DNA from: Ectopseudomonas mendocina
GTDB taxonomy: Bacteria; Pseudomonadota; Gammaproteobacteria; Pseudomonadales; Pseudomonadaceae
Direction: 5' to 3'
DNA length: 64,000 nucleotides
Assembly: GCF_016008875.1 (NCBI RefSeq)
Contig: NZ_JADTQG010000003.1
Location: forward strand, 1-64,000
Shown: in pieces, positions 1 through 64,000 of the stretch
Layout: each line of letters starts with the position of its first letter
How positions within the stretch are numbered: the first letter of the stretch is position 1
Program-made: the position numbers and the translations under genes
Notes under the pieces: model-generated
The model's input: only the letters and a program-made list of their open reading frames with translations
Databases searched by the model: none
Told to the model about the DNA's origin: nothing

Positions 1-30
1 CAAAAAACCTCAGAGCTTTATTTGGACGGC

Positions 31-70
31 GCGAGCTCTGCTCGCGAAGCTTTTCGCGAGCAGAGCTCGC
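31..70. repeat. Perfect palindromic repeat (REP-like)
   Basis: Two 18-base arms (31-48 and 53-70), exact reverse complements, are separated by the 4-base loop GCTT. The arms begin GCGAGCTCTG and the 3' side continues CTCCTAC, as in the extragenic palindromes common in Pseudomonas. No gene is visible in bases 1-145. Confidence 0.75.
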
Positions 71-99
71 TCCTACGAGGATATCGGTATCCATAAATA

Positions 100-128
100 A
101 AGAACCCCGGCACCAGGCCGGGGTTCTT
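100..128 (-). terminator. Intrinsic terminator of idh
   Basis: A 12-bp perfect stem (100-111 with 117-128, starting AAGAACCCC) with a 5-base loop lies 17 bases past the idh stop codon. On the minus strand it runs into a T-rich tail (TATTTAT). Confidence 0.8.
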
Positions 129-145
129 CTGACACTCAAGCCTTA

Positions 146-2374
<2,229 letters not shown>

Positions 2375-2731
2375 TTAGCGTTAACTCTCTTCTTTGCTGA
2401 GCGCGCATAGAAACTCGACCTGCGCGTGTGGCGCGAACTCCGGGATGGTGGAGCCGGGTCGAGGACTCGCCGCGGTGATGTTGGATGCACCCGTAGAGTG
2501 TCGAACGTTTCGATCCGGCGGACGATGGTGTATCCCCGCCGGCTTCAAGAGGCTGCTATCCGGTTCCGGACAGGCCGCCCCTTATGACTCGTTAGTCACC
2601 TAAGCAGTATACCACTGCGGCGCCTCGCCGCAGAATGCCCAGTTGCATAAGACCTTTGCACATGTGTCTCGTCGAGCGGTTTGCGCTACTCTCGGGGATG
2701 CACACTGTCTAACCACGAGATGGAGTCCAGC
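2375..2731. other. Divergent promoter region between idh and icd
   Basis: No convincing gene lies in these 357 bases. They must hold the promoters of both isocitrate dehydrogenase genes. The only clear structure is a short GC-rich hairpin at 2615-2633 (CTGCGGCG with loop CCT). I could not assign sigma-70 boxes with confidence. Confidence 0.6.
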
Positions 2732-3988
2732 ATGGGATACCAAAAGATCCAGGTGCCAGCCAGCGGTGACAAAATCACCGTCAACGCCGATATGTCGTTG
2801 AGCGTTCCAGACAATCCGATCATCCCGTTCATCGAGGGTGATGGTATCGGCGTCGATATTTCTCCGGTGATGATCAAGGTGGTCGACGCTGCCGTCGAAA
2901 AAGCCTATGGCGGCGCTCGCAAGATTTCCTGGATGGAAGTTTATGCCGGCGAGAAGGCCACCCAGGTTTACGACCAAGACACCTGGCTGCCGAAAGAAAC
3001 CCTCGAGGCCGTGCGTGATTACGTGGTCTCGATCAAAGGCCCGCTGACCACGCCTGTGGGTGGTGGCATCCGTTCATTGAATGTGGCCCTGCGCCAGGAG
3101 CTCGACCTGTATGTCTGCTTGCGCCCGGTGCGCTGGTTCGAGGGCGTGCCCAGCCCGGTGAAAAAGCCGGGTGACGTGGACATGGTGATCTTCCGCGAGA
3201 ACTCCGAGGACATCTATGCCGGCGTCGAGTGGAAGGCTGGCAGCCCCGAGGCTGAGAAAGTCATCAAGTTCCTCACCGAGGAAATGGGCGTCAAGAAGAT
3301 TCGCTTCACCGACATGTGCGGTATCGGCATCAAGCCGGTTTCCGAGGCCGGCACCAAGCGCCTGGTGCGCAAGGCGCTGCAGTATGCGGTAGACAATGAC
3401 CGCAGTTCGGTGACCCTGGTGCACAAAGGCAACATCATGAAGTTCACCGAAGGTGCCTTCAAGGAATGGGGCTACGAGATCGCTCGCGAGGAGTTCGGCG
3501 CCGAGTTGCTCGATGGCGGTCCGTGGATGCAGTTCAAGAATCCGCGCACCGGCAAGAACATCGTGGTCAAGGATGTGATCGCCGACGCCATGTTGCAACA
3601 GATCCTGCTGCGTCCGGCTGAATATGACGTCATCGCCACGCTTAACCTCAATGGCGACTATCTGTCCGATGCGCTGGCAGCCGAGGTCGGTGGCATAGGC
3701 ATCGCGCCCGGCGCCAACCTGTCCGATTCGGTGGCCATGTTCGAGGCGACTCACGGCACGGCGCCCAAGTACGCCGGTCAGGACAAGGTCAACCCGGGCT
3801 CGGTCATCCTTTCCGCCGAGATGATGTTGCGCCACATGGGTTGGGGGGAAGCCGCCGACCTGATCATCAAAGGCACCAACGGCGCCATCTCCGCCAAGAC
3901 GGTGACCTATGACTTCGAGCGTTTGATGGAGGGGGCGAAGCTGATGTCCTGCTCCGAATTCGGCGATGCGATGATCAGCCATATGTAA
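2732..3988 (+). CDS. icd: Isocitrate dehydrogenase, NADP-dependent, dimeric type
   Basis: TCA-cycle enzyme of the E. coli Icd type, 418 residues. The N-terminal half carries FIEGDGIG (33-40) and the substrate/phosphorylation segment RSLNVALRQ, in which S115, N117, R121 and R131 correspond to E. coli S113, N115, R119 and R129. S115 is the site that AceK phosphorylates in E. coli to divert carbon into the glyoxylate shunt. I chose the ATG at 2732 because it gives the usual N-terminus (MGYQKIQVP) and has a GGAG upstream. The frame is open 51 bases further upstream. It faces cspD across a shared terminator. Confidence 0.97.
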
Positions 3989-4006
3989 GCTGATTCAGAG
4001 GCATAA

Positions 4007-4034
4007 AGAAGGCCGGTCACATGACCGGCCTTCT
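4007..4034. terminator. Bidirectional terminator between icd and cspD
   Basis: A 13-bp perfect stem (4007-4019 with 4022-4034, AGAAGGCCGGTCA) lies between two convergent genes. Its arms begin and end with A/T-rich flanks. Confidence 0.75.
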
Positions 4035-4080
4035 CGTATCCGGCACCTCGCGCCTTGATAAGGCCGTGGTGCTGGAATGC

Positions 4081-4350
4081 TCAAGCTTCGACTGTGCTTT
4101 CGATACTCTGCGTCTGGGTGACTGCCACGGGGGCATCCTGAGTGGCGCTGGCTGCGCTGATATTGACCGCATGCAGTCCTTTGGGGCCTTGCACGATTTC
4201 GAAGCGGACCGGCTGGCCGGCCTTGAGTGTCTTGTATCCGTCCATCTGGATGGCCGAGTAGTGGGCGAACAGGTCCTCATCTCGGCCGTCGGCCAAAATG
4301 AATCCATAACCTTTGGCGTTGTTGAACCACTTGACCTTACCGCTGAGCAT
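4081..4350 (-). CDS. cspD: Cold-shock-domain protein, CspD type
   Basis: An 89-residue single-stranded nucleic-acid-binding protein. The cold-shock domain fills residues 1-66, with both RNA-binding motifs visible: RNP1 as KGYGFI and RNP2 as LFAHY. A low-complexity tail of about 22 residues, rich in Ala, Thr, Gln and Ser, follows the domain. In E. coli and Pseudomonas cspD sits next to clpSA as here, and CspD is linked to stationary-phase inhibition of replication. The start is the ATG at 4350, preceded by GAGGG. It is divergent from clpS, with 231 bases between. Confidence 0.92.
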   Translation of the reverse strand: MLSGKVKWFNNAKGYGFILADGRDEDLFAHYSAIQMDGYKTLKAGQPVRFEIVQGPKGLHAVNISAASATQDAPVAVTQTQSIESTVEA

Positions 4351-4581
4351 GCTGATATCCCTCTGCAAAGGACTCCATCTCTGGAGTATCATCCACTTCG
4401 ATTCCGCGCGATAACCAACCAGGCTGGGCGAAGGCGTGGAATCCCTGATACCCGCTGATGGGTATTCTTTTGTTGTAACACCCTTTTGCCGTTAGTCAAG
4501 GCTATACGGCGGATGGCTGAGAAGTCAGTCAAAATCCCTCTAGCATCCCCGTTCGCCCGGCCTTGAACCTCTAATTTCAGC

Positions 4582-4944
4582 ATGCATGCAAGTAGCCAGA
4601 TTCGACTAACATTCAATCAGGATCACCCGGCAGGGCATGAGGATGACTCCTCTGGTATTGCTGTTGAGGAATCCAAGCCAGCATTGCAGGCACCACCGAT
4701 GTACAAGGTGGTCTTATTCAATGACGACTACACCCCGATGGATTTTGTCGTCGAAGTGCTTGAAACATTTTTCGGCATGAACCGGGAGCTGGCGACCAAG
4801 ATCATGCTGGCCGTCCATACAGAAGGGCGTGCGGTATGTGGTGTTTACACCCGCGATATTGCAGAGACCAAAGCGATGCAGGTCAATCAGTACGCGCGGG
4901 AAAGTCAGCATCCGCTACTCTGTGAAATAGAGAAGGACGGTTAA
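4582..4944 (+). CDS. clpS: ATP-dependent Clp protease adaptor ClpS
   Basis: A 120-residue adaptor that binds N-degron substrates carrying bulky hydrophobic N-terminal residues and hands them to ClpAP. An extended N-terminal tail of about 35 residues precedes the folded domain, which carries the typical [13 protein letters not shown] stretch (residues 49-61) and the HTEGRAVCG segment. The tail is the part that engages ClpA in characterised homologues. It is 29 bases upstream of clpA and almost certainly cotranscribed with it. Confidence 0.96.
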
Positions 4945-4973
4945 CGCCGGCCACTTGGGTATGAGGTGAAGCT

Positions 4974-7244
4974 ATGTTGAATCGAGAGCTCGAAGTCACC
5001 CTCAATCTGGCTTTCAAGGAGGCCCGTGCCAAGCGTCATGAGTTCATGACGGTCGAGCACCTGCTGCTCGCCTTGCTGGATAACGAGGCGGCGGCCAGCG
5101 TTTTAAGGGCCTGCGGGGCCAACCTCGACAAGCTGCGCCATGATCTGCAGGAGTTCATCGACTCCACTACGCCATTGATCCCTCAGCACGATGAAGACCG
5201 CGAAACCCAGCCGACCCTGGGCTTCCAGCGTGTGCTGCAGCGTGCGGTGTTCCACGTGCAGAGTTCCGGCAAGCGAGAAGTGACCGGCGCCAACGTGCTG
5301 GTGGCGATCTTCAGCGAGCAGGAAAGTCAGGCGGTGTTCCTGCTCAAGCAGCAGAGCGTCGCCCGTATCGACGTGGTCAACTACATCGCCCATGGCATCT
5401 CTAAGGTGCCGGGACATGGCGAGCACCATGAAAACGATCAGGACATGCAGGATGAGGAGGGCGGCGAGTCTTCCGCGTCCGGCAATCCGCTGGACGCCTA
5501 CGCCAGCAATCTCAACGACCTGGCCCGCCAGGGGCGTATCGATCCGCTGGTCGGGCGTGAGCACGAGGTCGAGCGCGTCGCGCAGATTCTCGCGCGCCGG
5601 CGCAAGAACAACCCGCTGCTGGTAGGCGAGGCCGGCGTCGGCAAGACTGCCATCGCCGAAGGCCTGGCCAAGCGCATCGTCGACGAGCAGGTGCCGGATC
5701 TGCTGGCCGACAGCGTCGTGTATTCGCTTGATCTCGGCGCACTGCTGGCTGGCACCAAGTACCGCGGCGACTTCGAGAAGCGCCTCAAGGCGCTGCTCAA
5801 CGAGCTGCGCAAGCGCCCGCACGCGATCCTCTTCATCGACGAGATTCACACCATCATCGGTGCCGGCGCCGCGTCGGGCGGGGTCATGGATGCGTCCAAC
5901 CTGCTCAAGCCGATGCTGTCCTCTGGTGAGATTCGCTGCATCGGTTCCACCACCTTCCAGGAATTTCGCGGCATCTTCGAGAAGGACCGCGCTTTGGCTC
6001 GGCGCTTCCAGAAGGTCGACGTGGTCGAGCCGTCGGTGGACGACACCTACGGCATCCTCAAGGGGCTCAAGGCACGTTTCGAGCAACACCACCACATCGA
6101 GTACAGCGACGAAGCCCTGCGGGCCGCGGCCGAGCTGGCTGCGCGTTACATCAATGACCGGCACATGCCGGACAAGGCCATCGACGTGATCGACGAGGCC
6201 GGCGCCTACCAGCGCCTGCAGCCGGAAGACAAGCGTGTGGCGCGGATCGATGTCGCGCAGGTCGAGGACATCGTCGCTAAGATCGCGCGCATTCCGCCGA
6301 AGCACGTCTCCAGCTCCGACAAGGAGTTGCTGCGTAATCTGGAGCGGGATCTGAAGCTCACCGTATTCGGTCAGGACGCCGCCATCGATTCGCTGGCTAC
6401 CGCTATCAAGCTGTCGCGTGCGGGCCTGAAGGCGCCGGACAAGCCGGTCGGTTCCTTCCTCTTCGCCGGTCCCACCGGCGTGGGCAAGACTGAGGCTGCG
6501 CGGCAGTTGGCCAAGGCCATGGGCATCGAGCTGGTGCGCTTCGACATGTCCGAGTACATGGAGCGCCATACCGTCTCGCGCCTGATTGGCGCGCCGCCCG
6601 GTTATGTCGGTTTCGATCAGGGCGGTCTGCTGACCGAGGCGATCACCAAGCAGCCGCACTGCGTACTGCTGCTCGATGAAATCGAAAAGGCGCATCCGGA
6701 AGTCTTCAACCTGCTGCTGCAGGTGATGGACCACGGCACACTGACCGACAACAACGGGCGCAAGGCGGACTTCCGCAACGTAATCCTGATCATGACCACC
6801 AACGCCGGTGCGGAAACCGCGTCGCGTGCATCGATCGGTTTCACGCAGCAGGATCACTCCACCGATGCCATGGAAGTCATCAAGAAGAGCTTCACACCGG
6901 AGTTCCGCAACCGCCTGGACACCATCATCCAGTTCGGCCGTCTGAGTCACGAAGTCATCAAGAGCATCGTCGACAAGTTCCTTACCGAACTGCAGGCGCA
7001 GCTGGAAGACAAGCGTGTCACGCTGGAAGTCAGCGACGCGGCGCGCAGCTGGCTGGCCGAACGTGGCTACGATGTGATGATGGGCGCACGGCCGATGGCA
7101 CGTTTGATTCAGGACAAGATCAAGCGTCCGCTAGCGGAGGAAATCCTCTTCGGCGAACTGGCCGAGCATGGCGGCGTGGTGCACGTCGACATCAAGGATG
7201 GCGAACCCAGCTTCGAGTTCGAGACGGCGGCGGAGGTCGCCTGA
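4974..7244 (+). CDS. clpA: ATP-dependent Clp protease ATP-binding subunit ClpA
   Basis: AAA+ unfoldase that feeds ClpP, 756 residues, the usual length. The ClpA N-domain covers residues 1-145. An acidic linker (about 150-168) is followed by the first AAA module with Walker A GEAGVGKT at 218-225. The second module has Walker A GPTGVGKT at about 499. It is downstream of clpS and ends at a terminator shared with infA. Aat and Bpt, which create N-degrons for ClpS-ClpAP, lie just beyond on the other strand. Confidence 0.98.
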
Positions 7245-7287
7245 TCGAATGGTTGCTCACTGAGAGCCTGTGGCTTTCGGTGAGCCA

Positions 7288-7322
7288 ACGAAAACGCCCG
7301 GCATATGCCGGGCGTTTTCGTT
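7288..7322. terminator. Bidirectional terminator between clpA and infA
   Basis: A long perfect inverted repeat centred on GGCATATGCC (arm AACGAAAACGCCCGGCA) is flanked by an A-run on the left and a T-run on the right. It can serve both convergent genes. Confidence 0.9.
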
Positions 7323-7333
7323 TGGTGCTTGGC

Positions 7334-7552
7334 TTAACGGGCGCGGTAGGTAATGCGACCCTTGCTCAAGTCATAAGGCGTCAGCTCAACGCGCACCTTG
7401 TCACCAGTGAGAATGCGGATGTAGTTCTTGCGCATCTTGCCGGAGATGTGCGCGGTAACGACGTGCCCGTTTTCCAACTCCACGCGGAACATGGTGTTGG
7501 GCAGGGTGTCGACGACAGTGCCTTCCATTTCGAAGCTGTCTTCTTTCGACAT
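7334..7552 (-). CDS. infA: Translation initiation factor IF-1
   Basis: A 72-residue S1/OB-fold protein of the 30S A-site, the standard IF-1 length. The sequence [11 protein letters not shown]...RITYRAR is typical of the family. The frame extends upstream, but the ATG at 7552 gives the canonical N-terminus. The clpA-infA-aat neighbourhood is conserved in many proteobacteria. Confidence 0.98.
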
Positions 7553-7689
7553 GCAGTAAAGCCCTCGGTATCCAGGAAATGGCCCGGTGCAACTGGCGCC
7601 AGGCAAAAGCGGCGTGCATTGTGCCCGAAAACAGTGGGCTGCGCCAAGGGGCTTGGATTGTCGAGCTGGCCGGACGGTGTTGGCAGGGA

Positions 7690-8397
7690 CTAGGTCAGCA
7701 GTGTCCAGCGCTGATTGACGAAGAGTTCGATCGGGCGGTACTGGGTCTTGTAGTTCATCTTGCGGCAGTTCTTGATCCAGTAGCCGAGATAGACGGCGCC
7801 CAGCCCCTGGCGTGCGGTCTCGCCGATCTGCCAGAGAATGGCGAAACGACCCAGGCTGCGGCGCTCTTCGGCAGGGTCGTAGAAGGTATAGACCGCCGAC
7901 AGACCATTCGGCAGAAGATCGGTAACGGCAATCGCCACCAGCCGGCCCTGCAGGCGGAATTCATAGAAGCGTGAAAAGGGCAGGTCGCGCACCAGGAAGG
8001 TGGAGAACTGATCACGGCTGGGCGGGTACATGTCGCCGTCGGCGTGGCGCTGCTCGATATAGCGCACGTAGAGATCGTAATACTCCTCGGTGAACGCCGG
8101 GCGTACGCAGTGAACAACAATATCTTCATTGCGCTTGAGGATGCGCCGCTGTTGCCGGTTGGGCGTGAAGCGCGCGGCCGGGATGCGCGCCGGAATGCAG
8201 GCGGTGCATTGCTGGCAATGCGGGCGGTAGAGGTGATCGCCACTACGGCGAAAGCCCAGCTCTGACAGTTCGGCATAGACCAGCACGTCCATGGGCTGAC
8301 TGGGATCGAGAAACAGGGTGGTGGCCTGTTCTTCCGGCAGATAGCTGCAAGGATGAGGTTGAGTGGCGTAGAACTTCAGGCGGGCCAGCTCGGTCAT
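7690..8397 (-). CDS. bpt: Aspartate/glutamate leucyltransferase (Bpt)
   Basis: Transfers leucine from Leu-tRNA to N-terminal Asp or Glu, creating a primary N-degron for ClpS-ClpAP. The 235-residue protein shows the N-terminal ATE-family segment around [12 protein letters not shown] (15-26) and the Cys pair in CQQCTAC (61-67), then the C-terminal acetyltransferase-like domain ending [14 protein letters not shown]...PIE. In older annotation the family is called ate or arginyl-tRNA-protein transferase. It is 53 bases downstream of aat on the same strand, likely one operon. Confidence 0.93.
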
Positions 8398-8450
8398 GGC
8401 GAAATCTCGAAAAAGCCTGCCTAGAGTGTAAGCCAGGCTTGGCTGCGCGA

Positions 8451-9131
8451 CTAGGCGAGCCGGTCAGCTTGGCTCGGCAGGTCGAGATGGCGCTGCAGAT
8501 AGTCGGCGAAACGAGCGCGCGGTATGGCTCTGGCGCCAAAGCTATGCAGGTGCTGCGTGGGCATCTGGCAGTCGATGAGCACGAAACCCCATTGCTGCAG
8601 CTTGCCGACGAGCGTGGCGAAGCCGACCTTGGAAGCGTTGTCTGCGCGGCTGAACATGGACTCGCCGAAGAACAGCTGGCCCATGGCCAAGCCATAAAGG
8701 CCGCCGACCAGTTCGTCGTCCTGCCAGACCTCGACTGAATGAGCGATGCCGCGCTCATGCAACTGCAGATAGGCCTCCTGCATGCCGCGGGTGATCCAGG
8801 TGCCGTCGGCGTAAGCGCGAGGCTCGGCGCAGGCGGCGATGACGGCGGCGAAATCCTGATCGAAGGTGACGCGGTAGCGCTGCTGGCGCAGCAGCTTGGC
8901 CAGGCTGCGGGAGACGTGCAGCTCATCGGGAAAGAGAACGGTGCGGGGATCTGGCGACCACCAGAGAATCGGCTGCCCGTCCTGGAACCAGGGGAAGCAG
9001 CCGTGGCGGTAGGCACTGACCAGGCGGTCTGCACTCAGGTCGCCGCCAGCGGCGAGCAGGCCATTCGGCTCGTGCATGGCTTTGGCCAGGGGAGGGAAAT
9101 CCAGTGAATCGCGTTGCAGCCAGGTCAGCAT
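8451..9131 (-). CDS. aat: Leucyl/phenylalanyl-tRNA--protein transferase
   Basis: Adds Leu or Phe to proteins beginning with Lys or Arg, the other entry to the N-degron pathway. The 226 residues include the family stretches [22 protein letters not shown] near the N-terminus, [20 protein letters not shown] (45-64), and [12 protein letters not shown] about two thirds along. It lies between trxB (47 bases upstream) and bpt on the same strand, an arrangement seen in other Pseudomonas. Confidence 0.96.
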
Positions 9132-9178
9132 TCGTCAGAGCCCGAAGAGGGGAGGGCGGACCTCGTCCGCCCCGGGTA

Positions 9179-10207
<1,029 letters not shown>

Positions 10208-10323
10208 CTACACCGAAGCAGGGCAGGTGCGGGAGCACACTGATTGGCCTCCTCGTCAGGCTGACCCTACAATAGGCCGCTTGTGCGGTTAACCATCAGA
10301 TGGACGCGCCAGGGGCGCAGGAA

Positions 10324-12729
10324 ATGGCTGTTTTGAAGAATCCCACCACCCAGATCACCGATTGGCGCCAGAAACTTCAGTATCGACTGAAGGAAGGCGC
10401 ATTGATCGCCCTGGGTGCGATGTGTCTGTATCTGCTGATGACACTGTTGACCTACAACGTGTCGGATCCCGCCTGGGACAACAGCGTACAGGTCGAGCGC
10501 ATCATTAATGCCGGCGGCAGCATTGGCGCCTGGCTCTCCAGTGCGCTGTTCGGTGCTCTGGGTTACTTCGCCTATATCTTCCCGCTTTTGCTGGCCGCCA
10601 AGACCTGGCAGGTCTTCCGCACCCGCAATCAACCCTGGCATTGGAATGGCTGGCTGTTTTCCTGGCACAGCATCGGCCTGGTTTTCCTGATCCTTTCCGG
10701 CGCCGTATTGGCCCACATTCACTTCGATCCGGCTGCCGGAATGCAAGGCTCCGGTGGCGGCATGCTGGGCGCGAGCCTGGGTGAGCTGGCGAAGGATGCG
10801 CTCAATATCGAGGGCAGCACGCTGCTGTTCCTGGCGCTGTTCCTGTTCGGGCTGACCGTATTCACCGACCTGTCCTGGTTCCGTGTAATGGACCTCACGG
10901 GCAAGATCACCCTCGATCTGATCGAGCTGATTCACGGCGCCATCACCGGTTGGTGGAACGCCCGCAACGAGCGCAAGCAGATGAAGATTCAGCTGCGCGA
11001 GCTGGACGAGCGGGTCACCGAGGTGGCCGCGCCGGTGGTGTCCGACCGTCGCGAGCAGGCCAAGGTCAAGGAACGCCTGATCGAGCGCGAAGAGTCGCTA
11101 AGCAAGCACATGAGCGAGCGCGAGAAGCGCCCGGCACCTGTGATCACTCCTCCCGCGCCGCCGAAAGCGGCCGAGCCGAGCAAGCGGGTACTCAAGGAAA
11201 AGCAGGCGCCGCTGTTCGTCGATACCGCTGTCGAAGGCAGCCTGCCGCCGATTTCCATCCTTGACGTCGCCGAGAAGAAGCAGAAGCAGTTTTCGCCCGA
11301 GTCGCTGGAGGCCATGTCGCGCCTGCTGGAGATCAAACTCAAGGAGTTCGGTGTCGACGTGGTGGTCGAGTCCGTGCATCCCGGCCCGGTGATTACCCGT
11401 TTCGAGATCCAACCCGCGGCCGGAGTCAAGGTCAGCCGCATCTCCAACCTAGCCAAGGACCTGGCGCGTTCGATGGCCATGGTCAGCGTGCGCGTGGTCG
11501 AGGTGATTCCCGGCAAGACCACCGTGGGCATCGAGGTGCCCAACGAGGATCGGCAGATCGTGCGCTTCTCCGAGGTGCTGTCTTCGAGCGAGTACGACGA
11601 TGCCAAGTCGCCGGTCACCCTGGCGCTGGGTCACGATATCGGCGGGCGCCCAGTCATCGCCGACCTGGCCAAGATGCCGCACCTGCTGGTAGCCGGTACC
11701 ACCGGCTCCGGTAAGTCGGTGGGCGTCAATGCGATGATTCTGTCGGTGCTGTTCAAGTCCACGCCGGAAGAGGCGCGGATGATCATGATCGACCCGAAGA
11801 TGCTCGAACTGTCGATCTACGAAGGTATTCCGCACCTGCTGTGTCCGGTCGTCACCGACATGAAGGAGGCGGCCAACGCCCTGCGCTGGTCAGTAGCCGA
11901 GATGGAGCGTCGCTACAAGCTGATGGCGGCCATGGGCGTGCGTAACCTGGCGGGCTTCAACCGTAAGGTGAAGGACGCCATCGAGGCCGGCACGCCGCTG
12001 CATGATCCGCTCTACAAGCGCGAGTCGATGGAGGACGAGCCGCCGCATTTGAAAACGCTGCCGACCATCGTGGTGGTCGTGGACGAATTCGCCGACATGA
12101 TGATGATCGTCGGTAAGAAGGTCGAAGAACTGATCGCGCGTATTGCGCAGAAGGCCCGTGCCGCCGGTATCCACCTGATTCTTGCTACCCAGCGTCCGTC
12201 GGTCGATGTGATCACCGGCCTGATCAAGGCCAACATCCCGACCCGCATGGCCTTCCAGGTATCGAGCAAGATCGACTCGCGCACCATTCTCGATCAGGGT
12301 GGCGCCGAACAGTTGCTTGGTCACGGTGACATGCTCTATCTGCCGCCCGGCACCGGCCTGCCCATCCGCGTGCACGGCGCCTTCGTCTCTGACGACGAGG
12401 TGCATCGCGTGGTCGAGGCGTGGAAGCAGCGCGGCGCGCCGGATTACATCGAGGACATTCTCGCCGGCGTCGAGGAGAGCGGCAGCGGCTTCGAAGGCGG
12501 CGGTGGCGAAGGCGGCGAGGGCAGCGAGGAAGATCCGCTGTACGACGAGGCCGTCAATTTCGTGCTGGAAAGCCGCCGCGCCTCCATTTCCGCCGTGCAG
12601 CGCAAGCTGAAGATCGGCTACAACCGCGCCGCACGGATGATCGAAGCGATGGAAATGGCCGGTGTGGTCAGTTCGATGAATACCAACGGTTCGCGCGAGG
12701 TGCTCGCGCCCGGTTCATCGCGCGACTGA
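10324..12729 (+). CDS. ftsK: DNA translocase FtsK
   Basis: Septum-anchored DNA pump that couples chromosome dimer resolution to division. It is 801 residues from the ATG at 10324; the ATG at 10300 is in frame and would add 8 residues. Four hydrophobic segments occupy roughly residues 20-190. A short charged linker (about 200-290) is followed by the motor, with Walker A GTTGSGKS at 458-465 and Walker [12 protein letters not shown]. The C-terminal gamma winged helix (about 740-801) reads the polar KOPS sites. A small hairpin, ACCGCC...GGCGGT, follows the stop codon. Confidence 0.97.
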
Positions 12730-12844
12730 TCGCGGATAAACCGCCGAATTGGCGGTCTACAGGATTCACGGCAGCTCAGGTGCTGCCGAGCAGTACGGGG
12801 TGCGGAGCCGCCCCGTCATTCTCATACGGACTCAAGGGGTTTAT

Positions 12845-13471
12845 ATGCGTATTATTCGCCTGCTGATGCTGGCCGCTCTGAGCTTTACCCTGCTAACCGC
12901 CCAGGCTGACGAAGAGGCGGCCACCAAGCGCCTGACCGAACTGCTCAACCAGGCGCAGACCATCAATGCCCGTTTTTCCCAGCTGACCCTGGATGCCAGC
13001 GGCACCCAGCTGCAGGAAACCGCCGGCGAGCTGATGCTCAAGCGCCCTGGCCTGTTCCGCTGGCACACCGACCAGCCGATGGAGCAACTGCTGGTGTCCA
13101 ACGGTGAAAAGGTCTGGCTGTACGACCCGGACCTGGAACAGGTGACCATCCAGACCCTCGACCAGCGCCTGACCCACACCCCGGCCTTGTTGCTGTCCGG
13201 CGATGTGTCGCAGATTCGCGAGAACTTCGAGATCGACTACAAGGAAGGCGGCAGCGTGGTCGACTTCATCCTCAAGCCCAAGGCCAAGGACAGCCTGTTC
13301 GACAGTCTGCGCCTGTCGTTCCGCAACCGCGTGCTCAACGACATGCAGCTGATCGACAGTATCGGCCAGCGCACCAACATCCTGTTCCTCAATGTGAAGA
13401 TGAACGAGCCGGTGGATGATGGGCAGTTCACCTTCGACATTCCGGAAGGCGCGGACGTCATCCAGGAGTAA
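12845..13471 (+). CDS. lolA: Outer-membrane lipoprotein carrier protein LolA
   Basis: Periplasmic chaperone that shuttles lipoproteins from LolCDE to LolB, 208 residues including the signal peptide. The ATG at 12845 gives a classical signal peptide ([21 protein letters not shown], cleavage near residue 21). The longer frame from 12749 has no signal and is not supported. The ftsK-lolA-rarA-serS order is widely conserved. It is 3 bases from rarA. Confidence 0.95.
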
Positions 13472-13474
13472 CGC

Positions 13475-14800
13475 GTGGATCTGTTCGGTCGCCAACCCGT
13501 CGCGCAGCCCCTGGCTGCGCGTTTGCGTGCTACCAGTCTGGATGAATACGTCGGGCAGGAGCACGTGCTGGGACCGGGCAAACCGCTGCGTGAGGCGTTG
13601 GAGCAGGGCGCCCTGCACTCGATGATCTTTTGGGGGCCGCCCGGGGTAGGCAAAACCACCCTGGCGCGGCTGCTGGCCAAGGTCACCGATGCGCATTTCG
13701 AGACCATTTCCGCCGTTTTATCCGGCGTGAAGGAGATCCGTCAGGCTGTCGAGGTGGCCCAGCAGCATGCCGCGCAGTACGGCCGTCGCACCATTCTCTT
13801 CGTCGACGAAGTGCATCGCTTCAACAAGAGCCAGCAGGACGCCTTCCTGCCTTACGTCGAAGATGGCACGCTGATTTTCATCGGCGCGACCACCGAGAAT
13901 CCCTCTTTCGAGCTGAACAACGCGCTGCTGTCGCGCGCGCGGGTCTATGTGCTCAAGAGCCTCGACGAAGCGGCCATGCGCAAGCTGGTCAATCGTGCCT
14001 TGAGCGATCCGAAAGGTTTGGGCGATCGCCACCTGAGCCTGCCGGACGACGCCTTCCAGATTCTCCTGGCTGCCGCCGATGGCGATGGTCGGCGCCTGCT
14101 CAACTTCCTCGAGAACGCCGCCGACCTGGCTGAAGACGATGGCGAGATTGGCGTCGAGCTGCTGCAGAATCTGCTGGGCGACAGCCGCCGTCGCTTCGAC
14201 AAGGGCGGCGAGGCGTTCTATGACCAGATTTCCGCCCTGCACAAGTCGGTGCGTGGCTCCAGCCCGGACGGCGCGCTTTACTGGTACGCGCGCATGCTCG
14301 ACGGCGGCTGCGACCCGCTCTATATCGCCCGGCGCGTGGTGCGCATGGCCAGCGAGGATATCGGCAATGCCGATCCGCGTGCCCTGACCCTGTGCCTCAA
14401 TGCCTGGGACGTGCAGGAGCGCCTGGGTAGCCCGGAAGGCGAGCTGGCCGTGGCCCAGGCCATCGTCTACCTGGCCTGCGCGCCGAAAAGCAATGCGGTC
14501 TACACGGCCTTCAAGGCAGCCATGCGTGATGCCGCCGAGCAGGGTTCGCAGGAGGTTCCGCTGCACCTGCGCAATGCCCCGACCAAACTGATGAAGCAGC
14601 TCGGCTATGGCGATGAGTATCGCTATGCCCATGACGAGCCGGATGCCTACGCTGCGGGCGAGGATTACTTCCCCGAGACTCTGCAGCCGCGTCAGTACTA
14701 CGACCCCGTGCCGCGTGGCCTGGAGCTGAAGATTCGCGACAAGCTGCAGCATTTGCGTAACCTGGATGCCGCAAGCCCGAGGCGAAGGAGAGCGCCATGA
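13475..14800 (+). CDS. rarA: Replication-associated recombination protein A (RarA/MgsA)
   Basis: AAA+ ATPase of the clamp-loader/RuvB superfamily acting at stalled forks, 441 residues. Walker A GPPGVGKT is at 54-61 and Walker [12 protein letters not shown] at about 109-119. The C-terminal tetramerisation domain is present. The start is a GTG at 13475, and this reading leaves only 3 bases after lolA. The stop overlaps the fluC start by 4 bases. Confidence 0.96.
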
Positions 14801-15177
14801 TTCGCGTGGCGCTTGCCGTAGCCGCAGGGGGCGCGGCTGGCTCGGTGATGCGGTTTCTGCTTTCCAGCTGGGTCGCCACCAATTGGCCGCGGCATTTTTA
14901 TCTGGGCACCTTTGCCGTCAACGTCATTGGTTGTCTGTTGATCGGCTTGTTGTCAGGCCTGTTTCTCACGCGTACCGAGCTGCCACTGGAGCTGCGCACG
15001 GGATTGATTACCGGCGTGCTGGGCGGCTTCACCACTTTTTCATCCTTCAGCCTGGAAATCATGAAACTGATCGAGGGTGGGCGCGCGCTCGAAGCGCTCG
15101 GCTACTTGGCGTTCAGCATCATCGGCGGCCTGCTGGCGGCCTGGGCCGGTTTGAGCCTGGCTCGTCTGGCGGCCTGA
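14797..15177 (+). CDS. fluC: Fluoride efflux channel FluC/CrcB
   Basis: A 126-residue four-helix membrane protein that forms dual-topology dimers exporting fluoride. The family signatures are [10 protein letters not shown] near residue 10, NVIGC at about 45-49 and GFTTFSSFS at about 75-83. The ATG overlaps the rarA stop (ATGA), so the two are probably translationally coupled. I see no fluoride riboswitch, which would not be expected for an internal operon gene. Confidence 0.95.
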
Positions 15178-15184
15178 CCTGCCG

Positions 15185-15227
15185 GCAGGTTGTTGAAAAG
15201 AGCGCAGGTGGTTTTTCAACAGCCTGC
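15185..15227. repeat. Inverted repeat after fluC
   Basis: Arms of about 15 bases (GCAGGTTGTTGAAAA and its near complement ending CAACAGCCTGC) enclose a 12-base loop. It may act as the fluC terminator, since the right arm starts with five Ts, but it also looks like a dispersed Pseudomonas repeat. Confidence 0.55.
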
Positions 15228-15291
15228 TAAGGCTTTACACTCCACAACCCGCGCCACAGTGCTGGCCATCATCATTTCGCCGTTGTCTTGA

Positions 15292-16581
<1,290 letters not shown>

Positions 16582-16600
16582 GCCTGATCGTTTTGCACAT

Positions 16601-16629
16601 ACGGGGTGGCGATAGCCGCCCCGTTTTTT
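16601..16629 (+). terminator. Intrinsic terminator of serS
   Basis: The stem ACGGGGTGGC / GCCGCCCCGT (one G-T pair) with loop GATA is followed directly by a run of six Ts, 19 bases past the serS stop. Confidence 0.85.
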
Positions 16630-16691
16630 GAGCGGCATGCCTGGCGATGGACGACGTAATTGCGTTGCGCCCAGGACCGGCGTCAGTCAGT

Positions 16692-16708
16692 GGTGTGCAC
16701 GGCACACC
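16692..16708. promoter_or_regulatory. Small palindrome upstream of cysG, possible operator
   Basis: A perfect 7-bp inverted repeat, GGTGTGC-ACG-GCACACC, lies 42 bases before the cysG start. It could be a repressor site or chance. No regulator is identifiable from the sequence. Confidence 0.3.
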
Positions 16709-16750
16709 TTGCGATCCAGCCGCTCACCTTCCGCTTACGAGGCACGACTC

Positions 16751-18139
16751 ATGCAATTCCTTCCGCTGTTCCACAAGCTGCAGGATCGCCCGGTACTGGT
16801 GATCGGTGGTGGCGAGGTCGCACTGCGCAAGGCACGCCTGCTGAGCGATGCCGGAGCACGTCTGCGCGTCGTGGCGCCCGAGATTCGTAGCGAGCTTCAG
16901 GAGCTGGCCGGGGCCGAGGGCTGTTTCCTGCGCGGCTATGCGAGCAGCGATCTACAAGGCATCTCTCTGGTCATCGCCGCCACCGATGACGTGCCGCTCA
17001 ACGCGCAGATTTCCGCCGAGGCCCAGGCGCTGGGCATTCCGGTCAACGTGGTGGACGCGCCGGCGCTGTGCAGCGTGATCTTCCCGGCCATCGTCGACCG
17101 CTCGCCGCTGATCGTCGCGGTCAGCAGCGGCGGCGATGCGCCAGTGTTGGCCAGGCTGATCCGCGCCAAGATCGAGACCTGGATTCCGGCCACCTATGGC
17201 CAGCTGGCCAACCTGGGCAAGCGCTTTCGCGAGCGGGTCAAGCAGCTGTTTCCCGATGTGCAGCAGCGCCGGGTGTTCTGGGAGGACGTCTTCCAGGGGC
17301 AGATCGCCGAGAGCGTGTTTGCCGGCAAGCCGGAAGAGGGCGAGCGCCTGCTGGAGGAACGTCTGGCCGGTGCGGCGCCACGTGCGCTGGGCGAGGTCTA
17401 TCTGGTCGGCGCCGGCCCGGGCGATCCCGACCTGCTGACCTTCCGTGCTCTGCGTCTGATGCAGCAGGCCGATGTGGTGCTCTACGACCGTCTGGTGGCG
17501 CCTGCGATCATCGAGCTGTGCCGGCGCGATGCCGAGCGTATCTACGTCGGCAAGCGCCGCGCCGATCACGCTGTGCCACAGGAGCAGATCAACCAGCTAC
17601 TCATCGATCTGGCACACCAGGGCAAGCGCGTGCTGCGCCTGAAGGGCGGCGATCCATTCATCTTCGGCCGTGGCGGCGAGGAGATCGAACAGCTGGCGGT
17701 GAAGGGCATTCCTTTCCAGGTCGTGCCGGGCATCACCGCTGCCTCGGGTTGCGCCGCCTACGCCGGCATTCCGCTGACTCATCGCGATCACGCGCAGTCG
17801 GTGCGCTTCGTGACCGGTCACCTGAAGGACGGCAGCAGCAACCTGCCCTGGAAGGATCTGGTGGCGCCCGGCCAGACGCTGGTGTTCTACATGGGCCTGG
17901 TGGGGTTGCCGGGTATCTGCGAACAGCTGATCGCGCATGGCCGCTCAGGAGCAACGCCGGCAGCACTGGTGCAGCAGGGCACTACGCAGAATCAGCGGGT
18001 CTTCACCGGCACGCTGGAAACCTTGCCGGAGCTGGTGGGCGAGCATGAAGTGCACGCGCCCACCCTGGTGATCGTCGGGGAAGTGGTCACCCTGCGGGAC
18101 AAGCTGGCCTGGTTCGAAGGCGCCCAGGGCGGCATCTGA
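16751..18139 (+). CDS. cysG: Siroheme synthase CysG (trifunctional)
   Basis: Makes siroheme for sulfite and nitrite reductases from uroporphyrinogen III. Residues 1-145 are the dehydrogenase/ferrochelatase part, with the NAD motif [12 protein letters not shown] at 17-28 and the [11 protein letters not shown] segment. A linker leads to the SAM-dependent uroporphyrinogen methyltransferase (about 216-462), beginning [13 protein letters not shown] and including the [15 protein letters not shown] loop. The length is 462 residues from the ATG at 16751, the usual size. The frame is open for 123 bases upstream without a plausible start. Confidence 0.96.
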
Positions 18140-18144
18140 CGAAG

Positions 18145-18217
18145 GTAGGGTGGATCGCGCTTCATCGATCCACCGCGGCTGGGCATCGGTGGATGAAAAA
18201 AGCGTCATCCACCCTAC
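18145..18217. repeat. Nested inverted repeat between cysG and a GST-like gene
   Basis: Outer arms GTAGGGTGGAT and ATCCACCCTAC are exact complements. A second pair (GATCCACC / GGTGGAT) is nested inside. It is a palindromic element of the type often found between convergent Pseudomonas genes and may terminate both. Confidence 0.7.
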
Positions 18218-18227
18218 GACCTGGCTC

Positions 18228-19229
18228 TCAGCTTTTTTGCCACACACCCTTGCCTGGCAGGCGCTGGCGATCATGCGTACGCGCGAAGTCCTGCAGCGGC
18301 CCCTTGGGGATCACGCCTGTAGGATTGATGGTGGCGTGGCTGGCGTAGTAGTGCGACTTGATATGAGTGAAGTCCACCGTCTCGGCGATACCCGGCCACT
18401 GATACAGCTCACGCAACCAGTTGGAAAGGTTCGGGTAATCCTCGATGCGCCGCAGGTTGCACTTGAAGTGCCCGTGATAGACGGCATCGAAGCGAATCAC
18501 TGTGGTGAACAGACGAATGTCCGCTTCGGTCAGGTACTCGCCTGCCAGGTAGCGATTCTCATCGAGCAGTGCTTCCAGTTCGTCGAGCATGGCGAACAGC
18601 TCGTCGAAGGCTTCTTCGTAGGCTTCCTGAGTGGTGGCGAAACCGGCGCGGTAGACGCCATTGTTCACCGCCGGGTAGATGCGCTCGTTGAGCTGGTCGA
18701 TACGTTCGCGCAGCGGCTCGGGGTAGAAGTCCAGGTTATTACCGGTCAGGCCGTCGAATGCGCTGTTGAACATGCGGATGATCTCCGCCGATTCGTTGCT
18801 AACGATGCCGCCGCTCTGTTTGTCCCACAGCGCAGGTACGGTCACGCGGCCGGTGTAGTTGCGGTCGTCGCTCGTGTAGCGCTGGTGCATGTAGCTCAGG
18901 TTGTCGAGGTGGTCACCGCTGGAGCCGGTTTCACGGTCGAAGGTCCAGCCATGCTCGCGCATCAGCCAGCTGACCACCGAGACGTCGATCAAGGATTCCA
19001 GACCCTTGAGCTTGCGCAGGATCAGGGTGCGATGAGCCCAGGGGCAGGCCAACGAGACGTACAGATGATAACGCCCGGCCTCGGCCTTGAAGCCGCCATC
19101 GCCGCTTGGCCCGGCGCTGCCGTCGGCGGTTACCCAGTTGCGGCGTTGCGCGCTTTCGCGCTGGAAGCGGCCACTGTTGCCGGTGTTGTACCACTGGTCA
19201 TGCCAGCGTCCATCGATCAACAAGCCCAT
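18228..19229 (-). CDS. Glutathionyl-hydroquinone reductase-like GST (YqjG/PcpF family)
   Basis: A 333-residue protein of the omega/xi-class glutathione S-transferase family. These enzymes remove glutathione from glutathionyl-(hydro)quinones using a single Cys. The active-site motif is ACPWAHR, with the catalytic Cys at residue 62. It is followed by a thioredoxin-like N-domain and a helical C-domain containing the family stretch YPAVNNGVYRAGFATTQEAYE. It stands alone, convergent with cysG across a palindromic repeat. The family call is secure; the physiological substrate is unknown. Confidence 0.9.
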   Translation of the reverse strand: MGLLIDGRWHDQWYNTGNSGRFQRESAQRRNWVTADGSAGPSGDGGFKAEAGRYHLYVSLACPWAHRTLILRKLKGLESLIDVSVVSWLMREHGWTFDRETGSSGDHLDNLSYMHQRYTSDDRNYTGRVTVPALWDKQSGGIVSNESAEIIRMFNSAFDGLTGNNLDFYPEPLRERIDQLNERIYPAVNNGVYRAGFATTQEAYEEAFDELFAMLDELEALLDENRYLAGEYLTEADIRLFTTVIRFDAVYHGHFKCNLRRIEDYPNLSNWLRELYQWPGIAETVDFTHIKSHYYASHATINPTGVIPKGPLQDFARTHDRQRLPGKGVWQKS

Positions 19230-19314
19230 AACGCTTGCCTCCGTTCTGAATGAACCTGAAGTCTAGCGTTATGAAGTTGATTGAAAGGTGGAAAAATCTG
19301 GCTGAAAAGATCGA

Positions 19315-20298
19315 TCAATTAGATTGAAAGCGTGTATCCCAGCGTTGCTGCGCTTGCTGGAAAGCCTCATCGCGGGCCATGCCCAGCCCACGTAGTGCGG
19401 TGGCCATGGTGGCGATCACGGCCAGGTGGCCGTAGGCGTCCTCTTGCTCGCCCCGCCAGAACGCGCCCAGTACGTCCGGATCGAGCCGCTCGGGCTTGAC
19501 GTGGCGCTGTGCCGAGAGCGCTGGCCATTCCTCGTCCCAGTCCGCGCCGTTACACGTGCCGTACAGATGGCAGGCCACGTCCGGATTGACCTCGATCTCG
19601 CCGCCTTCGCCCTTGATCACGATGGCCTCGTCGCCCAGCAGTCGACTGGCCTCGCGGTGCACGGCCTGGTAGCCGGGGTGAAAGATGCTCTGCAGCCCGC
19701 AGCTGGCACCGAGCGGGTTGATGATGCGCGCCAGGGAGTGAATCGGCGAGCGTAGGCCGAGGGTGTTGCGCAAGTCGATCATGCGCTGCAGCGCTGGCAT
19801 CCAGTCACCCAGGTAGCTGTAGGCGAGGCCATGTTGATCGAGCGCCGTTGCCACACTTTGCCAGTCACGGCAGCAGGGGATATCCAGCACTGCCAGCAGC
19901 TGCTCGGTATACAGGCGCCCGGCGGTATGCGCGCCGCCGCCGTGCATGAAGATGCGCACGCCGCTGGCGGCCAACGCCTTGGCCGCCAGCAAATACCAGG
20001 GCAGGTGACGCTTCTTGCCGGCGTAGCTGGGCCAGTCCAGGTCGACCTGGATGGCGGGCGCGGCCAGTCGCGGGCGGATGGCTTCGGTGAAACCGGCAAG
20101 CTCCTCGGCGCTTTCCTCCTTGTGCCGCAGCAGCATCAGGAAGGCGCCGAGTTGAGTGTCCTCGACCTTGCCGTCGAGCAGCATGCCCATGGCTTCGCGG
20201 GCTTCCTCGCGGGTCAGGCCGCGTGCACCGCGCTTGCCCTTGCCAAGCGTGCGCACGAACTGGGCGAAAGGGTGTTCTTCGGGCGTGATCAGCTTCAT
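19315..20298 (-). CDS. TrpD2/YbiB-like glycosyl (phosphoribosyl) transferase family protein
   Basis: A 327-residue homologue of anthranilate phosphoribosyltransferase lacking a trp context. The N-terminal helical domain (GLTREEAREAMGMLLDG, about 26-42) and a modified nucleoside/PRPP-binding domain with FMHGGGAHTAG are visible. In E. coli the YbiB relative binds nucleic acid and has no anthranilate activity. Its ATG overlaps the tusE stop by 4 bases, so it is the last gene of the tus operon. A much longer reading from 20496 overlaps tusE and is rejected. Confidence 0.85.
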   Translation of the reverse strand: MKLITPEEHPFAQFVRTLGKGKRGARGLTREEAREAMGMLLDGKVEDTQLGAFLMLLRHKEESAEELAGFTEAIRPRLAAPAIQVDLDWPSYAGKKRHLPWYLLAAKALAASGVRIFMHGGGAHTAGRLYTEQLLAVLDIPCCRDWQSVATALDQHGLAYSYLGDWMPALQRMIDLRNTLGLRSPIHSLARIINPLGASCGLQSIFHPGYQAVHREASRLLGDEAIVIKGEGGEIEVNPDVACHLYGTCNGADWDEEWPALSAQRHVKPERLDPDVLGAFWRGEQEDAYGHLAVIATMATALRGLGMARDEAFQQAQQRWDTRFQSN

Positions 20299-20630
20299 AG
20301 GCAATTGGTCGGTTTCGGCAGGCCGGCGAGCTTGGCGGCGAGTTTGGCGGGCGTGCCCTTGAACAGGCGGTTGAGGTGCAGGCTGTTGCCCTTGTCGGGG
20401 CCGAGCTTGAGCGCCACGTACTTGATCAAGGGGCGATTGGCCGGTGATAGCTGGAATTCTGCGTAGAACGCTCGCAGCAGGTCGAGAATTTCCCAATGCT
20501 CATCGCTCAGTTGCAGTTCTTCTGCGGCGGCCAGCGCTTCGGCAACGGGGCGTGACCAGTCCTGTAGCTCGACCAGGTAGCCGTCCTTGTCCAGGGCGAT
20601 ATCGCGTCCGCCGACGTTCAAACTGTTCAT
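20295..20630 (-). CDS. tusE: TusE/DsrC-family sulfurtransferase
   Basis: Last sulfur carrier of the Tus relay, which hands persulfide to MnmA for 2-thiouridine at tRNA position 34. It is 111 residues, typical. The catalytic Cys is the penultimate residue (NCL at the end), as in all TusE proteins. The start overlaps the tusB stop by 4 bases. Confidence 0.95.
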   Translation of the reverse strand: MNSLNVGGRDIALDKDGYLVELQDWSRPVAEALAAAEELQLSDEHWEILDLLRAFYAEFQLSPANRPLIKYVALKLGPDKGNSLHLNRLFKGTPAKLAAKLAGLPKPTNCL

Positions 20631-20926
20631 AACCAGCTGTTGACCTTGGCGTAGCGGGTGCAGAGCTCGACGAATGCCGGGTAATCCACGACCTGCACGC
20701 GCTCGCGCGCTTGCAGGCCGCGTGCGGCGAGGTCCTCGTCCAGGGCATAGAGCGCAACGCTGGTTGGCATCAGCTGCAGCGCCTGCAGGTTGGCGGTGCC
20801 GGGTTGCAGCGCGTATACCGCATCGCCGCTGAGCAGCAGCGCGTCAGCGCCGCCCAGCAGGCGCAGGCAACTGGCCAGGCGGCTGTCGGCAAAAGGCGAA
20901 TGGGAAAGGATGTGCAGGGTGGCCAT
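20627..20926 (-). CDS. tusB: Sulfurtransferase complex subunit TusB (DsrH family)
   Basis: A 99-residue subunit of the TusBCD hexamer that accepts sulfur from TusA. It begins MATLHILSHSPFADSRLASC and carries the LLLSGDAVYAL stretch of the DsrH fold. It is a diverged family. Position between tusC (1-base overlap) and tusE (4-base overlap) supports the call. Confidence 0.92.
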   Translation of the reverse strand: MATLHILSHSPFADSRLASCLRLLGGADALLLSGDAVYALQPGTANLQALQLMPTSVALYALDEDLAARGLQARERVQVVDYPAFVELCTRYAKVNSWL

Positions 20927-21285
20927 CAGAGGGTGATCACCTGGTCGTAACGATCGAGGAGGGCGGTCAGGGCGTCGTCGTCGAGGCGCTCTACCGGCAG
21001 GTTCAATTCGGCGTCGCCAAGGCCGCGTTCAATGAGGCTGCGCTGGCTGGCGTACAGGCTCTCTACGCCGAACAGGGGTAGGGCCTGGAGGTTGGCGCCG
21101 AGATCTTTCTGCTGTAACTGGCCAGGCTGCTGCCCGACGTTGAGCTGAAAGACGCCGTCATCGAGAAACAGCATGCCAATGGGCAGATCGAAGGCACCGC
21201 CCGCCAGCGCGATGTCCAGCGCCTCGCGCGCGCCAGGGCCGCTCCAGGGCGCCTGGCGGCTGATGATCAGCAGCGACTTGTTCAT
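20926..21285 (-). CDS. tusC: Sulfurtransferase complex subunit TusC (DsrF family)
   Basis: A 119-residue DsrE/F-like subunit of TusBCD. The start MNKSLLIISRQAPWSG and the segment REALDIALAGGAFDLPIGMLFLDDGVF are typical. The start codon follows the tusD stop without a gap. Confidence 0.93.
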   Translation of the reverse strand: MNKSLLIISRQAPWSGPGAREALDIALAGGAFDLPIGMLFLDDGVFQLNVGQQPGQLQQKDLGANLQALPLFGVESLYASQRSLIERGLGDAELNLPVERLDDDALTALLDRYDQVITL

Positions 21286-21678
21286 TCAGTTGCCTCCGAA
21301 GCAGATCAATCGGTCGGCCTGCTGCGCCGCTTCGTGTAACTGGCCGAGGCCGGAAAGCTCCCAAGGCGCTTGCAGATTGGCCGCCGGGCGCGCATAGCGC
21401 TGCGCCTCTTCAGCGTTCAGCATGCCGCGACGCAGTGCCGCGGCGATACACACCACGGCGTCCAACCCGTTGCTCGAGACGAACTCGCGCCACTCCCGGG
21501 GCAGGTCCAGCTCATCCTGCGGGGTCACGACATTGCTGGCGGCGCTGTGCACGCCGTCCTGATAGAAGAACAGGCGAACGATCTCGTGGCCGCCGGCTAC
21601 CGCCGCCTGGGCAAAGCGCAGCGCGCGCCGCGAGGCAGGCTGGTGAGGAGCGGCGAACAGGGCGATGGCAAACTTCAT
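21286..21678 (-). CDS. tusD: Sulfurtransferase complex subunit TusD (DsrE family)
   Basis: A 130-residue TusBCD subunit carrying the catalytic Cys of the complex. That Cys lies in the segment DAVVCIAAALRRG (about residues 80-92), and the fold signature RLFFYQDGVH is at about 35-44. I chose the ATG at 21678 (MKFAIALFAAP); an open frame of 75 codons upstream runs into the yccA terminator. It is the first gene of the five-gene tus operon. Confidence 0.93.
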   Translation of the reverse strand: MKFAIALFAAPHQPASRRALRFAQAAVAGGHEIVRLFFYQDGVHSAASNVVTPQDELDLPREWREFVSSNGLDAVVCIAAALRRGMLNAEEAQRYARPAANLQAPWELSGLGQLHEAAQQADRLICFGGN

Positions 21679-21751
21679 GGAGTGTCCGGCGAGGCAAAAC
21701 TGCGGCAATGATAAGGCCAGGGTGCCCGGCAAACAAAGAATCACGCGCAAG

Positions 21752-21773
21752 AAAAAGCCCGCCGAAGCGGGCT
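21752..21773 (-). terminator. Intrinsic terminator of yccA
   Basis: The hairpin AGCCCGC-CGAA-GCGGGCT is followed on the minus strand by five Ts, 20 bases past the yccA stop. Confidence 0.85.
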
Positions 21774-21793
21774 CCAAGGGGGACGAACCGTGA

Positions 21794-22462
21794 TCAGTCG
21801 TCGCCGCCCATGATACCGAAGATCTGCAGCAGACTGATAAACAGGTTGTAGATCGACACGTACAGGCTAATGGTGGCCATGATGTAGTTACGCTCACCGC
21901 CATGGATGATGGCGCTGGTCTGAAACAGGATGCAGACCGAGGAGAAGAGCACGAAGCCGGCGCTGATCGCCAGTTGCAGGCCGCTGATCTGGAAGAAGAA
22001 GCTGGCCAGTACGGCGGCGAGCAGGACGAAGAAACCGGCGGTGATGAAGCCGCTGAGGAAGCTCATGTCCTTGCGGGTGGTCAGCACGTACGCGGACAGG
22101 CCGAAGAACACCAGCGCGGTCATGGAGAACGCCGAGCTGATCACCTCGGCACCGTTGGCCATGCCCAGGTAGCGGTTGAGGATCGGGCCTAGGGTGTAGC
22201 CCATGAAGCCGGTCAGGGCGAGGGTGGAGACCAGGCCCCAGGCCGAGTCGCGCAGCTTGTAGGTGAGGAAGAACAGGCCATAGAAGCCGATCAGCACCAC
22301 GAAGAAGTTCGGGTAGGGCACATTGGCGCGCTGACTGAGGAAGGCGACCAGGCCGCTGAAAGCCAGGGTGATGGCCAGCAGGCCGTAAGTGTTGCGCAAG
22401 ACCTTGCTGACTTCCAGCTGGTCGGCCTGCGAATGGTTCAGTACGTAGTCTCGCTCTTGCAT
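21794..22462 (-). CDS. yccA: Bax inhibitor-1/YccA family membrane protein
   Basis: A 222-residue inner-membrane protein with seven hydrophobic segments, related to E. coli YccA, a substrate and modulator of the FtsH protease. The N-terminus (about 25 residues) is hydrophilic and the C-terminus ends in two Asp residues (GGDD), as in Pseudomonas homologues. It is upstream of, and codirectional with, the tus operon but separated from it by a terminator. Confidence 0.92.
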   Translation of the reverse strand: MQERDYVLNHSQADQLEVSKVLRNTYGLLAITLAFSGLVAFLSQRANVPYPNFFVVLIGFYGLFFLTYKLRDSAWGLVSTLALTGFMGYTLGPILNRYLGMANGAEVISSAFSMTALVFFGLSAYVLTTRKDMSFLSGFITAGFFVLLAAVLASFFFQISGLQLAISAGFVLFSSVCILFQTSAIIHGGERNYIMATISLYVSIYNLFISLLQIFGIMGGDD

Positions 22463-22625
22463 GGCGACGCTCCTGTGGCACGAGGATCCGATAATCGAAT
22501 GCCCGGATCATAACAGAGCCAAACGAAGTGCCAAGACAGAGAGTTTGACAGTGTGTTGCGTTCCGGTAAGATTGCCGCCCGCACTGCAGCGGAGGTTGAA
22601 ATCTCATCCTCCCTGCTCAGCGTTT

Positions 22626-22713
22626 GGAAGCGTGGCCGAGTGGTTTAAGGCAACGGTCTTGAAAACCGTCGATGGGCAACTATCCGTGAGTTCGAATCTC
22701 ACCGCTTCCGCCA
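22626..22713 (+). tRNA. tRNA-Ser (anticodon TGA)
   Basis: An 88-base gene with encoded CCA. The acceptor stem GGAAGCG pairs with CGCTTCC. The anticodon loop is CTTGAAA, giving anticodon TGA (codon UCA). A long variable arm, expected for tRNA-Ser, and TTCGAAT in the T loop are present. Confidence 0.97.
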
Positions 22714-22876
22714 ATTCTCCCTATTGCCTTGACGCGATTTCTGATCCTAATCTGGCGCTTGCTTTTTGACTGCTGTGCGCCAAGCTAGGTCAGTGCCTGG
22801 CTTTTTGCTAAGGTGGCCGGCAAGTTCAACCTCACCGTCGTTGCACGGTGGCTGACAAGGTGCAACGAGGTGGCGA

Positions 22877-23521
22877 TTGATTAGGGTCCTGGTAGTCGAC
22901 GATCACGATCTGGTTCGCACTGGCATCACCCGCATGCTGGCCGATATCGATGGTCTGCAAGTGGTGGGCGAAGCCTGCACCGGCGAAGAGGCCCTGCTCA
23001 AGGTCCGCGAACTCAAGCCCGATGTTGTGCTGATGGACGTCAAGATGCCTGGCATCGGCGGCCTGGAAGCCACACGCAAACTGATGCGCAGCCACCCCGA
23101 TATCAAGGTCGTCGCGGTCACCGTGTGCGAGGAAGATCCATTCCCGACTCGCCTGTTGCAGGCTGGCGCCGCCGGTTACCTGACCAAGGGCGCCGCGCTG
23201 GATGAAATGGTGCAGGCCATTCGCCTGGTGTTCGCCGGCCAGCGCTACATCGACCCGCAAATCGCCCAGCAACTGGCGCTGAAATCCTTCCAGCCGCAAA
23301 CCAGTGGCTCGCCGTTCGATCTTCTGTCCGAGCGCGAAATCCAGATCGCACTGATGATCGCCAACTGCCACAAGGTGCAGAACATCTCGGACAAGCTGTG
23401 CCTGTCGCCGAAGACGGTCAACACCTACCGTTACCGCATCTTCGAGAAGCTCTCCATCACCAGCGACGTCGAGCTGGCCCTGCTTGCGGTACGCCACGGC
23501 ATGGTCGACGCCGTCAGCTGA
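22877..23521 (+). CDS. gacA: Response regulator GacA
   Basis: A 214-residue NarL-family regulator, partner of the GacS sensor kinase, which turns on the RsmY/RsmZ small RNAs and thereby secondary metabolism, biofilm and virulence genes. The receiver domain (1-120) has the acidic pair D8/D9, phosphoacceptor D54 and the K of YLTKGA. The LuxR-type helix-turn-helix (about 148-205) contains [13 protein letters not shown]. The start is TTG at 22877, which gives the canonical [14 protein letters not shown]; no ATG fits. uvrC follows 2 bases after the stop. Confidence 0.97.
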
Positions 23522-23523
23522 AG

Positions 23524-25347
23524 ATGTCTGCATCCTTCGATTCGAGCGCCTTCCTGGCGACCTGCAGCGGTCGCCCTGGCGTCTATCGCATGTTCGATGG
23601 CGAGGCTCGCCTGCTCTATGTCGGCAAGGCGAAGAACCTCAAGAAGCGTCTCGCCAGTTATTTCCGCAAGACCGGTCAGGCGCCCAAGACGGCCGCCCTG
23701 GTCGCACGCATCGCACAGATCGAAACCACCATCACTGCCAACGAGACCGAGGCGCTGCTGCTCGAGCAGACGCTGATCAAGGAATGGCGGCCGCCGTATA
23801 ACATCCTGCTGCGCGACGATAAGTCCTATCCCTATGTATTCCTCTCTGACGGCGAATTCCCACGCCTCGGCATCCATCGTGGCGCCAAGAAAGCCAAGGG
23901 GCGCTACTTCGGTCCGTACCCCAGCGCCCTGGCGATTCGCGAGAGCCTGAGCCTGCTGCAGAAGACCTTTCTGGTTCGTCAGTGCGAGGACAGCTACTAC
24001 AAAAACCGTACGCGCCCCTGCCTGCAGTATCAGATCAAACGCTGCAAAGGCCCCTGCGTTGGCCTGGTCAGCCCGGAGGAATACGCCGAAGACGTGCGCC
24101 ACTCGGTGATGTTTCTCGACGGCCGCAGCAATGCACTGAGCGAAGAACTCTCTGCCAGCATGGAAAAGGCCTCCATGGTCCTGGAGTTCGAACGTGCTGC
24201 CGAGTTGCGCGACCAGATCGCCATGCTGCGCCGCGTACAGGACCAGCAGAGCATGGAAGGCGGCAGCGGCGATGTCGATGTGGTCGCCGTAATGCTCACG
24301 CCTGGCGGCGCATGCGTGCACCTGATCAGCGTGCGCGGCGGCCGCGTGCTCGGCAGCAAGAATTTCTTCCCGCAGGTGGCGATCGAAGAGGAGGGCGGCG
24401 ATGTGCTGATGGCCTTCCTCGCTCAGTACTACCTGGGCAACGCCGAACGCGATCTGCCCAGCGAGCTGATCGTCAACGTGCAGCATGAAGACTTTGCCAC
24501 CCTGATTGAGGCTATCGAATCGCTGCGTGGGCGCAGCCTCAGCATCAGCTTGCGCGTGCGTGGCACGCGAGCGCGCTGGCAACAACTGGCCGTCACCAAT
24601 GCAGAACAGGCGCTGGCTGCTCGCCTGGCCAACCGGCAGCACCTGGCTGAACGCTTCGAGGCGCTGGCGACCGTGCTGGAAATGGACGAGCCGCCGCAGC
24701 GCATGGAGTGCTTCGATATCAGCCACTCCAGCGGTGAGGCGACGGTCGCTTCCTGCGTGGTGTTCGGCCCCGAAGGGCCGCTAAAGTCCGACTACCGCCG
24801 CTTCAATATCGAGGGCGTGACTGCCGGCGATGACTACGCCGCCATGCACCAGGCCCTGACCCGTCGCTTCAGCAAGATCAAGGATGGCGAAGGCAAGCTG
24901 CCTGACGTGCTGTTGGTGGACGGCGGCAAGGGCCAGCTGGCCATGGCCCGTGAGGTGCTGCAGGAGCTGGCGGTCCCGGATCTGATCCTGCTTGGCGTGG
25001 CCAAGGGCACGACGCGCAAGCCCGGGCTCGAAGTGCTCTACCTCAACGATGCCGAGCATGAGTTCACCTTGCCCGGCAACTCGCCGGCACTGCACCTGAT
25101 CCAGCAGATTCGTGATGAATCGCACCGCTTCGCGATCACCGGGCACCGTGCACGCCGTGGCAAGACGCGGCGTACCTCGACGCTGGAAGAGGTCGCCGGG
25201 ATCGGCCCGAAGCGGCGGCGTGAACTGCTCAATCACTTCGGTGGTCTACAGGAACTCTCCCGCGCCAGTGCCGAAGAAATTGCCAAAGCGCCGGGAATCA
25301 GTAAAAAGCTCGCCGAGTTGATTTATGACACTCTGCACAGTGAGTAG
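23524..25347 (+). CDS. uvrC: Excinuclease ABC subunit C
   Basis: Makes both incisions in nucleotide excision repair, 607 residues. The GIY-YIG nuclease domain (about 14-95) carries 3' incision, a UVR domain contacting UvrB lies near 200-235, the RNase H-like C-terminal nuclease (with [11 protein letters not shown]) carries 5' incision, and two helix-hairpin-helix units close the protein. The ATG at 23524 is just after the gacA stop, and the gacA-uvrC pair is conserved in gamma-proteobacteria. Confidence 0.97.
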
Positions 25348-25380
25348 AATGCCCGTTCACTTCGCAGCCCAGTTGTGCCG

Positions 25381-25941
25381 ATGAATATCCCCAACTTGCT
25401 TACCGTGCTCCGGGTCGCGCTGATTCCGGTCTTCATCCTGCTGTTCTACATGCCATTTTCCTGGAGCTATTGGGCGGCCAGCGGCGTCTTCGCCGTTGCT
25501 GCCGCGACCGACTGGCTCGACGGCTATCTGGCGCGTCGCTGGGAGCAAGGTACGCCTTTCGGCGCCTTCCTCGATCCGGTGGCGGACAAGCTGATGGTCG
25601 CAGTGGCGCTGGTGCTGCTGGCTGCCGAGCACTCCAATCTCTGGCTGACCCTGGCTGCGGCGATCATCATCGGTCGTGAGATTGTCGTGTCGGCCTTGCG
25701 AGAGTGGATGGCCGAACTGGGTGCCCGGGCGCACGTGGCGGTATCCAACCTCGGCAAATGGAAAACCGCGGCGCAGATGCTGGCGTTGGTTATTCTCTTG
25801 GGTAATCCGCCTGTGTTCACCTTCTGGGTGGTGGTCGGATATATCCTGCTGGTAATCGCGGCGGTGCTGACATTGTGGTCGATGCTGCAGTACCTGCTGG
25901 CGGCCTGGCCGCACCTCAGCACTACCTCGGAAAAGAAATAA
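25381..25941 (+). CDS. pgsA: CDP-diacylglycerol--glycerol-3-phosphate 3-phosphatidyltransferase
   Basis: Commits CDP-diacylglycerol to phosphatidylglycerol synthesis in the inner membrane. The 186 residues have several hydrophobic segments. The complete CDP-alcohol phosphotransferase motif is present: D44-x2-D47-G48-x2-A51-R52-x8-G61-x3-D65-x3-D69. I chose the ATG at 25381 over the GTG two codons upstream. It is followed by the tRNA-Gly/Cys genes, as in many Pseudomonas. Confidence 0.96.
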
Positions 25942-26008
25942 GTATTTTTGAATCAAAGGGTTGACGGCGCGGTTCGATTCTATAGAATGGCGCCCGTCGA
26001 CAAGACAA

Positions 26009-26084
<76 letters not shown>

Positions 26085-26122
26085 GTTTTACACGAGTCGC
26101 CAAGGCGGCTCGTTTGCTTCAT

Positions 26123-26196
26123 GGCTGAGTTGCAGAGTGGTTATGCACCGGATTGCAAATCCGTGAACGCCGGTTCGATTCCGACCTCAGCCTCCA
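26123..26196 (+). tRNA. tRNA-Cys (anticodon GCA)
   Basis: A 74-base gene with CCA. The acceptor GGCTGAG pairs with CTCAGCC and the anticodon loop is TTGCAAA. It lies 38 bases after tRNA-Gly and is probably cotranscribed with it. Confidence 0.97.
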
Positions 26197-26200
26197 ATTT

Positions 26201-26239
26201 AAAAGGCCTCGTAGATCCATGATTTACGAGGCCTTTTTC
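26201..26239 (+). terminator. Terminator of the tRNA-Gly/Cys unit
   Basis: A 13-bp perfect stem (AAAAGGCCTCGTA, 26201-26213 with 26225-26237) ends in a T-run. Confidence 0.85.
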
Positions 26240-26316
26240 ATTCTCGCAGGTGCGCTTTGCATGCCTTGCGAGGACGCGGAGGGCTGTATATAGTCCGCCC
26301 TTCGCATAGCGCTACC

Positions 26317-26403
26317 GCCCGAATGGCGAAATCGGTAGACGCAGGAGACTTAAAATCTCTCGACCGAAAGGTCGTCCCGGTTCAAGTCCGGGTTCGGGCA
26401 CCA
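26317..26403 (+). tRNA. tRNA-Leu (anticodon TAA)
   Basis: An 87-base gene with CCA. The acceptor GCCCGAA pairs with TTCGGGC, the anticodon loop CTTAAAA gives TAA, and a long variable arm is present. Confidence 0.97.
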
Positions 26404-26437
26404 TTCATCTGTTTCTCTCTGTCTCTATAAGCAATCT

Positions 26438-26460
26438 AAACCGGCACTCTGGCCGGTTTT
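26438..26460 (+). terminator. Terminator after tRNA-Leu
   Basis: The stem AAACCGGC / GCCGGTTT is followed by a short T-run. Confidence 0.75.
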
Positions 26461-26564
26461 GTCATTTATGGCTGTCTCTTATTTTCCATTCTGAAATTGG
26501 CGAAAAGTGGTTTGGCGCGGGTTAATGGCGACCAAGGCGTTCTGCTTGTCTATATCCGGCAAAC

Positions 26565-27260
26565 CTAGGCGCCAATCAACGTCGTGATCTGATTGACGCT
26601 GATCACCTGGCCGCTCCAGATCATCTCGTAGTGCGCCCTCTGGATTATCGAACTCACGGAACGTGGCGTCATCAGCGCCCAGCAGATATTGCCGGCAGAG
26701 CGCACCGAGTGATAGCGCAGGCCCATGCATCCTGTGATTTTGGCCTCGGCCCCCAGCTGATTGGAGTGGGTGTAGTCGCTCGGAGCGTAGATGTGGTCCG
26801 ACAGCGGTACGACCGTCGCGTCTCTCAACCCCGTTTCGTTGAAGTTGGCAGTCAGTCCTCTGAAGACGAAGCGCTCATAATTGAGCTCCGGCACCTTCGA
26901 CCAGTAGTTTTCCTGGTGGTAGCAAACCTCGGCAATCGCGGTGTCCATTGTGTCCGCCAGGTACAGCACGCCAAAGCTGCCGTTGCTGAAGCGCGAGCCG
27001 GCCGGGTTGACGTGAGTGAAGGGGGCCGTCGCGTAGGAGCAGCCGGCAATGCCGAAGGGAATCTGATCGCGCGGGATCAGCTCCAGGCGACCAATCTCGT
27101 TCTGCAGTCGTGGATTGGTCAGCGCCTGGATCTGATAGAGGGCTTCGAAGTCCTCTGCGTCCGCGACATCATCGAACAGGGCGATGGGCGGGAACTTGGA
27201 GTTGACCAGGCGATAGGCCTGTACCGGCTCATCATCCAGCAGCGGTAGGTCGCTGAGCAT
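26565..27260 (-). CDS. RES-domain toxin
   Basis: A 231-residue RES-family protein. In the characterised members (MbcT, and the RES toxins of Pseudomonas and Photorhabdus) these are NAD-degrading toxins with an ADP-ribosyltransferase-like fold. The name-giving residues can be placed as R17 (AYRLV), E111 (IAEVCYH) and S185 (YHSVRSAG). The family stretch NPAGSRFSNGSFGVLYLAD is at 86-104. The ATG overlaps the antitoxin stop as TAATG, so translation is coupled; a GTG two codons upstream is possible. It ends 161 bases from tRNA-Leu. Family assignment is firm; activity is inferred. Confidence 0.88.
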   Translation of the reverse strand: MLSDLPLLDDEPVQAYRLVNSKFPPIALFDDVADAEDFEALYQIQALTNPRLQNEIGRLELIPRDQIPFGIAGCSYATAPFTHVNPAGSRFSNGSFGVLYLADTMDTAIAEVCYHQENYWSKVPELNYERFVFRGLTANFNETGLRDATVVPLSDHIYAPSDYTHSNQLGAEAKITGCMGLRYHSVRSAGNICWALMTPRSVSSIIQRAHYEMIWSGQVISVNQITTLIGA

Positions 27261-27667
27261 TACCACTGAGCACCTCGCAGGGTGTCGATGCGCCGGAACG
27301 TCTCGTACAACGAGATCATGTCGCCTTGCGCCATGACTTCCATTGGCGTGCGGCCGTTGAAGAACTCGTTGTGGTTCTCCATCAGGGCAAAGCCGTAGAC
27401 GTTATCGGGGTTGTCGAACACCACGCGCAATGCGGCATGGATATTCAGCACCAGGCTGATGCGCTGCATCTGATCGGAGTCCAGGTTTACCGTCCACGTC
27501 GAGTCTTTCTGACTGGCGCGAGTGTAGGTGCTGCGGGAGATTCGTAGCACTCGGCAGGCCTGTTCGGCTGAGGCCTTCCACTTGTCGAGAATGTTCAACG
27601 CCGCGCGCAGGCCGGCTGCGCACTGGCTTTTCGAGAAGTCCTGAACCTGGAGGGCTGTAGCAGTCAT
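27260..27667 (-). CDS. Xre/MbcA/ParS-family antitoxin of the RES system
   Basis: A 135-residue protein with a helix-turn-helix region (about 29-50, WKASAEQACRVLRISRSTY) and a C-terminal DUF2384/MbcA-ParS-Xre toxin-binding domain (about 65-135) including NVYGFALMENHNEFFNGRTPMEVM. It should neutralise the RES toxin and repress the operon. I chose the ATG at 27667. The upstream reading of 176 codons crosses the nrdD promoter and is not credible. The DNA just upstream is clearly AT-richer than the surroundings. Confidence 0.88.
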   Translation of the reverse strand: MTATALQVQDFSKSQCAAGLRAALNILDKWKASAEQACRVLRISRSTYTRASQKDSTWTVNLDSDQMQRISLVLNIHAALRVVFDNPDNVYGFALMENHNEFFNGRTPMEVMAQGDMISLYETFRRIDTLRGAQW

Positions 27668-27778
27668 ATAGAACTCTTCTTTGCGTCTGCAGATCAATTT
27701 ATAGCACATATTTGTCTGTGGATTGAATTTGCTTGACCTTATCAATCGAAAGGAGGTGACCGCCAGCGCCCGACAAAC

Positions 27779-27792
27779 TTGATCACGATCAA
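27779..27792. promoter_or_regulatory. ANR/DNR box upstream of nrdD
   Basis: TTGATCACGATCAA is a perfect match to the FNR-family consensus TTGAT-N4-ATCAA used by Pseudomonas ANR and DNR. It lies 88 bases before nrdD, compatible with anaerobic activation. The rest of the 213-base gap (27668-27880) must also hold the antitoxin promoter. Confidence 0.85.
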
Positions 27793-27880
27793 TTTTAAAC
27801 CGGCCTCCGAAGCGTAGATTCCACATCATCTTGTGTTCTTTCTCTGTTTTTAAACTAGATGATGTACCGGGAGGTGCTGG

Positions 27881-29899
27881 ATGTATAAGGAGCGTGTTCC
27901 TTACCGACCGCAGTCGCTGTTCAAGCGCGACGGCCAGGAGGTGCCTTTCGAGGGGGCCAAGATAGAGCGTGCGATCACCGCTGCTGGCCAGGCAACGGGG
28001 GAATTCGCGGCGATTGAGGCCAGGGCGCTGACCGACGCGGTACTGGCACGTCTGGTGGAGTTCCGCAGCCTGGAAGTGGAGCAGGTCCAGGACCGGGTCG
28101 AGCAGGTGCTGATGGAGGCCGGTTACTATCAGACCGCACGCGCCTATATCGTCTACCGCGAGCGGCATGGACGTTTGCGGCGCGACCGCAAGCACCTGAT
28201 TGATGTGGCGGCGTCGATGAACGAATACTTGTCACGCGAGGATTGGCGGGTGCAGGCCAACGCCAACCAGGGCTATTCACTGGGTGGGCTGATTCTCAAC
28301 GTATCCGGCAAGGTGACGGCCAACTACTGGCTGGACGAGGTATACAGCGAGGAGGTCGGCCGGGCGCACCGCGAGGCCGACCTGCACATCCATGACCTCG
28401 ACATGCTGGCCGGATACTGCGCGGGTTGGTCGCTGCGCACGCTGCTGCATGAGGGTTTCAATGGCATCGCGGGGCGGGTCGAGGCAGGGCCGCCCAAGCA
28501 TCTGTCCAGCGCGCTGGGGCAGATGGTCAACTTCCTCGGTACCCTGCAGAACGAATGGGCCGGGGCCCAGGCGTTCAGCTCGTTCGATACCTACCTGGCG
28601 CCGTTCGTGCGCAAGGATGGCCTGAGCTACGACGAAATCCGCCAGGCCATTCAGGAGTTCATCTACAACCTCAACGTGCCGTCGCGCTGGGGGACACAGA
28701 CGCCTTTCACCAACCTGACCTTCGACTGGGTCTGCCCCGAGGACCTGCGCGAGCAGGTGCCGGTGATCGGTGGCCATGAGATGCCGTTCTGCTACGGCGA
28801 CCTGCAGGGCGAGATGGAACTGATCAACCGCGCCTACATCGAGGTGATGATGGCGGGCGACGCGAAAGGGCGGGTGTTCACCTTCCCGATCCCGACCTAC
28901 AACATCACCCACGACTTCCCCTGGGACAGCGACAACGCCACGCGTCTGTTCGACATGACTGCACGCTATGGCCTGCCGTACTTCCAGAACTTCCTCAATT
29001 CGGACATGCAGCCCAATCAGGTGCGTTCGATGTGCTGCCGCCTGCAACTGGACGTGCGTGAGCTACTGAAACGCGGCAACGGCTTGTTCGGCTCGGCGGA
29101 GCAGACCGGATCTCTTGGCGTGGTGACCATCAACTGCGCGCGCCTGGGCTATCGCCATCGGCAGGATCTGCCCGGCCTGCTGCAGCGCCTGGATGCGCTG
29201 CTGGACATGGCGTACGAAAGCCTGGAGGTCAAACGCAAGGTCATTCAGCACCACATGGATGCAGGGCTTTATCCCTATACTCGACGCTACCTGGGCACCC
29301 TGCGCAATCACTTCTCCACCATTGGCGTGAACGGCCTGCACGAGATGCTGCGCAACTTCAGCGATGACCGTGAAGGCATGCAAACCGAGCTGGGTCGTGA
29401 ACTGGCGCTGCATGTGCTCGATCATGTGCGGGCGCGCCTGGTGCAATTCCAGGAGCGTAGCGGTCACCTTTACAACCTCGAAGCGACGCCGGCCGAGGGC
29501 ACCACCTACCGCTTCGCCAAGGAGGACCAGAAGCGCTTCCCCGATATCCTCCAGGCTGGCACGGTCGAGGCGCCTTACTACACCAACTCCTCGCAACTGC
29601 CGGTCGGTTTCACCGACGATCCCTTCGAGGCCTTGGCCCTGCAGGACGAGCTGCAATGCAAGTACACCGGCGGCACCGTGCTGCACCTGTATATGGCCGA
29701 GCGGATTTCTTCGGCGCAGGCCTGCAAGCAACTGGTGCGCACGGCGCTGTCGCGCTTCCGCCTGCCGTACCTGACCATCACCCCGACTTTTTCCATCTGC
29801 CCGGTGCACGGTTACCTGGCCGGCGAACATGAGTTCTGTCCGAAGTGCGACGAGGCAATGCTGCAGAAACAGCAGTGCTGCGGCGCCTGCGGCGGCTGA
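27881..29899 (+). CDS. nrdD: Anaerobic ribonucleoside-triphosphate reductase, large (catalytic) part without glycyl-radical domain
   Basis: Class III reductase that makes dNTPs without oxygen. The 672 residues start with an ATP-cone (about 8-95, VPYRPQSLFKRDGQEVPFEG), then the ten-stranded barrel with the MCCRLQLD segment likely to hold the active-site Cys. The end is a metal-binding ribbon with C640, H643, C653 and C656 plus a Cys-rich tail (C666, C667, C670) ending CGACGG. The glycyl-radical segment that normally follows the ribbon is absent: a stop codon intervenes and the segment is encoded by the next ORF. The ATG at 27881 has GGGAGG upstream. Confidence 0.93.
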   Translation: MYKERVPYRPQSLFKRDGQEVPFEGAKIERAITAAGQATGEFAAIEARALTDAVLARLVEFRSLEVEQVQDRVEQVLMEAGYYQTARAYIVYRERHGRLRRDRKHLIDVAASMNEYLSREDWRVQANANQGYSLGGLILNVSGKVTANYWLDEVYSEEVGRAHREADLHIHDLDMLAGYCAGWSLRTLLHEGFNGIAGRVEAGPPKHLSSALGQMVNFLGTLQNEWAGAQAFSSFDTYLAPFVRKDGLSYDEIRQAIQEFIYNLNVPSRWGTQTPFTNLTFDWVCPEDLREQVPVIGGHEMPFCYGDLQGEMELINRAYIEVMMAGDAKGRVFTFPIPTYNITHDFPWDSDNATRLFDMTARYGLPYFQNFLNSDMQPNQVRSMCCRLQLDVRELLKRGNGLFGSAEQTGSLGVVTINCARLGYRHRQDLPGLLQRLDALLDMAYESLEVKRKVIQHHMDAGLYPYTRRYLGTLRNHFSTIGVNGLHEMLRNFSDDREGMQTELGRELALHVLDHVRARLVQFQERSGHLYNLEATPAEGTTYRFAKEDQKRFPDILQAGTVEAPYYTNSSQLPVGFTDDPFEALALQDELQCKYTGGTVLHLYMAERISSAQACKQLVRTALSRFRLPYLTITPTFSICPVHGYLAGEHEFCPKCDEAMLQKQQCCGACGG

Positions 29900-29930
29900 A
29901 GACCTATTACCCACCACAAGGAGCGACACC

Positions 29931-30080
29931 ATGAATGCACAGCTGAAACTTCCCGAAGCCCAGCGTCAGCGTTGCGAGGTCTGGACCCGGGTGATGGGTT
30001 ACCACCGCCCGGTGACGGCCTTCAACCTGGGCAAGCAATCGGAGCATCGCGAGCGCCAGCATTTCGTCGAGCCACGCTGA
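29931..30080 (+). CDS. Stand-alone glycyl-radical domain of NrdD (split class III reductase)
   Basis: A 49-residue ORF, 31 bases after nrdD, with a good ribosome-binding site (AAGGAG, 8 bases from the ATG). The sequence CEVWTRVMGYHRPVTAFNLG (15-34) matches the C-terminal glycyl-radical segment of class III reductases, usually of the form CEVYSRVVGYxRPVxxWNxGK. The radical residue would be G23 in RVMGY. The protein would have to associate with NrdD and be activated by NrdG, the next gene. The same stretch being fused in most NrdD proteins is family knowledge; function as a separate chain is inferred. Confidence 0.82.
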   Translation: MNAQLKLPEAQRQRCEVWTRVMGYHRPVTAFNLGKQSEHRERQHFVEPR

Positions 30081-30093
30081 GTGCGCCGCGAGT

Positions 30094-30115
30094 CCGGGCC
30101 ATCGCCATGGCCCGG
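30094..30115. other. Strong hairpin between the glycyl-radical ORF and nrdG
   Basis: A 9-bp perfect stem, CCGGGCCAT-CGCC-ATGGCCCGG, lies in the 67-base gap before nrdG. No T-run follows at once, so it may be an mRNA-stabilising or partial attenuator structure and not a full terminator. Confidence 0.5.
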
Positions 30116-30147
30116 GCTTCGTCATCTTAATGCCCGGAGCGACGACC

Positions 30148-30873
30148 ATGCCTGCAACCCCTTTGCATCCTACCCACCAAGCGTTGCGCATTGGCGGATT
30201 GCAGCCGATGACGACCCTCGATTACCCCGATCACCTGGCCTGCGTGCTGTTCTGCCAGGGCTGTGCATGGCGCTGCCGCTATTGCCACAACCCGGAACTG
30301 ATTCGCTGCGGTACGACGAGCACCGAATGGAGCTGGGCCAAGGTGCTGGATTTCCTGCAGCAGCGCCAGGGATTGCTGCAGGCGGTCGTGTTTTCCGGTG
30401 GCGAGGCCACGCTGCAGTTGGCCTTGCCGTCGGCCATGCGTCGGGTGCGCGAGCTGGGTTTCAAGGTCGGCTTGCACAGCGCCGGGATCAAACCGGCTTC
30501 GTTCGGACGCGCACTGGCGCACTGCGACTGGGTCGGATTCGACGTCAAGGCATTGGAGGAAGAGGCGGCGCTGATCACCGGCGTCAGCGGCAGCGGCCAG
30601 GCCAACTGGAAAAGCCTGGAGCTGCTGCTGGCAAGCGGTGTGAGCTACGAATGCCGCACCACGGTGCATTGGGACCTGTTCGATTGCCGGCACTTGCGAC
30701 GTTTGGGCGAACGCCTGGCAGCGCAAGGTGTTCGCCGCTTCGCAGTGCAGCTGGCTCGCTCGCAGCGGATGCTCGACGAGCAGTTGGGCACTGCTGCCAC
30801 ACCACCGCAGGCGGAAGAGCTCTGGCCTTACTTCAAGCAACTGTTCGAACGTTTTGAACTGCGCGCGGCCTAG
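30148..30873 (+). CDS. nrdG: Anaerobic ribonucleotide reductase activating protein NrdG
   Basis: A radical-SAM activase that installs the glycyl radical, 241 residues from the ATG at 30148. The cluster motif C39-x3-C43-x2-C46 (CAWRCRYC) is intact and followed by HNPEL. GGEATLQ is the SAM-binding GGE motif. The ATG at 30148 is preferred over 30130 because GGAG lies 8 bases upstream of it, the same leader pattern as the preceding ORF. It completes the nrdD / radical-domain / nrdG unit. Confidence 0.93.
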   Translation: MPATPLHPTHQALRIGGLQPMTTLDYPDHLACVLFCQGCAWRCRYCHNPELIRCGTTSTEWSWAKVLDFLQQRQGLLQAVVFSGGEATLQLALPSAMRRVRELGFKVGLHSAGIKPASFGRALAHCDWVGFDVKALEEEAALITGVSGSGQANWKSLELLLASGVSYECRTTVHWDLFDCRHLRRLGERLAAQGVRRFAVQLARSQRMLDEQLGTAATPPQAEELWPYFKQLFERFELRAA

Positions 30874-30979
30874 GTCGATGGCTGAAAGCGTACCGGAAAG
30901 ACCACGGGGACCGCTCGACCACCAAGGCCCCGACATTCTAGTAACCCCTGCGCCTCGATCCGGGCGGGGAGGAGACAAC

Positions 30980-32164
30980 ATGCTGATTACCGATAAGCGC
31001 AAGGCCCTGGCCATTCCGGCGATCCTGCGCCTGGGCTTTCGCCCCTTCTTTCTGTTCGGCGCGGGACTGGCCGTACTGGCCGTGCCGCTGTGGATCGTGG
31101 CGCTCTACGGCGGGCCTATCGCCGAGCCACAGGGTGGTTGGCTGGCCTGGCACCGCCACGAGCAGACGTTCGGCTTCGCCGGGGCCATCATCGCGGGCTT
31201 CCTGCTGACCGCGGTGCAGACCTGGACGGGGCGACCGAGCCTATCGGGCAGGCCGCTGGCCTGGCTGGCCGCGCTATGGCTGCTGGGGCGTATGAGTTGG
31301 TGGCTGCCTTCGACCTGGCTGCTGCTGGTGGCCAACGTGGCGTTTCTACTCGCGGTCGCGGTGATCATGGCCCGGCTGCTCTGGGCGGTGCGTCAGCGGC
31401 GTAATTACCCGATCGTGCTGGTGCTCGCATTGCTGGCTGCGGCGGACCTGCTCAGTCTGTTCGGCGTGGTGTTCGGGCACGATGCCTGGCAACGCCAGGG
31501 CTGCCTGGCAGCCATCTGGCTGGTGGCCGCGATGATGACGGTGATCGGCGGGCGGGTGATTCCCTTCTTCACCCAACGCGGGCTGGGCCGGACAGAGGCA
31601 GTGCAGCCCTGGGTCTGGCTGGATATGGCCCTGCTGATCGGCAGCGTGCTAATGGCAGTGCTCACTGCTGCCGGACTGCTGCTGCAGACTCATTGGCTCG
31701 GCACGATCCTGCTGCTGGCTCTAGGGCTGGGTCACGGCATTCGCCTGTGCCGCTGGTTCGATGCCGGTCTGCTACGGGTGCCGCTGCTGTGGTCGCTGCA
31801 CCTGGCCTATGCCTGGTTGGTGGTGGCTTGCCTTGCGCTTGCTGCGTCGCAGTTGGGCGCTCCGCTGTCCTTCAGCCAGGCATTGCATGGGCTGACCATC
31901 GGTGCCATGGGCGGCCTGATCCTGGCCATGCTGGCACGGGTCACGCTGGGCCATACCGGGCGTGCGCTGCAGTTGCCACGCGGCTTCGCCATCGCCTTCG
32001 TCGCGCTCAATCTGGCCGCGCTGGTCAGGGTCTTCGGTGTGTCTTTCGCCTACCAGCCGGCGCTCTGGCTGGCAGCCCTGGCCTGGAGCCTGGCCTTCGC
32101 ACAGTATCTCTACTGCTACGGGCCGATGCTGTGCCGGCCGCGTGTAGATAGTCATCCGGGCTAG
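30980..32164 (+). CDS. nnrS: NnrS family membrane protein
   Basis: A 394-residue polytopic protein with about twelve hydrophobic segments. NnrS is a heme- and copper-containing inner-membrane protein that protects against nitric oxide and nitrosative damage and belongs to the NO regulon of denitrifiers. Family landmarks are LRLGFRPFFLFG (14-25), WHRHEQTFGFAGAIIAGFLLTAVQTWTG and GGRVIPFFTQRG. The ATG at 30980 has GGGGAGGAG just upstream. It sits between nrdG and the NO-repair gene ytfE. Confidence 0.93.
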   Translation: MLITDKRKALAIPAILRLGFRPFFLFGAGLAVLAVPLWIVALYGGPIAEPQGGWLAWHRHEQTFGFAGAIIAGFLLTAVQTWTGRPSLSGRPLAWLAALWLLGRMSWWLPSTWLLLVANVAFLLAVAVIMARLLWAVRQRRNYPIVLVLALLAAADLLSLFGVVFGHDAWQRQGCLAAIWLVAAMMTVIGGRVIPFFTQRGLGRTEAVQPWVWLDMALLIGSVLMAVLTAAGLLLQTHWLGTILLLALGLGHGIRLCRWFDAGLLRVPLLWSLHLAYAWLVVACLALAASQLGAPLSFSQALHGLTIGAMGGLILAMLARVTLGHTGRALQLPRGFAIAFVALNLAALVRVFGVSFAYQPALWLAALAWSLAFAQYLYCYGPMLCRPRVDSHPG

Positions 32165-32188
32165 GGGCAAGAAAAACAAGTGACCTCA

Positions 32189-32227
32189 CTGCCGCCGCGC
32201 GCGCCTGGTTGGGGCGCGCGGCGGCAG
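32189..32227. terminator. GC-rich hairpin between convergent nnrS and ytfE
   Basis: A 14-bp perfect stem (32189-32202 with 32214-32227, CTGCCGCCGCGCGC) lies in the gap between two convergent genes. T-runs are lacking, so termination is inferred from position and stability. Confidence 0.55.
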
Positions 32228-32231
32228 GTGC

Positions 32232-32915
32232 TTATTGATAGCTGACCGATTCACCCAACGCGCGGGGGAACAGCAGGTTGTTTTCCAGGTGGATGTGCTG
32301 CATCAGGTCGCGGCGTAGTTCATCCAGCCCACCGTAAAGCGCTCGCCAGGTGTTGCAGGCGTTGGCGGGCGGCTGCATGCCGTTGGTCAACGCCACCAGG
32401 CGCTCCAGGGCATCGCCGTGCTGGTCATGCTCATAGCGCATTACCGAAACCGGCGCACCCAGCATCACACCACCGCCACGCTGGATCATCGGAAAGAGGA
32501 TCTGCTCCTCCTTCTGCATATGGCTTTCCAGTTCCTGCAGCAGGTTCATCAGCAGATCCGTCAGGCCTAGCGGGCAGTGTTCACGGCCGCCATGCACCTG
32601 TTCGACGCGGGCCGCGAGGCGGATCAGCTCCGGCAATTGCTGGCGATGAACGTCGTGGTAGCGCTCCAGGATGTGTTCGATAAGCTGCTCTGGCGGCGCC
32701 GTGCGCCAATCTTCTTCAGTTCCGGTTTCACCATCGAGCGAGAGCAGGTGCCGTTGTACCTGTTCGGCATCGATGCCGCGCTCCTGCGCTGCCTGGCGCA
32801 GGCTTTTCTGGCCACCGCAGCAGAAGTCGAGGTGGAACTCATGGAGAACCCGGGTTGCACCGGGGATGTTGCAGGCGATGTGGCCGAGGGTGTGGTCGAG
32901 CAGTTGGCTGGCCAT
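32232..32915 (-). CDS. ytfE: Di-iron iron-sulfur-cluster repair protein (YtfE/RIC/DnrN/NorA family)
   Basis: A 227-residue protein. The ScdA_N domain (about 1-60) carries the paired Cys in FHLDFCCGGQ, and a hemerythrin-like four-helix domain (about 80-225) supplies the His/Glu iron ligands (HMQKEEQILFP, YEHDQHGDAL, HLENNLLFP). Homologues repair Fe-S clusters or release NO after nitrosative stress; the gene is dnrN in P. stutzeri and norA in Ralstonia, where NorR controls it. The start is ATG 32915 after AAGGAG. It is divergent from norR and preceded by a sigma-54 promoter. Confidence 0.93.
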   Translation of the reverse strand: MASQLLDHTLGHIACNIPGATRVLHEFHLDFCCGGQKSLRQAAQERGIDAEQVQRHLLSLDGETGTEEDWRTAPPEQLIEHILERYHDVHRQQLPELIRLAARVEQVHGGREHCPLGLTDLLMNLLQELESHMQKEEQILFPMIQRGGGVMLGAPVSVMRYEHDQHGDALERLVALTNGMQPPANACNTWRALYGGLDELRRDLMQHIHLENNLLFPRALGESVSYQ

Positions 32916-32954
32916 GCATGGCTCCTTTCAGGCTGGTTTGTGCCTGTGCCCATC

Positions 32955-32968
32955 GCAAACACCGTGCC
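32955..32968 (-). promoter_or_regulatory. Sigma-54 promoter of ytfE
   Basis: Read on the minus strand: CGGCACGGTGTTTGC, with GG at -24 (32968-32967), exactly ten bases, and GC at -12 (32956-32955). It is close to the consensus TGGCACG-N4-TTGC. Transcription would start near 32943, about 28 bases before the ytfE ATG. The partner activator NorR is encoded divergently. Confidence 0.8.
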
Positions 32969-32978
32969 GGGGCAAGAC

Positions 32979-32992
32979 TTGACGGCAATCAA
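32979..32992. promoter_or_regulatory. DNR/ANR-like box between ytfE and norR
   Basis: TTGACGGCAATCAA matches TTGAT-N4-ATCAA except for one base (C for T at position 5), a common form of DNR site. It lies 64 bases upstream of the ytfE start. Confidence 0.6.
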
Positions 32993-33010
32993 GGGCTCGC
33001 GCGGCTTACA

Positions 33011-33023
33011 GGTCTAATCTACC
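33011..33023. promoter_or_regulatory. NorR-binding site 1
   Basis: GGTCTAATCTACC fits the NorR enhancer GGT-N7-ACC described for Ralstonia norAB. It is about 45 bases upstream of the -24 element of the ytfE promoter. Confidence 0.7.
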
Positions 33024-33035
33024 CGCCACGAATCA

Positions 33036-33048
33036 GGTCCGGGGCACC
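33036..33048. promoter_or_regulatory. NorR-binding site 2
   Basis: GGTCCGGGGCACC is a second exact GGT-N7-ACC, centred 25 bases from site 1 and ending 4 bases before the norR start codon, so bound NorR could also repress its own gene. A weaker third copy (GGT-N7-ACT, 33055-33067) overlaps the start codon. Confidence 0.68.
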
Positions 33049-33052
33049 CGAA

Positions 33053-34582
33053 ATGGTAGATTTCACTCCCTTGCAGAACACCTTGCTCGCCGACCTGACA
33101 GGCGAGTTGCCCAGCGCTGTACGCCTGCAGCGGCTGGTGGTCAGCCTGCGTGAAGTCTTCGCCTGCAGTGCGGTGGTGCTATTGCGCCTGGATGGCGACA
33201 ACCTGCGACCTCAGGCTGCGGTCGGGCTCAGCCACGAAACCCTGGGGCGCAGCTTCGCGGTTGCCAGGCACCCGCGTCTGGCACTGATCATGGAGCAGCG
33301 CGCGCCGGTACAGTTCCCGGCCGATAGCGAGCTGCCCGATCCTTACGATGGCTTGTTGCAGCACAGCCCGGACGAGCCGCTACCGGTGCACGACTGCATG
33401 GGGATGAGCCTGGTGGTCGATGGTCGTTCGTGGGGCGCGGTGACGCTCGATGCCTTGCGCCCCGGCACCTTCGACCGGCGCGCCGGCGAGCGTTTGCAGC
33501 GCTATGGCCTGTTGATCGAGGCGGCGCTGCGGACCTGTCGACTGGAGAACGAGATTCGCAGCCTGCGTCTGGTCCGCACTGAGCCGGGCGAGGAGGGTGA
33601 CGAGGCCGCGGGCATGATTCTGGGCGACAGCCCAATCCTAACCCAGTTGCTCGACGAGCTCGGCGTGGTGGCTGAATCCGAAATGCCGGTGTTGCTGCAG
33701 GGCGAAACCGGCGTCGGCAAGGAACTGTTTGCCCGTTGGCTGCATGCCCATTCGCCTCGTGCGCGCAAGCCGCTGGTGTACGTCAATTGCGCAGCTCTGC
33801 CAGAGACGCTGGCGGAGAGCGAGCTGTTCGGGCATGTGCGCGGCGCGTTCTCCGGCGCCACGCAGGACCGCCCTGGGCGCTTCGAGGCCGCCAACGGCGG
33901 CACGCTGTTTCTCGACGAGATCGGTGAGCTGCCGCTGTCGATCCAGGCCAAGTTGCTGCGCGCCCTGCAGAACGGCGAGATCCAGCGCCTGGGCGCCGAC
34001 CGGGCGCGGCATGTCGATGTCCGGGTGATCACCGCGACCAACCGACGGCTGTGGGAAGAGGTGCGTGAGGGGCGATTCAGGGCCGACCTCTATCATCGTC
34101 TGTCGGTCTACCCGGTGCATATCCCACCTCTACGCGAGCGGGGCAGAGACATCCTGCTGCTGGCCGGGCACTTTCTCGAGCTCAACCGCGCGCGCCTGGG
34201 CCTGCGTTGCCTGCGCCTGTCAGCCGATGCCGAGGAAGCGCTGCTCGGCTATTGCTGGCCAGGCAACGTGCGTGAACTGGAACACGTGATCAGCAGGGCT
34301 GCGCTCAAGGTATTGAGCCAGGCCGAGTCGCGTACCGCTTTGCTCAGTATCGGTGCTTCCTGGTTGGGGCTGGAGGGGCCGGTCGCAATGCCGGCAAGCG
34401 CCCCTGAAACGCCAGCGCCGATAGCCAGCGAGAGCCTGCAGCAGAGTGTGGATCGCTATCAGCGAGAGCTGATCCGCAACGCGCTGAGCGAACACGGCGG
34501 CAAATGGGCCGCCACTGCACGGGCGCTGGCGGTCGATCCGAGCAATCTGCGCAAGCTGGCAAGGCGTTTGAACCTTCTTTGA
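33053..34582 (+). CDS. norR: Nitric-oxide-responsive sigma-54 activator NorR
   Basis: A 509-residue bacterial enhancer-binding protein. The N-terminal GAF domain (about 20-165) has the residues tied to the NO-sensing iron of E. coli NorR: R75, D96, D99, C115 and D133. The AAA+ domain has Walker A GETGVGKE (217-224) and Walker B GGTLFLDEIGE. The sigma-54 contact loop reads GAFSGA (264-269) where the consensus is GAFTGA. A Fis-type helix-turn-helix ends the protein. The ATG at 33053 is chosen; the open frame upstream runs through the regulatory sites. Its likely target is the divergent ytfE. Confidence 0.92.
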   Translation: MVDFTPLQNTLLADLTGELPSAVRLQRLVVSLREVFACSAVVLLRLDGDNLRPQAAVGLSHETLGRSFAVARHPRLALIMEQRAPVQFPADSELPDPYDGLLQHSPDEPLPVHDCMGMSLVVDGRSWGAVTLDALRPGTFDRRAGERLQRYGLLIEAALRTCRLENEIRSLRLVRTEPGEEGDEAAGMILGDSPILTQLLDELGVVAESEMPVLLQGETGVGKELFARWLHAHSPRARKPLVYVNCAALPETLAESELFGHVRGAFSGATQDRPGRFEAANGGTLFLDEIGELPLSIQAKLLRALQNGEIQRLGADRARHVDVRVITATNRRLWEEVREGRFRADLYHRLSVYPVHIPPLRERGRDILLLAGHFLELNRARLGLRCLRLSADAEEALLGYCWPGNVRELEHVISRAALKVLSQAESRTALLSIGASWLGLEGPVAMPASAPETPAPIASESLQQSVDRYQRELIRNALSEHGGKWAATARALAVDPSNLRKLARRLNLL

Positions 34583-34635
34583 GTGCGAACAGCAGGTGAT
34601 GCACTGCATCTACGCAGCGCTAGACCGCAAGGGCT

Positions 34636-34872
34636 TTATTCCAGAGACACCAGGCGCACCTGGGTGACATCATCAGGGGCTTTCTCTTCCGCCTCTGCAA
34701 TGTCCATCCCCCAGTCGCCATGCTCATACCAATCATCGCCGAGCATCTCGACCGGGTGCATGGTGCGGTCGGCGCCATTGCCGCAGGCCAGCGAATCAGC
34801 GGGGCAATAGCGATCACAGCCCCAGCAGATGCGATCGGGGCGGCTCGGGTGCAAGGGAAACTTCTTGGCCAT
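34636..34872 (-). CDS. DUF3079 domain protein, small and Cys-rich
   Basis: A 78-residue protein of unknown function, recognised as DUF3079 from the start MAKKFPLHP and the cluster C16-x2-C19-x3-C23-x6-C30 (CWGCDRYCPADSLAC). The four Cys could bind a metal or Fe-S cluster. The rest is acidic. I chose ATG 34872; 12 codons upstream are open. A perfect ANR box (34935-34948) sits 63 bases upstream, so anaerobic expression is likely. It lies between norR and the oxygen-independent ubiquinone genes. Confidence 0.85.
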   Translation of the reverse strand: MAKKFPLHPSRPDRICWGCDRYCPADSLACGNGADRTMHPVEMLGDDWYEHGDWGMDIAEAEEKAPDDVTQVRLVSLE

Positions 34873-34934
34873 TTCAGCGTTTCCTGCCTGGTTTGTCGTC
34901 CACTCCAAGCCTAGTGGCGCGGATTGTGGTGGCC

Positions 34935-34948
34935 TTGATCGATATCAA
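34935..34948. promoter_or_regulatory. ANR box, DUF3079-proximal
   Basis: TTGATCGATATCAA is a perfect TTGAT-N4-ATCAA palindrome. It is 63 bases from the DUF3079 start and 105 from ubiU. Confidence 0.82.
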
Positions 34949-34990
34949 GTTTCGACGCCTTCGCCGCTGTGAGGCACCGGCCGGACCGAC

Positions 34991-35004
34991 TTGATCGCAG
35001 TCAA
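34991..35004. promoter_or_regulatory. ANR/DNR box, ubiU-proximal
   Basis: TTGATCGCAGTCAA matches the FNR-family consensus except for one base (G for A at the ninth intervening-half position). It is 49 bases from the ubiU start, so each divergent gene has its own box. Confidence 0.7.
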
Positions 35005-35052
35005 GGCGACCTCGGTGATGCGTCGCCTAGAGTGGCGCCTCGCTGTCGAATC

Positions 35053-36042
35053 ATGCATCTGGTCTGTCCCGCGGGAAGTCTTCCCGCCCTCAAGGCCGCG
35101 CTGAATCAGGGGGCGGATGCCATCTACGTGGGCTTTCGCGATGACACCAACGCCCGTCATTTTGCCGGCCTGAATCTGGATGACCGTCAGCTGGACATGG
35201 GTTTGCAGCTCATCCGTCAGCGCGGCCGTCAGCTCTATGTCGCGGTCAACACCTACGCGCAGGCGCAGGGCTGGAAGCGCTGGCAGCGCGCCGTGGACCA
35301 GGCCGCCGCGCTCGAAGTGGACGCGCTGATTGCCGCCGATCCGGGTGTGCTGGCCTATGCCAGTCGCCATCATCCCGACCTCAACCTGCACCTCTCGGTG
35401 CAGGGCTCTGCCACCAACGCTGCGGCACTGGCGTTCTACCAGCAACGCTACAACATTCGCCGGGCCGTGCTGCCGCGGGTACTGTCGCTGGCCCAGGTGC
35501 GCCAGGTCGCGGAAAAGAGCAGCGTGCCGCTGGAGGTCTTCGCCTTCGGCAGCCTGTGCATCATGGCTGAGGGGCGCTGCCACCTGTCGTCCTACGTTAC
35601 CGGCGAGTCGCCCAATCTGTGCGGCGTCTGTTCGCCGGCCAAGGCCGTGCGCTGGCAGGAAGATGCTCAGGGCCTGAATTCGCGTCTGGGCGGCGTGTTG
35701 ATCGACCGCTATGCGCAGGGCGAGCCTGCAGGTTATCCGACGCTGTGCAAGGGTCGGTTCCTGGTCGAGGGCCAGCGCTTCCACGCGCTGGAAGAGCCCA
35801 CCAGCCTCAACACCATTGATCTGATCCCGCAGTTGGCCGAAATGGGCATCGCCGCGGTGAAAATCGAGGGACGCCAGCGCAGTCCGGCGTATGTCGAGCA
35901 GGTAACCCGGGTCTGGCGCGAAGCGCTGGATGCCCATGCCGCTGGCCATTTCGTCGTCCAGGAACGCTGGCGCCAGGAGCTGGCGCGGCTGTCCGAGGGC
36001 AGCCAGACCACGCTTGGCGCCTATCATCGATCCTGGCAATGA
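35053..36042 (+). CDS. ubiU: Oxygen-independent ubiquinone hydroxylation protein UbiU (peptidase U32 family)
   Basis: With UbiV it hydroxylates the ubiquinone ring without O2, using prephenate as donor in E. coli. The 329-residue U32-type protein has the 4Fe-4S Cys set: SLCIMAEGRC, LCGVCSP and PTLCKGRF. The ATG at 35053 gives MHLVCPAG. It is 7 bases from ubiV and is controlled by the ANR/DNR box upstream. Older names are YhbU and U32 peptidase. Confidence 0.93.
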   Translation: MHLVCPAGSLPALKAALNQGADAIYVGFRDDTNARHFAGLNLDDRQLDMGLQLIRQRGRQLYVAVNTYAQAQGWKRWQRAVDQAAALEVDALIAADPGVLAYASRHHPDLNLHLSVQGSATNAAALAFYQQRYNIRRAVLPRVLSLAQVRQVAEKSSVPLEVFAFGSLCIMAEGRCHLSSYVTGESPNLCGVCSPAKAVRWQEDAQGLNSRLGGVLIDRYAQGEPAGYPTLCKGRFLVEGQRFHALEEPTSLNTIDLIPQLAEMGIAAVKIEGRQRSPAYVEQVTRVWREALDAHAAGHFVVQERWRQELARLSEGSQTTLGAYHRSWQ

Positions 36043-36049
36043 GGAAGCT

Positions 36050-36937
36050 ATGAAACTGAGTCTGGGCCCCGTCCTGTTCTACTGGAGTCGCAGCAAGCTG
36101 CTGGACTTCTATGCCGAGATGGCCGAACAACCGCTCGATATCATCTACCTGGGCGAAACGGTTTGCTCCAAGCGCCGCGCGCTGTCGTTGGACGACTGGC
36201 TGCAACTGGCCCGCGAGCTGCGCACATGCACTGGCGCCGAGCTGGTGCTGTCCGGCCTGGCGCTGGTCGAGGCAGCCTCCGAACTGGCCAGCCTGCGCCG
36301 CCTTTGCGACAACGGCGAACTGCGGGTCGAGGCCAATGACATGGGAGCGGTACAGCTGCTTGCCGAGCGGGGCCTGCCTTTCGTCGCGGGGCCGGCGCTG
36401 AACCTGTACAACGCCCATGCCTTGCACGAGCTGATGAAGTGCGGCCTGCAACGCTGGGTTCCCCCCGTGGAGTGCTCCGGGCAACTGCTGCACGATTGCC
36501 TGCAACAACTCGATGCCCTGCAGATAGAACGCCCGGAAGTCGAGTTGTTCGCCTACGGCCATCTACCGCTGGCCTACTCGGCGCGCTGCTTCACGGCGCG
36601 GGCGGAGAACCGGCCCAAGGACGACTGCCAGTTCTGCTGCCAGAACTACCCCGAGGGCATCGCGCTGCTCAGCCAGGAGGCGCAGCCGTTGTTCACCCTC
36701 AATGGCATCCAGACCATGTCTGCAGAGGTCAGCAATCTCCTGGCCGACTATCCGGCCCTTGCCGATAGCGGGGTAGACGTCCTGCGCCTGAGCCCGCGTA
36801 GCGAAGGTATGGCGCAGGTAATCGGGGACTTCGCCGCAGTGCGTGACGGAGGCCTGCCGCCCCTGGCAGTGAGCGGCTGCAATGGTTACTGGCATGGCCT
36901 TCCGGGCATGCTGACGGCGCAGGGGCTGAACTCATGA
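36050..36937 (+). CDS. ubiV: Oxygen-independent ubiquinone hydroxylation protein UbiV (peptidase U32 family)
   Basis: A 295-residue partner of UbiU forming a heterodimer with its own 4Fe-4S cluster. Cluster Cys candidates are in GETVCSKRR near residue 40 and in YSARCFTARAEN...DDCQFCCQNYP. The start at 36050 has GAGGAAGC upstream. The stop overlaps the ubiT start by 4 bases. Confidence 0.93.
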   Translation: MKLSLGPVLFYWSRSKLLDFYAEMAEQPLDIIYLGETVCSKRRALSLDDWLQLARELRTCTGAELVLSGLALVEAASELASLRRLCDNGELRVEANDMGAVQLLAERGLPFVAGPALNLYNAHALHELMKCGLQRWVPPVECSGQLLHDCLQQLDALQIERPEVELFAYGHLPLAYSARCFTARAENRPKDDCQFCCQNYPEGIALLSQEAQPLFTLNGIQTMSAEVSNLLADYPALADSGVDVLRLSPRSEGMAQVIGDFAAVRDGGLPPLAVSGCNGYWHGLPGMLTAQGLNS

Positions 36938-37395
36938 CCCTGGCCCAACGACTGGTGAAACTGGGCACGCCGCTATTGCCACTCGGGCAATACGTCCCCT
37001 TTGCCGTACAGCGCCGGCTGATCGAAAGCGCGGCGGCCCGGTTGTTCGCCAAGCCACTGGCCGAGGGTGCGTTCGATCTGCTGGCGGGCCGTTGGCTGCG
37101 CATCGAAATCAGCGACCTGGGCCTGGTCTGGTGCGTGAGCTGCGTCGGCACCAAGCTATTGGTACGGCGCCGAGAGGCAGTGGACGTGACCATTCGCGGC
37201 AGTTGGCGCGACTTCCTTCTACTGGCCAGCCGCCGGGAAGATCCGGATACCCTGTTCTTTCGCCGTCACCTGGTGATCGAGGGCGACACCGACCTGGGGC
37301 TGGCCGTGAAGAATCTGCTGGACGCGCTCGAGCCGCAGGAGCTATCTCCCAGAGCCTGGCAACTGATCCAGGCGATTGGCGAAGCCGTGCACTGA
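36934..37395 (+). CDS. ubiT: Ubiquinone anaerobic biosynthesis accessory factor UbiT (SCP2 lipid-binding domain)
   Basis: A 153-residue SCP2-like protein that binds ubiquinone intermediates and is needed with UbiU/UbiV for anaerobic quinone synthesis. The N-terminal 35 residues are amphipathic. The SCP2 core follows (GRWLRIEISDLGLVWCVSC onwards), ending with the family stretch RHLVIEGDTDLGLAVKNLLD. It overlaps ubiV by ATGA, so it is translationally coupled. Confidence 0.9.
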   Translation: MTLAQRLVKLGTPLLPLGQYVPFAVQRRLIESAAARLFAKPLAEGAFDLLAGRWLRIEISDLGLVWCVSCVGTKLLVRRREAVDVTIRGSWRDFLLLASRREDPDTLFFRRHLVIEGDTDLGLAVKNLLDALEPQELSPRAWQLIQAIGEAVH

Positions 37396-37416
37396 GTGAT
37401 GATGACGCGCGCTGAG

Positions 37417-38301
37417 TCAGCCTGATTCTGCGCTTCGCTGCAGCCGTTGCTGGAGGTCGCGTGCGTCATAGGGCGCCCGGACCTTTACGTCGTTATCGAA
37501 GTAGCAGTAAAGATCGCGCGCCGTTCGGCGGGGTTTATGTGCCTCGTCGATCAGCCGGGCATCGTCGGGTTGCCCGCCGGCGGTCCAGGTTTCGATGCGC
37601 TGCTGCCAATGCTGCAGGGCTTCAGGCGAATACCCGCTGACATACAACTCAGCATCGCCGTGCAGGCGCAGGTAGAGGAAGTCGGCGGTGATGTCCTCGG
37701 CATAAGGCCATTTACCCGCTGTGTCCGCCACCACCAGGGCGATGCCGTGTTGGCGCAGCAGCTTGATGAACGCCGGGTCGCGGAAGCTGTCGTTGCGAAT
37801 CTCCACGGCATGCCGCAGGGGGCGATCCGCTGCGGCGTCCAGGTAGCCGGCCACGTGCAGTCGGGCGGAGGCGTGACGTGCAAGGCTGCGGGCCTGGTCG
37901 GTGTCGGCCGGCAGTTTGGCGACGAAATCGGCGAAGAGCTGTTCGTCGAAGCGGAAGCTGGGTGGAAACTGCCAGAGGATGGGGCCAAGTTTTTCCTTCA
38001 GCCCCAGCAGGCCGGACGCGAAGAAGTTGGCCAGCGGTTCGTCGATGTCGACCAGACGGCGCACGTGGGTGATGAAGCGCGGTGCCTTGACGCTGAAGAC
38101 GAAGTCATCGGGCGTCTGTGCTGCCCACTTGCTATAGCGCTCGGGCGTCTGCAGGCCGTAGAACGAGCCGTTGATCTCGATGCTGTTCACCTCACGCGAG
38201 GCGAATTCCAGTTCACGCCGCTGCACCAGGCCCTTGGGGTAGAAGTCGCCGCGCCAGGGCGCGTAGCGCCAGCCGGAAATGCCGATGCGGACATCGCTCA
38301 T
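37417..38301 (-). CDS. DUF72 domain-containing protein (TIM-barrel)
   Basis: A 294-residue DUF72/YecE-family protein with a TIM-barrel fold and unknown activity. The signatures are IGISGWRYAPWRGDFYPKGL (6-25) and EINGSFYGLQ (about 46-55). I chose the ATG at 38301; 36 upstream codons are open but start in unlikely sequence. It is convergent with ubiT, 21 bases apart, so the two probably share a terminating region. Confidence 0.88.
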   Translation of the reverse strand: MSDVRIGISGWRYAPWRGDFYPKGLVQRRELEFASREVNSIEINGSFYGLQTPERYSKWAAQTPDDFVFSVKAPRFITHVRRLVDIDEPLANFFASGLLGLKEKLGPILWQFPPSFRFDEQLFADFVAKLPADTDQARSLARHASARLHVAGYLDAAADRPLRHAVEIRNDSFRDPAFIKLLRQHGIALVVADTAGKWPYAEDITADFLYLRLHGDAELYVSGYSPEALQHWQQRIETWTAGGQPDDARLIDEAHKPRRTARDLYCYFDNDVKVRAPYDARDLQQRLQRSAESG

Positions 38302-38488
38302 GGCGCCACCCGCCACAGGCGTGGGCAACGCTGTTGGGGCAGCACGAAAAAGCTCATTGGCATCACCTCGTAAGCTCGCATGTGGCATTCGATGCCTGGC
38401 CGGCGCCAATCATTCGAGCGAATTTTCTCTGAACCGCAGGCTCTGGGCGCGGACACAACTGTATGGACCTGCGCGGAGGAATTTCGAG

Positions 38489-38713
38489 ATGTCCGGTGAA
38501 ATCAGTCTGCTATTCATTGCGCTCGGCGTGATCATCATCCTGCTCGACCTATGGGCCATCGTCAGCGTCTTTCGCAGCGACAAGGGTGTAGAGACAAAAG
38601 CCATGTGGTCACTGGTGATCGTGCTGTTCCCGATACTGGGGTTGGGCCTGTGGGGCTTGTTCGGGCCGCGTGGCATGAGCCCGCCGCCGTCCTCACCGGA
38701 GCACAGCAAGTAA
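38489..38713 (+). CDS. Small membrane protein, PLDc_N (phospholipase D nuclease N-terminal) domain
   Basis: A 74-residue protein with two hydrophobic helices (about 6-27 and 38-58) separated by a charged loop, and the WAIVSVFRSDKG stretch of the PLDc_N family. The C-terminus is Pro/Ser-rich. GGAGGA upstream supports the ATG at 38489. It is 94 bases before ku. Function unknown; such proteins are stress-associated in some bacteria. Confidence 0.75.
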   Translation: MSGEISLLFIALGVIIILLDLWAIVSVFRSDKGVETKAMWSLVIVLFPILGLGLWGLFGPRGMSPPPSSPEHSK

Positions 38714-38807
38714 CGGCACAGGTGAGAAGAGGAAGGTCAGATGACCGTTGAGAGTTCGACGGCGCCGGCCATTTGCGCCGGCCACGCCCAGTACGGAGAC
38801 GAACGCC

Positions 38808-39668
38808 ATGCCTAGGGCCATCTGGAAAGGCGCCATCAGTTTCGGTCTGGTTCATATCCCCGTTGCCCTGGTGTCCGCCACATCGACCCAGGGCGTGGAT
38901 TTCGACTGGCTGGACAAGCGCAGCATGGACCCGGTCGGCTACAAGCGGGTGAACAAGGTCACCGGCAAGGAAGTGACCAAGGAAAACATCGTCAAGGGGG
39001 TGGCCTACGAGAAGGGCCGCTACGTGGTGCTCAGCGAAGAAGAGATTCGCGAAGCGCACCCCAAATCGACGCAGACCATCGATATCTTCGCCTTCGTCGA
39101 CAGCGAGCAGATTCCCCTGCAGCACATCGACAAGCCGTATTACCTAGCGCCGGATCGTCGGGGTGAAAAGGTCTATGCGCTGCTACGCGAAGCGCTGAGC
39201 AGCACCGACAAGGTGGCCCTGGCGCATGTGGTGCTGCACACCCGCCAGCACCTGGCGGCGCTGATGCCGATCGACTCGGCAATGGTGCTGGTGATACTGC
39301 GCTGGCCGAGCGAAGTGCGTGGGCTGGAGACGCTGGAACTGGATGATTCGGTAACCAAGCCCAAGCTGGCCAAAAGCGAGTTGGACATGGCCAAGCGCCT
39401 GATCAAGGACATGAGCGGCGACTGGCAGCCTGAGGAATATCAGGACAGCTTCCAGGATCGCATCATGGCGCTGGTGGAGAAGAAGGCCAAGGCCGGCAAG
39501 ATCGAGAACGTCGAGCGTGTCGAGGGCGAGGAGGAGCGGCGCAGCGCCGATGTCATCGACCTGACCGAACTGCTCAAACGCAGCCTGGGTGGCAAGCCCG
39601 ATAGCAAGTCGAAAGCCAAGCCCAAGGCGAGCACACCACGCAAGAGCCCCAAGACTGCACGCAAATAA
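38808..39668 (+). CDS. ku: Non-homologous end-joining protein Ku
   Basis: A 286-residue bacterial Ku that rings DNA ends and recruits LigD. The core begin MPRAIWKGAISFGLVHIPV is characteristic. The extended lysine-rich C-terminal tail after residue 260 resembles tails that bind DNA and help threading. The ATG at 38808 gives the canonical start. It is 15 bases from ligD, one operon. Confidence 0.95.
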   Translation: MPRAIWKGAISFGLVHIPVALVSATSTQGVDFDWLDKRSMDPVGYKRVNKVTGKEVTKENIVKGVAYEKGRYVVLSEEEIREAHPKSTQTIDIFAFVDSEQIPLQHIDKPYYLAPDRRGEKVYALLREALSSTDKVALAHVVLHTRQHLAALMPIDSAMVLVILRWPSEVRGLETLELDDSVTKPKLAKSELDMAKRLIKDMSGDWQPEEYQDSFQDRIMALVEKKAKAGKIENVERVEGEEERRSADVIDLTELLKRSLGGKPDSKSKAKPKASTPRKSPKTARK

Positions 39669-39683
39669 GCCGGGATACCGACC

Positions 39684-42212
39684 ATGGCCAGAGCGCAGAG
39701 CGAATACAACCGCAAACGCAATTTCGAGCAGACCAGCGAACCCCGCGAGCAACCGCGCAAGCGCCGCAGCAAGGCCGGTGCGCTGCGCTTCGTGGTGCAG
39801 AAACATGATGCGCGCCGTCTGCACTACGACTTTCGCCTGGAGCTGGACGGCACCCTGAAGAGCTGGGCGGTGCCCAAGGGGCCGAGCCTGGACCCGACGC
39901 AAAAGCGCCTGGCAGTGCATGTCGAGGATCACCCGCTGGATTACGCCAGCTTCGAGGGCAGCATCGCCGAGGGCAACTACGGTGCGGGCGACGTGATCGT
40001 CTGGGACCATGGCATCTGGCAGCCCCAAGGCGATCCGGCGGCCGCCTACAAGGCCGGCAAGCTCAAGTTCACCCTGGTGGGCGAGAAGCTGGCCGGGGAC
40101 TGGACGCTGGTGCGCACCCGGCTACGCGGCAGCAGCGACAAGGAGCAGTGGCTGCTGATCAAGGAGCGCGACGACACCGCGCGGCCCAGCGACGAATACG
40201 ACATCGTCGAGGCGCAGCCGCAAAGCGTGATCAGCGGTGCGCTGGTGGGTGGCCCGAGCAAAACGGCCAAGCGCAAGGCGCCGGCCAAGCCGGCAAGGAG
40301 TCGCAAGGCGCAGGCGGAGTTCCCTGACAGCCTGGCGCCGCAACTGGCGACCCTGGCCGAGCGTCCGCCCGAAGGCGACTGGCTGTATGAGGTGAAGTTC
40401 GACGGGTATCGAATCCTGGCGCGGGTGCGCGGCGATGAGGTGCGTCTGTTCACCCGCAATGGTCATGACTGGACAGAGCGCCTGCCGCAGCAGGCCAAGG
40501 CTCTGGCCAAGCTGGGCCTGAGCGACAGCTGGCTCGACGGCGAGGTCGTGGCCCTTAATGAGCAAGGCCTGCCGGACTTCCAGCAACTGCAGAACGCCTT
40601 CGACATCGGCCGTAGCCACGATCTCATCTACTACCTGTTCGATGCGCCGTTTCTCAACGGGGAAGACATGCGCGAGGCGCCTCTGGAAACTCGGCGCGGC
40701 AAACTCAAGACTGCCTTGGGCAGCACGCGGCGCAGCCCGCTGCGTTTCTCTGAGGCCTTCACCGCCCATCACCGGGACATCGTCGAGAGCGCCTGCGCCA
40801 TGTCGCTGGAAGGCGTCATCGGCAAGCGCTCGGGCAGCCTCTATGTGTCGCGACGCAGCGCCGACTGGATCAAGCTCAAATGCCGCCTGCGCCAGGAGTT
40901 CGTCATCGTCGGCTACACCAAGCTGCAGGGCAGCCGCAGCGGCTTCGGCGCGCTGTTGTTGGCGGTGAACGAGGCGGAGGGGCTGCGTTATGCCGGGCGG
41001 GTCGGCACCGGGTTCGGGGAAGCGTCGCTCAAGGCCCTGCATGAGCAATTGCGCAAGCTGGCACGAGACAAATCGCCACTCGAGCGGAAACTGACGGCTG
41101 CCCAGGCCCGCGGTGTGAGCTGGGTCGAGCCGCAACTGGTCGGTGAAGTCGAGTTCGCCGAATGGACGCGTGAAGGCATCGTGCGCCAGGCCAGTTTTAT
41201 CGCCTTGCGCAGTGACAAGCCGGCGGCACAGATCGTTCGTGAGCATCCGCGTGCGCCAGGCGCCGCAGCGGAGAAACAGACCAAGAAGGCAAAAAGTTCG
41301 CGCAAGTCATCCGCCAAGCCGGTAGTGGCCGGGGTGCCGATCAGCAATCCGCAGCGGGTGATCGACCCGGAAAGCAGCACGACGAAACTGCAGCTCGCCC
41401 AGTTCTATGCGGATATCGCCGATTGGTTGTTGCCGTATCTGCGCAAACGGCCAGTCTCGCTGGTGCGGGCGCCGGACGGGGTAGAGGGCGAACAATTCTT
41501 CCAGAAGCATGCCGAGCGCCTGGCGATCCCCAACATCAAGCATCTCGATCCCAAGCTGGACCCCGGCCACGCGCGGTTGATGGAAATCGACAGCGTGCCG
41601 GCCCTGGTCGGTGCCGCGCAGATGGGCTGCATCGAGTTTCACCGCTGGGGCGCTACCAGCGACCGCATCGAAACGCCCGATCATTTCGTGCTCGATCTCG
41701 ACCCGGACCCGGCGTTGCCGTGGCGCAGCATGCTGGAGGCGACCCGGCTGACCCTGAGCGTGCTCGACGAGCTGGGTCTGCAGGCATTTCTCAAGACCAG
41801 CGGCGGCAAAGGCATGCACATCATCGTGCCGCTTGCCCGGCACGCCGACTGGGATACGGTCAAGGGCTTCGCCAAGGCCCTGGCGCAGTTCATGGCCAAA
41901 CAATTACCCGAGCGCTTCACCGCGACGTCGGGGCCGAGGAACCGAGTGGGGAAAATCTTCATCGACTATCTGCGCAACGGCCGCGGTGCCAGTACGGTAT
42001 CAGCCTATTCTGTGCGCGCGCGGCCCGGCCTGCCGGTTTCGGTGCCGATCGCCCGGGACGAGCTTGACGGCCTGCGCAGCGCCCAGCAGTGGACGGTCGC
42101 CAATCTGCAGCAGCGTCTCGACGGGCTGCGCCATGACCCGTGGGATGGGTATGCCAACCGCCAGCGCCTGACCCGCGCCATGTGGGACCGGCTCGGCGCC
42201 GAAGCGCCATGA
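39684..42212 (+). CDS. ligD: ATP-dependent DNA ligase D (phosphoesterase-ligase-polymerase)
   Basis: An 842-residue three-domain repair enzyme. The 3'-phosphoesterase domain is at about 32-170 (KHDARRLHYDFRLE, then GNYGAGDVIVWD). The ligase domain has the adenylation Lys K238 in KFDGYR. A Lys/Ala-rich linker (about 525-550) leads to the archaeo-eukaryotic primase-type polymerase domain (about 555-842) with catalytic D671 and D673 in LDLDPDP. The domain order is that of P. aeruginosa LigD. With ku it is a complete two-component NHEJ system. Confidence 0.96.
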   Translation: MARAQSEYNRKRNFEQTSEPREQPRKRRSKAGALRFVVQKHDARRLHYDFRLELDGTLKSWAVPKGPSLDPTQKRLAVHVEDHPLDYASFEGSIAEGNYGAGDVIVWDHGIWQPQGDPAAAYKAGKLKFTLVGEKLAGDWTLVRTRLRGSSDKEQWLLIKERDDTARPSDEYDIVEAQPQSVISGALVGGPSKTAKRKAPAKPARSRKAQAEFPDSLAPQLATLAERPPEGDWLYEVKFDGYRILARVRGDEVRLFTRNGHDWTERLPQQAKALAKLGLSDSWLDGEVVALNEQGLPDFQQLQNAFDIGRSHDLIYYLFDAPFLNGEDMREAPLETRRGKLKTALGSTRRSPLRFSEAFTAHHRDIVESACAMSLEGVIGKRSGSLYVSRRSADWIKLKCRLRQEFVIVGYTKLQGSRSGFGALLLAVNEAEGLRYAGRVGTGFGEASLKALHEQLRKLARDKSPLERKLTAAQARGVSWVEPQLVGEVEFAEWTREGIVRQASFIALRSDKPAAQIVREHPRAPGAAAEKQTKKAKSSRKSSAKPVVAGVPISNPQRVIDPESSTTKLQLAQFYADIADWLLPYLRKRPVSLVRAPDGVEGEQFFQKHAERLAIPNIKHLDPKLDPGHARLMEIDSVPALVGAAQMGCIEFHRWGATSDRIETPDHFVLDLDPDPALPWRSMLEATRLTLSVLDELGLQAFLKTSGGKGMHIIVPLARHADWDTVKGFAKALAQFMAKQLPERFTATSGPRNRVGKIFIDYLRNGRGASTVSAYSVRARPGLPVSVPIARDELDGLRSAQQWTVANLQQRLDGLRHDPWDGYANRQRLTRAMWDRLGAEAP

Positions 42213-42221
42213 TCTGCGCCG

Positions 42222-43196
42222 TCAGATCAGCAGCAGGACCAGCAAGACCGCGCAGGTTCCCAGCAGGGCGGTCACTCGTGCCGAGCTCAGGGCCAGAGCG
42301 TGTCCACGCGACCTGCGGGTAAAGCGCCCTTGAACCTCGTGCAAACCATCAACGCTCTCCAAGAGGTTGTCGCCTGCCGTTTCTGGCTGGCCCTCGCTCA
42401 GTTGACCTTGCCAGGCGCGACGCGCAAGGAGACGGTCGAGCAGGCCCGGAAAGAACTGGTTGCCGATGATGGCCTTGACGGTGGGCAGGCCGACCCAGAG
42501 TTCCCGTGGAGGAGCACTCGCGACGCTGAGAATGGCGCGCGCTGCGACGCCGGGGTCATGAATGGGCGGCACGGGTTGCACGCGTTGACCCAGTTTGTTG
42601 CGGGCCCAGTCGAACTGCGGGGTATTGATCGCCGGCAGCTGCACCATGCAGACCTTGACCTTGCTGCTCTGATGGATGAGCTCGCAGCGAAGCGAGTCGG
42701 TGAAGCCGCGCAGTGCGAACTTCGCTGCGCAATAGGCTGACTGCAAGGGAATGGCGCGATAGGCAAGTGCCGAACCGACCTGGATGATCACGCCGCGGTT
42801 ACGCGCGCGCATCAGCGGTAATGCCGCCAGAGTGCCATGTACGGCGCCGAGGTAGGTCACCTCGGTAACGCGCCTGATCTCCTCCGGCGTCAACTGCTCG
42901 ATCGCAGCGAACACCGTGACCATCGCCGAATTGACCCAGACGTCGATGGGGCCCAGTTCGTCCTCGAAACGCTGCGCCGCCAGTGCCAGGGCATTGACAT
43001 CGGCCACATCCGCACTGATCGCCAGGGTCGGGACGTCGTAGGCCTCTAGCTCCGATGTCGCTGCTGCCAACCCTTCCTCGCTGCGGGCCAGCAAGCCGAT
43101 GGCATAGCCCGCGGCAGCGAAAGCATGCGCGGTGGCCCGGCCGACACCGGCGCTGGCCCCGCAGATCACCACCACCGGGCAATCGTCTTTTTTCAT
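42222..43196 (-). CDS. SDR family oxidoreductase with C-terminal membrane segment
   Basis: A 324-residue short-chain dehydrogenase. The cofactor motif is GASAGVGRA (residues 13-21), with YCAAK as the catalytic Tyr-Lys. After the Rossmann domain (about 1-250) come a linker and a hydrophobic C-terminal helix (about 302-324), suggesting a membrane anchor. It is 16 bases downstream of a pyruvate-oxidase-like gene on the same strand, probably cotranscribed, and convergent with ligD with only 9 bases between. Substrate unknown. Confidence 0.85.
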   Translation of the reverse strand: MKKDDCPVVVICGASAGVGRATAHAFAAAGYAIGLLARSEEGLAAATSELEAYDVPTLAISADVADVNALALAAQRFEDELGPIDVWVNSAMVTVFAAIEQLTPEEIRRVTEVTYLGAVHGTLAALPLMRARNRGVIIQVGSALAYRAIPLQSAYCAAKFALRGFTDSLRCELIHQSSKVKVCMVQLPAINTPQFDWARNKLGQRVQPVPPIHDPGVAARAILSVASAPPRELWVGLPTVKAIIGNQFFPGLLDRLLARRAWQGQLSEGQPETAGDNLLESVDGLHEVQGRFTRRSRGHALALSSARVTALLGTCAVLLVLLLI

Positions 43197-43212
43197 TCAA
43201 ACAGCCTCAGGA

Positions 43213-45006
43213 TCACTTCTTGTGCTTACCCGGCAGCAGCGAACCGAACAATTGCTTGGCGGTTTGCGCAAGAATGCCGCGCTGGTCCGGGTCGACCTGC
43301 AGCAGGGTGGAGGCGAACTGCTTGGCCTGCTCCAGGCTGATATGCGGCGGCAACGGTGGGACATCCGGATCGGTGCGAAATTCCAGCAACACCGGACGAT
43401 CCGCAGCCAGAGCCTGCTCCCAGGCCGGGCCGACATCCTCTTCACGCTCGATCAACAGGCCGAGCAGGCCGATGGAGTTGGCGAAAGCGTGGTAGGGCAC
43501 GTCGGGGATGTTCTGTGAAGCCTCGAATTTCGGGTCGCCTTCCATCACCCTCTGCTCCCAGGTGACCTGGTTGAGGTCCTGATTGTTGAACACCGCGAGT
43601 ACCCATTGCGGGTTCTGCCACTCGCGCCAGTACTTGGCCACGGTGATCAGCTCAGCCAGATTGTTCATCTGCATGGCGCCGTCACCCACCAGGCCGACCA
43701 CCGGACGATCCGGATGGGCGAACTTGGCGGCGATGGCATAAGGCACCGCCGCGCCCATCGACGCCAAGCCGCCGGACAGCGAGCAGAGCATGTCGCGGCG
43801 GATCTTCAGATCGCGGGCATACCAGTTGGCGCAGGAGCCGGAGTCGCAGGTGACCACGGCGCGCTCGGGCAGGCGCGGCGACAATTCGTAGACCACCCGC
43901 TGCGGGTTGATCGGGTTGGCCGAGACCATGGCGCGGCTTTCCAGGGTCTGATCCCAGTCGCTGCGCCACGCCTCGATGGTGGTGCGCCAGCTGTCATCCG
44001 CCTTGTTCTCCAGCAAAGGCAGCAGGGCGCGCAGGGTCTCGGCGGCATCGCCCTGCAGGTTGACCTCCATTGGATAGCGCAGGCTGAGCATGTCGGGCTG
44101 GAGGTCGATCTGCACGCCACGCGCCTGTCCTTCCTCCGGCAGGAACTCGGAGTAGGGGAAGCCGGAACCGATCATCAGCAGGGTGTCGCATTCCTCCATC
44201 ATCTTGTAGCTCGGCACCGTACCGAGCAGGCCGATGGAGCCGGTGACCCAGGGCAGCTCGTCAGGCAGCACGGCCTTGCCCAGCAGCGCCTTGGCCACGC
44301 CGGCGCCGAGTTTCTGCGCCACTTCGAAGACCTCATCGCTGGCATTCAGCGCCCCGGCGCCTACCAGTATGGCGACCTTCTTGCCGCTGTTGAGCACTTC
44401 GGCAGCGCGCTGCAGATCCGCTTCATAGGGCACGACGCGCGGGTGGCTGTAGCCGATGCCGCTGTGCAGGGTGCCGTGCTTGTGCGGCGGCTCGGCGTAC
44501 TCGGCCTCCTGCAAGTCGTTGGGCAGGATTATCGCAGTCACCCGGCGTTCACCGACGGCGGTGCGGATGGCGCGGTCGATCAGATGACGCACCTGCGCCG
44601 GTGCGCTGGCCTGCTGGACGAAGGCGCCAGCGACGTCCTTGAACACCGAGACCAGGTCCAGCTCCTGCTGGTAATGCCCGCCAAGCGCGGTACGCGCCTG
44701 CTGGCCGGTAATCGCCAGCACCGGCATATGGTCCATACGTGCATCGTAGAGGCCGGTCAGCAAGTGGGTCGCGCCGGGGCCGGAGGTGGCGATGCAGACC
44801 CCCAGCTGGCCGGAGAACTTGGCATCTGCCGCAGCCATGAAGGCAGCCATCTCTTCGTGGCGGGCCTGGATAAAACGGATCTTTCCATTGGCCCGGCTAA
44901 GCGCGCCGAACACGCCGTTGATGCCGTCCCCGGGATACCCGTAGATGCGCCGCACACCCCACTGGTAAAGCCGCTCGACGATGAAATCTCCGACTGTCGT
45001 GGCCAT
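43213..45006 (-). CDS. Thiamine-diphosphate-dependent enzyme, pyruvate oxidase/acetolactate synthase-like
   Basis: A 597-residue ThDP enzyme in three domains. The N-terminal PYR domain contains the activating Glu (E51 in RHEEMAAF). The central domain is a degenerate Rossmann fold. The PP domain has the Mg/ThDP motif GDGAMQMNN near residue 440. By sequence it sits with stress-region pyruvate-oxidase-like proteins (PoxB relatives); the true substrate cannot be told. The ATG at 45006 is chosen because GGAGG lies 6 bases upstream, while the ATG at 45012 touches it. Confidence 0.85.
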   Translation of the reverse strand: MATTVGDFIVERLYQWGVRRIYGYPGDGINGVFGALSRANGKIRFIQARHEEMAAFMAAADAKFSGQLGVCIATSGPGATHLLTGLYDARMDHMPVLAITGQQARTALGGHYQQELDLVSVFKDVAGAFVQQASAPAQVRHLIDRAIRTAVGERRVTAIILPNDLQEAEYAEPPHKHGTLHSGIGYSHPRVVPYEADLQRAAEVLNSGKKVAILVGAGALNASDEVFEVAQKLGAGVAKALLGKAVLPDELPWVTGSIGLLGTVPSYKMMEECDTLLMIGSGFPYSEFLPEEGQARGVQIDLQPDMLSLRYPMEVNLQGDAAETLRALLPLLENKADDSWRTTIEAWRSDWDQTLESRAMVSANPINPQRVVYELSPRLPERAVVTCDSGSCANWYARDLKIRRDMLCSLSGGLASMGAAVPYAIAAKFAHPDRPVVGLVGDGAMQMNNLAELITVAKYWREWQNPQWVLAVFNNQDLNQVTWEQRVMEGDPKFEASQNIPDVPYHAFANSIGLLGLLIEREEDVGPAWEQALAADRPVLLEFRTDPDVPPLPPHISLEQAKQFASTLLQVDPDQRGILAQTAKQLFGSLLPGKHKK

Positions 45007-45235
45007 TTGCATCCTCCGTTAAATCGAGTTTCGGCCAGATGAGGCAGCGGTAACCAGGCGGCTACCGCTGTCATGACTGCTGATTAGGGTGGACGTGAAG
45101 CAGCGGCGGAAGTTTCTCCTGTTTGACCTGTGGTCAGTGCGGGCCGCTGCCGTTGTCATCATCGCTTCGCCATATCGTCACATCACTGCCACCGTGATTG
45201 GTTGCAATCGCAGCAAACGCCTGGAGGATGCTGCA

Positions 45236-46597
45236 ATGCAGATATGCGTGATAGGAGCGGGGTACGTGGGGCTGGTGACGGCGACCTGCCTGGCCGAGAT
45301 GGGTAACCAGGTGGTCTGCGTCGAGCGCGATCCGCAGCGCGTTGCGCGGCTTTCGCAAGGTGAGGTGCCGATCTACGAGCCGGGCCTGGAGGCGTTGCTC
45401 AGGGCGCAGCTGGCGGCGGGGCAGCTCAGCTTCACCGCGCAGCTTCAGGCCGGAATCCGCCGCGCCGAGGTCATCTTCATCGCGGTGGGCACACCCAGTG
45501 GTGAGGACGGTTCGGCCGATCTGAGCCACGTGCTGGCGGTTGCCGATGACTTGGGCGAGCGGCTCGACCATGCCTGCCTGGTCGTCGACAAGTCCACCGT
45601 GCCGGTGGGTACCGCCGAACGCGTCGAGCAGCGCATCAACGCCGGTCTGGCGCGTCGAGGCAAGCGAGTACGAGTAACCGTTGCCAGCAATCCGGAGTTT
45701 CTCAAGGAGGGCTCTGCGGTCGAGGATTTCATGCGGCCTGATCGGGTCATCGTCGGCTGTGACGACGAGCGCGGGCGTGAGTTGCTGCGCAGGCTGTATG
45801 CGCCGTTCCTGCGCAATCATGACCGCCTGCTGTGCATGGGCGTGCGCGCGGCCGAGTTCAGCAAGTACGCGGCCAACGCCTTCCTGGCCACCAAGATTTC
45901 CTTCATCAACGAAATGGCCGGCATCTGTGCGCGCCTGGGCGTCGATATCGAGGAGGTACGCCGCGGCATCGGCAGCGACCGACGCATCGGTACGCACTTC
46001 ATCTATGCCGGCTGCGGCTACGGCGGCTCGTGCTTTCCCAAGGACGTCAAGGCGCTGATCCGTACCGCCGAGCACGAGGGTATCGAGCCAGGCATCCTGC
46101 GTGCGGTCGAAGCGCGCAATGCGCTGCAGAAGACGCTGCTGTTCCAGGCCCTGCGCGAACATTTCAACGGTCATCTGCAGGGGCGAGTCGTCGCGCTCTG
46201 GGGGCTGGCGTTCAAGCCCGGTACCGATGATCTGCGCGAAGCGCCGAGCCTGGTGCTGCTTGAGGCGCTGCTGATCGCCGGGGCCAAAGTGCAGGCCTGC
46301 GATCCGGCGGCTGCGGCCGCTGTCGCGGCGCGCTATCCGTCGGCGGTCGAGTCGGGGCAACTGCTGCTGAGCGAATCCCCTTATACCGTCACCCAGGGCG
46401 CGGATGCGCTGGTCCTGGTGACCGAGTGGAAGCAGTTTCGCCAGCCGGATTTCCCGCGCATACGCGGCATGATGCGTATGCCGGTGCTGTTCGACGGGCG
46501 CAACATCTACGATCCCGGTCAGTTGGCCGAGCAGGGGTTTCTCTATCGTGGCATCGGCAGGCCTGCAAGCGGCAGTTGTAAGGCCAGCGCGGCTTGA
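45236..46597 (+). CDS. ugd: UDP-glucose 6-dehydrogenase
   Basis: Oxidises UDP-glucose to UDP-glucuronate for polysaccharide or lipid A modification. The 453 residues begin with NAD motif GAGYVG (7-12). The catalytic Cys is C266 in GGSCFPKD. The C-terminal UDP-binding domain has GLAFKPGTDDLREAPS. The ATG at 45236 has GGAGG upstream; the longer frame from 45089 is not credible. galU, which makes its substrate, follows 41 bases later. Confidence 0.95.
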   Translation: MQICVIGAGYVGLVTATCLAEMGNQVVCVERDPQRVARLSQGEVPIYEPGLEALLRAQLAAGQLSFTAQLQAGIRRAEVIFIAVGTPSGEDGSADLSHVLAVADDLGERLDHACLVVDKSTVPVGTAERVEQRINAGLARRGKRVRVTVASNPEFLKEGSAVEDFMRPDRVIVGCDDERGRELLRRLYAPFLRNHDRLLCMGVRAAEFSKYAANAFLATKISFINEMAGICARLGVDIEEVRRGIGSDRRIGTHFIYAGCGYGGSCFPKDVKALIRTAEHEGIEPGILRAVEARNALQKTLLFQALREHFNGHLQGRVVALWGLAFKPGTDDLREAPSLVLLEALLIAGAKVQACDPAAAAAVAARYPSAVESGQLLLSESPYTVTQGADALVLVTEWKQFRQPDFPRIRGMMRMPVLFDGRNIYDPGQLAEQGFLYRGIGRPASGSCKASAA

Positions 46598-46638
46598 TAG
46601 ACTGACTGCGCATCCAACCATCCCCATTAGGGAGTCCC

Positions 46639-47478
46639 ATGATCAAGAAATGCCTGTTCCCCGCTGCCGGTTACGGCACGCGCTTTTTGCCTGCTACCAA
46701 GGCAATGCCGAAGGAAATGTTGCCGGTGGTGAACAAGCCACTGATTCAATATGGGGTCGAAGAAGCACTGGAGGCTGGCCTCAACCAGATCTCCATCGTC
46801 ACCGGTCGCGGTAAGCGCGCGCTGGAAGACCATTTCGACGTGAGCTACGAGCTCGAGCACCAGATCAAGGGCACCGACAAGGAAAAATACCTGGTTGGCA
46901 TCCGCCGTCTGATCGACGAGTGCAGCTTCTCCTACACCCGTCAGGTCGAGATGAAGGGGCTTGGCCACGCCATCCTCTGCGGCCAGCCGCTGATTGGTGA
47001 CGAGCCCTTCGCCGTGGTCCTGGCCGACGACCTGTGTCTGAACCTCGAAGGCGACAGCGTGCTGGCGCAGATGGTCAAGCTGTACAAACAGTTCCGTTGC
47101 TCCATCGTCGCCATCCAGGAAGTGCCGAAGGACGAAACCTCCAAGTACGGTGTGATCGCCGGCGAGATGATCCGCGAGGACATCTACCGCGTCAGCAACA
47201 TGGTGGAGAAGCCCAAGCCCGAGGACGCGCCGTCGAACCTGGCGATCATCGGTCGCTACATCCTCACCCCGGATATCTTCGACCTGATCCGCAGCACGCC
47301 GCCGGGCAAGGGCGGTGAAATCCAGATCACCGACGCGCTGATGCGCCAGGCCCAGCAGGGCTGCGTGATGGCGTACAAGTTCAAGGGGCAGCGTTTCGAC
47401 TGCGGTAGCGCCGAGGGTTACATCGACGCGACCAATTTCTGCTTCGAGAATCTGTACAAGACCGGCAAGGCGTTCTGA
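46639..47478 (+). CDS. galU: UTP--glucose-1-phosphate uridylyltransferase (copy 1)
   Basis: Makes UDP-glucose from UTP and glucose-1-phosphate. It is 279 residues with the nucleotide-binding start PAAGYGTRFLPATKAMPKEM. It is paired with ugd, so this copy likely feeds UDP-glucuronate. A second copy about 80% identical by eye lies at 50954. A terminator follows at 47516. Confidence 0.96.
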   Translation: MIKKCLFPAAGYGTRFLPATKAMPKEMLPVVNKPLIQYGVEEALEAGLNQISIVTGRGKRALEDHFDVSYELEHQIKGTDKEKYLVGIRRLIDECSFSYTRQVEMKGLGHAILCGQPLIGDEPFAVVLADDLCLNLEGDSVLAQMVKLYKQFRCSIVAIQEVPKDETSKYGVIAGEMIREDIYRVSNMVEKPKPEDAPSNLAIIGRYILTPDIFDLIRSTPPGKGGEIQITDALMRQAQQGCVMAYKFKGQRFDCGSAEGYIDATNFCFENLYKTGKAF

Positions 47479-47515
47479 TACGCCGCCAGGTCAATACTTG
47501 GGTCCGTCAGTCGAG

Positions 47516-47552
47516 AAAACGCCGCGAATGCCTTGCATGATCGCGGCGTTTT
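47516..47552 (+). terminator. Terminator of ugd-galU
   Basis: A 12-bp stem, AAAACGCCGCGA / TCGCGGCGTTTT, is followed by TC-rich sequence, 38 bases after the galU stop. Confidence 0.8.
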
Positions 47553-47558
47553 CATCTA

Positions 47559-47634
47559 TTCGCGGACAAGTCCGCTCCCACGGGGCAGATTGAGCTGACA
47601 GCTCCTATTTTGTGGGAGCGGACTTGTCCGCGAA
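47559..47634. repeat. REP doublet (REPIN-like)
   Basis: Two inverted 23-base arms (47559-47581 and 47612-47634) with core GGACAAGTCCGCTCCCAC and its complement enclose 30 bases. This is the pattern of mobile paired REPs in Pseudomonas. Confidence 0.85.
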
Positions 47635-47649
47635 GCAGTTGCGCTCGAA

Positions 47650-48084
47650 TCACTGACCGTACCTGGGAACTGACATCTGCTCCGAGCCGGGGCCGAGCGG
47701 CTGGCCGTAGCTGAATTCCACGTAGTTGCCGGCCGGGTCACGCACGCCGCAGTAGTAGCCGACCGGGTAGGGCTCGTCCCGAGGCGCCCAGATCAGGCAG
47801 CCTTCGCGCTCGGCCAGGGCGGCGATGCGCTCGACTTCCTCGCGGCAGCCTAGGGCGAAGCCGAAGTGGCTGTAGTCGTTGGCGGCCAGGTTGCGGTCCT
47901 GGCCGCCGGGCATGATGACAAATATGAACTGATGCTCCTTGCCCGGTTCAGCCATCCAGACGATGCGTGTGCCCTTGCCGGGGCGTTCGTGGATCACCTG
48001 CATACCACAGAACTGCGCATAGAAGGCGATGCAGGCATCGAGATCGGGAACGTGCAGGGCGAGATGAGTCAGGGTAGGGCGCAT
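47650..48084 (-). CDS. VOC family protein (glyoxalase/bleomycin-resistance fold)
   Basis: A 144-residue vicinal-oxygen-chelate protein. Metal-ligand candidates are H7 (LTHLALHVPDL), the Glu/His around KEHQFIF, and the C-terminal DPAGNYVEFS. Length and composition resemble lactoylglutathione-lyase-like proteins but the substrate is not known. The ATG at 48084 is preferred, with AGGAGG 5 bases upstream. It is divergent from gor. Confidence 0.85.
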   Translation of the reverse strand: MRPTLTHLALHVPDLDACIAFYAQFCGMQVIHERPGKGTRIVWMAEPGKEHQFIFVIMPGGQDRNLAANDYSHFGFALGCREEVERIAALAEREGCLIWAPRDEPYPVGYYCGVRDPAGNYVEFSYGQPLGPGSEQMSVPRYGQ

Positions 48085-48153
48085 ATCCACCTCCTGCTTT
48101 CAGCTTAGCGCTAGCCTTTACGGTATGCTCCCCATCTGCCAAGGAGATACCTC

Positions 48154-49512
48154 ATGAGTTACGACTTCGACCTGTTCGTGATCGGCGCCGGTTCCGGCGG
48201 CGTACGTGCGGCGCGTTTCGCCGCTGGTTATGGTGCTCGCGTTGCGGTCGCCGAAAGCCGCTACCTCGGCGGCACCTGCGTCAACGTCGGCTGCGTACCG
48301 AAGAAACTGCTGGTGTACGGCGCGCATTTCGCCGAGGACTTCGAGCAAGCCGCGGGTTTCGGCTGGTCGCTGGGCGAGGCGAATTTCGACTGGCCGACGC
48401 TGATCGCCAACAAGAACCGCGAAATCGAGCGCCTCAATGGCATCTACCGCAATCTGTTGACCAACAGCGGCGTCAGTCTGTTCGAAGGCCATGCGCGCAT
48501 CGTCGATGCCCACACCGTCGAGGTCAATGGCGAGCGCCATAGTACCGAGCGCATTCTCATCGCCACTGGCGGCTGGCCCCATATTCCAGACATTCCTGGT
48601 CGCGAGCACGCCATCAGCTCCAATGAAGCCTTCTTCCTCGAGCAGTTGCCCAAGCGCGTGCTGGTGGTCGGCGGCGGCTATATCGCCGTGGAGTTCGCCT
48701 CGATCTTCCATGGCCTGGGCGCGCAGACCTCGCTGCTGTATCGCGGTGACTTGTTCCTGCGCGGCTTCGACGGCGCGGTGCGTGAGCACCTGCGCGACGA
48801 GCTGAGCAAGAAAGGCCTGGACCTGCAGTTCAATGCCGATATCGCCAGCCTCGAACGCAAGGCCGACGGCAGCCTCGCCGCCACGCTAAAGGACGGCCGC
48901 GTACTGGAGGCCGATTGCGTGTTCTACGCCACCGGCCGTCGCCCGATGCTGGACAACCTCGGTCTGGAGAATGTCGAGGTCAAGCTGGACAAGCGCGGCT
49001 ACATCGAAGTCGACGATCTGTTCCAGACCTCCACGCCGTCGATTCTCGCCCTCGGCGATGTGATCGGTCGCGTGCAGCTCACGCCGGTCGCGCTGGCCGA
49101 AGGCATGGCCGTGGCGCGTCGGCTGTTCAAGCCGGAGGAATATCGTCCACTGGACTACCGGATGATTCCGACCGCCGTGTTCAGCCTGCCGAACATTGGC
49201 ACCGTTGGCCTCAGCGAAGAGCAGGCCATCGAAGACGGGCACAAGGTGAAGGTCTTCGAGAGCCGCTTCCGTCCGATGAAGCTGACGCTCACCGAGAACC
49301 CGGAGCGCACCCTGATGAAGCTGGTGGTCGATGCCGACAACGATCGCGTGCTCGGCTGCCATATGGTCGGCCCGGAGGCGGGCGAGATCGTCCAGGGTCT
49401 GGCCATCGCGCTCAAGGCCGGTGCGACCAAGCAGATCTTCGATGAAACCATCGGCGTGCACCCGAGCGCCGCCGAAGAATTCGTCACGCTACGTACGCCG
49501 GTCAGCCGCTGA
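48154..49512 (+). CDS. gor: Glutathione-disulfide reductase
   Basis: An NADPH flavoenzyme of 452 residues that regenerates GSH. The FAD motif is GAGSGG (11-16). The redox disulfide is C42/C47 in TCVNVGC. The NADPH motif is GGGYIA and the C-terminal catalytic His is H436 in VHPSAAEE. A start at 48154 with AAGGAG upstream. It precedes a TRIC-type channel gene by 7 bases. Confidence 0.96.
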
Positions 49513-49519
49513 GGGCGTC

Positions 49520-50143
49520 ATGGAAACGCTGTTCTATGTCGCCGACCTGTTCGGCGTGGCGGTGTTCGCCATCACCGGTGCGCTGATGGCCGGACGCAAG
49601 TCCATGGACCTGTTCGGCGTACTGGTGATGGCCATCGTTACCGCTCTGGGTGGCGGCACGCTGCGCGATCTGATTCTGGACAATCATCCGGTCAGCTGGA
49701 TTCGCGACGACACCTATATCCTCGTCGCCTCCCTGGCGGCACTGGGTACCGTGGCCTGGGTGCGCATGACCCGGCCGATTCACGAGAAAGGCCTGCTGAT
49801 CGCCGATGCCTTCGGTCTCGCCGTGTTCACCGTGTACGGCACCGAGTTGGCGTTGCAAAACGGCACGCCGATCAGCACCGCGGTGATCATGGGGGTGATG
49901 ACCGGCGTGGTCGGCGGGGTGATTCGTGACGTGCTGTGCAACGAGATCCCGCTGATCTTCCAGAAGGAAATCTACGCCACCGCCTGCATCGCCGGCGCGC
50001 TTACCTTCATCGGTCTGCGCGCTCTGGGAACGCCGCACTGGCTGGATACTGCCGCAGCGATGTTCGTGGTGTTGGCGGCCCGGCTGGCGGCGATTCACTG
50101 GCATCTCGGTCTGCCGCGCTTCCACCTGCTCGACCGGCATTGA
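49520..50143 (+). CDS. Trimeric intracellular cation channel (TRIC/UPF0126, YicG-type) family protein
   Basis: A 207-residue membrane protein with about seven helices in two repeated halves. The GGGTLRDLIL and GGVIRDVLCNE repeats are the glycine-kinked segments of prokaryotic TRIC channels, which pass K+ and similar cations. The ATG at 49520 lies 7 bases after gor. The stop TGA overlaps the first homologous codon of the DUF421 remnant that follows, pointing to a deletion junction here. Confidence 0.88.
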   Translation: METLFYVADLFGVAVFAITGALMAGRKSMDLFGVLVMAIVTALGGGTLRDLILDNHPVSWIRDDTYILVASLAALGTVAWVRMTRPIHEKGLLIADAFGLAVFTVYGTELALQNGTPISTAVIMGVMTGVVGGVIRDVLCNEIPLIFQKEIYATACIAGALTFIGLRALGTPHWLDTAAAMFVVLAARLAAIHWHLGLPRFHLLDRH

Positions 50144-50514
50144 ACAGACCACCTTCGATTTCGTGCTGCTGATCATCGGCGAGGCCACGCAGCAGGCGCT
50201 GCTGGGCGATGATTTCTCCCTCACCAACATGATTCTGGTGGTCGCGACCCTGATCGCGCTGGACGTCGGTGCCTCGCTGCTCAAGCGCCGCAACGAATGG
50301 CTGGCGCACCTGCTCGATGGATCGCCGATCATCATTGTCGAAGACGGCGTGCCGATGCAGTGGCGTATGAACAAGGCGCGCCTGACCCTCGACGACATCA
50401 TGGATGTCGGCGCGAGAGAGCAGGCTAGAGCGGCTGAACCAGATTCGCTACGCGATCGTCGAGCGTAACGGCAAGATTTCCATCATCCAGCGGCCTGACG
50501 AAAAATCCACATGA
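50142..50514 (+). pseudogene. DUF421/YetF-type membrane protein remnant (5' truncated, frameshifted)
   Basis: The frame opens inside the family, at EQTTFDFVLLIIGEAT, with no N-terminal transmembrane part. It continues through LLDGSPIIIVEDG to residue-equivalent AREQ, then needs a shift at about 50424 (one extra or two missing bases). In the new frame LERLNQIRYAIVERNGKISII continues to a stop at 50514. So both a 5' deletion and a frameshift have hit it. Without the shift a 101-residue chimera ends at 50468. Confidence 0.78.
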
Positions 50515-50555
50515 CCGCTCGTCAGTGATTGCCGAGCGAGGCGGATAAATAGCCT

Positions 50556-50583
50556 GAACGTCCTCGCAGGGCCCTTCCTCCAA
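50556..50583 (+). promoter_or_regulatory. Candidate AlgU (RpoE-like) promoter of the first KGG gene
   Basis: GAACGT, 17 bases, TCCAA. The AlgU consensus is GAACTT-N16/17-TCNAA or TCTGA. It is 44 bases from the start codon. Confidence 0.55.
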
Positions 50584-50626
50584 GTCAGTGCACGGGCAAT
50601 TCTGCCCATCACTGAGGAGAAACGAG

Positions 50627-50794
50627 ATGACTAACAAGAACCCTGGCAACTTCGCCAACGATCGTGAAAAAGCTTCCGAAGCAGGCAAGAAAGGCGGCCA
50701 GAACAGCGGCGGCAATTTTGCCAATGATCGTCAGAAAGCCTCCGAGGCTGGCCGCAAAGGTGGCCAGAACAGCCACGGTGGAGGCCGCAGTTGA
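50627..50794 (+). CDS. KGG-repeat general stress protein (copy 1)
   Basis: A 55-residue hydrophilic protein made of two KGG units: NPGNFANDREKASEAGKKGG and a near copy. The family (stress-induced KGG, Con-10/YciG/GsiB-like) is disordered, strongly induced by osmotic, desiccation or stationary-phase stress, and of unknown mechanism. The ATG at 50627 follows GAGGAGA. A second copy is at 52790. Confidence 0.9.
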   Translation: MTNKNPGNFANDREKASEAGKKGGQNSGGNFANDRQKASEAGRKGGQNSHGGGRS

Positions 50795-50812
50795 GTGATT
50801 GCGTAGCCTGGG

Positions 50813-50836
50813 GGAGGCCCGCTACGGGCCTCCTTT
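50813..50836 (+). terminator. Terminator of the first KGG gene
   Basis: GGAGGCCC / GGGCCTCC stem with a short loop, then TTT, 18 bases after the stop. Confidence 0.7.
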
Positions 50837-50890
50837 CCCTCACTCGCAACACAGCGCTCGCAGCGAAACGGCAATCGCGCGAAATTCCTT

Positions 50891-50918
50891 GAACTGCAAA
50901 GACTTCAGCCAGGTCAAG
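50891..50918 (+). promoter_or_regulatory. Candidate AlgU promoter of galU copy 2
   Basis: GAACTG, 17 bases, TCAAG; one mismatch in each box against GAACTT / TCNAA. It is 36 bases from the galU start. Confidence 0.45.
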
Positions 50919-50953
50919 TTCTAGTACCGAGTCACTCAACTGGTACAGAAACC

Positions 50954-51817
50954 ATGATCAAGAAATGTTTGTTTCCCGCCGCCGGTTACGGCACCCGTTT
51001 TCTTCCCGCTACCAAGTCGATGCCCAAGGAAATGCTCCCGGTAGTCGACACCCCGTTGATCCAGTATGGCGTCGAAGAAGCACTGCAAGCCGGGCTGCAT
51101 GAAATTGCCATCGTTACCGGTCGGGGCAAGCGCTCGCTGGAAGACCACTTCGATATCAGCTATGAGCTGGAGCACGAGATTTCCAATACCGGTAAGGAAA
51201 AATCCCTCAGCGGCGTACGCCACCTGATCGATCAGTGCACCTTCTCCTACACCCGTCAGATCGAAATGAAAGGCCTTGGTCACGCCATCCTCACCGGCCG
51301 TTCGTTGATCGGCGACGAAGCGTTCGCCGTGGTACTGGCCGACGACCTGTGCCTGAACCTGGAAGGCGACGGCGTACTGACCCAGATGGTCAAGCTCTAC
51401 GAGCAGTTCCGCTGTTCGATCGTGGCCATCCAGGAAGTGCCGATGGAGGAGGTTTCGCGCTACGGCGTGATCGCCGGCGAAGCGCTGCGTGACGACATCT
51501 TCCGCATCGAGCGAATGGTGGAAAAACCCAACCCTGAAGATGCGCCGTCGAACCTGGCAATCATCGGCCGCTATATCCTCACACCGGACATTTTCGAACT
51601 GATCGAACAGACCGAGCCAGGCAAGAGCGGCGAGATCCAGATTACCGATGCGCTGATGAAACAGGCCCAGCAGGGCTGTGTGCTGGCCTACAAGTTCAAG
51701 GGTCGCCGCTTCGACTGCGGTTCGGCCGAAGGCTATGTGCAAGCTACCAACTTCTGTTTTGAGAATCGCCATAAAACCCACCCGGTGATGGCCAGCCCGC
51801 GTCTGAAGGCGGTCTGA
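50954..51817 (+). CDS. galU: UTP--glucose-1-phosphate uridylyltransferase (copy 2)
   Basis: A 287-residue GalU, about four fifths identical by eye to copy 1 at 46639, with a longer C-terminus (HPVMASPRLKAV). The nucleotide-binding N-terminus is unchanged. It stands among stress genes and not beside ugd, so it may supply UDP-glucose under stress, for example for trehalose/glucan or envelope glucans. It is 26 bases upstream of an SDR gene. Confidence 0.95.
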   Translation: MIKKCLFPAAGYGTRFLPATKSMPKEMLPVVDTPLIQYGVEEALQAGLHEIAIVTGRGKRSLEDHFDISYELEHEISNTGKEKSLSGVRHLIDQCTFSYTRQIEMKGLGHAILTGRSLIGDEAFAVVLADDLCLNLEGDGVLTQMVKLYEQFRCSIVAIQEVPMEEVSRYGVIAGEALRDDIFRIERMVEKPNPEDAPSNLAIIGRYILTPDIFELIEQTEPGKSGEIQITDALMKQAQQGCVLAYKFKGRRFDCGSAEGYVQATNFCFENRHKTHPVMASPRLKAV

Positions 51818-51843
51818 ACGCTTAGCCGAAGGGAGGAGTGAAG

Positions 51844-52698
51844 ATGAACGACAAGACTTTGCCCGCTCAGCATCAGGAGCGGCGACCTGGCGTCGAGCAC
51901 GCCATGCATCCAGAACCGGTTTACCTCGCTGACGATTACCGCGCCGCTGGCAAGCTGGCCGGCAAGGTGGCGATCATCACCGGTGGCGACAGCGGCATCG
52001 GCCGCGCCGTCGCCGTGCACTTCGCCCTCGAAGGCGCCAAGGTCGCGCTGGTTTATCTCAACGAGGACGAGGATGCGCAGAAAACCCTCGACGAAGTGAA
52101 TCGGCACGGCGGCGAAGCCATGGCCGTGGCGGGAGACGTGGGTGATGGCAGTTTCTGTCAGTGCGTGGTCGATGCGGTGATCGCCAAGTGGGGACGCCTC
52201 GACATCCTCATCAACAATGCCGGCGAGCAGCACCCCGAGCACAACCTCGAAGCACTCGACGAGGCGCAGTGGGAGCAGACCTTCCGCACCAACATCTTCG
52301 CCATGTTCCACCTGACCAAGGTCGCGTTGCCGCACCTGCAGCCGGGCTCGAGCATCATCAACACCAGTTCGGTGACGGCCTACAAGGGCAACCCGATGCT
52401 GCTCGACTACTCGTCCACCAAGGGTGCGATTACGTCGTTCACCCGGTCGCTGTCGATCAACCTGGCGCCGCGCGGCATCCGCGTCAACGGTGTCGCACCA
52501 GGGCCGATCTGGACGCCGCTGATTCCCTCTACCTTCAGTGCGGAAAAGGTCTCCGAATTCGGTGCAGAGACGCCAATGGGGCGCCCGGGACAACCTGCAG
52601 AAGTGGCGCCGGCATTCGTCTATCTGGCCAGTAACGACGCGTCTTATGTCACGGGCCAGATGCTTCACGTAAACGGCGGCAGTGTGGTCAATGGCTGA
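51844..52698 (+). CDS. SDR family oxidoreductase (YghA-like)
   Basis: A 284-residue short-chain dehydrogenase with an N-terminal extension of about 40 residues (HPEPVYLADDYRAAGKLAGK) typical of YghA-type, stress-region enzymes. The cofactor motif is TGGDSGIGRA, NNAGEQ follows, and the catalytic pair is YSSTK. The ATG at 51844 with GGGAGG upstream is preferred over a GTG two codons earlier. Substrate unknown. Confidence 0.9.
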   Translation: MNDKTLPAQHQERRPGVEHAMHPEPVYLADDYRAAGKLAGKVAIITGGDSGIGRAVAVHFALEGAKVALVYLNEDEDAQKTLDEVNRHGGEAMAVAGDVGDGSFCQCVVDAVIAKWGRLDILINNAGEQHPEHNLEALDEAQWEQTFRTNIFAMFHLTKVALPHLQPGSSIINTSSVTAYKGNPMLLDYSSTKGAITSFTRSLSINLAPRGIRVNGVAPGPIWTPLIPSTFSAEKVSEFGAETPMGRPGQPAEVAPAFVYLASNDASYVTGQMLHVNGGSVVNG

Positions 52699-52710
52699 TG
52701 AAAAAAGCCT

Positions 52711-52737
52711 GAACAACTCGGCGTAGCCCCTGCCTGA
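52711..52737 (+). promoter_or_regulatory. Candidate AlgU promoter of the second KGG gene
   Basis: GAACAA, 16 bases, CCTGA (one mismatch to TCTGA). It shares the sequence AGCCTGAAC with the first KGG promoter. Confidence 0.4.
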
Positions 52738-52789
52738 AATCATGTAGGGGCAATAACGCCTCGCGAAAAACTCTCAGGAGGTACCAGCA

Positions 52790-52960
52790 ATGGCGACCAA
52801 TAAAAATCCGGGTAACTTCGCAAATGATCGGGCCAAGGCTTCCGAAGCCGGCCGTAAGGGTGGTCACAACAGTGGCGGCAACTTCGCCAATGACCGTCAG
52901 AGAGCGTCCGAGGCCGGGCGCAAGGGTGGCCAGAAAAGCCAAAGCGGTCGCGACTCGTGA
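52790..52960 (+). CDS. KGG-repeat general stress protein (copy 2)
   Basis: A 56-residue paralogue of the protein at 50627, again with two KGG units (NPGNFANDRAKASEAGRKGG, then a near copy). AGGAGG upstream sets the ATG at 52790. A strong terminator follows 8 bases after the stop. Confidence 0.9.
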   Translation: MATNKNPGNFANDRAKASEAGRKGGHNSGGNFANDRQRASEAGRKGGQKSQSGRDS

Positions 52961-52968
52961 TCGTCACG

Positions 52969-52999
52969 CCTGGGCCCGCTTCGAGCGGGCCCGGGTTTT
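52969..52999 (+). terminator. Terminator of the second KGG gene
   Basis: GGGCCCGCT-TCG-AGCGGGCCC stem followed by GGGTTTTG. Confidence 0.85.
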
Positions 53000-53037
53000 G
53001 TAATGATGTGATTAGTAGACCTGAGGAGAGCAAGACG

Positions 53038-53508
53038 ATGAATGCCATCGAACTGCTGAAAAAGGACCACGAAACCGTCAAGGACCTGCTGAGCAAGCTC
53101 GAGGAAACCACCGAGCGAGCGGTGCAGACACGTACGAAGCTGCTGGGCAAGATCGAGCAGGAATTGAAGATCCATACCGAACTCGAAGAGCAGATCTTCT
53201 ATCCGGCCTTCAGGCAGGCCGGCAGCAAGGATGACGCCGTGCTGGCCGTCGAGGCCAAGGAAGAGCACCGCGCCGTGGAGGCGCTGGTACTGCCCGATAT
53301 CAAGGAAACGCCGCCTTCGACCATCGAGTTCGCGGGCCGGGTCAAAGTGCTCAAGGAACTGCTGGAACACCATATCGAGGAAGAGGAGCGCGACATGTTC
53401 CCGCAGGCCCGCAAGCTGCTGAGCAAGCAGCAGCTGGAGGAACTGGGCGAGTCGATGGAAGTGCTGCGCAAGTCCCTCAAGAGCAGCGCTCAGGCCAACG
53501 CAGCCTGA
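53038..53508 (+). CDS. Hemerythrin-like domain protein
   Basis: A 156-residue four-helix-bundle protein with the iron-ligand pattern of hemerythrin HHE domains: KKDHETV (10-16), HTELEEQIFYP (about 45-55), KEEHRAVEAL and HHIEEEERDMFP. It may sense or store oxygen, NO or iron. The ATG at 53038 follows GAGGAG. The long frame from 52957 passes through the terminator and is rejected. Confidence 0.88.
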   Translation: MNAIELLKKDHETVKDLLSKLEETTERAVQTRTKLLGKIEQELKIHTELEEQIFYPAFRQAGSKDDAVLAVEAKEEHRAVEALVLPDIKETPPSTIEFAGRVKVLKELLEHHIEEEERDMFPQARKLLSKQQLEELGESMEVLRKSLKSSAQANAA

Positions 53509-53518
53509 GCCTAGAAGG

Positions 53519-53547
53519 GCCGGTGCCTGCGTCTGGCAGGCGCCGGC
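53519..53547. terminator. Hairpin between convergent hemerythrin and methyltransferase genes
   Basis: A 12-bp stem, GCCGGTGCCTGC / GCAGGCGCCGGC (with one mismatch), abuts the methyltransferase stop codon. T-runs are weak. Confidence 0.5.
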
Positions 53548-54516
53548 TTAGCGCTGGCGCAGATTGGGCTGATAGGTCAGCCGCAACGCGACGCAGGCGA
53601 TACGTTCGGCCTCAGCGTATTCGGGTTTCTGCAACTCTTCGCCAAACACGTCCGGATCGAGTTCCTGATAATCCCAGTCCCAGCCGGTGTCGCGCAGCGA
53701 CAGGCGGATGGCATTGAGCAAGGGGTCCTCGCCGGCAAAGATCGCGACACCGGTATAGAGCAGCAGCGTACCGCCGGGCGCCAGGCGTTCCATCGCCGTA
53801 TCGAAGATCGCCAGGGACAACCCGGCGCCATGTTTGCCGCCGCCGTGGCGATAGGTGCGCTGTTGTGGATCGAGCATGTACGGCGGGTTGGCGATGATCA
53901 GATCGAACTGGCCCGGCACATCGCGAAGCAGGTCGCTGCTCTGTGCGTGAAGATTATCGATACCGGCCTGGCGCGCGTTCACCGAGGTCATGGCCAGAGC
54001 CCTGGGATTGATATCCAGCGCCAAGACTTCGGCCTCCGGACGCAACTGCGCCGCGGTTATCGCACCAGGGCCGGCACCACAGCCAATATCGGCGATGCGC
54101 CGCAACGGCTGTTTGGCGTGCGCCAGGTAATCGCGCAGCAAACGGGTGAAGCGGTAAGTGTCTGGGCCGAAGAACACCGCGTCGCTTTCCTCGGTGGGGA
54201 AGCGCGAGTGCACGTAGAGGTCGTCGCCCAGGTTGGAGAAGCGCACCAGACTGGCCCAGCCCTGAGCGTGAGGCTGCAGCACCTGCGCTTCCCGCATGGC
54301 CTCGACGATTTCCTCGTCCAGCGTCCCCTCGACGAAGGGACGGCTCCAGCCGAATACGTCACGCAGGTCGTTTGCCGGCGCATTGCCTGCGCGCTGGTTG
54401 ACCCGTTGATGGGTAAGCGGCGTCGGGGTGACGAAGTGGTAGCCGCGCGCGCACAGCAGGGCGCCCAGATGAAGCAGCGCCTCAGTTTGTGGGGTGTCGA
54501 AGGTCTGTTCGGGCAT
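53548..54516 (-). CDS. Class I SAM-dependent methyltransferase with NPPY motif
   Basis: A 322-residue methyltransferase. An N-terminal domain of about 130 residues precedes the Rossmann fold with motif I DIGCGAGPGA and the catalytic NPPY (ANPPYML). NPPY is typical of enzymes that methylate amide or ring nitrogens (PrmB/PrmC, RlmG/RsmC, N6-adenine enzymes). It starts 15 bases after a heme-oxygenase-like gene, on the same strand. The target is unknown. Confidence 0.82.
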   Translation of the reverse strand: MPEQTFDTPQTEALLHLGALLCARGYHFVTPTPLTHQRVNQRAGNAPANDLRDVFGWSRPFVEGTLDEEIVEAMREAQVLQPHAQGWASLVRFSNLGDDLYVHSRFPTEESDAVFFGPDTYRFTRLLRDYLAHAKQPLRRIADIGCGAGPGAITAAQLRPEAEVLALDINPRALAMTSVNARQAGIDNLHAQSSDLLRDVPGQFDLIIANPPYMLDPQQRTYRHGGGKHGAGLSLAIFDTAMERLAPGGTLLLYTGVAIFAGEDPLLNAIRLSLRDTGWDWDYQELDPDVFGEELQKPEYAEAERIACVALRLTYQPNLRQR

Positions 54517-54531
54517 ATGCGAGCTCCTTGG

Positions 54532-55932
54532 TCAGCGCGGCTGTCGCATCATCGCCGTGAAGGTACGGGTGGCGGCCAGGCCGGCGCTGGTCCAGTGCTG
54601 GGCCGGCGACTGCAATTCGATCAGGCGGCATTCGCGCCGATAAGCATCCAGGCCCTGCAACTGCCGGAGCATGTCGCGCCGCTCACGATCCAGTTCGCCC
54701 CGTTGCGTACCGGCACCGGATGATGTGGCAGCCTGGCTTGTCCGGCGTGCACGAAACGGCGAGCGCTGTTCGGCCTGCTGCCAGTCGCCGGATATCCAAT
54801 CCTGCAGCAACTGGCGCTCGTAGGGGCTGAAGACTCCGAACATCGCTGCGCCCTGGCCCTCTACCAGACGCCAGAAACGGCTTTCGACCGGGTCCTTGTC
54901 GCGTCGTATCCAGCCATTGCGCTGCAGCGCCTCAAGAAAGCCCGCCACATTGCCGGAGCTGCCCAGCCACTGGTTCACCGTACGTCCCTCGATGCGGCAG
55001 TAGTCGGAATGCACTTGGCTGGCCACCTTGCGCTTGCCTTCGAGCATCTGCAGTACCTGCTGCTGCAGATCGAAACCGTCGATCACGGCGGTGGAGCCAA
55101 TGCCCAGATCGTTAAGCAGATAGCCACGCATCACGCGCTCGTAGAAAGCCTGCGCATCACCAACTCGGGGCAGGTTGTCCAGCACGCTTTGCACCGCCTT
55201 GGCGGCATGGCCGCTGGAGCCATTGTCGATGGTTACGTGCAACTGAAAATAATAGGGGTCTATGTCCAGCTCGTTGAGCTCGAAGGCGCTGATCAGCAAG
55301 TGCAGCGGTAATTGCTCATAGCCGAGGTTGTAACCGATCACCTCGGGCAGAAACTCGTCGACCAGCAGCCCAAGGGCCAGTTGGATGGCGCCCTGGCGAT
55401 ACAGCGCGTCGTCCAGTTCCAGCGCATCTTCACAGCCCTGGCTGGCCAGCAGCTGCCGATAGAGCAGCACATGATTCTGCGCGGGCGCGCCTTCGCCCAA
55501 CTCTTCCAGGTAAGTCTGCACCAGCGGGTAAACGCGGTAATCGCGCCAGTGGGGCAGGGCGCCGTAGAGCCAGGCGCCGTCGACCAGCTTGGTTGGCGCG
55601 ACCGCGCGGAGAAAATGCAGGGCATGCGCCTTGCGTGGAAAGAAACGGCGGCCCTGACCCGAGCGTCGCCCTTCGAGGTAACGGGCGTAATCGGCAGTCA
55701 CGCTTTGATGCCGACGCAACGACCAGGCAGCCAGCTCATAAGGGCTGGCCGGCAGTTCGCAGGGCAGCTGCGCGACCTCACCCAGGCATTGCTGGATGAA
55801 TTCCCTGGCTTGCGGGTGCCCCGGTTCGGGTTCGTCCAGCAGTTGGCGATAAAGGCTCTGCCAGGGACCAGTGGCAGGAGCGAAGGAAATCCGTTGTGCG
55901 GCAGGCGTGTCGATGAAACTGGCGATCGACAT
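54532..55932 (-). CDS. Iron-containing redox enzyme (heme-oxygenase-like di-iron family)
   Basis: A 466-residue protein of the heme-oxygenase-like, non-heme iron superfamily. Candidate metal ligands are E193/E197 and E206 in VDEFLPEVIGYNLGYEQ, and H232, D236 and H242 in LHVTIDNGSSGH. Homologues such as UndA, BesC and SznF use such sites for oxidative N-oxygenation or C-C cleavage. The C-terminal 170 residues, beyond the fold, are variable. It is cotranscribed with the methyltransferase. Reaction unknown. Confidence 0.8.
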   Translation of the reverse strand: MSIASFIDTPAAQRISFAPATGPWQSLYRQLLDEPEPGHPQAREFIQQCLGEVAQLPCELPASPYELAAWSLRRHQSVTADYARYLEGRRSGQGRRFFPRKAHALHFLRAVAPTKLVDGAWLYGALPHWRDYRVYPLVQTYLEELGEGAPAQNHVLLYRQLLASQGCEDALELDDALYRQGAIQLALGLLVDEFLPEVIGYNLGYEQLPLHLLISAFELNELDIDPYYFQLHVTIDNGSSGHAAKAVQSVLDNLPRVGDAQAFYERVMRGYLLNDLGIGSTAVIDGFDLQQQVLQMLEGKRKVASQVHSDYCRIEGRTVNQWLGSSGNVAGFLEALQRNGWIRRDKDPVESRFWRLVEGQGAAMFGVFSPYERQLLQDWISGDWQQAEQRSPFRARRTSQAATSSGAGTQRGELDRERRDMLRQLQGLDAYRRECRLIELQSPAQHWTSAGLAATRTFTAMMRQPR

Positions 55933-56040
55933 GGGTCAAGTCTCCTGAAAAAACGGGGGGCCATGTTCTGTTTAGGAGGGCTCTGCCTGGATAAAGATTC
56001 CACCTAAATTCGCTTCGCTCGGCGCTGCGTCAAACAGGTT

Positions 56041-56068
56041 GAACCCAGGCGGCCGGCCAACCCTCAAC
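56041..56068 (+). promoter_or_regulatory. Candidate AlgU promoter of the YbdK-like gene
   Basis: GAACCC, 17 bases, TCAAC; two mismatches in -35 and one in -10. Weak on its own. Confidence 0.3.
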
Positions 56069-56095
56069 TGCAGGAGTTCTGGGAGTAGGCGGGTC

Positions 56096-57232
56096 ATGAC
56101 CACAAGCACGTTCGGCATCGAAGAGGAGTACTTTCTGACCGACCTGGCGAGTCGCTGCGTGGCACAGCAGGGGGTCGAGGCCTTTGCCGTATCCAGCCGT
56201 CGCGCATTGGGCCAGTGCGTGACGCGCGAGATGTTCGCCGCGCAGTTCGAAGTGGTGACGCCTGTGCTCACCAGCCTCGAAGAGGCGCGCGACTTTCTCG
56301 GCCAGGCGCGCCGCACCATGGCCGAGAAGGCCAGCGAATTCGGCTGTGGCATCCTCGCTGCCGGCACCCATCCGCTGGGGCAATGGCGTAGCGTGCAGGC
56401 GACCAACATGGCGCGCTATCGGGCGATTTTCGACGATTACCGCATCGTCGCCAGCCGCAGCGTGCTGGCCGGCCTGCATGTGCATGTCGGTGTGCCTGAA
56501 GGTATCGACCGCATCCGTCTGATGAACCGTCTGACGCCCTGGCTGCCGCTATTGCTGGGGCTGAGTGCATCCTCGCCATTCTGGGATGGCCGGCCCTGCG
56601 GCCTGATGAGCTACCGCCAGGCCGTCTGCGATGAATGGCCGCGCATGGGCATTCCCGATCACTTTCGCGATGACGCCGAATACCAGCGCTACCTCAAGGT
56701 GATGACCGCTACCGACTGCATCGGCTCGGCCGTCAACCTGTGGTGGAACATTCGCCCGTCGTTACGCTTTCCCACTCTCGAGCTGCGCATCGCCGACGCC
56801 TGCCCGCAACTGCAGGATGCGCTGTGCATCGCCGGGTTATTCCGCGCCATGCTCGGCCACGCGCTGGATGCCCCACACCATGACTGGTTCGACGACCCGC
56901 TGACACGCATCCTCACCCTGGAAAATCGCTGGCGCGCCAAGCGCCGCGGCCTGCGCGGGCTGTTCATCGAACCGCGTAGCCAGAACACCTTGCCGTTCGC
57001 CGCCTGGCTGGATCAGGTGCTGGCCTGCATCGCCGAGCAGATCGCGCCCGAGGAGGGCTGGATCATGTCCCACGCGCGCAAGCTGGCCCGTATCGGCGGC
57101 AGCGCCGAAGCCCAGCTTGGCCTCTATCGCCGCGCCCGCAGCGGCGGCGCAGAGCATCGAGCAGCCGTGCGCGAAGTGGTCGACACGCTGATGCAACAGA
57201 CATCCCTGCAGGACGTTCGGCAGATAGCCTGA
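56096..57232 (+). CDS. Carboxylate-amine ligase, YbdK family (glutamate-cysteine ligase 2)
   Basis: A 378-residue member of the GCS2 family, which joins a carboxylate to an amine with ATP; E. coli YbdK has weak gamma-glutamylcysteine ligase activity. Typical features are TFGIEEEYFLTD (4-15), AGTHPLGQW, HVHVGV and WWNIRPSLRFPTLELRIAD. The ATG at 56096 gives the canonical N-terminus. The true substrate is not known. It starts a plus-strand run of stress genes. Confidence 0.88.
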   Translation: MTTSTFGIEEEYFLTDLASRCVAQQGVEAFAVSSRRALGQCVTREMFAAQFEVVTPVLTSLEEARDFLGQARRTMAEKASEFGCGILAAGTHPLGQWRSVQATNMARYRAIFDDYRIVASRSVLAGLHVHVGVPEGIDRIRLMNRLTPWLPLLLGLSASSPFWDGRPCGLMSYRQAVCDEWPRMGIPDHFRDDAEYQRYLKVMTATDCIGSAVNLWWNIRPSLRFPTLELRIADACPQLQDALCIAGLFRAMLGHALDAPHHDWFDDPLTRILTLENRWRAKRRGLRGLFIEPRSQNTLPFAAWLDQVLACIAEQIAPEEGWIMSHARKLARIGGSAEAQLGLYRRARSGGAEHRAAVREVVDTLMQQTSLQDVRQIA

Positions 57233-57257
57233 ACATCTGCCCGGCAGCGATTTCGGA
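57231..57257 (+). promoter_or_regulatory. Candidate AlgU promoter of the ADH gene
   Basis: GAACAT, 16 bases, TCGGA. The -10 fits TCNGA exactly. It begins on the last bases of the YbdK stop codon region and is 33 bases from the ADH start. Confidence 0.5.
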
Positions 57258-57289
57258 ACTAGACACATGCCTAATCCGGGAGAAGCCTC

Positions 57290-58456
57290 ATGCAAGCATT
57301 GACCTATCACGGCAGTCACGATGTCCGGGTGGAGCGGGTGCCTGACCCGATCATCGAACAGCCCGACGACATCATTCTGCGAGTTACCGCCACGGCGATC
57401 TGCGGCTCGGATCTGCACCTGTATCGCGGCAAGATTCCGCAGGTCAAGGACGGCGATATCTTCGGCCACGAGTTCATGGGCGTGGTCGAGGAAGTCGGCC
57501 CGCAAGTCACCGCAGTCAGCAAGGGCGACCGGGTTATCGTGCCCTTCGTCATTGCCTGCGGCGACTGCTTCTTCTGCCAGATGGACCTGCATGCGGCCTG
57601 CGAAACCACCAATCCTGGGCGCGGCGCGATTCTCAACAAGAAGCAGATTCCCTCAGGCGCGGCACTGTTCGGCTACAGCCACCTGTATGGCGGCGTGCCG
57701 GGCGGGCAGGCTGAACTGGTGCGCGTGCCCAAGGCCAATACCGGGCCGTTCAAGGTGCCGGACGTGCTCGATGACGAGCAGGTGCTGTTCCTCACCGACA
57801 TCCTGCCCACCGGCTACCAGGCAGCCGTCAATGCCGGAGTCAAACCCGGCAGTCGCGTGGCGATCTACGGGGCCGGCCCGGTGGGGCTGATGAGCGCTGC
57901 CTGCGCGCGCATGCTCGGGGCCGAGCAGATCTTCATGGTCGATCACCACGATTACCGCCTGGCCTATGCCCAGCAGACCTATGGCGTGATACCGATCAAC
58001 TTCGACGAGGTCGACGACCCGGCCAGCGCCATCATCGAGCAGACGCCAGGGCACCGCGGCGTGGATGCGGTGATCGACGCGGTGGGCTTCGAGGCCAAGG
58101 GCAGCCTAACCGAAACCGTGCTGACCACGCTCAAGCTGGAGGCCAGCAGCGGCGTGGCGCTGCGTCAGTGCATTGCGGCCGTACGCCGTGGCGGCACGGT
58201 GAGCGTGCCGGGCGTCTATGCAGGCTTCATCCACGGTTTTCTGTTCGGCGATGCCTTCGACAAGGGGCTGACATTCAAGATGGGCCAGACCCATGTTCAC
58301 CCGTTGCTGCCAACGTTGCTGGAGCATATCCAGCGGGGCGAGCTGAACCCGGAAATCATCATCAGTCACCGTATGTCGCTGGCCGATGCGGCCGAGGGTT
58401 ATCGCCTGTTCGACTCGCGGCGCGAGCAATGCCGCAAGGTGATTCTGCGGCCCTGA
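57290..58456 (+). CDS. Zinc-dependent alcohol dehydrogenase, glutathione-independent formaldehyde dehydrogenase type
   Basis: A 388-residue medium-chain dehydrogenase. The catalytic zinc site is in AICGSDLH and GHEFMG, the structural zinc lobe in [15 protein letters not shown], and the NAD(P) motif in GAGPVG. The insert after the zinc lobe ([36 protein letters not shown] region) is that of FdhA-like enzymes. Start ATG 57290 after GGGAGAAG. Formaldehyde or another small aldehyde is the probable substrate. Confidence 0.88.
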
Positions 58457-58485
58457 GCCGGAATCGACCGCTGGCCCGATTCTCT

Positions 58486-58514
58486 GAACCTTTGGCGCCC
58501 GATAGGCCTTCTAA
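58486..58514 (+). promoter_or_regulatory. Candidate AlgU promoter of the DUF2892 gene
   Basis: GAACCT, 18 bases, TCTAA. Spacing is one base long. The sequence GAACCTTTGGCGC is nearly repeated in the mgtC promoter (GAACCTCTTGGCGC). Confidence 0.4.
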
Positions 58515-58567
58515 ATCTCACGGGCGCCGCAATTGGCCTTCGTCATGCAACCATCAGGAGAAATGCC

Positions 58568-58912
58568 ATGTCATTGACCCAAAACGTCCCTCGTATTGAA
58601 CGCGCCATCTCGCTCGCTACAGGCGCTACTGCCATCGTCGCTGGTGTCTGCCAGGGCGGGACTTCGGGTGTGCTCAAGGCCCTTGGCGGCGCCGCGCTGC
58701 TGCAGCGTGGGCTGAGTGGGCACTGTGTGGTCAAGGGGCTGATCAGCGACCCCAAAGCCGAACTGGAGTGCCTGCGCGAGCGCGTAGCCGAACTGCGCGC
58801 CGCACTGCCGCGCCTGCAGAAGGAAGTGGATACCTTGAAAGGGCGCCAGGATAGCCGCCTGGACCATGCCGTCGAGGAAACCTTCCCGGCCAGCGACCCG
58901 ATCTCGCCATAA
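58568..58912 (+). CDS. DUF2892-type membrane protein with C-terminal coiled coil
   Basis: A 114-residue protein. Residues 1-55 resemble the inner-membrane DUF2892 module (RIERAISLATGATAIVAG then LGGAALLQRGLSGHCVV). Residues 60-95 form a predicted heptad-rich helix (LECLRERVAELRAALPRLQKE). The C-terminus is VEETFPASDPISP, a tail often seen in stress-related Pseudomonas proteins. Function unknown. Confidence 0.72.
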   Translation: MSLTQNVPRIERAISLATGATAIVAGVCQGGTSGVLKALGGAALLQRGLSGHCVVKGLISDPKAELECLRERVAELRAALPRLQKEVDTLKGRQDSRLDHAVEETFPASDPISP

Positions 58913-58984
58913 GCCGAACGCACGGGCGATGGCGCGATTGTGCCGTCGCCACGCGTGACACCTGTCGATCAAAGGAGGCATCCC

Positions 58985-59407
58985 ATGAAAGACACCATCC
59001 CAGGTCCAACCCAGGAGCGCATCGATGAAAAGGCGCTGGACTTCACCGATGACGAAGACAGTCTCGGTACGGGCGAGCCCTCGTTGCAGCAGACTGCGCG
59101 TGCGTCGTCCGGCAGCGAGGAGGAAATCGGCCTGACCGGCGCCGCAACGCTCGGCGAAAGCGAGCACGAGGACAACGTCAGCCTCGATGATATGAGCCCG
59201 GATACCCTGATCGACGACAGCGGCGCGCGCTCACCATTCGAGCGCGGCGGCAACGGCGCCAACGACGAAGAGCTCAGCGTGGTCGACGAGACCGAGGTCG
59301 GAGGCGGTTTCGGCCTCGACGAAGCGGAGCTGGCACGCTCGGCGCCACTCGACGGCAAGCCCTGGAGCGACGAAGTGGTACCCACCGATGAGGAGCGCAA
59401 GCCATGA
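58985..59407 (+). CDS. Acidic, low-complexity protein (Pseudomonas 'HPr-related' family)
   Basis: A 140-residue, strongly acidic, apparently disordered protein with no membrane segment or catalytic motif. Proteins like this are often labelled 'phosphotransferase system HPr-related' in Pseudomonas; I see no HPr active-site His motif to support a PTS role. AAGGAGG upstream fixes the ATG at 58985. Its stop overlaps the metallothionein start by 4 bases. Confidence 0.7.
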   Translation: MKDTIPGPTQERIDEKALDFTDDEDSLGTGEPSLQQTARASSGSEEEIGLTGAATLGESEHEDNVSLDDMSPDTLIDDSGARSPFERGGNGANDEELSVVDETEVGGGFGLDEAELARSAPLDGKPWSDEVVPTDEERKP

Positions 59408-59604
59408 ACGCACCTACCTGCGCCTGTCCACACTGCGATTGCACGGCGGAGTCCCGCGACTGGGTGCACGAAGTCGCGGGCGATGATCTGGTCTACTGCT
59501 GTGAGGCCTGCATGCAGCGCCATCCAAAGGGCATGGTGCAGTGCCAGAGCGCTGGCTGCGACTGCGGCGAGCGGGTGGCGCGTGAACGGGAGCAAACTCC
59601 CTAG
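59404..59604 (+). CDS. Bacterial metallothionein (SmtA/BmtA family)
   Basis: A 66-residue protein with ten Cys (6, 8, 11, 13, 32, 33, 36, 47, 52, 54) and His 10 and 40. The CACPHCDC start, YCCEAC centre and GCDCG end are the Zn/Cd-binding pattern of Pseudomonas metallothioneins. The C-terminal EREQTP extension is charged. Translation is coupled to the acidic protein gene by ATGA. Confidence 0.9.
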   Translation: MNAPTCACPHCDCTAESRDWVHEVAGDDLVYCCEACMQRHPKGMVQCQSAGCDCGERVAREREQTP

Positions 59605-59793
59605 GTTCTGTTCGAGAAGCCGTCGCGCGCAGGTCAGGCGATGCACAAAACAGATGAACAACGGACCGCCTCGCATTCGAGTGTACGAGCGAACAATCCG
59701 AATCCGTTTTTGACGACGCCTCAATGAGCGTCGGTGCTTTTCATAGAGGGCGCTGAAACTAGCGCCGCTCGATCAGAGCCATGCGCGTTTGAT

Positions 59794-59819
59794 CCCGTCT
59801 CCCACACCTGGGAGACGGG
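59794..59819. other. Hairpin in the 264-base gap between metallothionein and the Rho-N gene
   Basis: An 11-bp perfect stem, CCCGTCTCCCA-CACC-TGGGAGACGGG, lies between convergent genes. A second, smaller one (GACGC...GCGTC followed by GGTGCTTTT, about 59715-59741) is a better terminator candidate for the metallothionein. No gene is seen in 59605-59868. Confidence 0.5.
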
Positions 59820-59868
59820 CCGGGTATAGCTGAAAATACCGCCAAACTGCTGCCACTGCGCGCCGCCT

Positions 59869-60249
59869 TCAGGCAGCGTGCTTGCGCAGCGCCTGCAGCA
59901 ATTCGTCCTTGCGCATGCTGGAGCGGCCGGCGATGTCGCGCTTGCGCGCCAGGTCCATCAGCTCGGTCTTGTTCATCGCCTCCAGGCGTTGGCCCGGTCG
60001 CGGTTTGCCTTCGCGGGTGGCCGCCGCACGATGTGCCGATGAACTACGTGCTGCCTTCTTGCTGGCCGCGCTGGTCTTGCGCCCGGAACCGCCAGCCTTG
60101 TCGCCACCACCGGACTGCTTGTTGACCGTGGCCCAGGCCCGCGCTTCGGCCTCATCCTGCGGGATGCCGCGATCCTTGTAGCTGTCCTCGATGTGTTCGG
60201 CCTTGCGCTTCTGTTTCTCGGTGTACTTGTCTTTGCTGCCACGTGGCAT
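59869..60249 (-). CDS. Small basic protein with Rho N-terminal (SAP-like) domain
   Basis: A 126-residue, Lys/Arg-rich protein. The N-terminus (MPRGSKDKYTEKQKRKAEHI, DEAEARAWATVNK) matches a small stress-associated module often labelled plasmid stabilisation. A basic, Ser/Ala/Lys-rich linker follows, and the last 35 residues (MNKTELMDLARKRDIAGRSSMRKDELLQALR) form a Rho_N/SAP-like nucleic-acid-binding domain. Start ATG 60249. Probably a DNA- or RNA-binding stress protein. Confidence 0.8.
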   Translation of the reverse strand: MPRGSKDKYTEKQKRKAEHIEDSYKDRGIPQDEAEARAWATVNKQSGGGDKAGGSGRKTSAASKKAARSSSAHRAAATREGKPRPGQRLEAMNKTELMDLARKRDIAGRSSMRKDELLQALRKHAA

Positions 60250-60363
60250 GAGCGTTCTCCCGATTCGCCATGCAGCGGAATTGCCCATGGCGCCTATTCG
60301 CAATGAATGCACGGCAGGGCGATTGGTTCCCCGTTTCGGATAACCGGGCGGCGCGGATCAAGC

Positions 60364-60391
60364 GAACCTCTTGGCGCTTTCTTCGCTCAGA
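60364..60391 (+). promoter_or_regulatory. Candidate AlgU promoter of mgtC
   Basis: GAACCT, 17 bases, TCAGA (fits TCNGA). It is 29 bases from the mgtC start. Confidence 0.5.
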
Positions 60392-60420
60392 ACAGGAACG
60401 CTTCTGCAGAGTTGACGCAT

Positions 60421-60933
60421 ATGGACATCCTTGAGCGAATTCTTACCACCCTGGTGCAGGAATTTTCCGACCTTGGCCAGGTGGAACACATCACCCGCGC
60501 AACCCTGCGCCTGGTGCTGGCCATGGTTCTCGGTGGCCTGCTCGGCTACGAGCGCGAGGTGATGGGCAAGGCTGCCGGCATTCGCACGCACATGCTGGTG
60601 TGCCTGGGTGCGGCGATCTTCGTCATGGCCCTGGAGCAGGACGGCGCCGAAGCCGACGCCATGAGCCGGGTGATTCAGGGCATCGCCGCCGGGGTGGGCT
60701 TTCTCGGCGCCGGCACCATTCTCAAGGGGCAGAACATCTCCGACGTCAAAGGCCTGACCACCGCAGCCGGCCTGTGGGCGTCGGCGGCCATTGGCGTTGC
60801 CGTCGGCCTTGGTCGGGAAGCCACTGCGGTGCTGTCCACGGTGGTCGTGCTGGTGGTGCTGCATCTCATGCCGCTGATGGTCGATCCGAACGTCAAGGTC
60901 AAGCCGGATGACGAGAACGATCCTAGGCCATGA
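60421..60933 (+). CDS. mgtC: MgtC/SapB family membrane protein
   Basis: A 170-residue inner-membrane protein with five hydrophobic segments. The family features are LGGLLGYEREVMGKAAGIRTH (about 36-57) and GVGFLGAGTILK (about 93-104). MgtC proteins help survival in low Mg2+ and inside macrophages, partly by modulating F1Fo ATPase. It lacks the soluble C-terminal ACT-like domain, ending after MVDPNVKVKPDDE, so it is of the short SapB type. Start ATG 60421. Confidence 0.88.
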   Translation: MDILERILTTLVQEFSDLGQVEHITRATLRLVLAMVLGGLLGYEREVMGKAAGIRTHMLVCLGAAIFVMALEQDGAEADAMSRVIQGIAAGVGFLGAGTILKGQNISDVKGLTTAAGLWASAAIGVAVGLGREATAVLSTVVVLVVLHLMPLMVDPNVKVKPDDENDPRP

Positions 60934-60966
60934 GCACAGGTCGCTTCGACCGGGCAAAAACTGCCT

Positions 60967-60994
60967 GAACTTTTCTCGCGGCTACGGCCTCGGT
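60967..60994 (+). promoter_or_regulatory. Candidate AlgU promoter of glgE
   Basis: GAACTT (exact -35), 17 bases, TCGGT (one mismatch to TCNGA). It is 91 bases before the glgE start, giving a leader of about 80 bases. Confidence 0.5.
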
Positions 60995-61085
60995 ATTTCA
61001 TGCAGGCCCAGCGTCTCTCTCGCGGCTCATGGCCTGCTCACCAATCCCTTGAAAACGTCCGCCAGGCGTAGAGGAGCCAGGAAAG

Positions 61086-63068
61086 ATGCCGTCCCCGCAG
61101 CATGCCGACCAGACCGTTACTCACGCCATCGCCCAGCCTCGGCTGGCCATCGAAGCGGTTCAACCAACCATCGAGGGTGGCCGCTTCGCCAGCAAATGCC
61201 TGTGTGGCCGGCCGCAGCTGGTCAGTGCGGTGATCTTCAGCGACGGCCATGAGCAGCTGGCCGCCGACCTTTTGTGGCGCGCCAACGGCGAAGCCACCTG
61301 GCAGCGCACGCCGATGCAGGCGCTGGGCAATGACCGCTGGAGCGCCACGTTGCACATCGACCAGCAGGGCCGCGGCGAATTTGCCATAGAAGCCTGGCTG
61401 GACGTGTACGCAAGCTTCCGCCAGGAGCTGGTGAAGAAGCTTGGCGCCGGCGTGCCGGTGGAACTGGAACTGCAGGAGGGCGCCGATCTGGTTCGGCGCA
61501 TCGCCGCGCAGGCGCCGGAAGGATTGCGTGCCGAACTGGCGGCGCTGATCGAGCGCATGGAGGCCTCGCAGTCACAGGCCGAACGTGAAGCCGTGCTGAT
61601 CGACCCGTCGGTCAACGAGCTGATGCGCCGCGCCGAATATCGTCCGCACCTGCTGCGCACGCCGAATTACCCGCTGGACGTCGAGCGCAGCCTGGCCGAA
61701 TTCGCCAGCTGGTACGAGCTGTTTCCCCGCTCGCTGGGCGACGAGCAGCGCCACGGCACGTTCGCCGACGTGCATGCACGTATTCCAGAAATCGCCCGGA
61801 TGGGCTTCGACGTGCTGTATTTTCCGCCCATCCACCCCATCGGCCGGGCGCACCGCAAGGGGCCGAACAACAGCCTCAAGGCCGGCCCCAACGACCCCGG
61901 CAGCCCCTATGCCATCGGCAGCGAGGAGGGCGGCCACGAGGCTGTGCACCCGCAGCTCGGCAGCCTCGAGGATTTTCGTCAGTTGGTCCGTGTGGCCCGC
62001 GACCACGGCCTGGAAGTAGCGCTGGATTTCGCCGTGCAGTGCTCGCCCGATCACCCCTGGCTCAAGCAGCACCCTGGCTGGTTCAGCTGGCGGCCGGACG
62101 GCAGCATTCGCCATGCCGAGAACCCGCCGAAGAAGTACGAGGACATCGTCAACGTCGAGTTCTATGCCGAGGCGGCCATGCCCGAGCTGTGGCTGGCATT
62201 GCGCGACGTGGTGTTGGGCTGGGTGGAGCAGGGCGTGACGCTGTTTCGCGTCGACAATCCGCACACCAAGCCGATGCCATTCTGGGAGTGGCTGATCGCC
62301 GACGTGCGTGAACGCCATCCCGAGGTGATTTTCCTCTCCGAGGCCTTCACCCGCCCGGCGATGATGGCGCGGCTGGGCAAGCTCGGCTTCAGCCAGAGCT
62401 ACACCTACTTCACCTGGCGCAACACCAAGGCCGAGCTGCAGACCTACCTGACCGAACTGAACCAGGCACCCTGGCGCGACTGTTACCGGCCGAACTTCTT
62501 CGTCAACACGCCGGACATCAACCCGTATTTCCTGCAGCGCAGCGGCCGCCCCGGCTTTCTCATCCGCGCGGCGCTGGCGACCATGGGTTCCGGGCTGTGG
62601 GGCATGTATTCGGGCTTCGAACTGTGCGAGGCCGAGCCGGTGCCGGGCAAGGAGGAGTACTTCGATTCGGAGAAGTACCAGCTGCGCCCGCGCGACTACC
62701 AGGCAACCGGCAACATCAACGCCGAGATCGCCCGACTCAACCAGATCCGCCGCGAGAACCCGGCGCTGCAGACCCACCTGGGTTTCCAGGCCTACACCGC
62801 GTGGAACGACAACATCCTCTACTTCGGCAAGCGCACCGCGGATCTGAGCAACTTCATCCTGATCGCCGTCAGCCTCGATCCGCACCACGCCCAGGAGGCG
62901 CATTTCGAACTGCCGCTGTGGGAGCTGGGCCTGCCTGATGACGCCGATCTGCACGGTGAAGACCTGATGAACGGTCACCGCTGGACCTGGCACGGCAAGG
63001 TGCAGTGGATGCGTATCGAACCCTGGCACCTGCCATTCGGCATCTGGCGAATCCAGACCGTAGGCTGA
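61086..63068 (+). CDS. glgE: Alpha-1,4-glucan:maltose-1-phosphate maltosyltransferase GlgE
   Basis: Adds maltose from maltose-1-phosphate to alpha-glucan. The 660 residues have an N-terminal beta domain, a helical insert (about 130-175), and the GH13_3 barrel with nucleophile D390 in FRVDNPHTKP and general acid E419 in LSEAF. It is upstream of treS, in the trehalose-to-glucan pathway TreS/Pep2-GlgE, known in P. aeruginosa as a stress-linked, desiccation-relevant route. 16 bases separate it from treS. Confidence 0.95.
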   Translation: MPSPQHADQTVTHAIAQPRLAIEAVQPTIEGGRFASKCLCGRPQLVSAVIFSDGHEQLAADLLWRANGEATWQRTPMQALGNDRWSATLHIDQQGRGEFAIEAWLDVYASFRQELVKKLGAGVPVELELQEGADLVRRIAAQAPEGLRAELAALIERMEASQSQAEREAVLIDPSVNELMRRAEYRPHLLRTPNYPLDVERSLAEFASWYELFPRSLGDEQRHGTFADVHARIPEIARMGFDVLYFPPIHPIGRAHRKGPNNSLKAGPNDPGSPYAIGSEEGGHEAVHPQLGSLEDFRQLVRVARDHGLEVALDFAVQCSPDHPWLKQHPGWFSWRPDGSIRHAENPPKKYEDIVNVEFYAEAAMPELWLALRDVVLGWVEQGVTLFRVDNPHTKPMPFWEWLIADVRERHPEVIFLSEAFTRPAMMARLGKLGFSQSYTYFTWRNTKAELQTYLTELNQAPWRDCYRPNFFVNTPDINPYFLQRSGRPGFLIRAALATMGSGLWGMYSGFELCEAEPVPGKEEYFDSEKYQLRPRDYQATGNINAEIARLNQIRRENPALQTHLGFQAYTAWNDNILYFGKRTADLSNFILIAVSLDPHHAQEAHFELPLWELGLPDDADLHGEDLMNGHRWTWHGKVQWMRIEPWHLPFGIWRIQTVG

Positions 63069-63084
63069 ACAACGGAGTAGCACC

Positions 63085-64000
<916 letters not shown>

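Follow-up and report, generated by a model that had tools for sequence, protein, structure and literature searches.

The window, by which we mean the whole 64,000-nucleotide stretch of DNA that was analysed, carries a class III ribonucleotide reductase (RNR) locus in which the glycyl-radical segment is encoded by a small open reading frame (ORF) of its own, placed between the large nrdD gene and nrdG (Table 1). The nrdD stop is TGA, and 31 nt lie between it and the small-ORF ATG at 29931; the separate ORF with its own Shine-Dalgarno (SD) sequence and start, the gap and the adjoining nrdG, all noted in an earlier sequence-only reading, were each seen in the sequence. The small ORF contains CEVWTRVMGYHRPV, and its residue 23 is the presumed radical glycine.

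Table 1. Features of the nrdD locus, in window coordinates
Feature	Position	Strand	Remarks
Perfect Anr/Dnr/FNR-type box TTGATCACGATCAA	27779-27792	+	Begins 102 nt upstream of nrdD ATG
nrdD large chain	27881-29899	+	672 aa; ATP-cone, barrel core and zinc ribbon; glycyl-radical motif absent
ATP-cone, residues 15-97	27923-28171	+	PF03477, E 3.6e-20
Zinc ribbon CPVHG...CPKC, C640-C656	29798-29848	+	Gly644 is the counterpart of H16 Gly650
Shine-Dalgarno AAGGAG of small ORF	29918-29923	+	7 nt before ATG
Small chain, 49 aa, glycyl-radical segment	29931-30080	+	ATG start; +1 frame relative to nrdD
Cys15 codon of small chain	29973-29975	+	Split-specific; same in 147/147 distinct small chains
Gly23 codon, presumed radical glycine	29997-29999	+	
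nrdG2-type radical-SAM activase	30130-30873	+	Alternative start at 30148 possible

In a Pfam search, the large chain covered positions 2-529 of the 562 positions of PF13597 (E 2.2e-174) and the small chain positions 531-562 (E 2.8e-8), the missing end, with zero overlap between the matches; NrdD thus does break off where the glycyl segment normally continues, as had been claimed. The glycyl-radical loop therefore lies on a separate 49-aa chain outside the large polypeptide, unlike the definition of class III. Within the window's own genome (5.1 Mb, rated 100% complete), no further PF13597 place and no match to the PFL-type glycyl domain PF01228 were found, the small chain matching PF13597 only; a fused nrdD elsewhere in the genome, named earlier as possible counter-evidence, did not turn up in the profile search. 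The activase beside nrdD is NrdG2 by TIGR02495 (E 7.8e-61). The Cys-rich end attributed to the large chain holds for the ribbon proper; conservation does not extend to the other Cys that follow in the tail (QQCCGACGG), Cys occurring in the post-ribbon tail at 55 of 163 junctions.

Two perfect FNR-type boxes occur in the window (0.01 expected from shuffles), one upstream of nrdD and a second at 34935-34948, upstream of an ORF from about 35053 that, by eye, looks like the U32 genes of locus L207 (below). The Dnr box of Pseudomonas aeruginosa nrdD sits at -98 (PMC5645315). The genes after nrdG encode an NnrS protein, a DUF542-hemerythrin protein and a sigma-54 activator with a GAF domain (NorR-like), and form a denitrification neighbourhood. 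Just upstream of nrdD, RES-domain and Xre-like HTH genes on the minus strand (26565-27667) are likely to be a toxin-antitoxin pair. Between the small ORF and nrdG lies a hairpin, CCGGGCCAT CGCC ATGGCCCGG (30090-30119), with an energy unexceptional for its composition (z -1.17).

Translation and distribution of the small chain

Removal of 41 repeats from 204 split loci left 163 distinct junctions, with none dropped for other reasons. Read against the large ORF, the small ORF is in frame 0 at 34 junctions, +1 at 59 and +2 at 70; the gap, obtained for 162, spans -38 to +483 nt. With the best candidate start taken, the small ORF begins with ATG in 162/163 and at least 4 nt of AAGGAGGT stand 4-13 nt before it in 162/163; this choice of start favoured a good SD, and the unbiased recount at the nearest ATG gave at least 4 nt in 151/163, and in 92/92 ORFs with one ATG only, over a background rate of 14.6% for 4454 ATGs inside nrdD. 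No RNA element was found across the nrdD/small-ORF junction (fold z +1.67). At L207 (genome G801), the small gene (13147-13329) stands directly upstream of nrdG, while the large nrdD (1997-4042) is some 9 kb off; U32, nitronate monooxygenase, HemN-like, Crp-type and radical-SAM genes separate the two, on the opposite strand. In this one genome, the small chain is thus tied to the activase and works in trans.

Profile searches found NrdD in 32 of 149 genomes of the genus, all 32 junctions being split; in 38 of 99 genomes of the family, with 37/37 assessable junctions split (G225 was left out of this count, its junction being lost at a contig end); and in 14 of 25 genomes of a neighbouring genus, again all split (14/14). 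Class-wide, 28 of 274 genomes matched (20 split, 6 one-piece, 2 fragments or weak), and phylum-wide 57 of 398, comprising 13 split (two, G676 and G706, being from beyond the class), 43 one-piece (at least 26 with a distant E. coli-type end) and 1 weak; the four samples share a few genomes. Fused close relatives, which would have pointed to an error at this site, were found in neither genus nor family. The question raised earlier of whether the genus keeps the split is thus answered in the affirmative by all 32 genomes with NrdD, and the genus proved too narrow a frame, since the split extends to Gamma-, Beta- and Alphaproteobacteria and one Campylobacterota plasmid.

Among plasmids, the small chain was matched in 29 of 72,556 records; of ten loci opened, seven are split, including those of Cupriavidus necator H16, C. 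metallidurans CH34 and the Campylobacterota plasmid of Sulfuricurvum, two are one-piece (Acidiphilium and Actinomyces), and one has a small ORF without NrdD within 3 kb. This last (L178, Allochromatium vinosum pALVIN01, 2992-3201) is a 70-aa small nrdD ORF adjoining a CHAP-domain gene. On Bradyrhizobium japonicum pS11L-3 (L172, 575-3162), an IS3-type element lies upstream of a shortened large-chain frame of 381 codons, with the small ORF and nrdG beside it. An insert of roughly 310 residues, in frame and containing a LAGLIDADG domain, interrupts the large chain in G376 contig 2 (L087/L083) and is probably an intein.

MCCR stands in place of SCCR in 162 of 163 large chains, a trait of the NrdDh4 group (PMC4493059), and also in the one-piece L061, L062, L077, L175, L176 and L210, which belong to the same motif group and are unsplit. 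In the window, GLFG follows MCCR; its Phe may be the one that the NrdDh4 group has at the finger-loop position of Ile359 (PMC4493059). The putative zinc ribbon is present as CPxH...C[PA]xC in 163/163 large chains. Class I small subunit genes occur in 20 of 27 split genomes against 3 of 5 one-piece genomes, and the haem-copper oxidase (COX1) family, NO reductases included, in 23 of 27 against 3 of 5.

Conservation and evolutionary history

The pN/pS ratio, taken over 30 codons of the small chain, is 0.13; synonymous sites are close to saturation. Among 147 distinct small chains, R12, C15, R20, M22, G23, R26, P27, N32, G34, K35 and E38 are invariant and L7 is kept in 122, a count free of motif selection, such as the earlier choice of rows that had fixed the Cys, one Arg, the Met and the Gly. 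L7, R12 and C15 (L....R..C) make up an N-terminal signature special to split chains: in the rows compared, one-piece NrdDs have Thr, Val or Ile at the place of Cys15, except in Acidiphilium and Actinomyces, which keep the split-type Cys and fall among the split rows in quick trees. Cys15 was considered as a fourth zinc ligand; the ribbon His may be the ligand instead, since one-piece relatives keep CPxH...CxxC without Cys15. In the quick trees, from which very distant rows had been taken out, a single clade of all split rows was rejected (p-AU 0.0036). Together with the placement of Acidiphilium and Actinomyces, this suggests that splits and refusions probably occurred more than once, the placement of long rows being unsure.

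Structure model

A surrogate, with both ORFs joined into one covalent chain, was modelled with AlphaFold (mean pLDDT 85.6, pTM 0.81) from an alignment of 81 rows that includes fused and read-through rows, so that docking is partly imposed. The pLDDT is 94-95 in the ribbon, 53-59 in the linker between the two chains, which is disordered, 84-94 in small-chain residues 691-730 and 51-57 in the poorly modelled finger-loop region (381-410); folded alone, the small chain gave moderate values (pLDDT 75.4, pTM 0.37). The best structural matches of the surrogate are NrdDs and extend along almost all of it; Prevotella copri 8p2s_B leads with 554 residues aligned at rmsd 2.8 (Z 34.3), those of T4 and Thermotoga maritima rank next, and Foldseek agrees. 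Aligned-end offsets, which give register only roughly, place Gly23 (surrogate residue 706) on G580 by an offset of 126 that is the same for five T4 entries, and on G621 at an offset of 85 to T. maritima 4coj, 4coi and 4com (4col is two off, and four entries reach the tail), while in the P. copri entries it falls on 712, one off the named G711. G580 and G621 are named for T4 and T. maritima in PMC4493059, and G711 for P. copri in PMC11226230. The docking of the small chain, which the sequence-only reading had suggested modelling, is seen in this partly imposed model, where Gly23 is predicted to lie in the barrel at T4 Gly580. The glycyl domain is described as flipping out to NrdG and as mobile in P. 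copri, and as ordered in Streptococcus thermophilus NrdD (PMC11226230, PMC12662201); by analogy, a separate chain would be an extreme form of this mobility.

Class III function in split species

Locus L227 (genome G891) has an nrdD of 675 codons with the P. aeruginosa Dnr box TTGACGCAGATCAA at exactly -98, on which grounds G891 is very probably P. aeruginosa. Its nrdD is split by an in-frame TGA with the small-ORF ATG 42 nt later; the small-ORF stop overlaps the next ATG. In P. aeruginosa, anaerobic growth is strongly reduced in an nrdD deletion mutant, and biofilm formation was restored by cloned nrdDG (PMC4860495); for C. necator H16, complete denitrification is said to depend essentially on NrdDG (PMC2864759). 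On the class III function reported for split species, the split enzyme works in cells.

On C. necator H16 pHG1 (L169, 771-3144), NrdD has 676 aa (76.19 kDa) and the radical motif lies on a 66-aa ORF 142 nt after it. Siedow and co-workers are reported to have assigned the radical of H16 NrdD to G650 in 1999 on the strength of a G650A mutant. In the sequence, position 650 is occupied by the Gly of the zinc-ribbon motif CPTHG; with the radical motif on the downstream ORF, that reported assignment looks wrong from the sequence. An upstream start was rejected as the source of the reported 30.9-kDa size of H16 NrdG, the longest in-frame start yielding 27.05 kDa. For C. metallidurans, the CH34 paper gives NrdDG as Rmet_5137 and Rmet_5139, and Rmet_5138 would accordingly be the small gene.

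Stand-alone small chains in phages

IMG/VR was scanned with the small-chain alignment, giving 169 stretches, of which 159 were relatives and 80 of these were kept (L252-L331). In 79 of the 80 loci the small chain is on a frame without the NrdD core, the exception, L324, being truncated by the end of its contig; the DNA fetched around the 79 showed no NrdD core. These 79 chains represent 59 different cores and have R12 in 79 and C15 in 77; by the rule used, 76 have a start codon, preceded in 61 by an SD of at least 4 nt. Fifty records, picked among the longer of the 80 with L320, L324 and L329 (over 10 kb) left out, were searched whole: each had one PF13597 match, always within 529-562, and none had NrdG2 (0/50, the records possibly being fragments). 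Twenty neighbour proteins were taken from 7 contigs, and in 6 of these contigs phage genes were recognised, namely those for terminase, tail fibre, DNA polymerase, clamp loader, helicase, primase and holin; for L271, the single neighbour protein tried gave no recognised phage gene. INPHARED yielded a match in 1 of 50,697 records at E 0.01. PHROG 4132 (unknown function), an unnamed and longer family (179 positions against the 49 aa of the small chain), matches the small chain at profile positions 117-152 (E 1.2e-8).

On the minus strand of G508 contig 3 (L216), at about 1.5-1.8 kb, a second small-chain gene is flanked by recT and ssb in a prophage-like setting; this genome has another copy beside its nrdD. 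E. coli YfiD and T4 Y06I, both for pyruvate formate-lyase (PFL), were the only validated spare parts in 2021, others being called possible (PMC8683613); by analogy, the phage chains are candidate spare parts for an RNR, the first of their kind.

Interpretation

We consider it very likely that the locus encodes a two-chain class III RNR of the MCCR (NrdDh4-like) group, consisting of a large NrdD and a separate glycyl chain of about 50 residues. The findings support a real two-gene enzyme in which a chain that is initiated separately carries the radical segment. In the proposed mechanism, NrdD would supply the barrel, the allosteric sites and the zinc ribbon, and the separately translated chain the glycyl-radical loop and C-terminal tail. 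The small chain would plug non-covalently into the barrel, Gly23 taking the place of T4 Gly580, and the neighbouring NrdG2-type activase would charge it in the barrel or on the way. The glycyl chain would be exchangeable to the point that its gene can lie at a distance from that of the large chain and phages can carry it by itself. We infer non-covalent assembly in the cell, a radical on Gly23 and exchange of the chain, as well as the dissociation and the repair by replacement suggested in the sequence-only reading; exchange and repair are plausible and are put forward as proposals.

The split may be maintained because the small chain is a spare part: O2 would destroy it at the radical glycine, and the cheap 49-residue part would be discarded and replaced. 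We give this slightly less than an even chance, and the same to its phage side, in which the part is carried to keep or revive the host NrdD, as Y06I/YfiD do for PFL. The stand-alone phage chains argue for it, the whole records holding only the 529-562 end and no NrdG2, as do the adjoining phage genes, the G508 gene between recT and ssb, and the YfiD/Y06I precedent, spare parts for other GREs being an open question in PMC8683613. Against it, the small chain is the sole radical carrier found in the window's genome and hence no spare; the haem-copper oxidase counts do not single out split genomes by aerobic life; a phage could use the part merely to raise activity, or to capture host NrdD; and the INPHARED match is a single record. 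We hold somewhat more tentatively still the broadest proposal, that throughout the group the glycyl radical sits on an exchangeable 50-residue cofactor protein common to bacteria and phages, which is replaced after O2 damage, and that phages use their own copies to maintain or start up the dNTP synthesis of the host when oxygen is low.

It is rather unlikely that the split arose and stays without benefit, the segment folding back in place with occasional refusion. The one-piece Acidiphilium and Actinomyces NrdDs that keep the split-type Cys among split rows, and the linker disordered in the model, would fit such a neutral fission, but the persistence of the split in most sampled families of the group, the L....R..C signature and the stand-alone phage copies suggest a role.

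Far less probable is a fused NrdD made by readthrough or programmed frameshift. It could draw on the in-frame stop at 34 of 163 junctions, the P. aeruginosa-like genome among them, but frame and gap are so variable that neither process can serve such a set, an own SD and ATG are nearly always present, and one small gene is distant. Least credible of all is a broken gene or a sequencing or assembly error: no support for a pseudogene or an assembly error was found, and both are ruled out by 32/32 split genomes of the genus and pN/pS 0.13, with class III function in split species also against a defect. The earlier judgement that this is not a simple nonsense mutation stands on conservation, varying frame, own SD and ATG, purifying selection, the trans arrangement and the stand-alone phage copies.

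Class III RNR is described as one catalytic chain with its own glycyl radical; in the two-chain enzyme the radical segment comes from a gene of its own, as in denitrifiers and, very probably, also in P. aeruginosa. Results obtained with NrdD alone or with nrdD clones lacking the small ORF, or the reported C. necator G650, would be misread. The two-chain enzyme is a natural system for studying how NrdG reaches the glycine. Spare parts for GREs besides PFL, an open question in PMC8683613, become directly testable, with phage versions ready, and an exchangeable glycyl chain, if true, would be the first spare-part system outside PFL by the knowledge of 2021 in that source. No published account of a split class III RNR was recognised in the literature searched, which covered few subscription journals. 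The small gene is already annotated, automated annotation calling some small ORFs nrdD and one "hypothetical protein", so it is not unseen; an account of its meaning was not found in that literature. A 2014 review, probably by Torrents of the P. aeruginosa work, treats the split class II enzyme as exceptional and class III as NrdD plus NrdG (PMC4009431).

Comparison with known systems

The one-chain NrdDs of T4, T. maritima, P. copri and S. thermophilus share the ATP-cone or barrel, zinc ribbon, radical loop and NrdG activase with the enzyme described here, which differs in having the radical loop and tail on a separate chain, cut between the zinc site and the loop. By the limits given for the glycyl radical domain of P. 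copri (PMC11226230), the cut is internal to that domain. YfiD/GrcA and T4 Y06I are likewise small, separate glycyl-radical chains for a barrel enzyme, and phage versions exist (PMC8683613). Unlike YfiD/GrcA, the small chain belongs to another family, PF01228 having no match in its own genome, and is the only carrier found, with no full-length radical-bearing partner found in that genome. The class II NrdJa/NrdJb of P. aeruginosa is a B12 enzyme without a glycyl radical and is divided at another point. Like the present enzyme, it has its catalytic RNR protein encoded in two consecutive ORFs (PMC4009431, PMC4860495).
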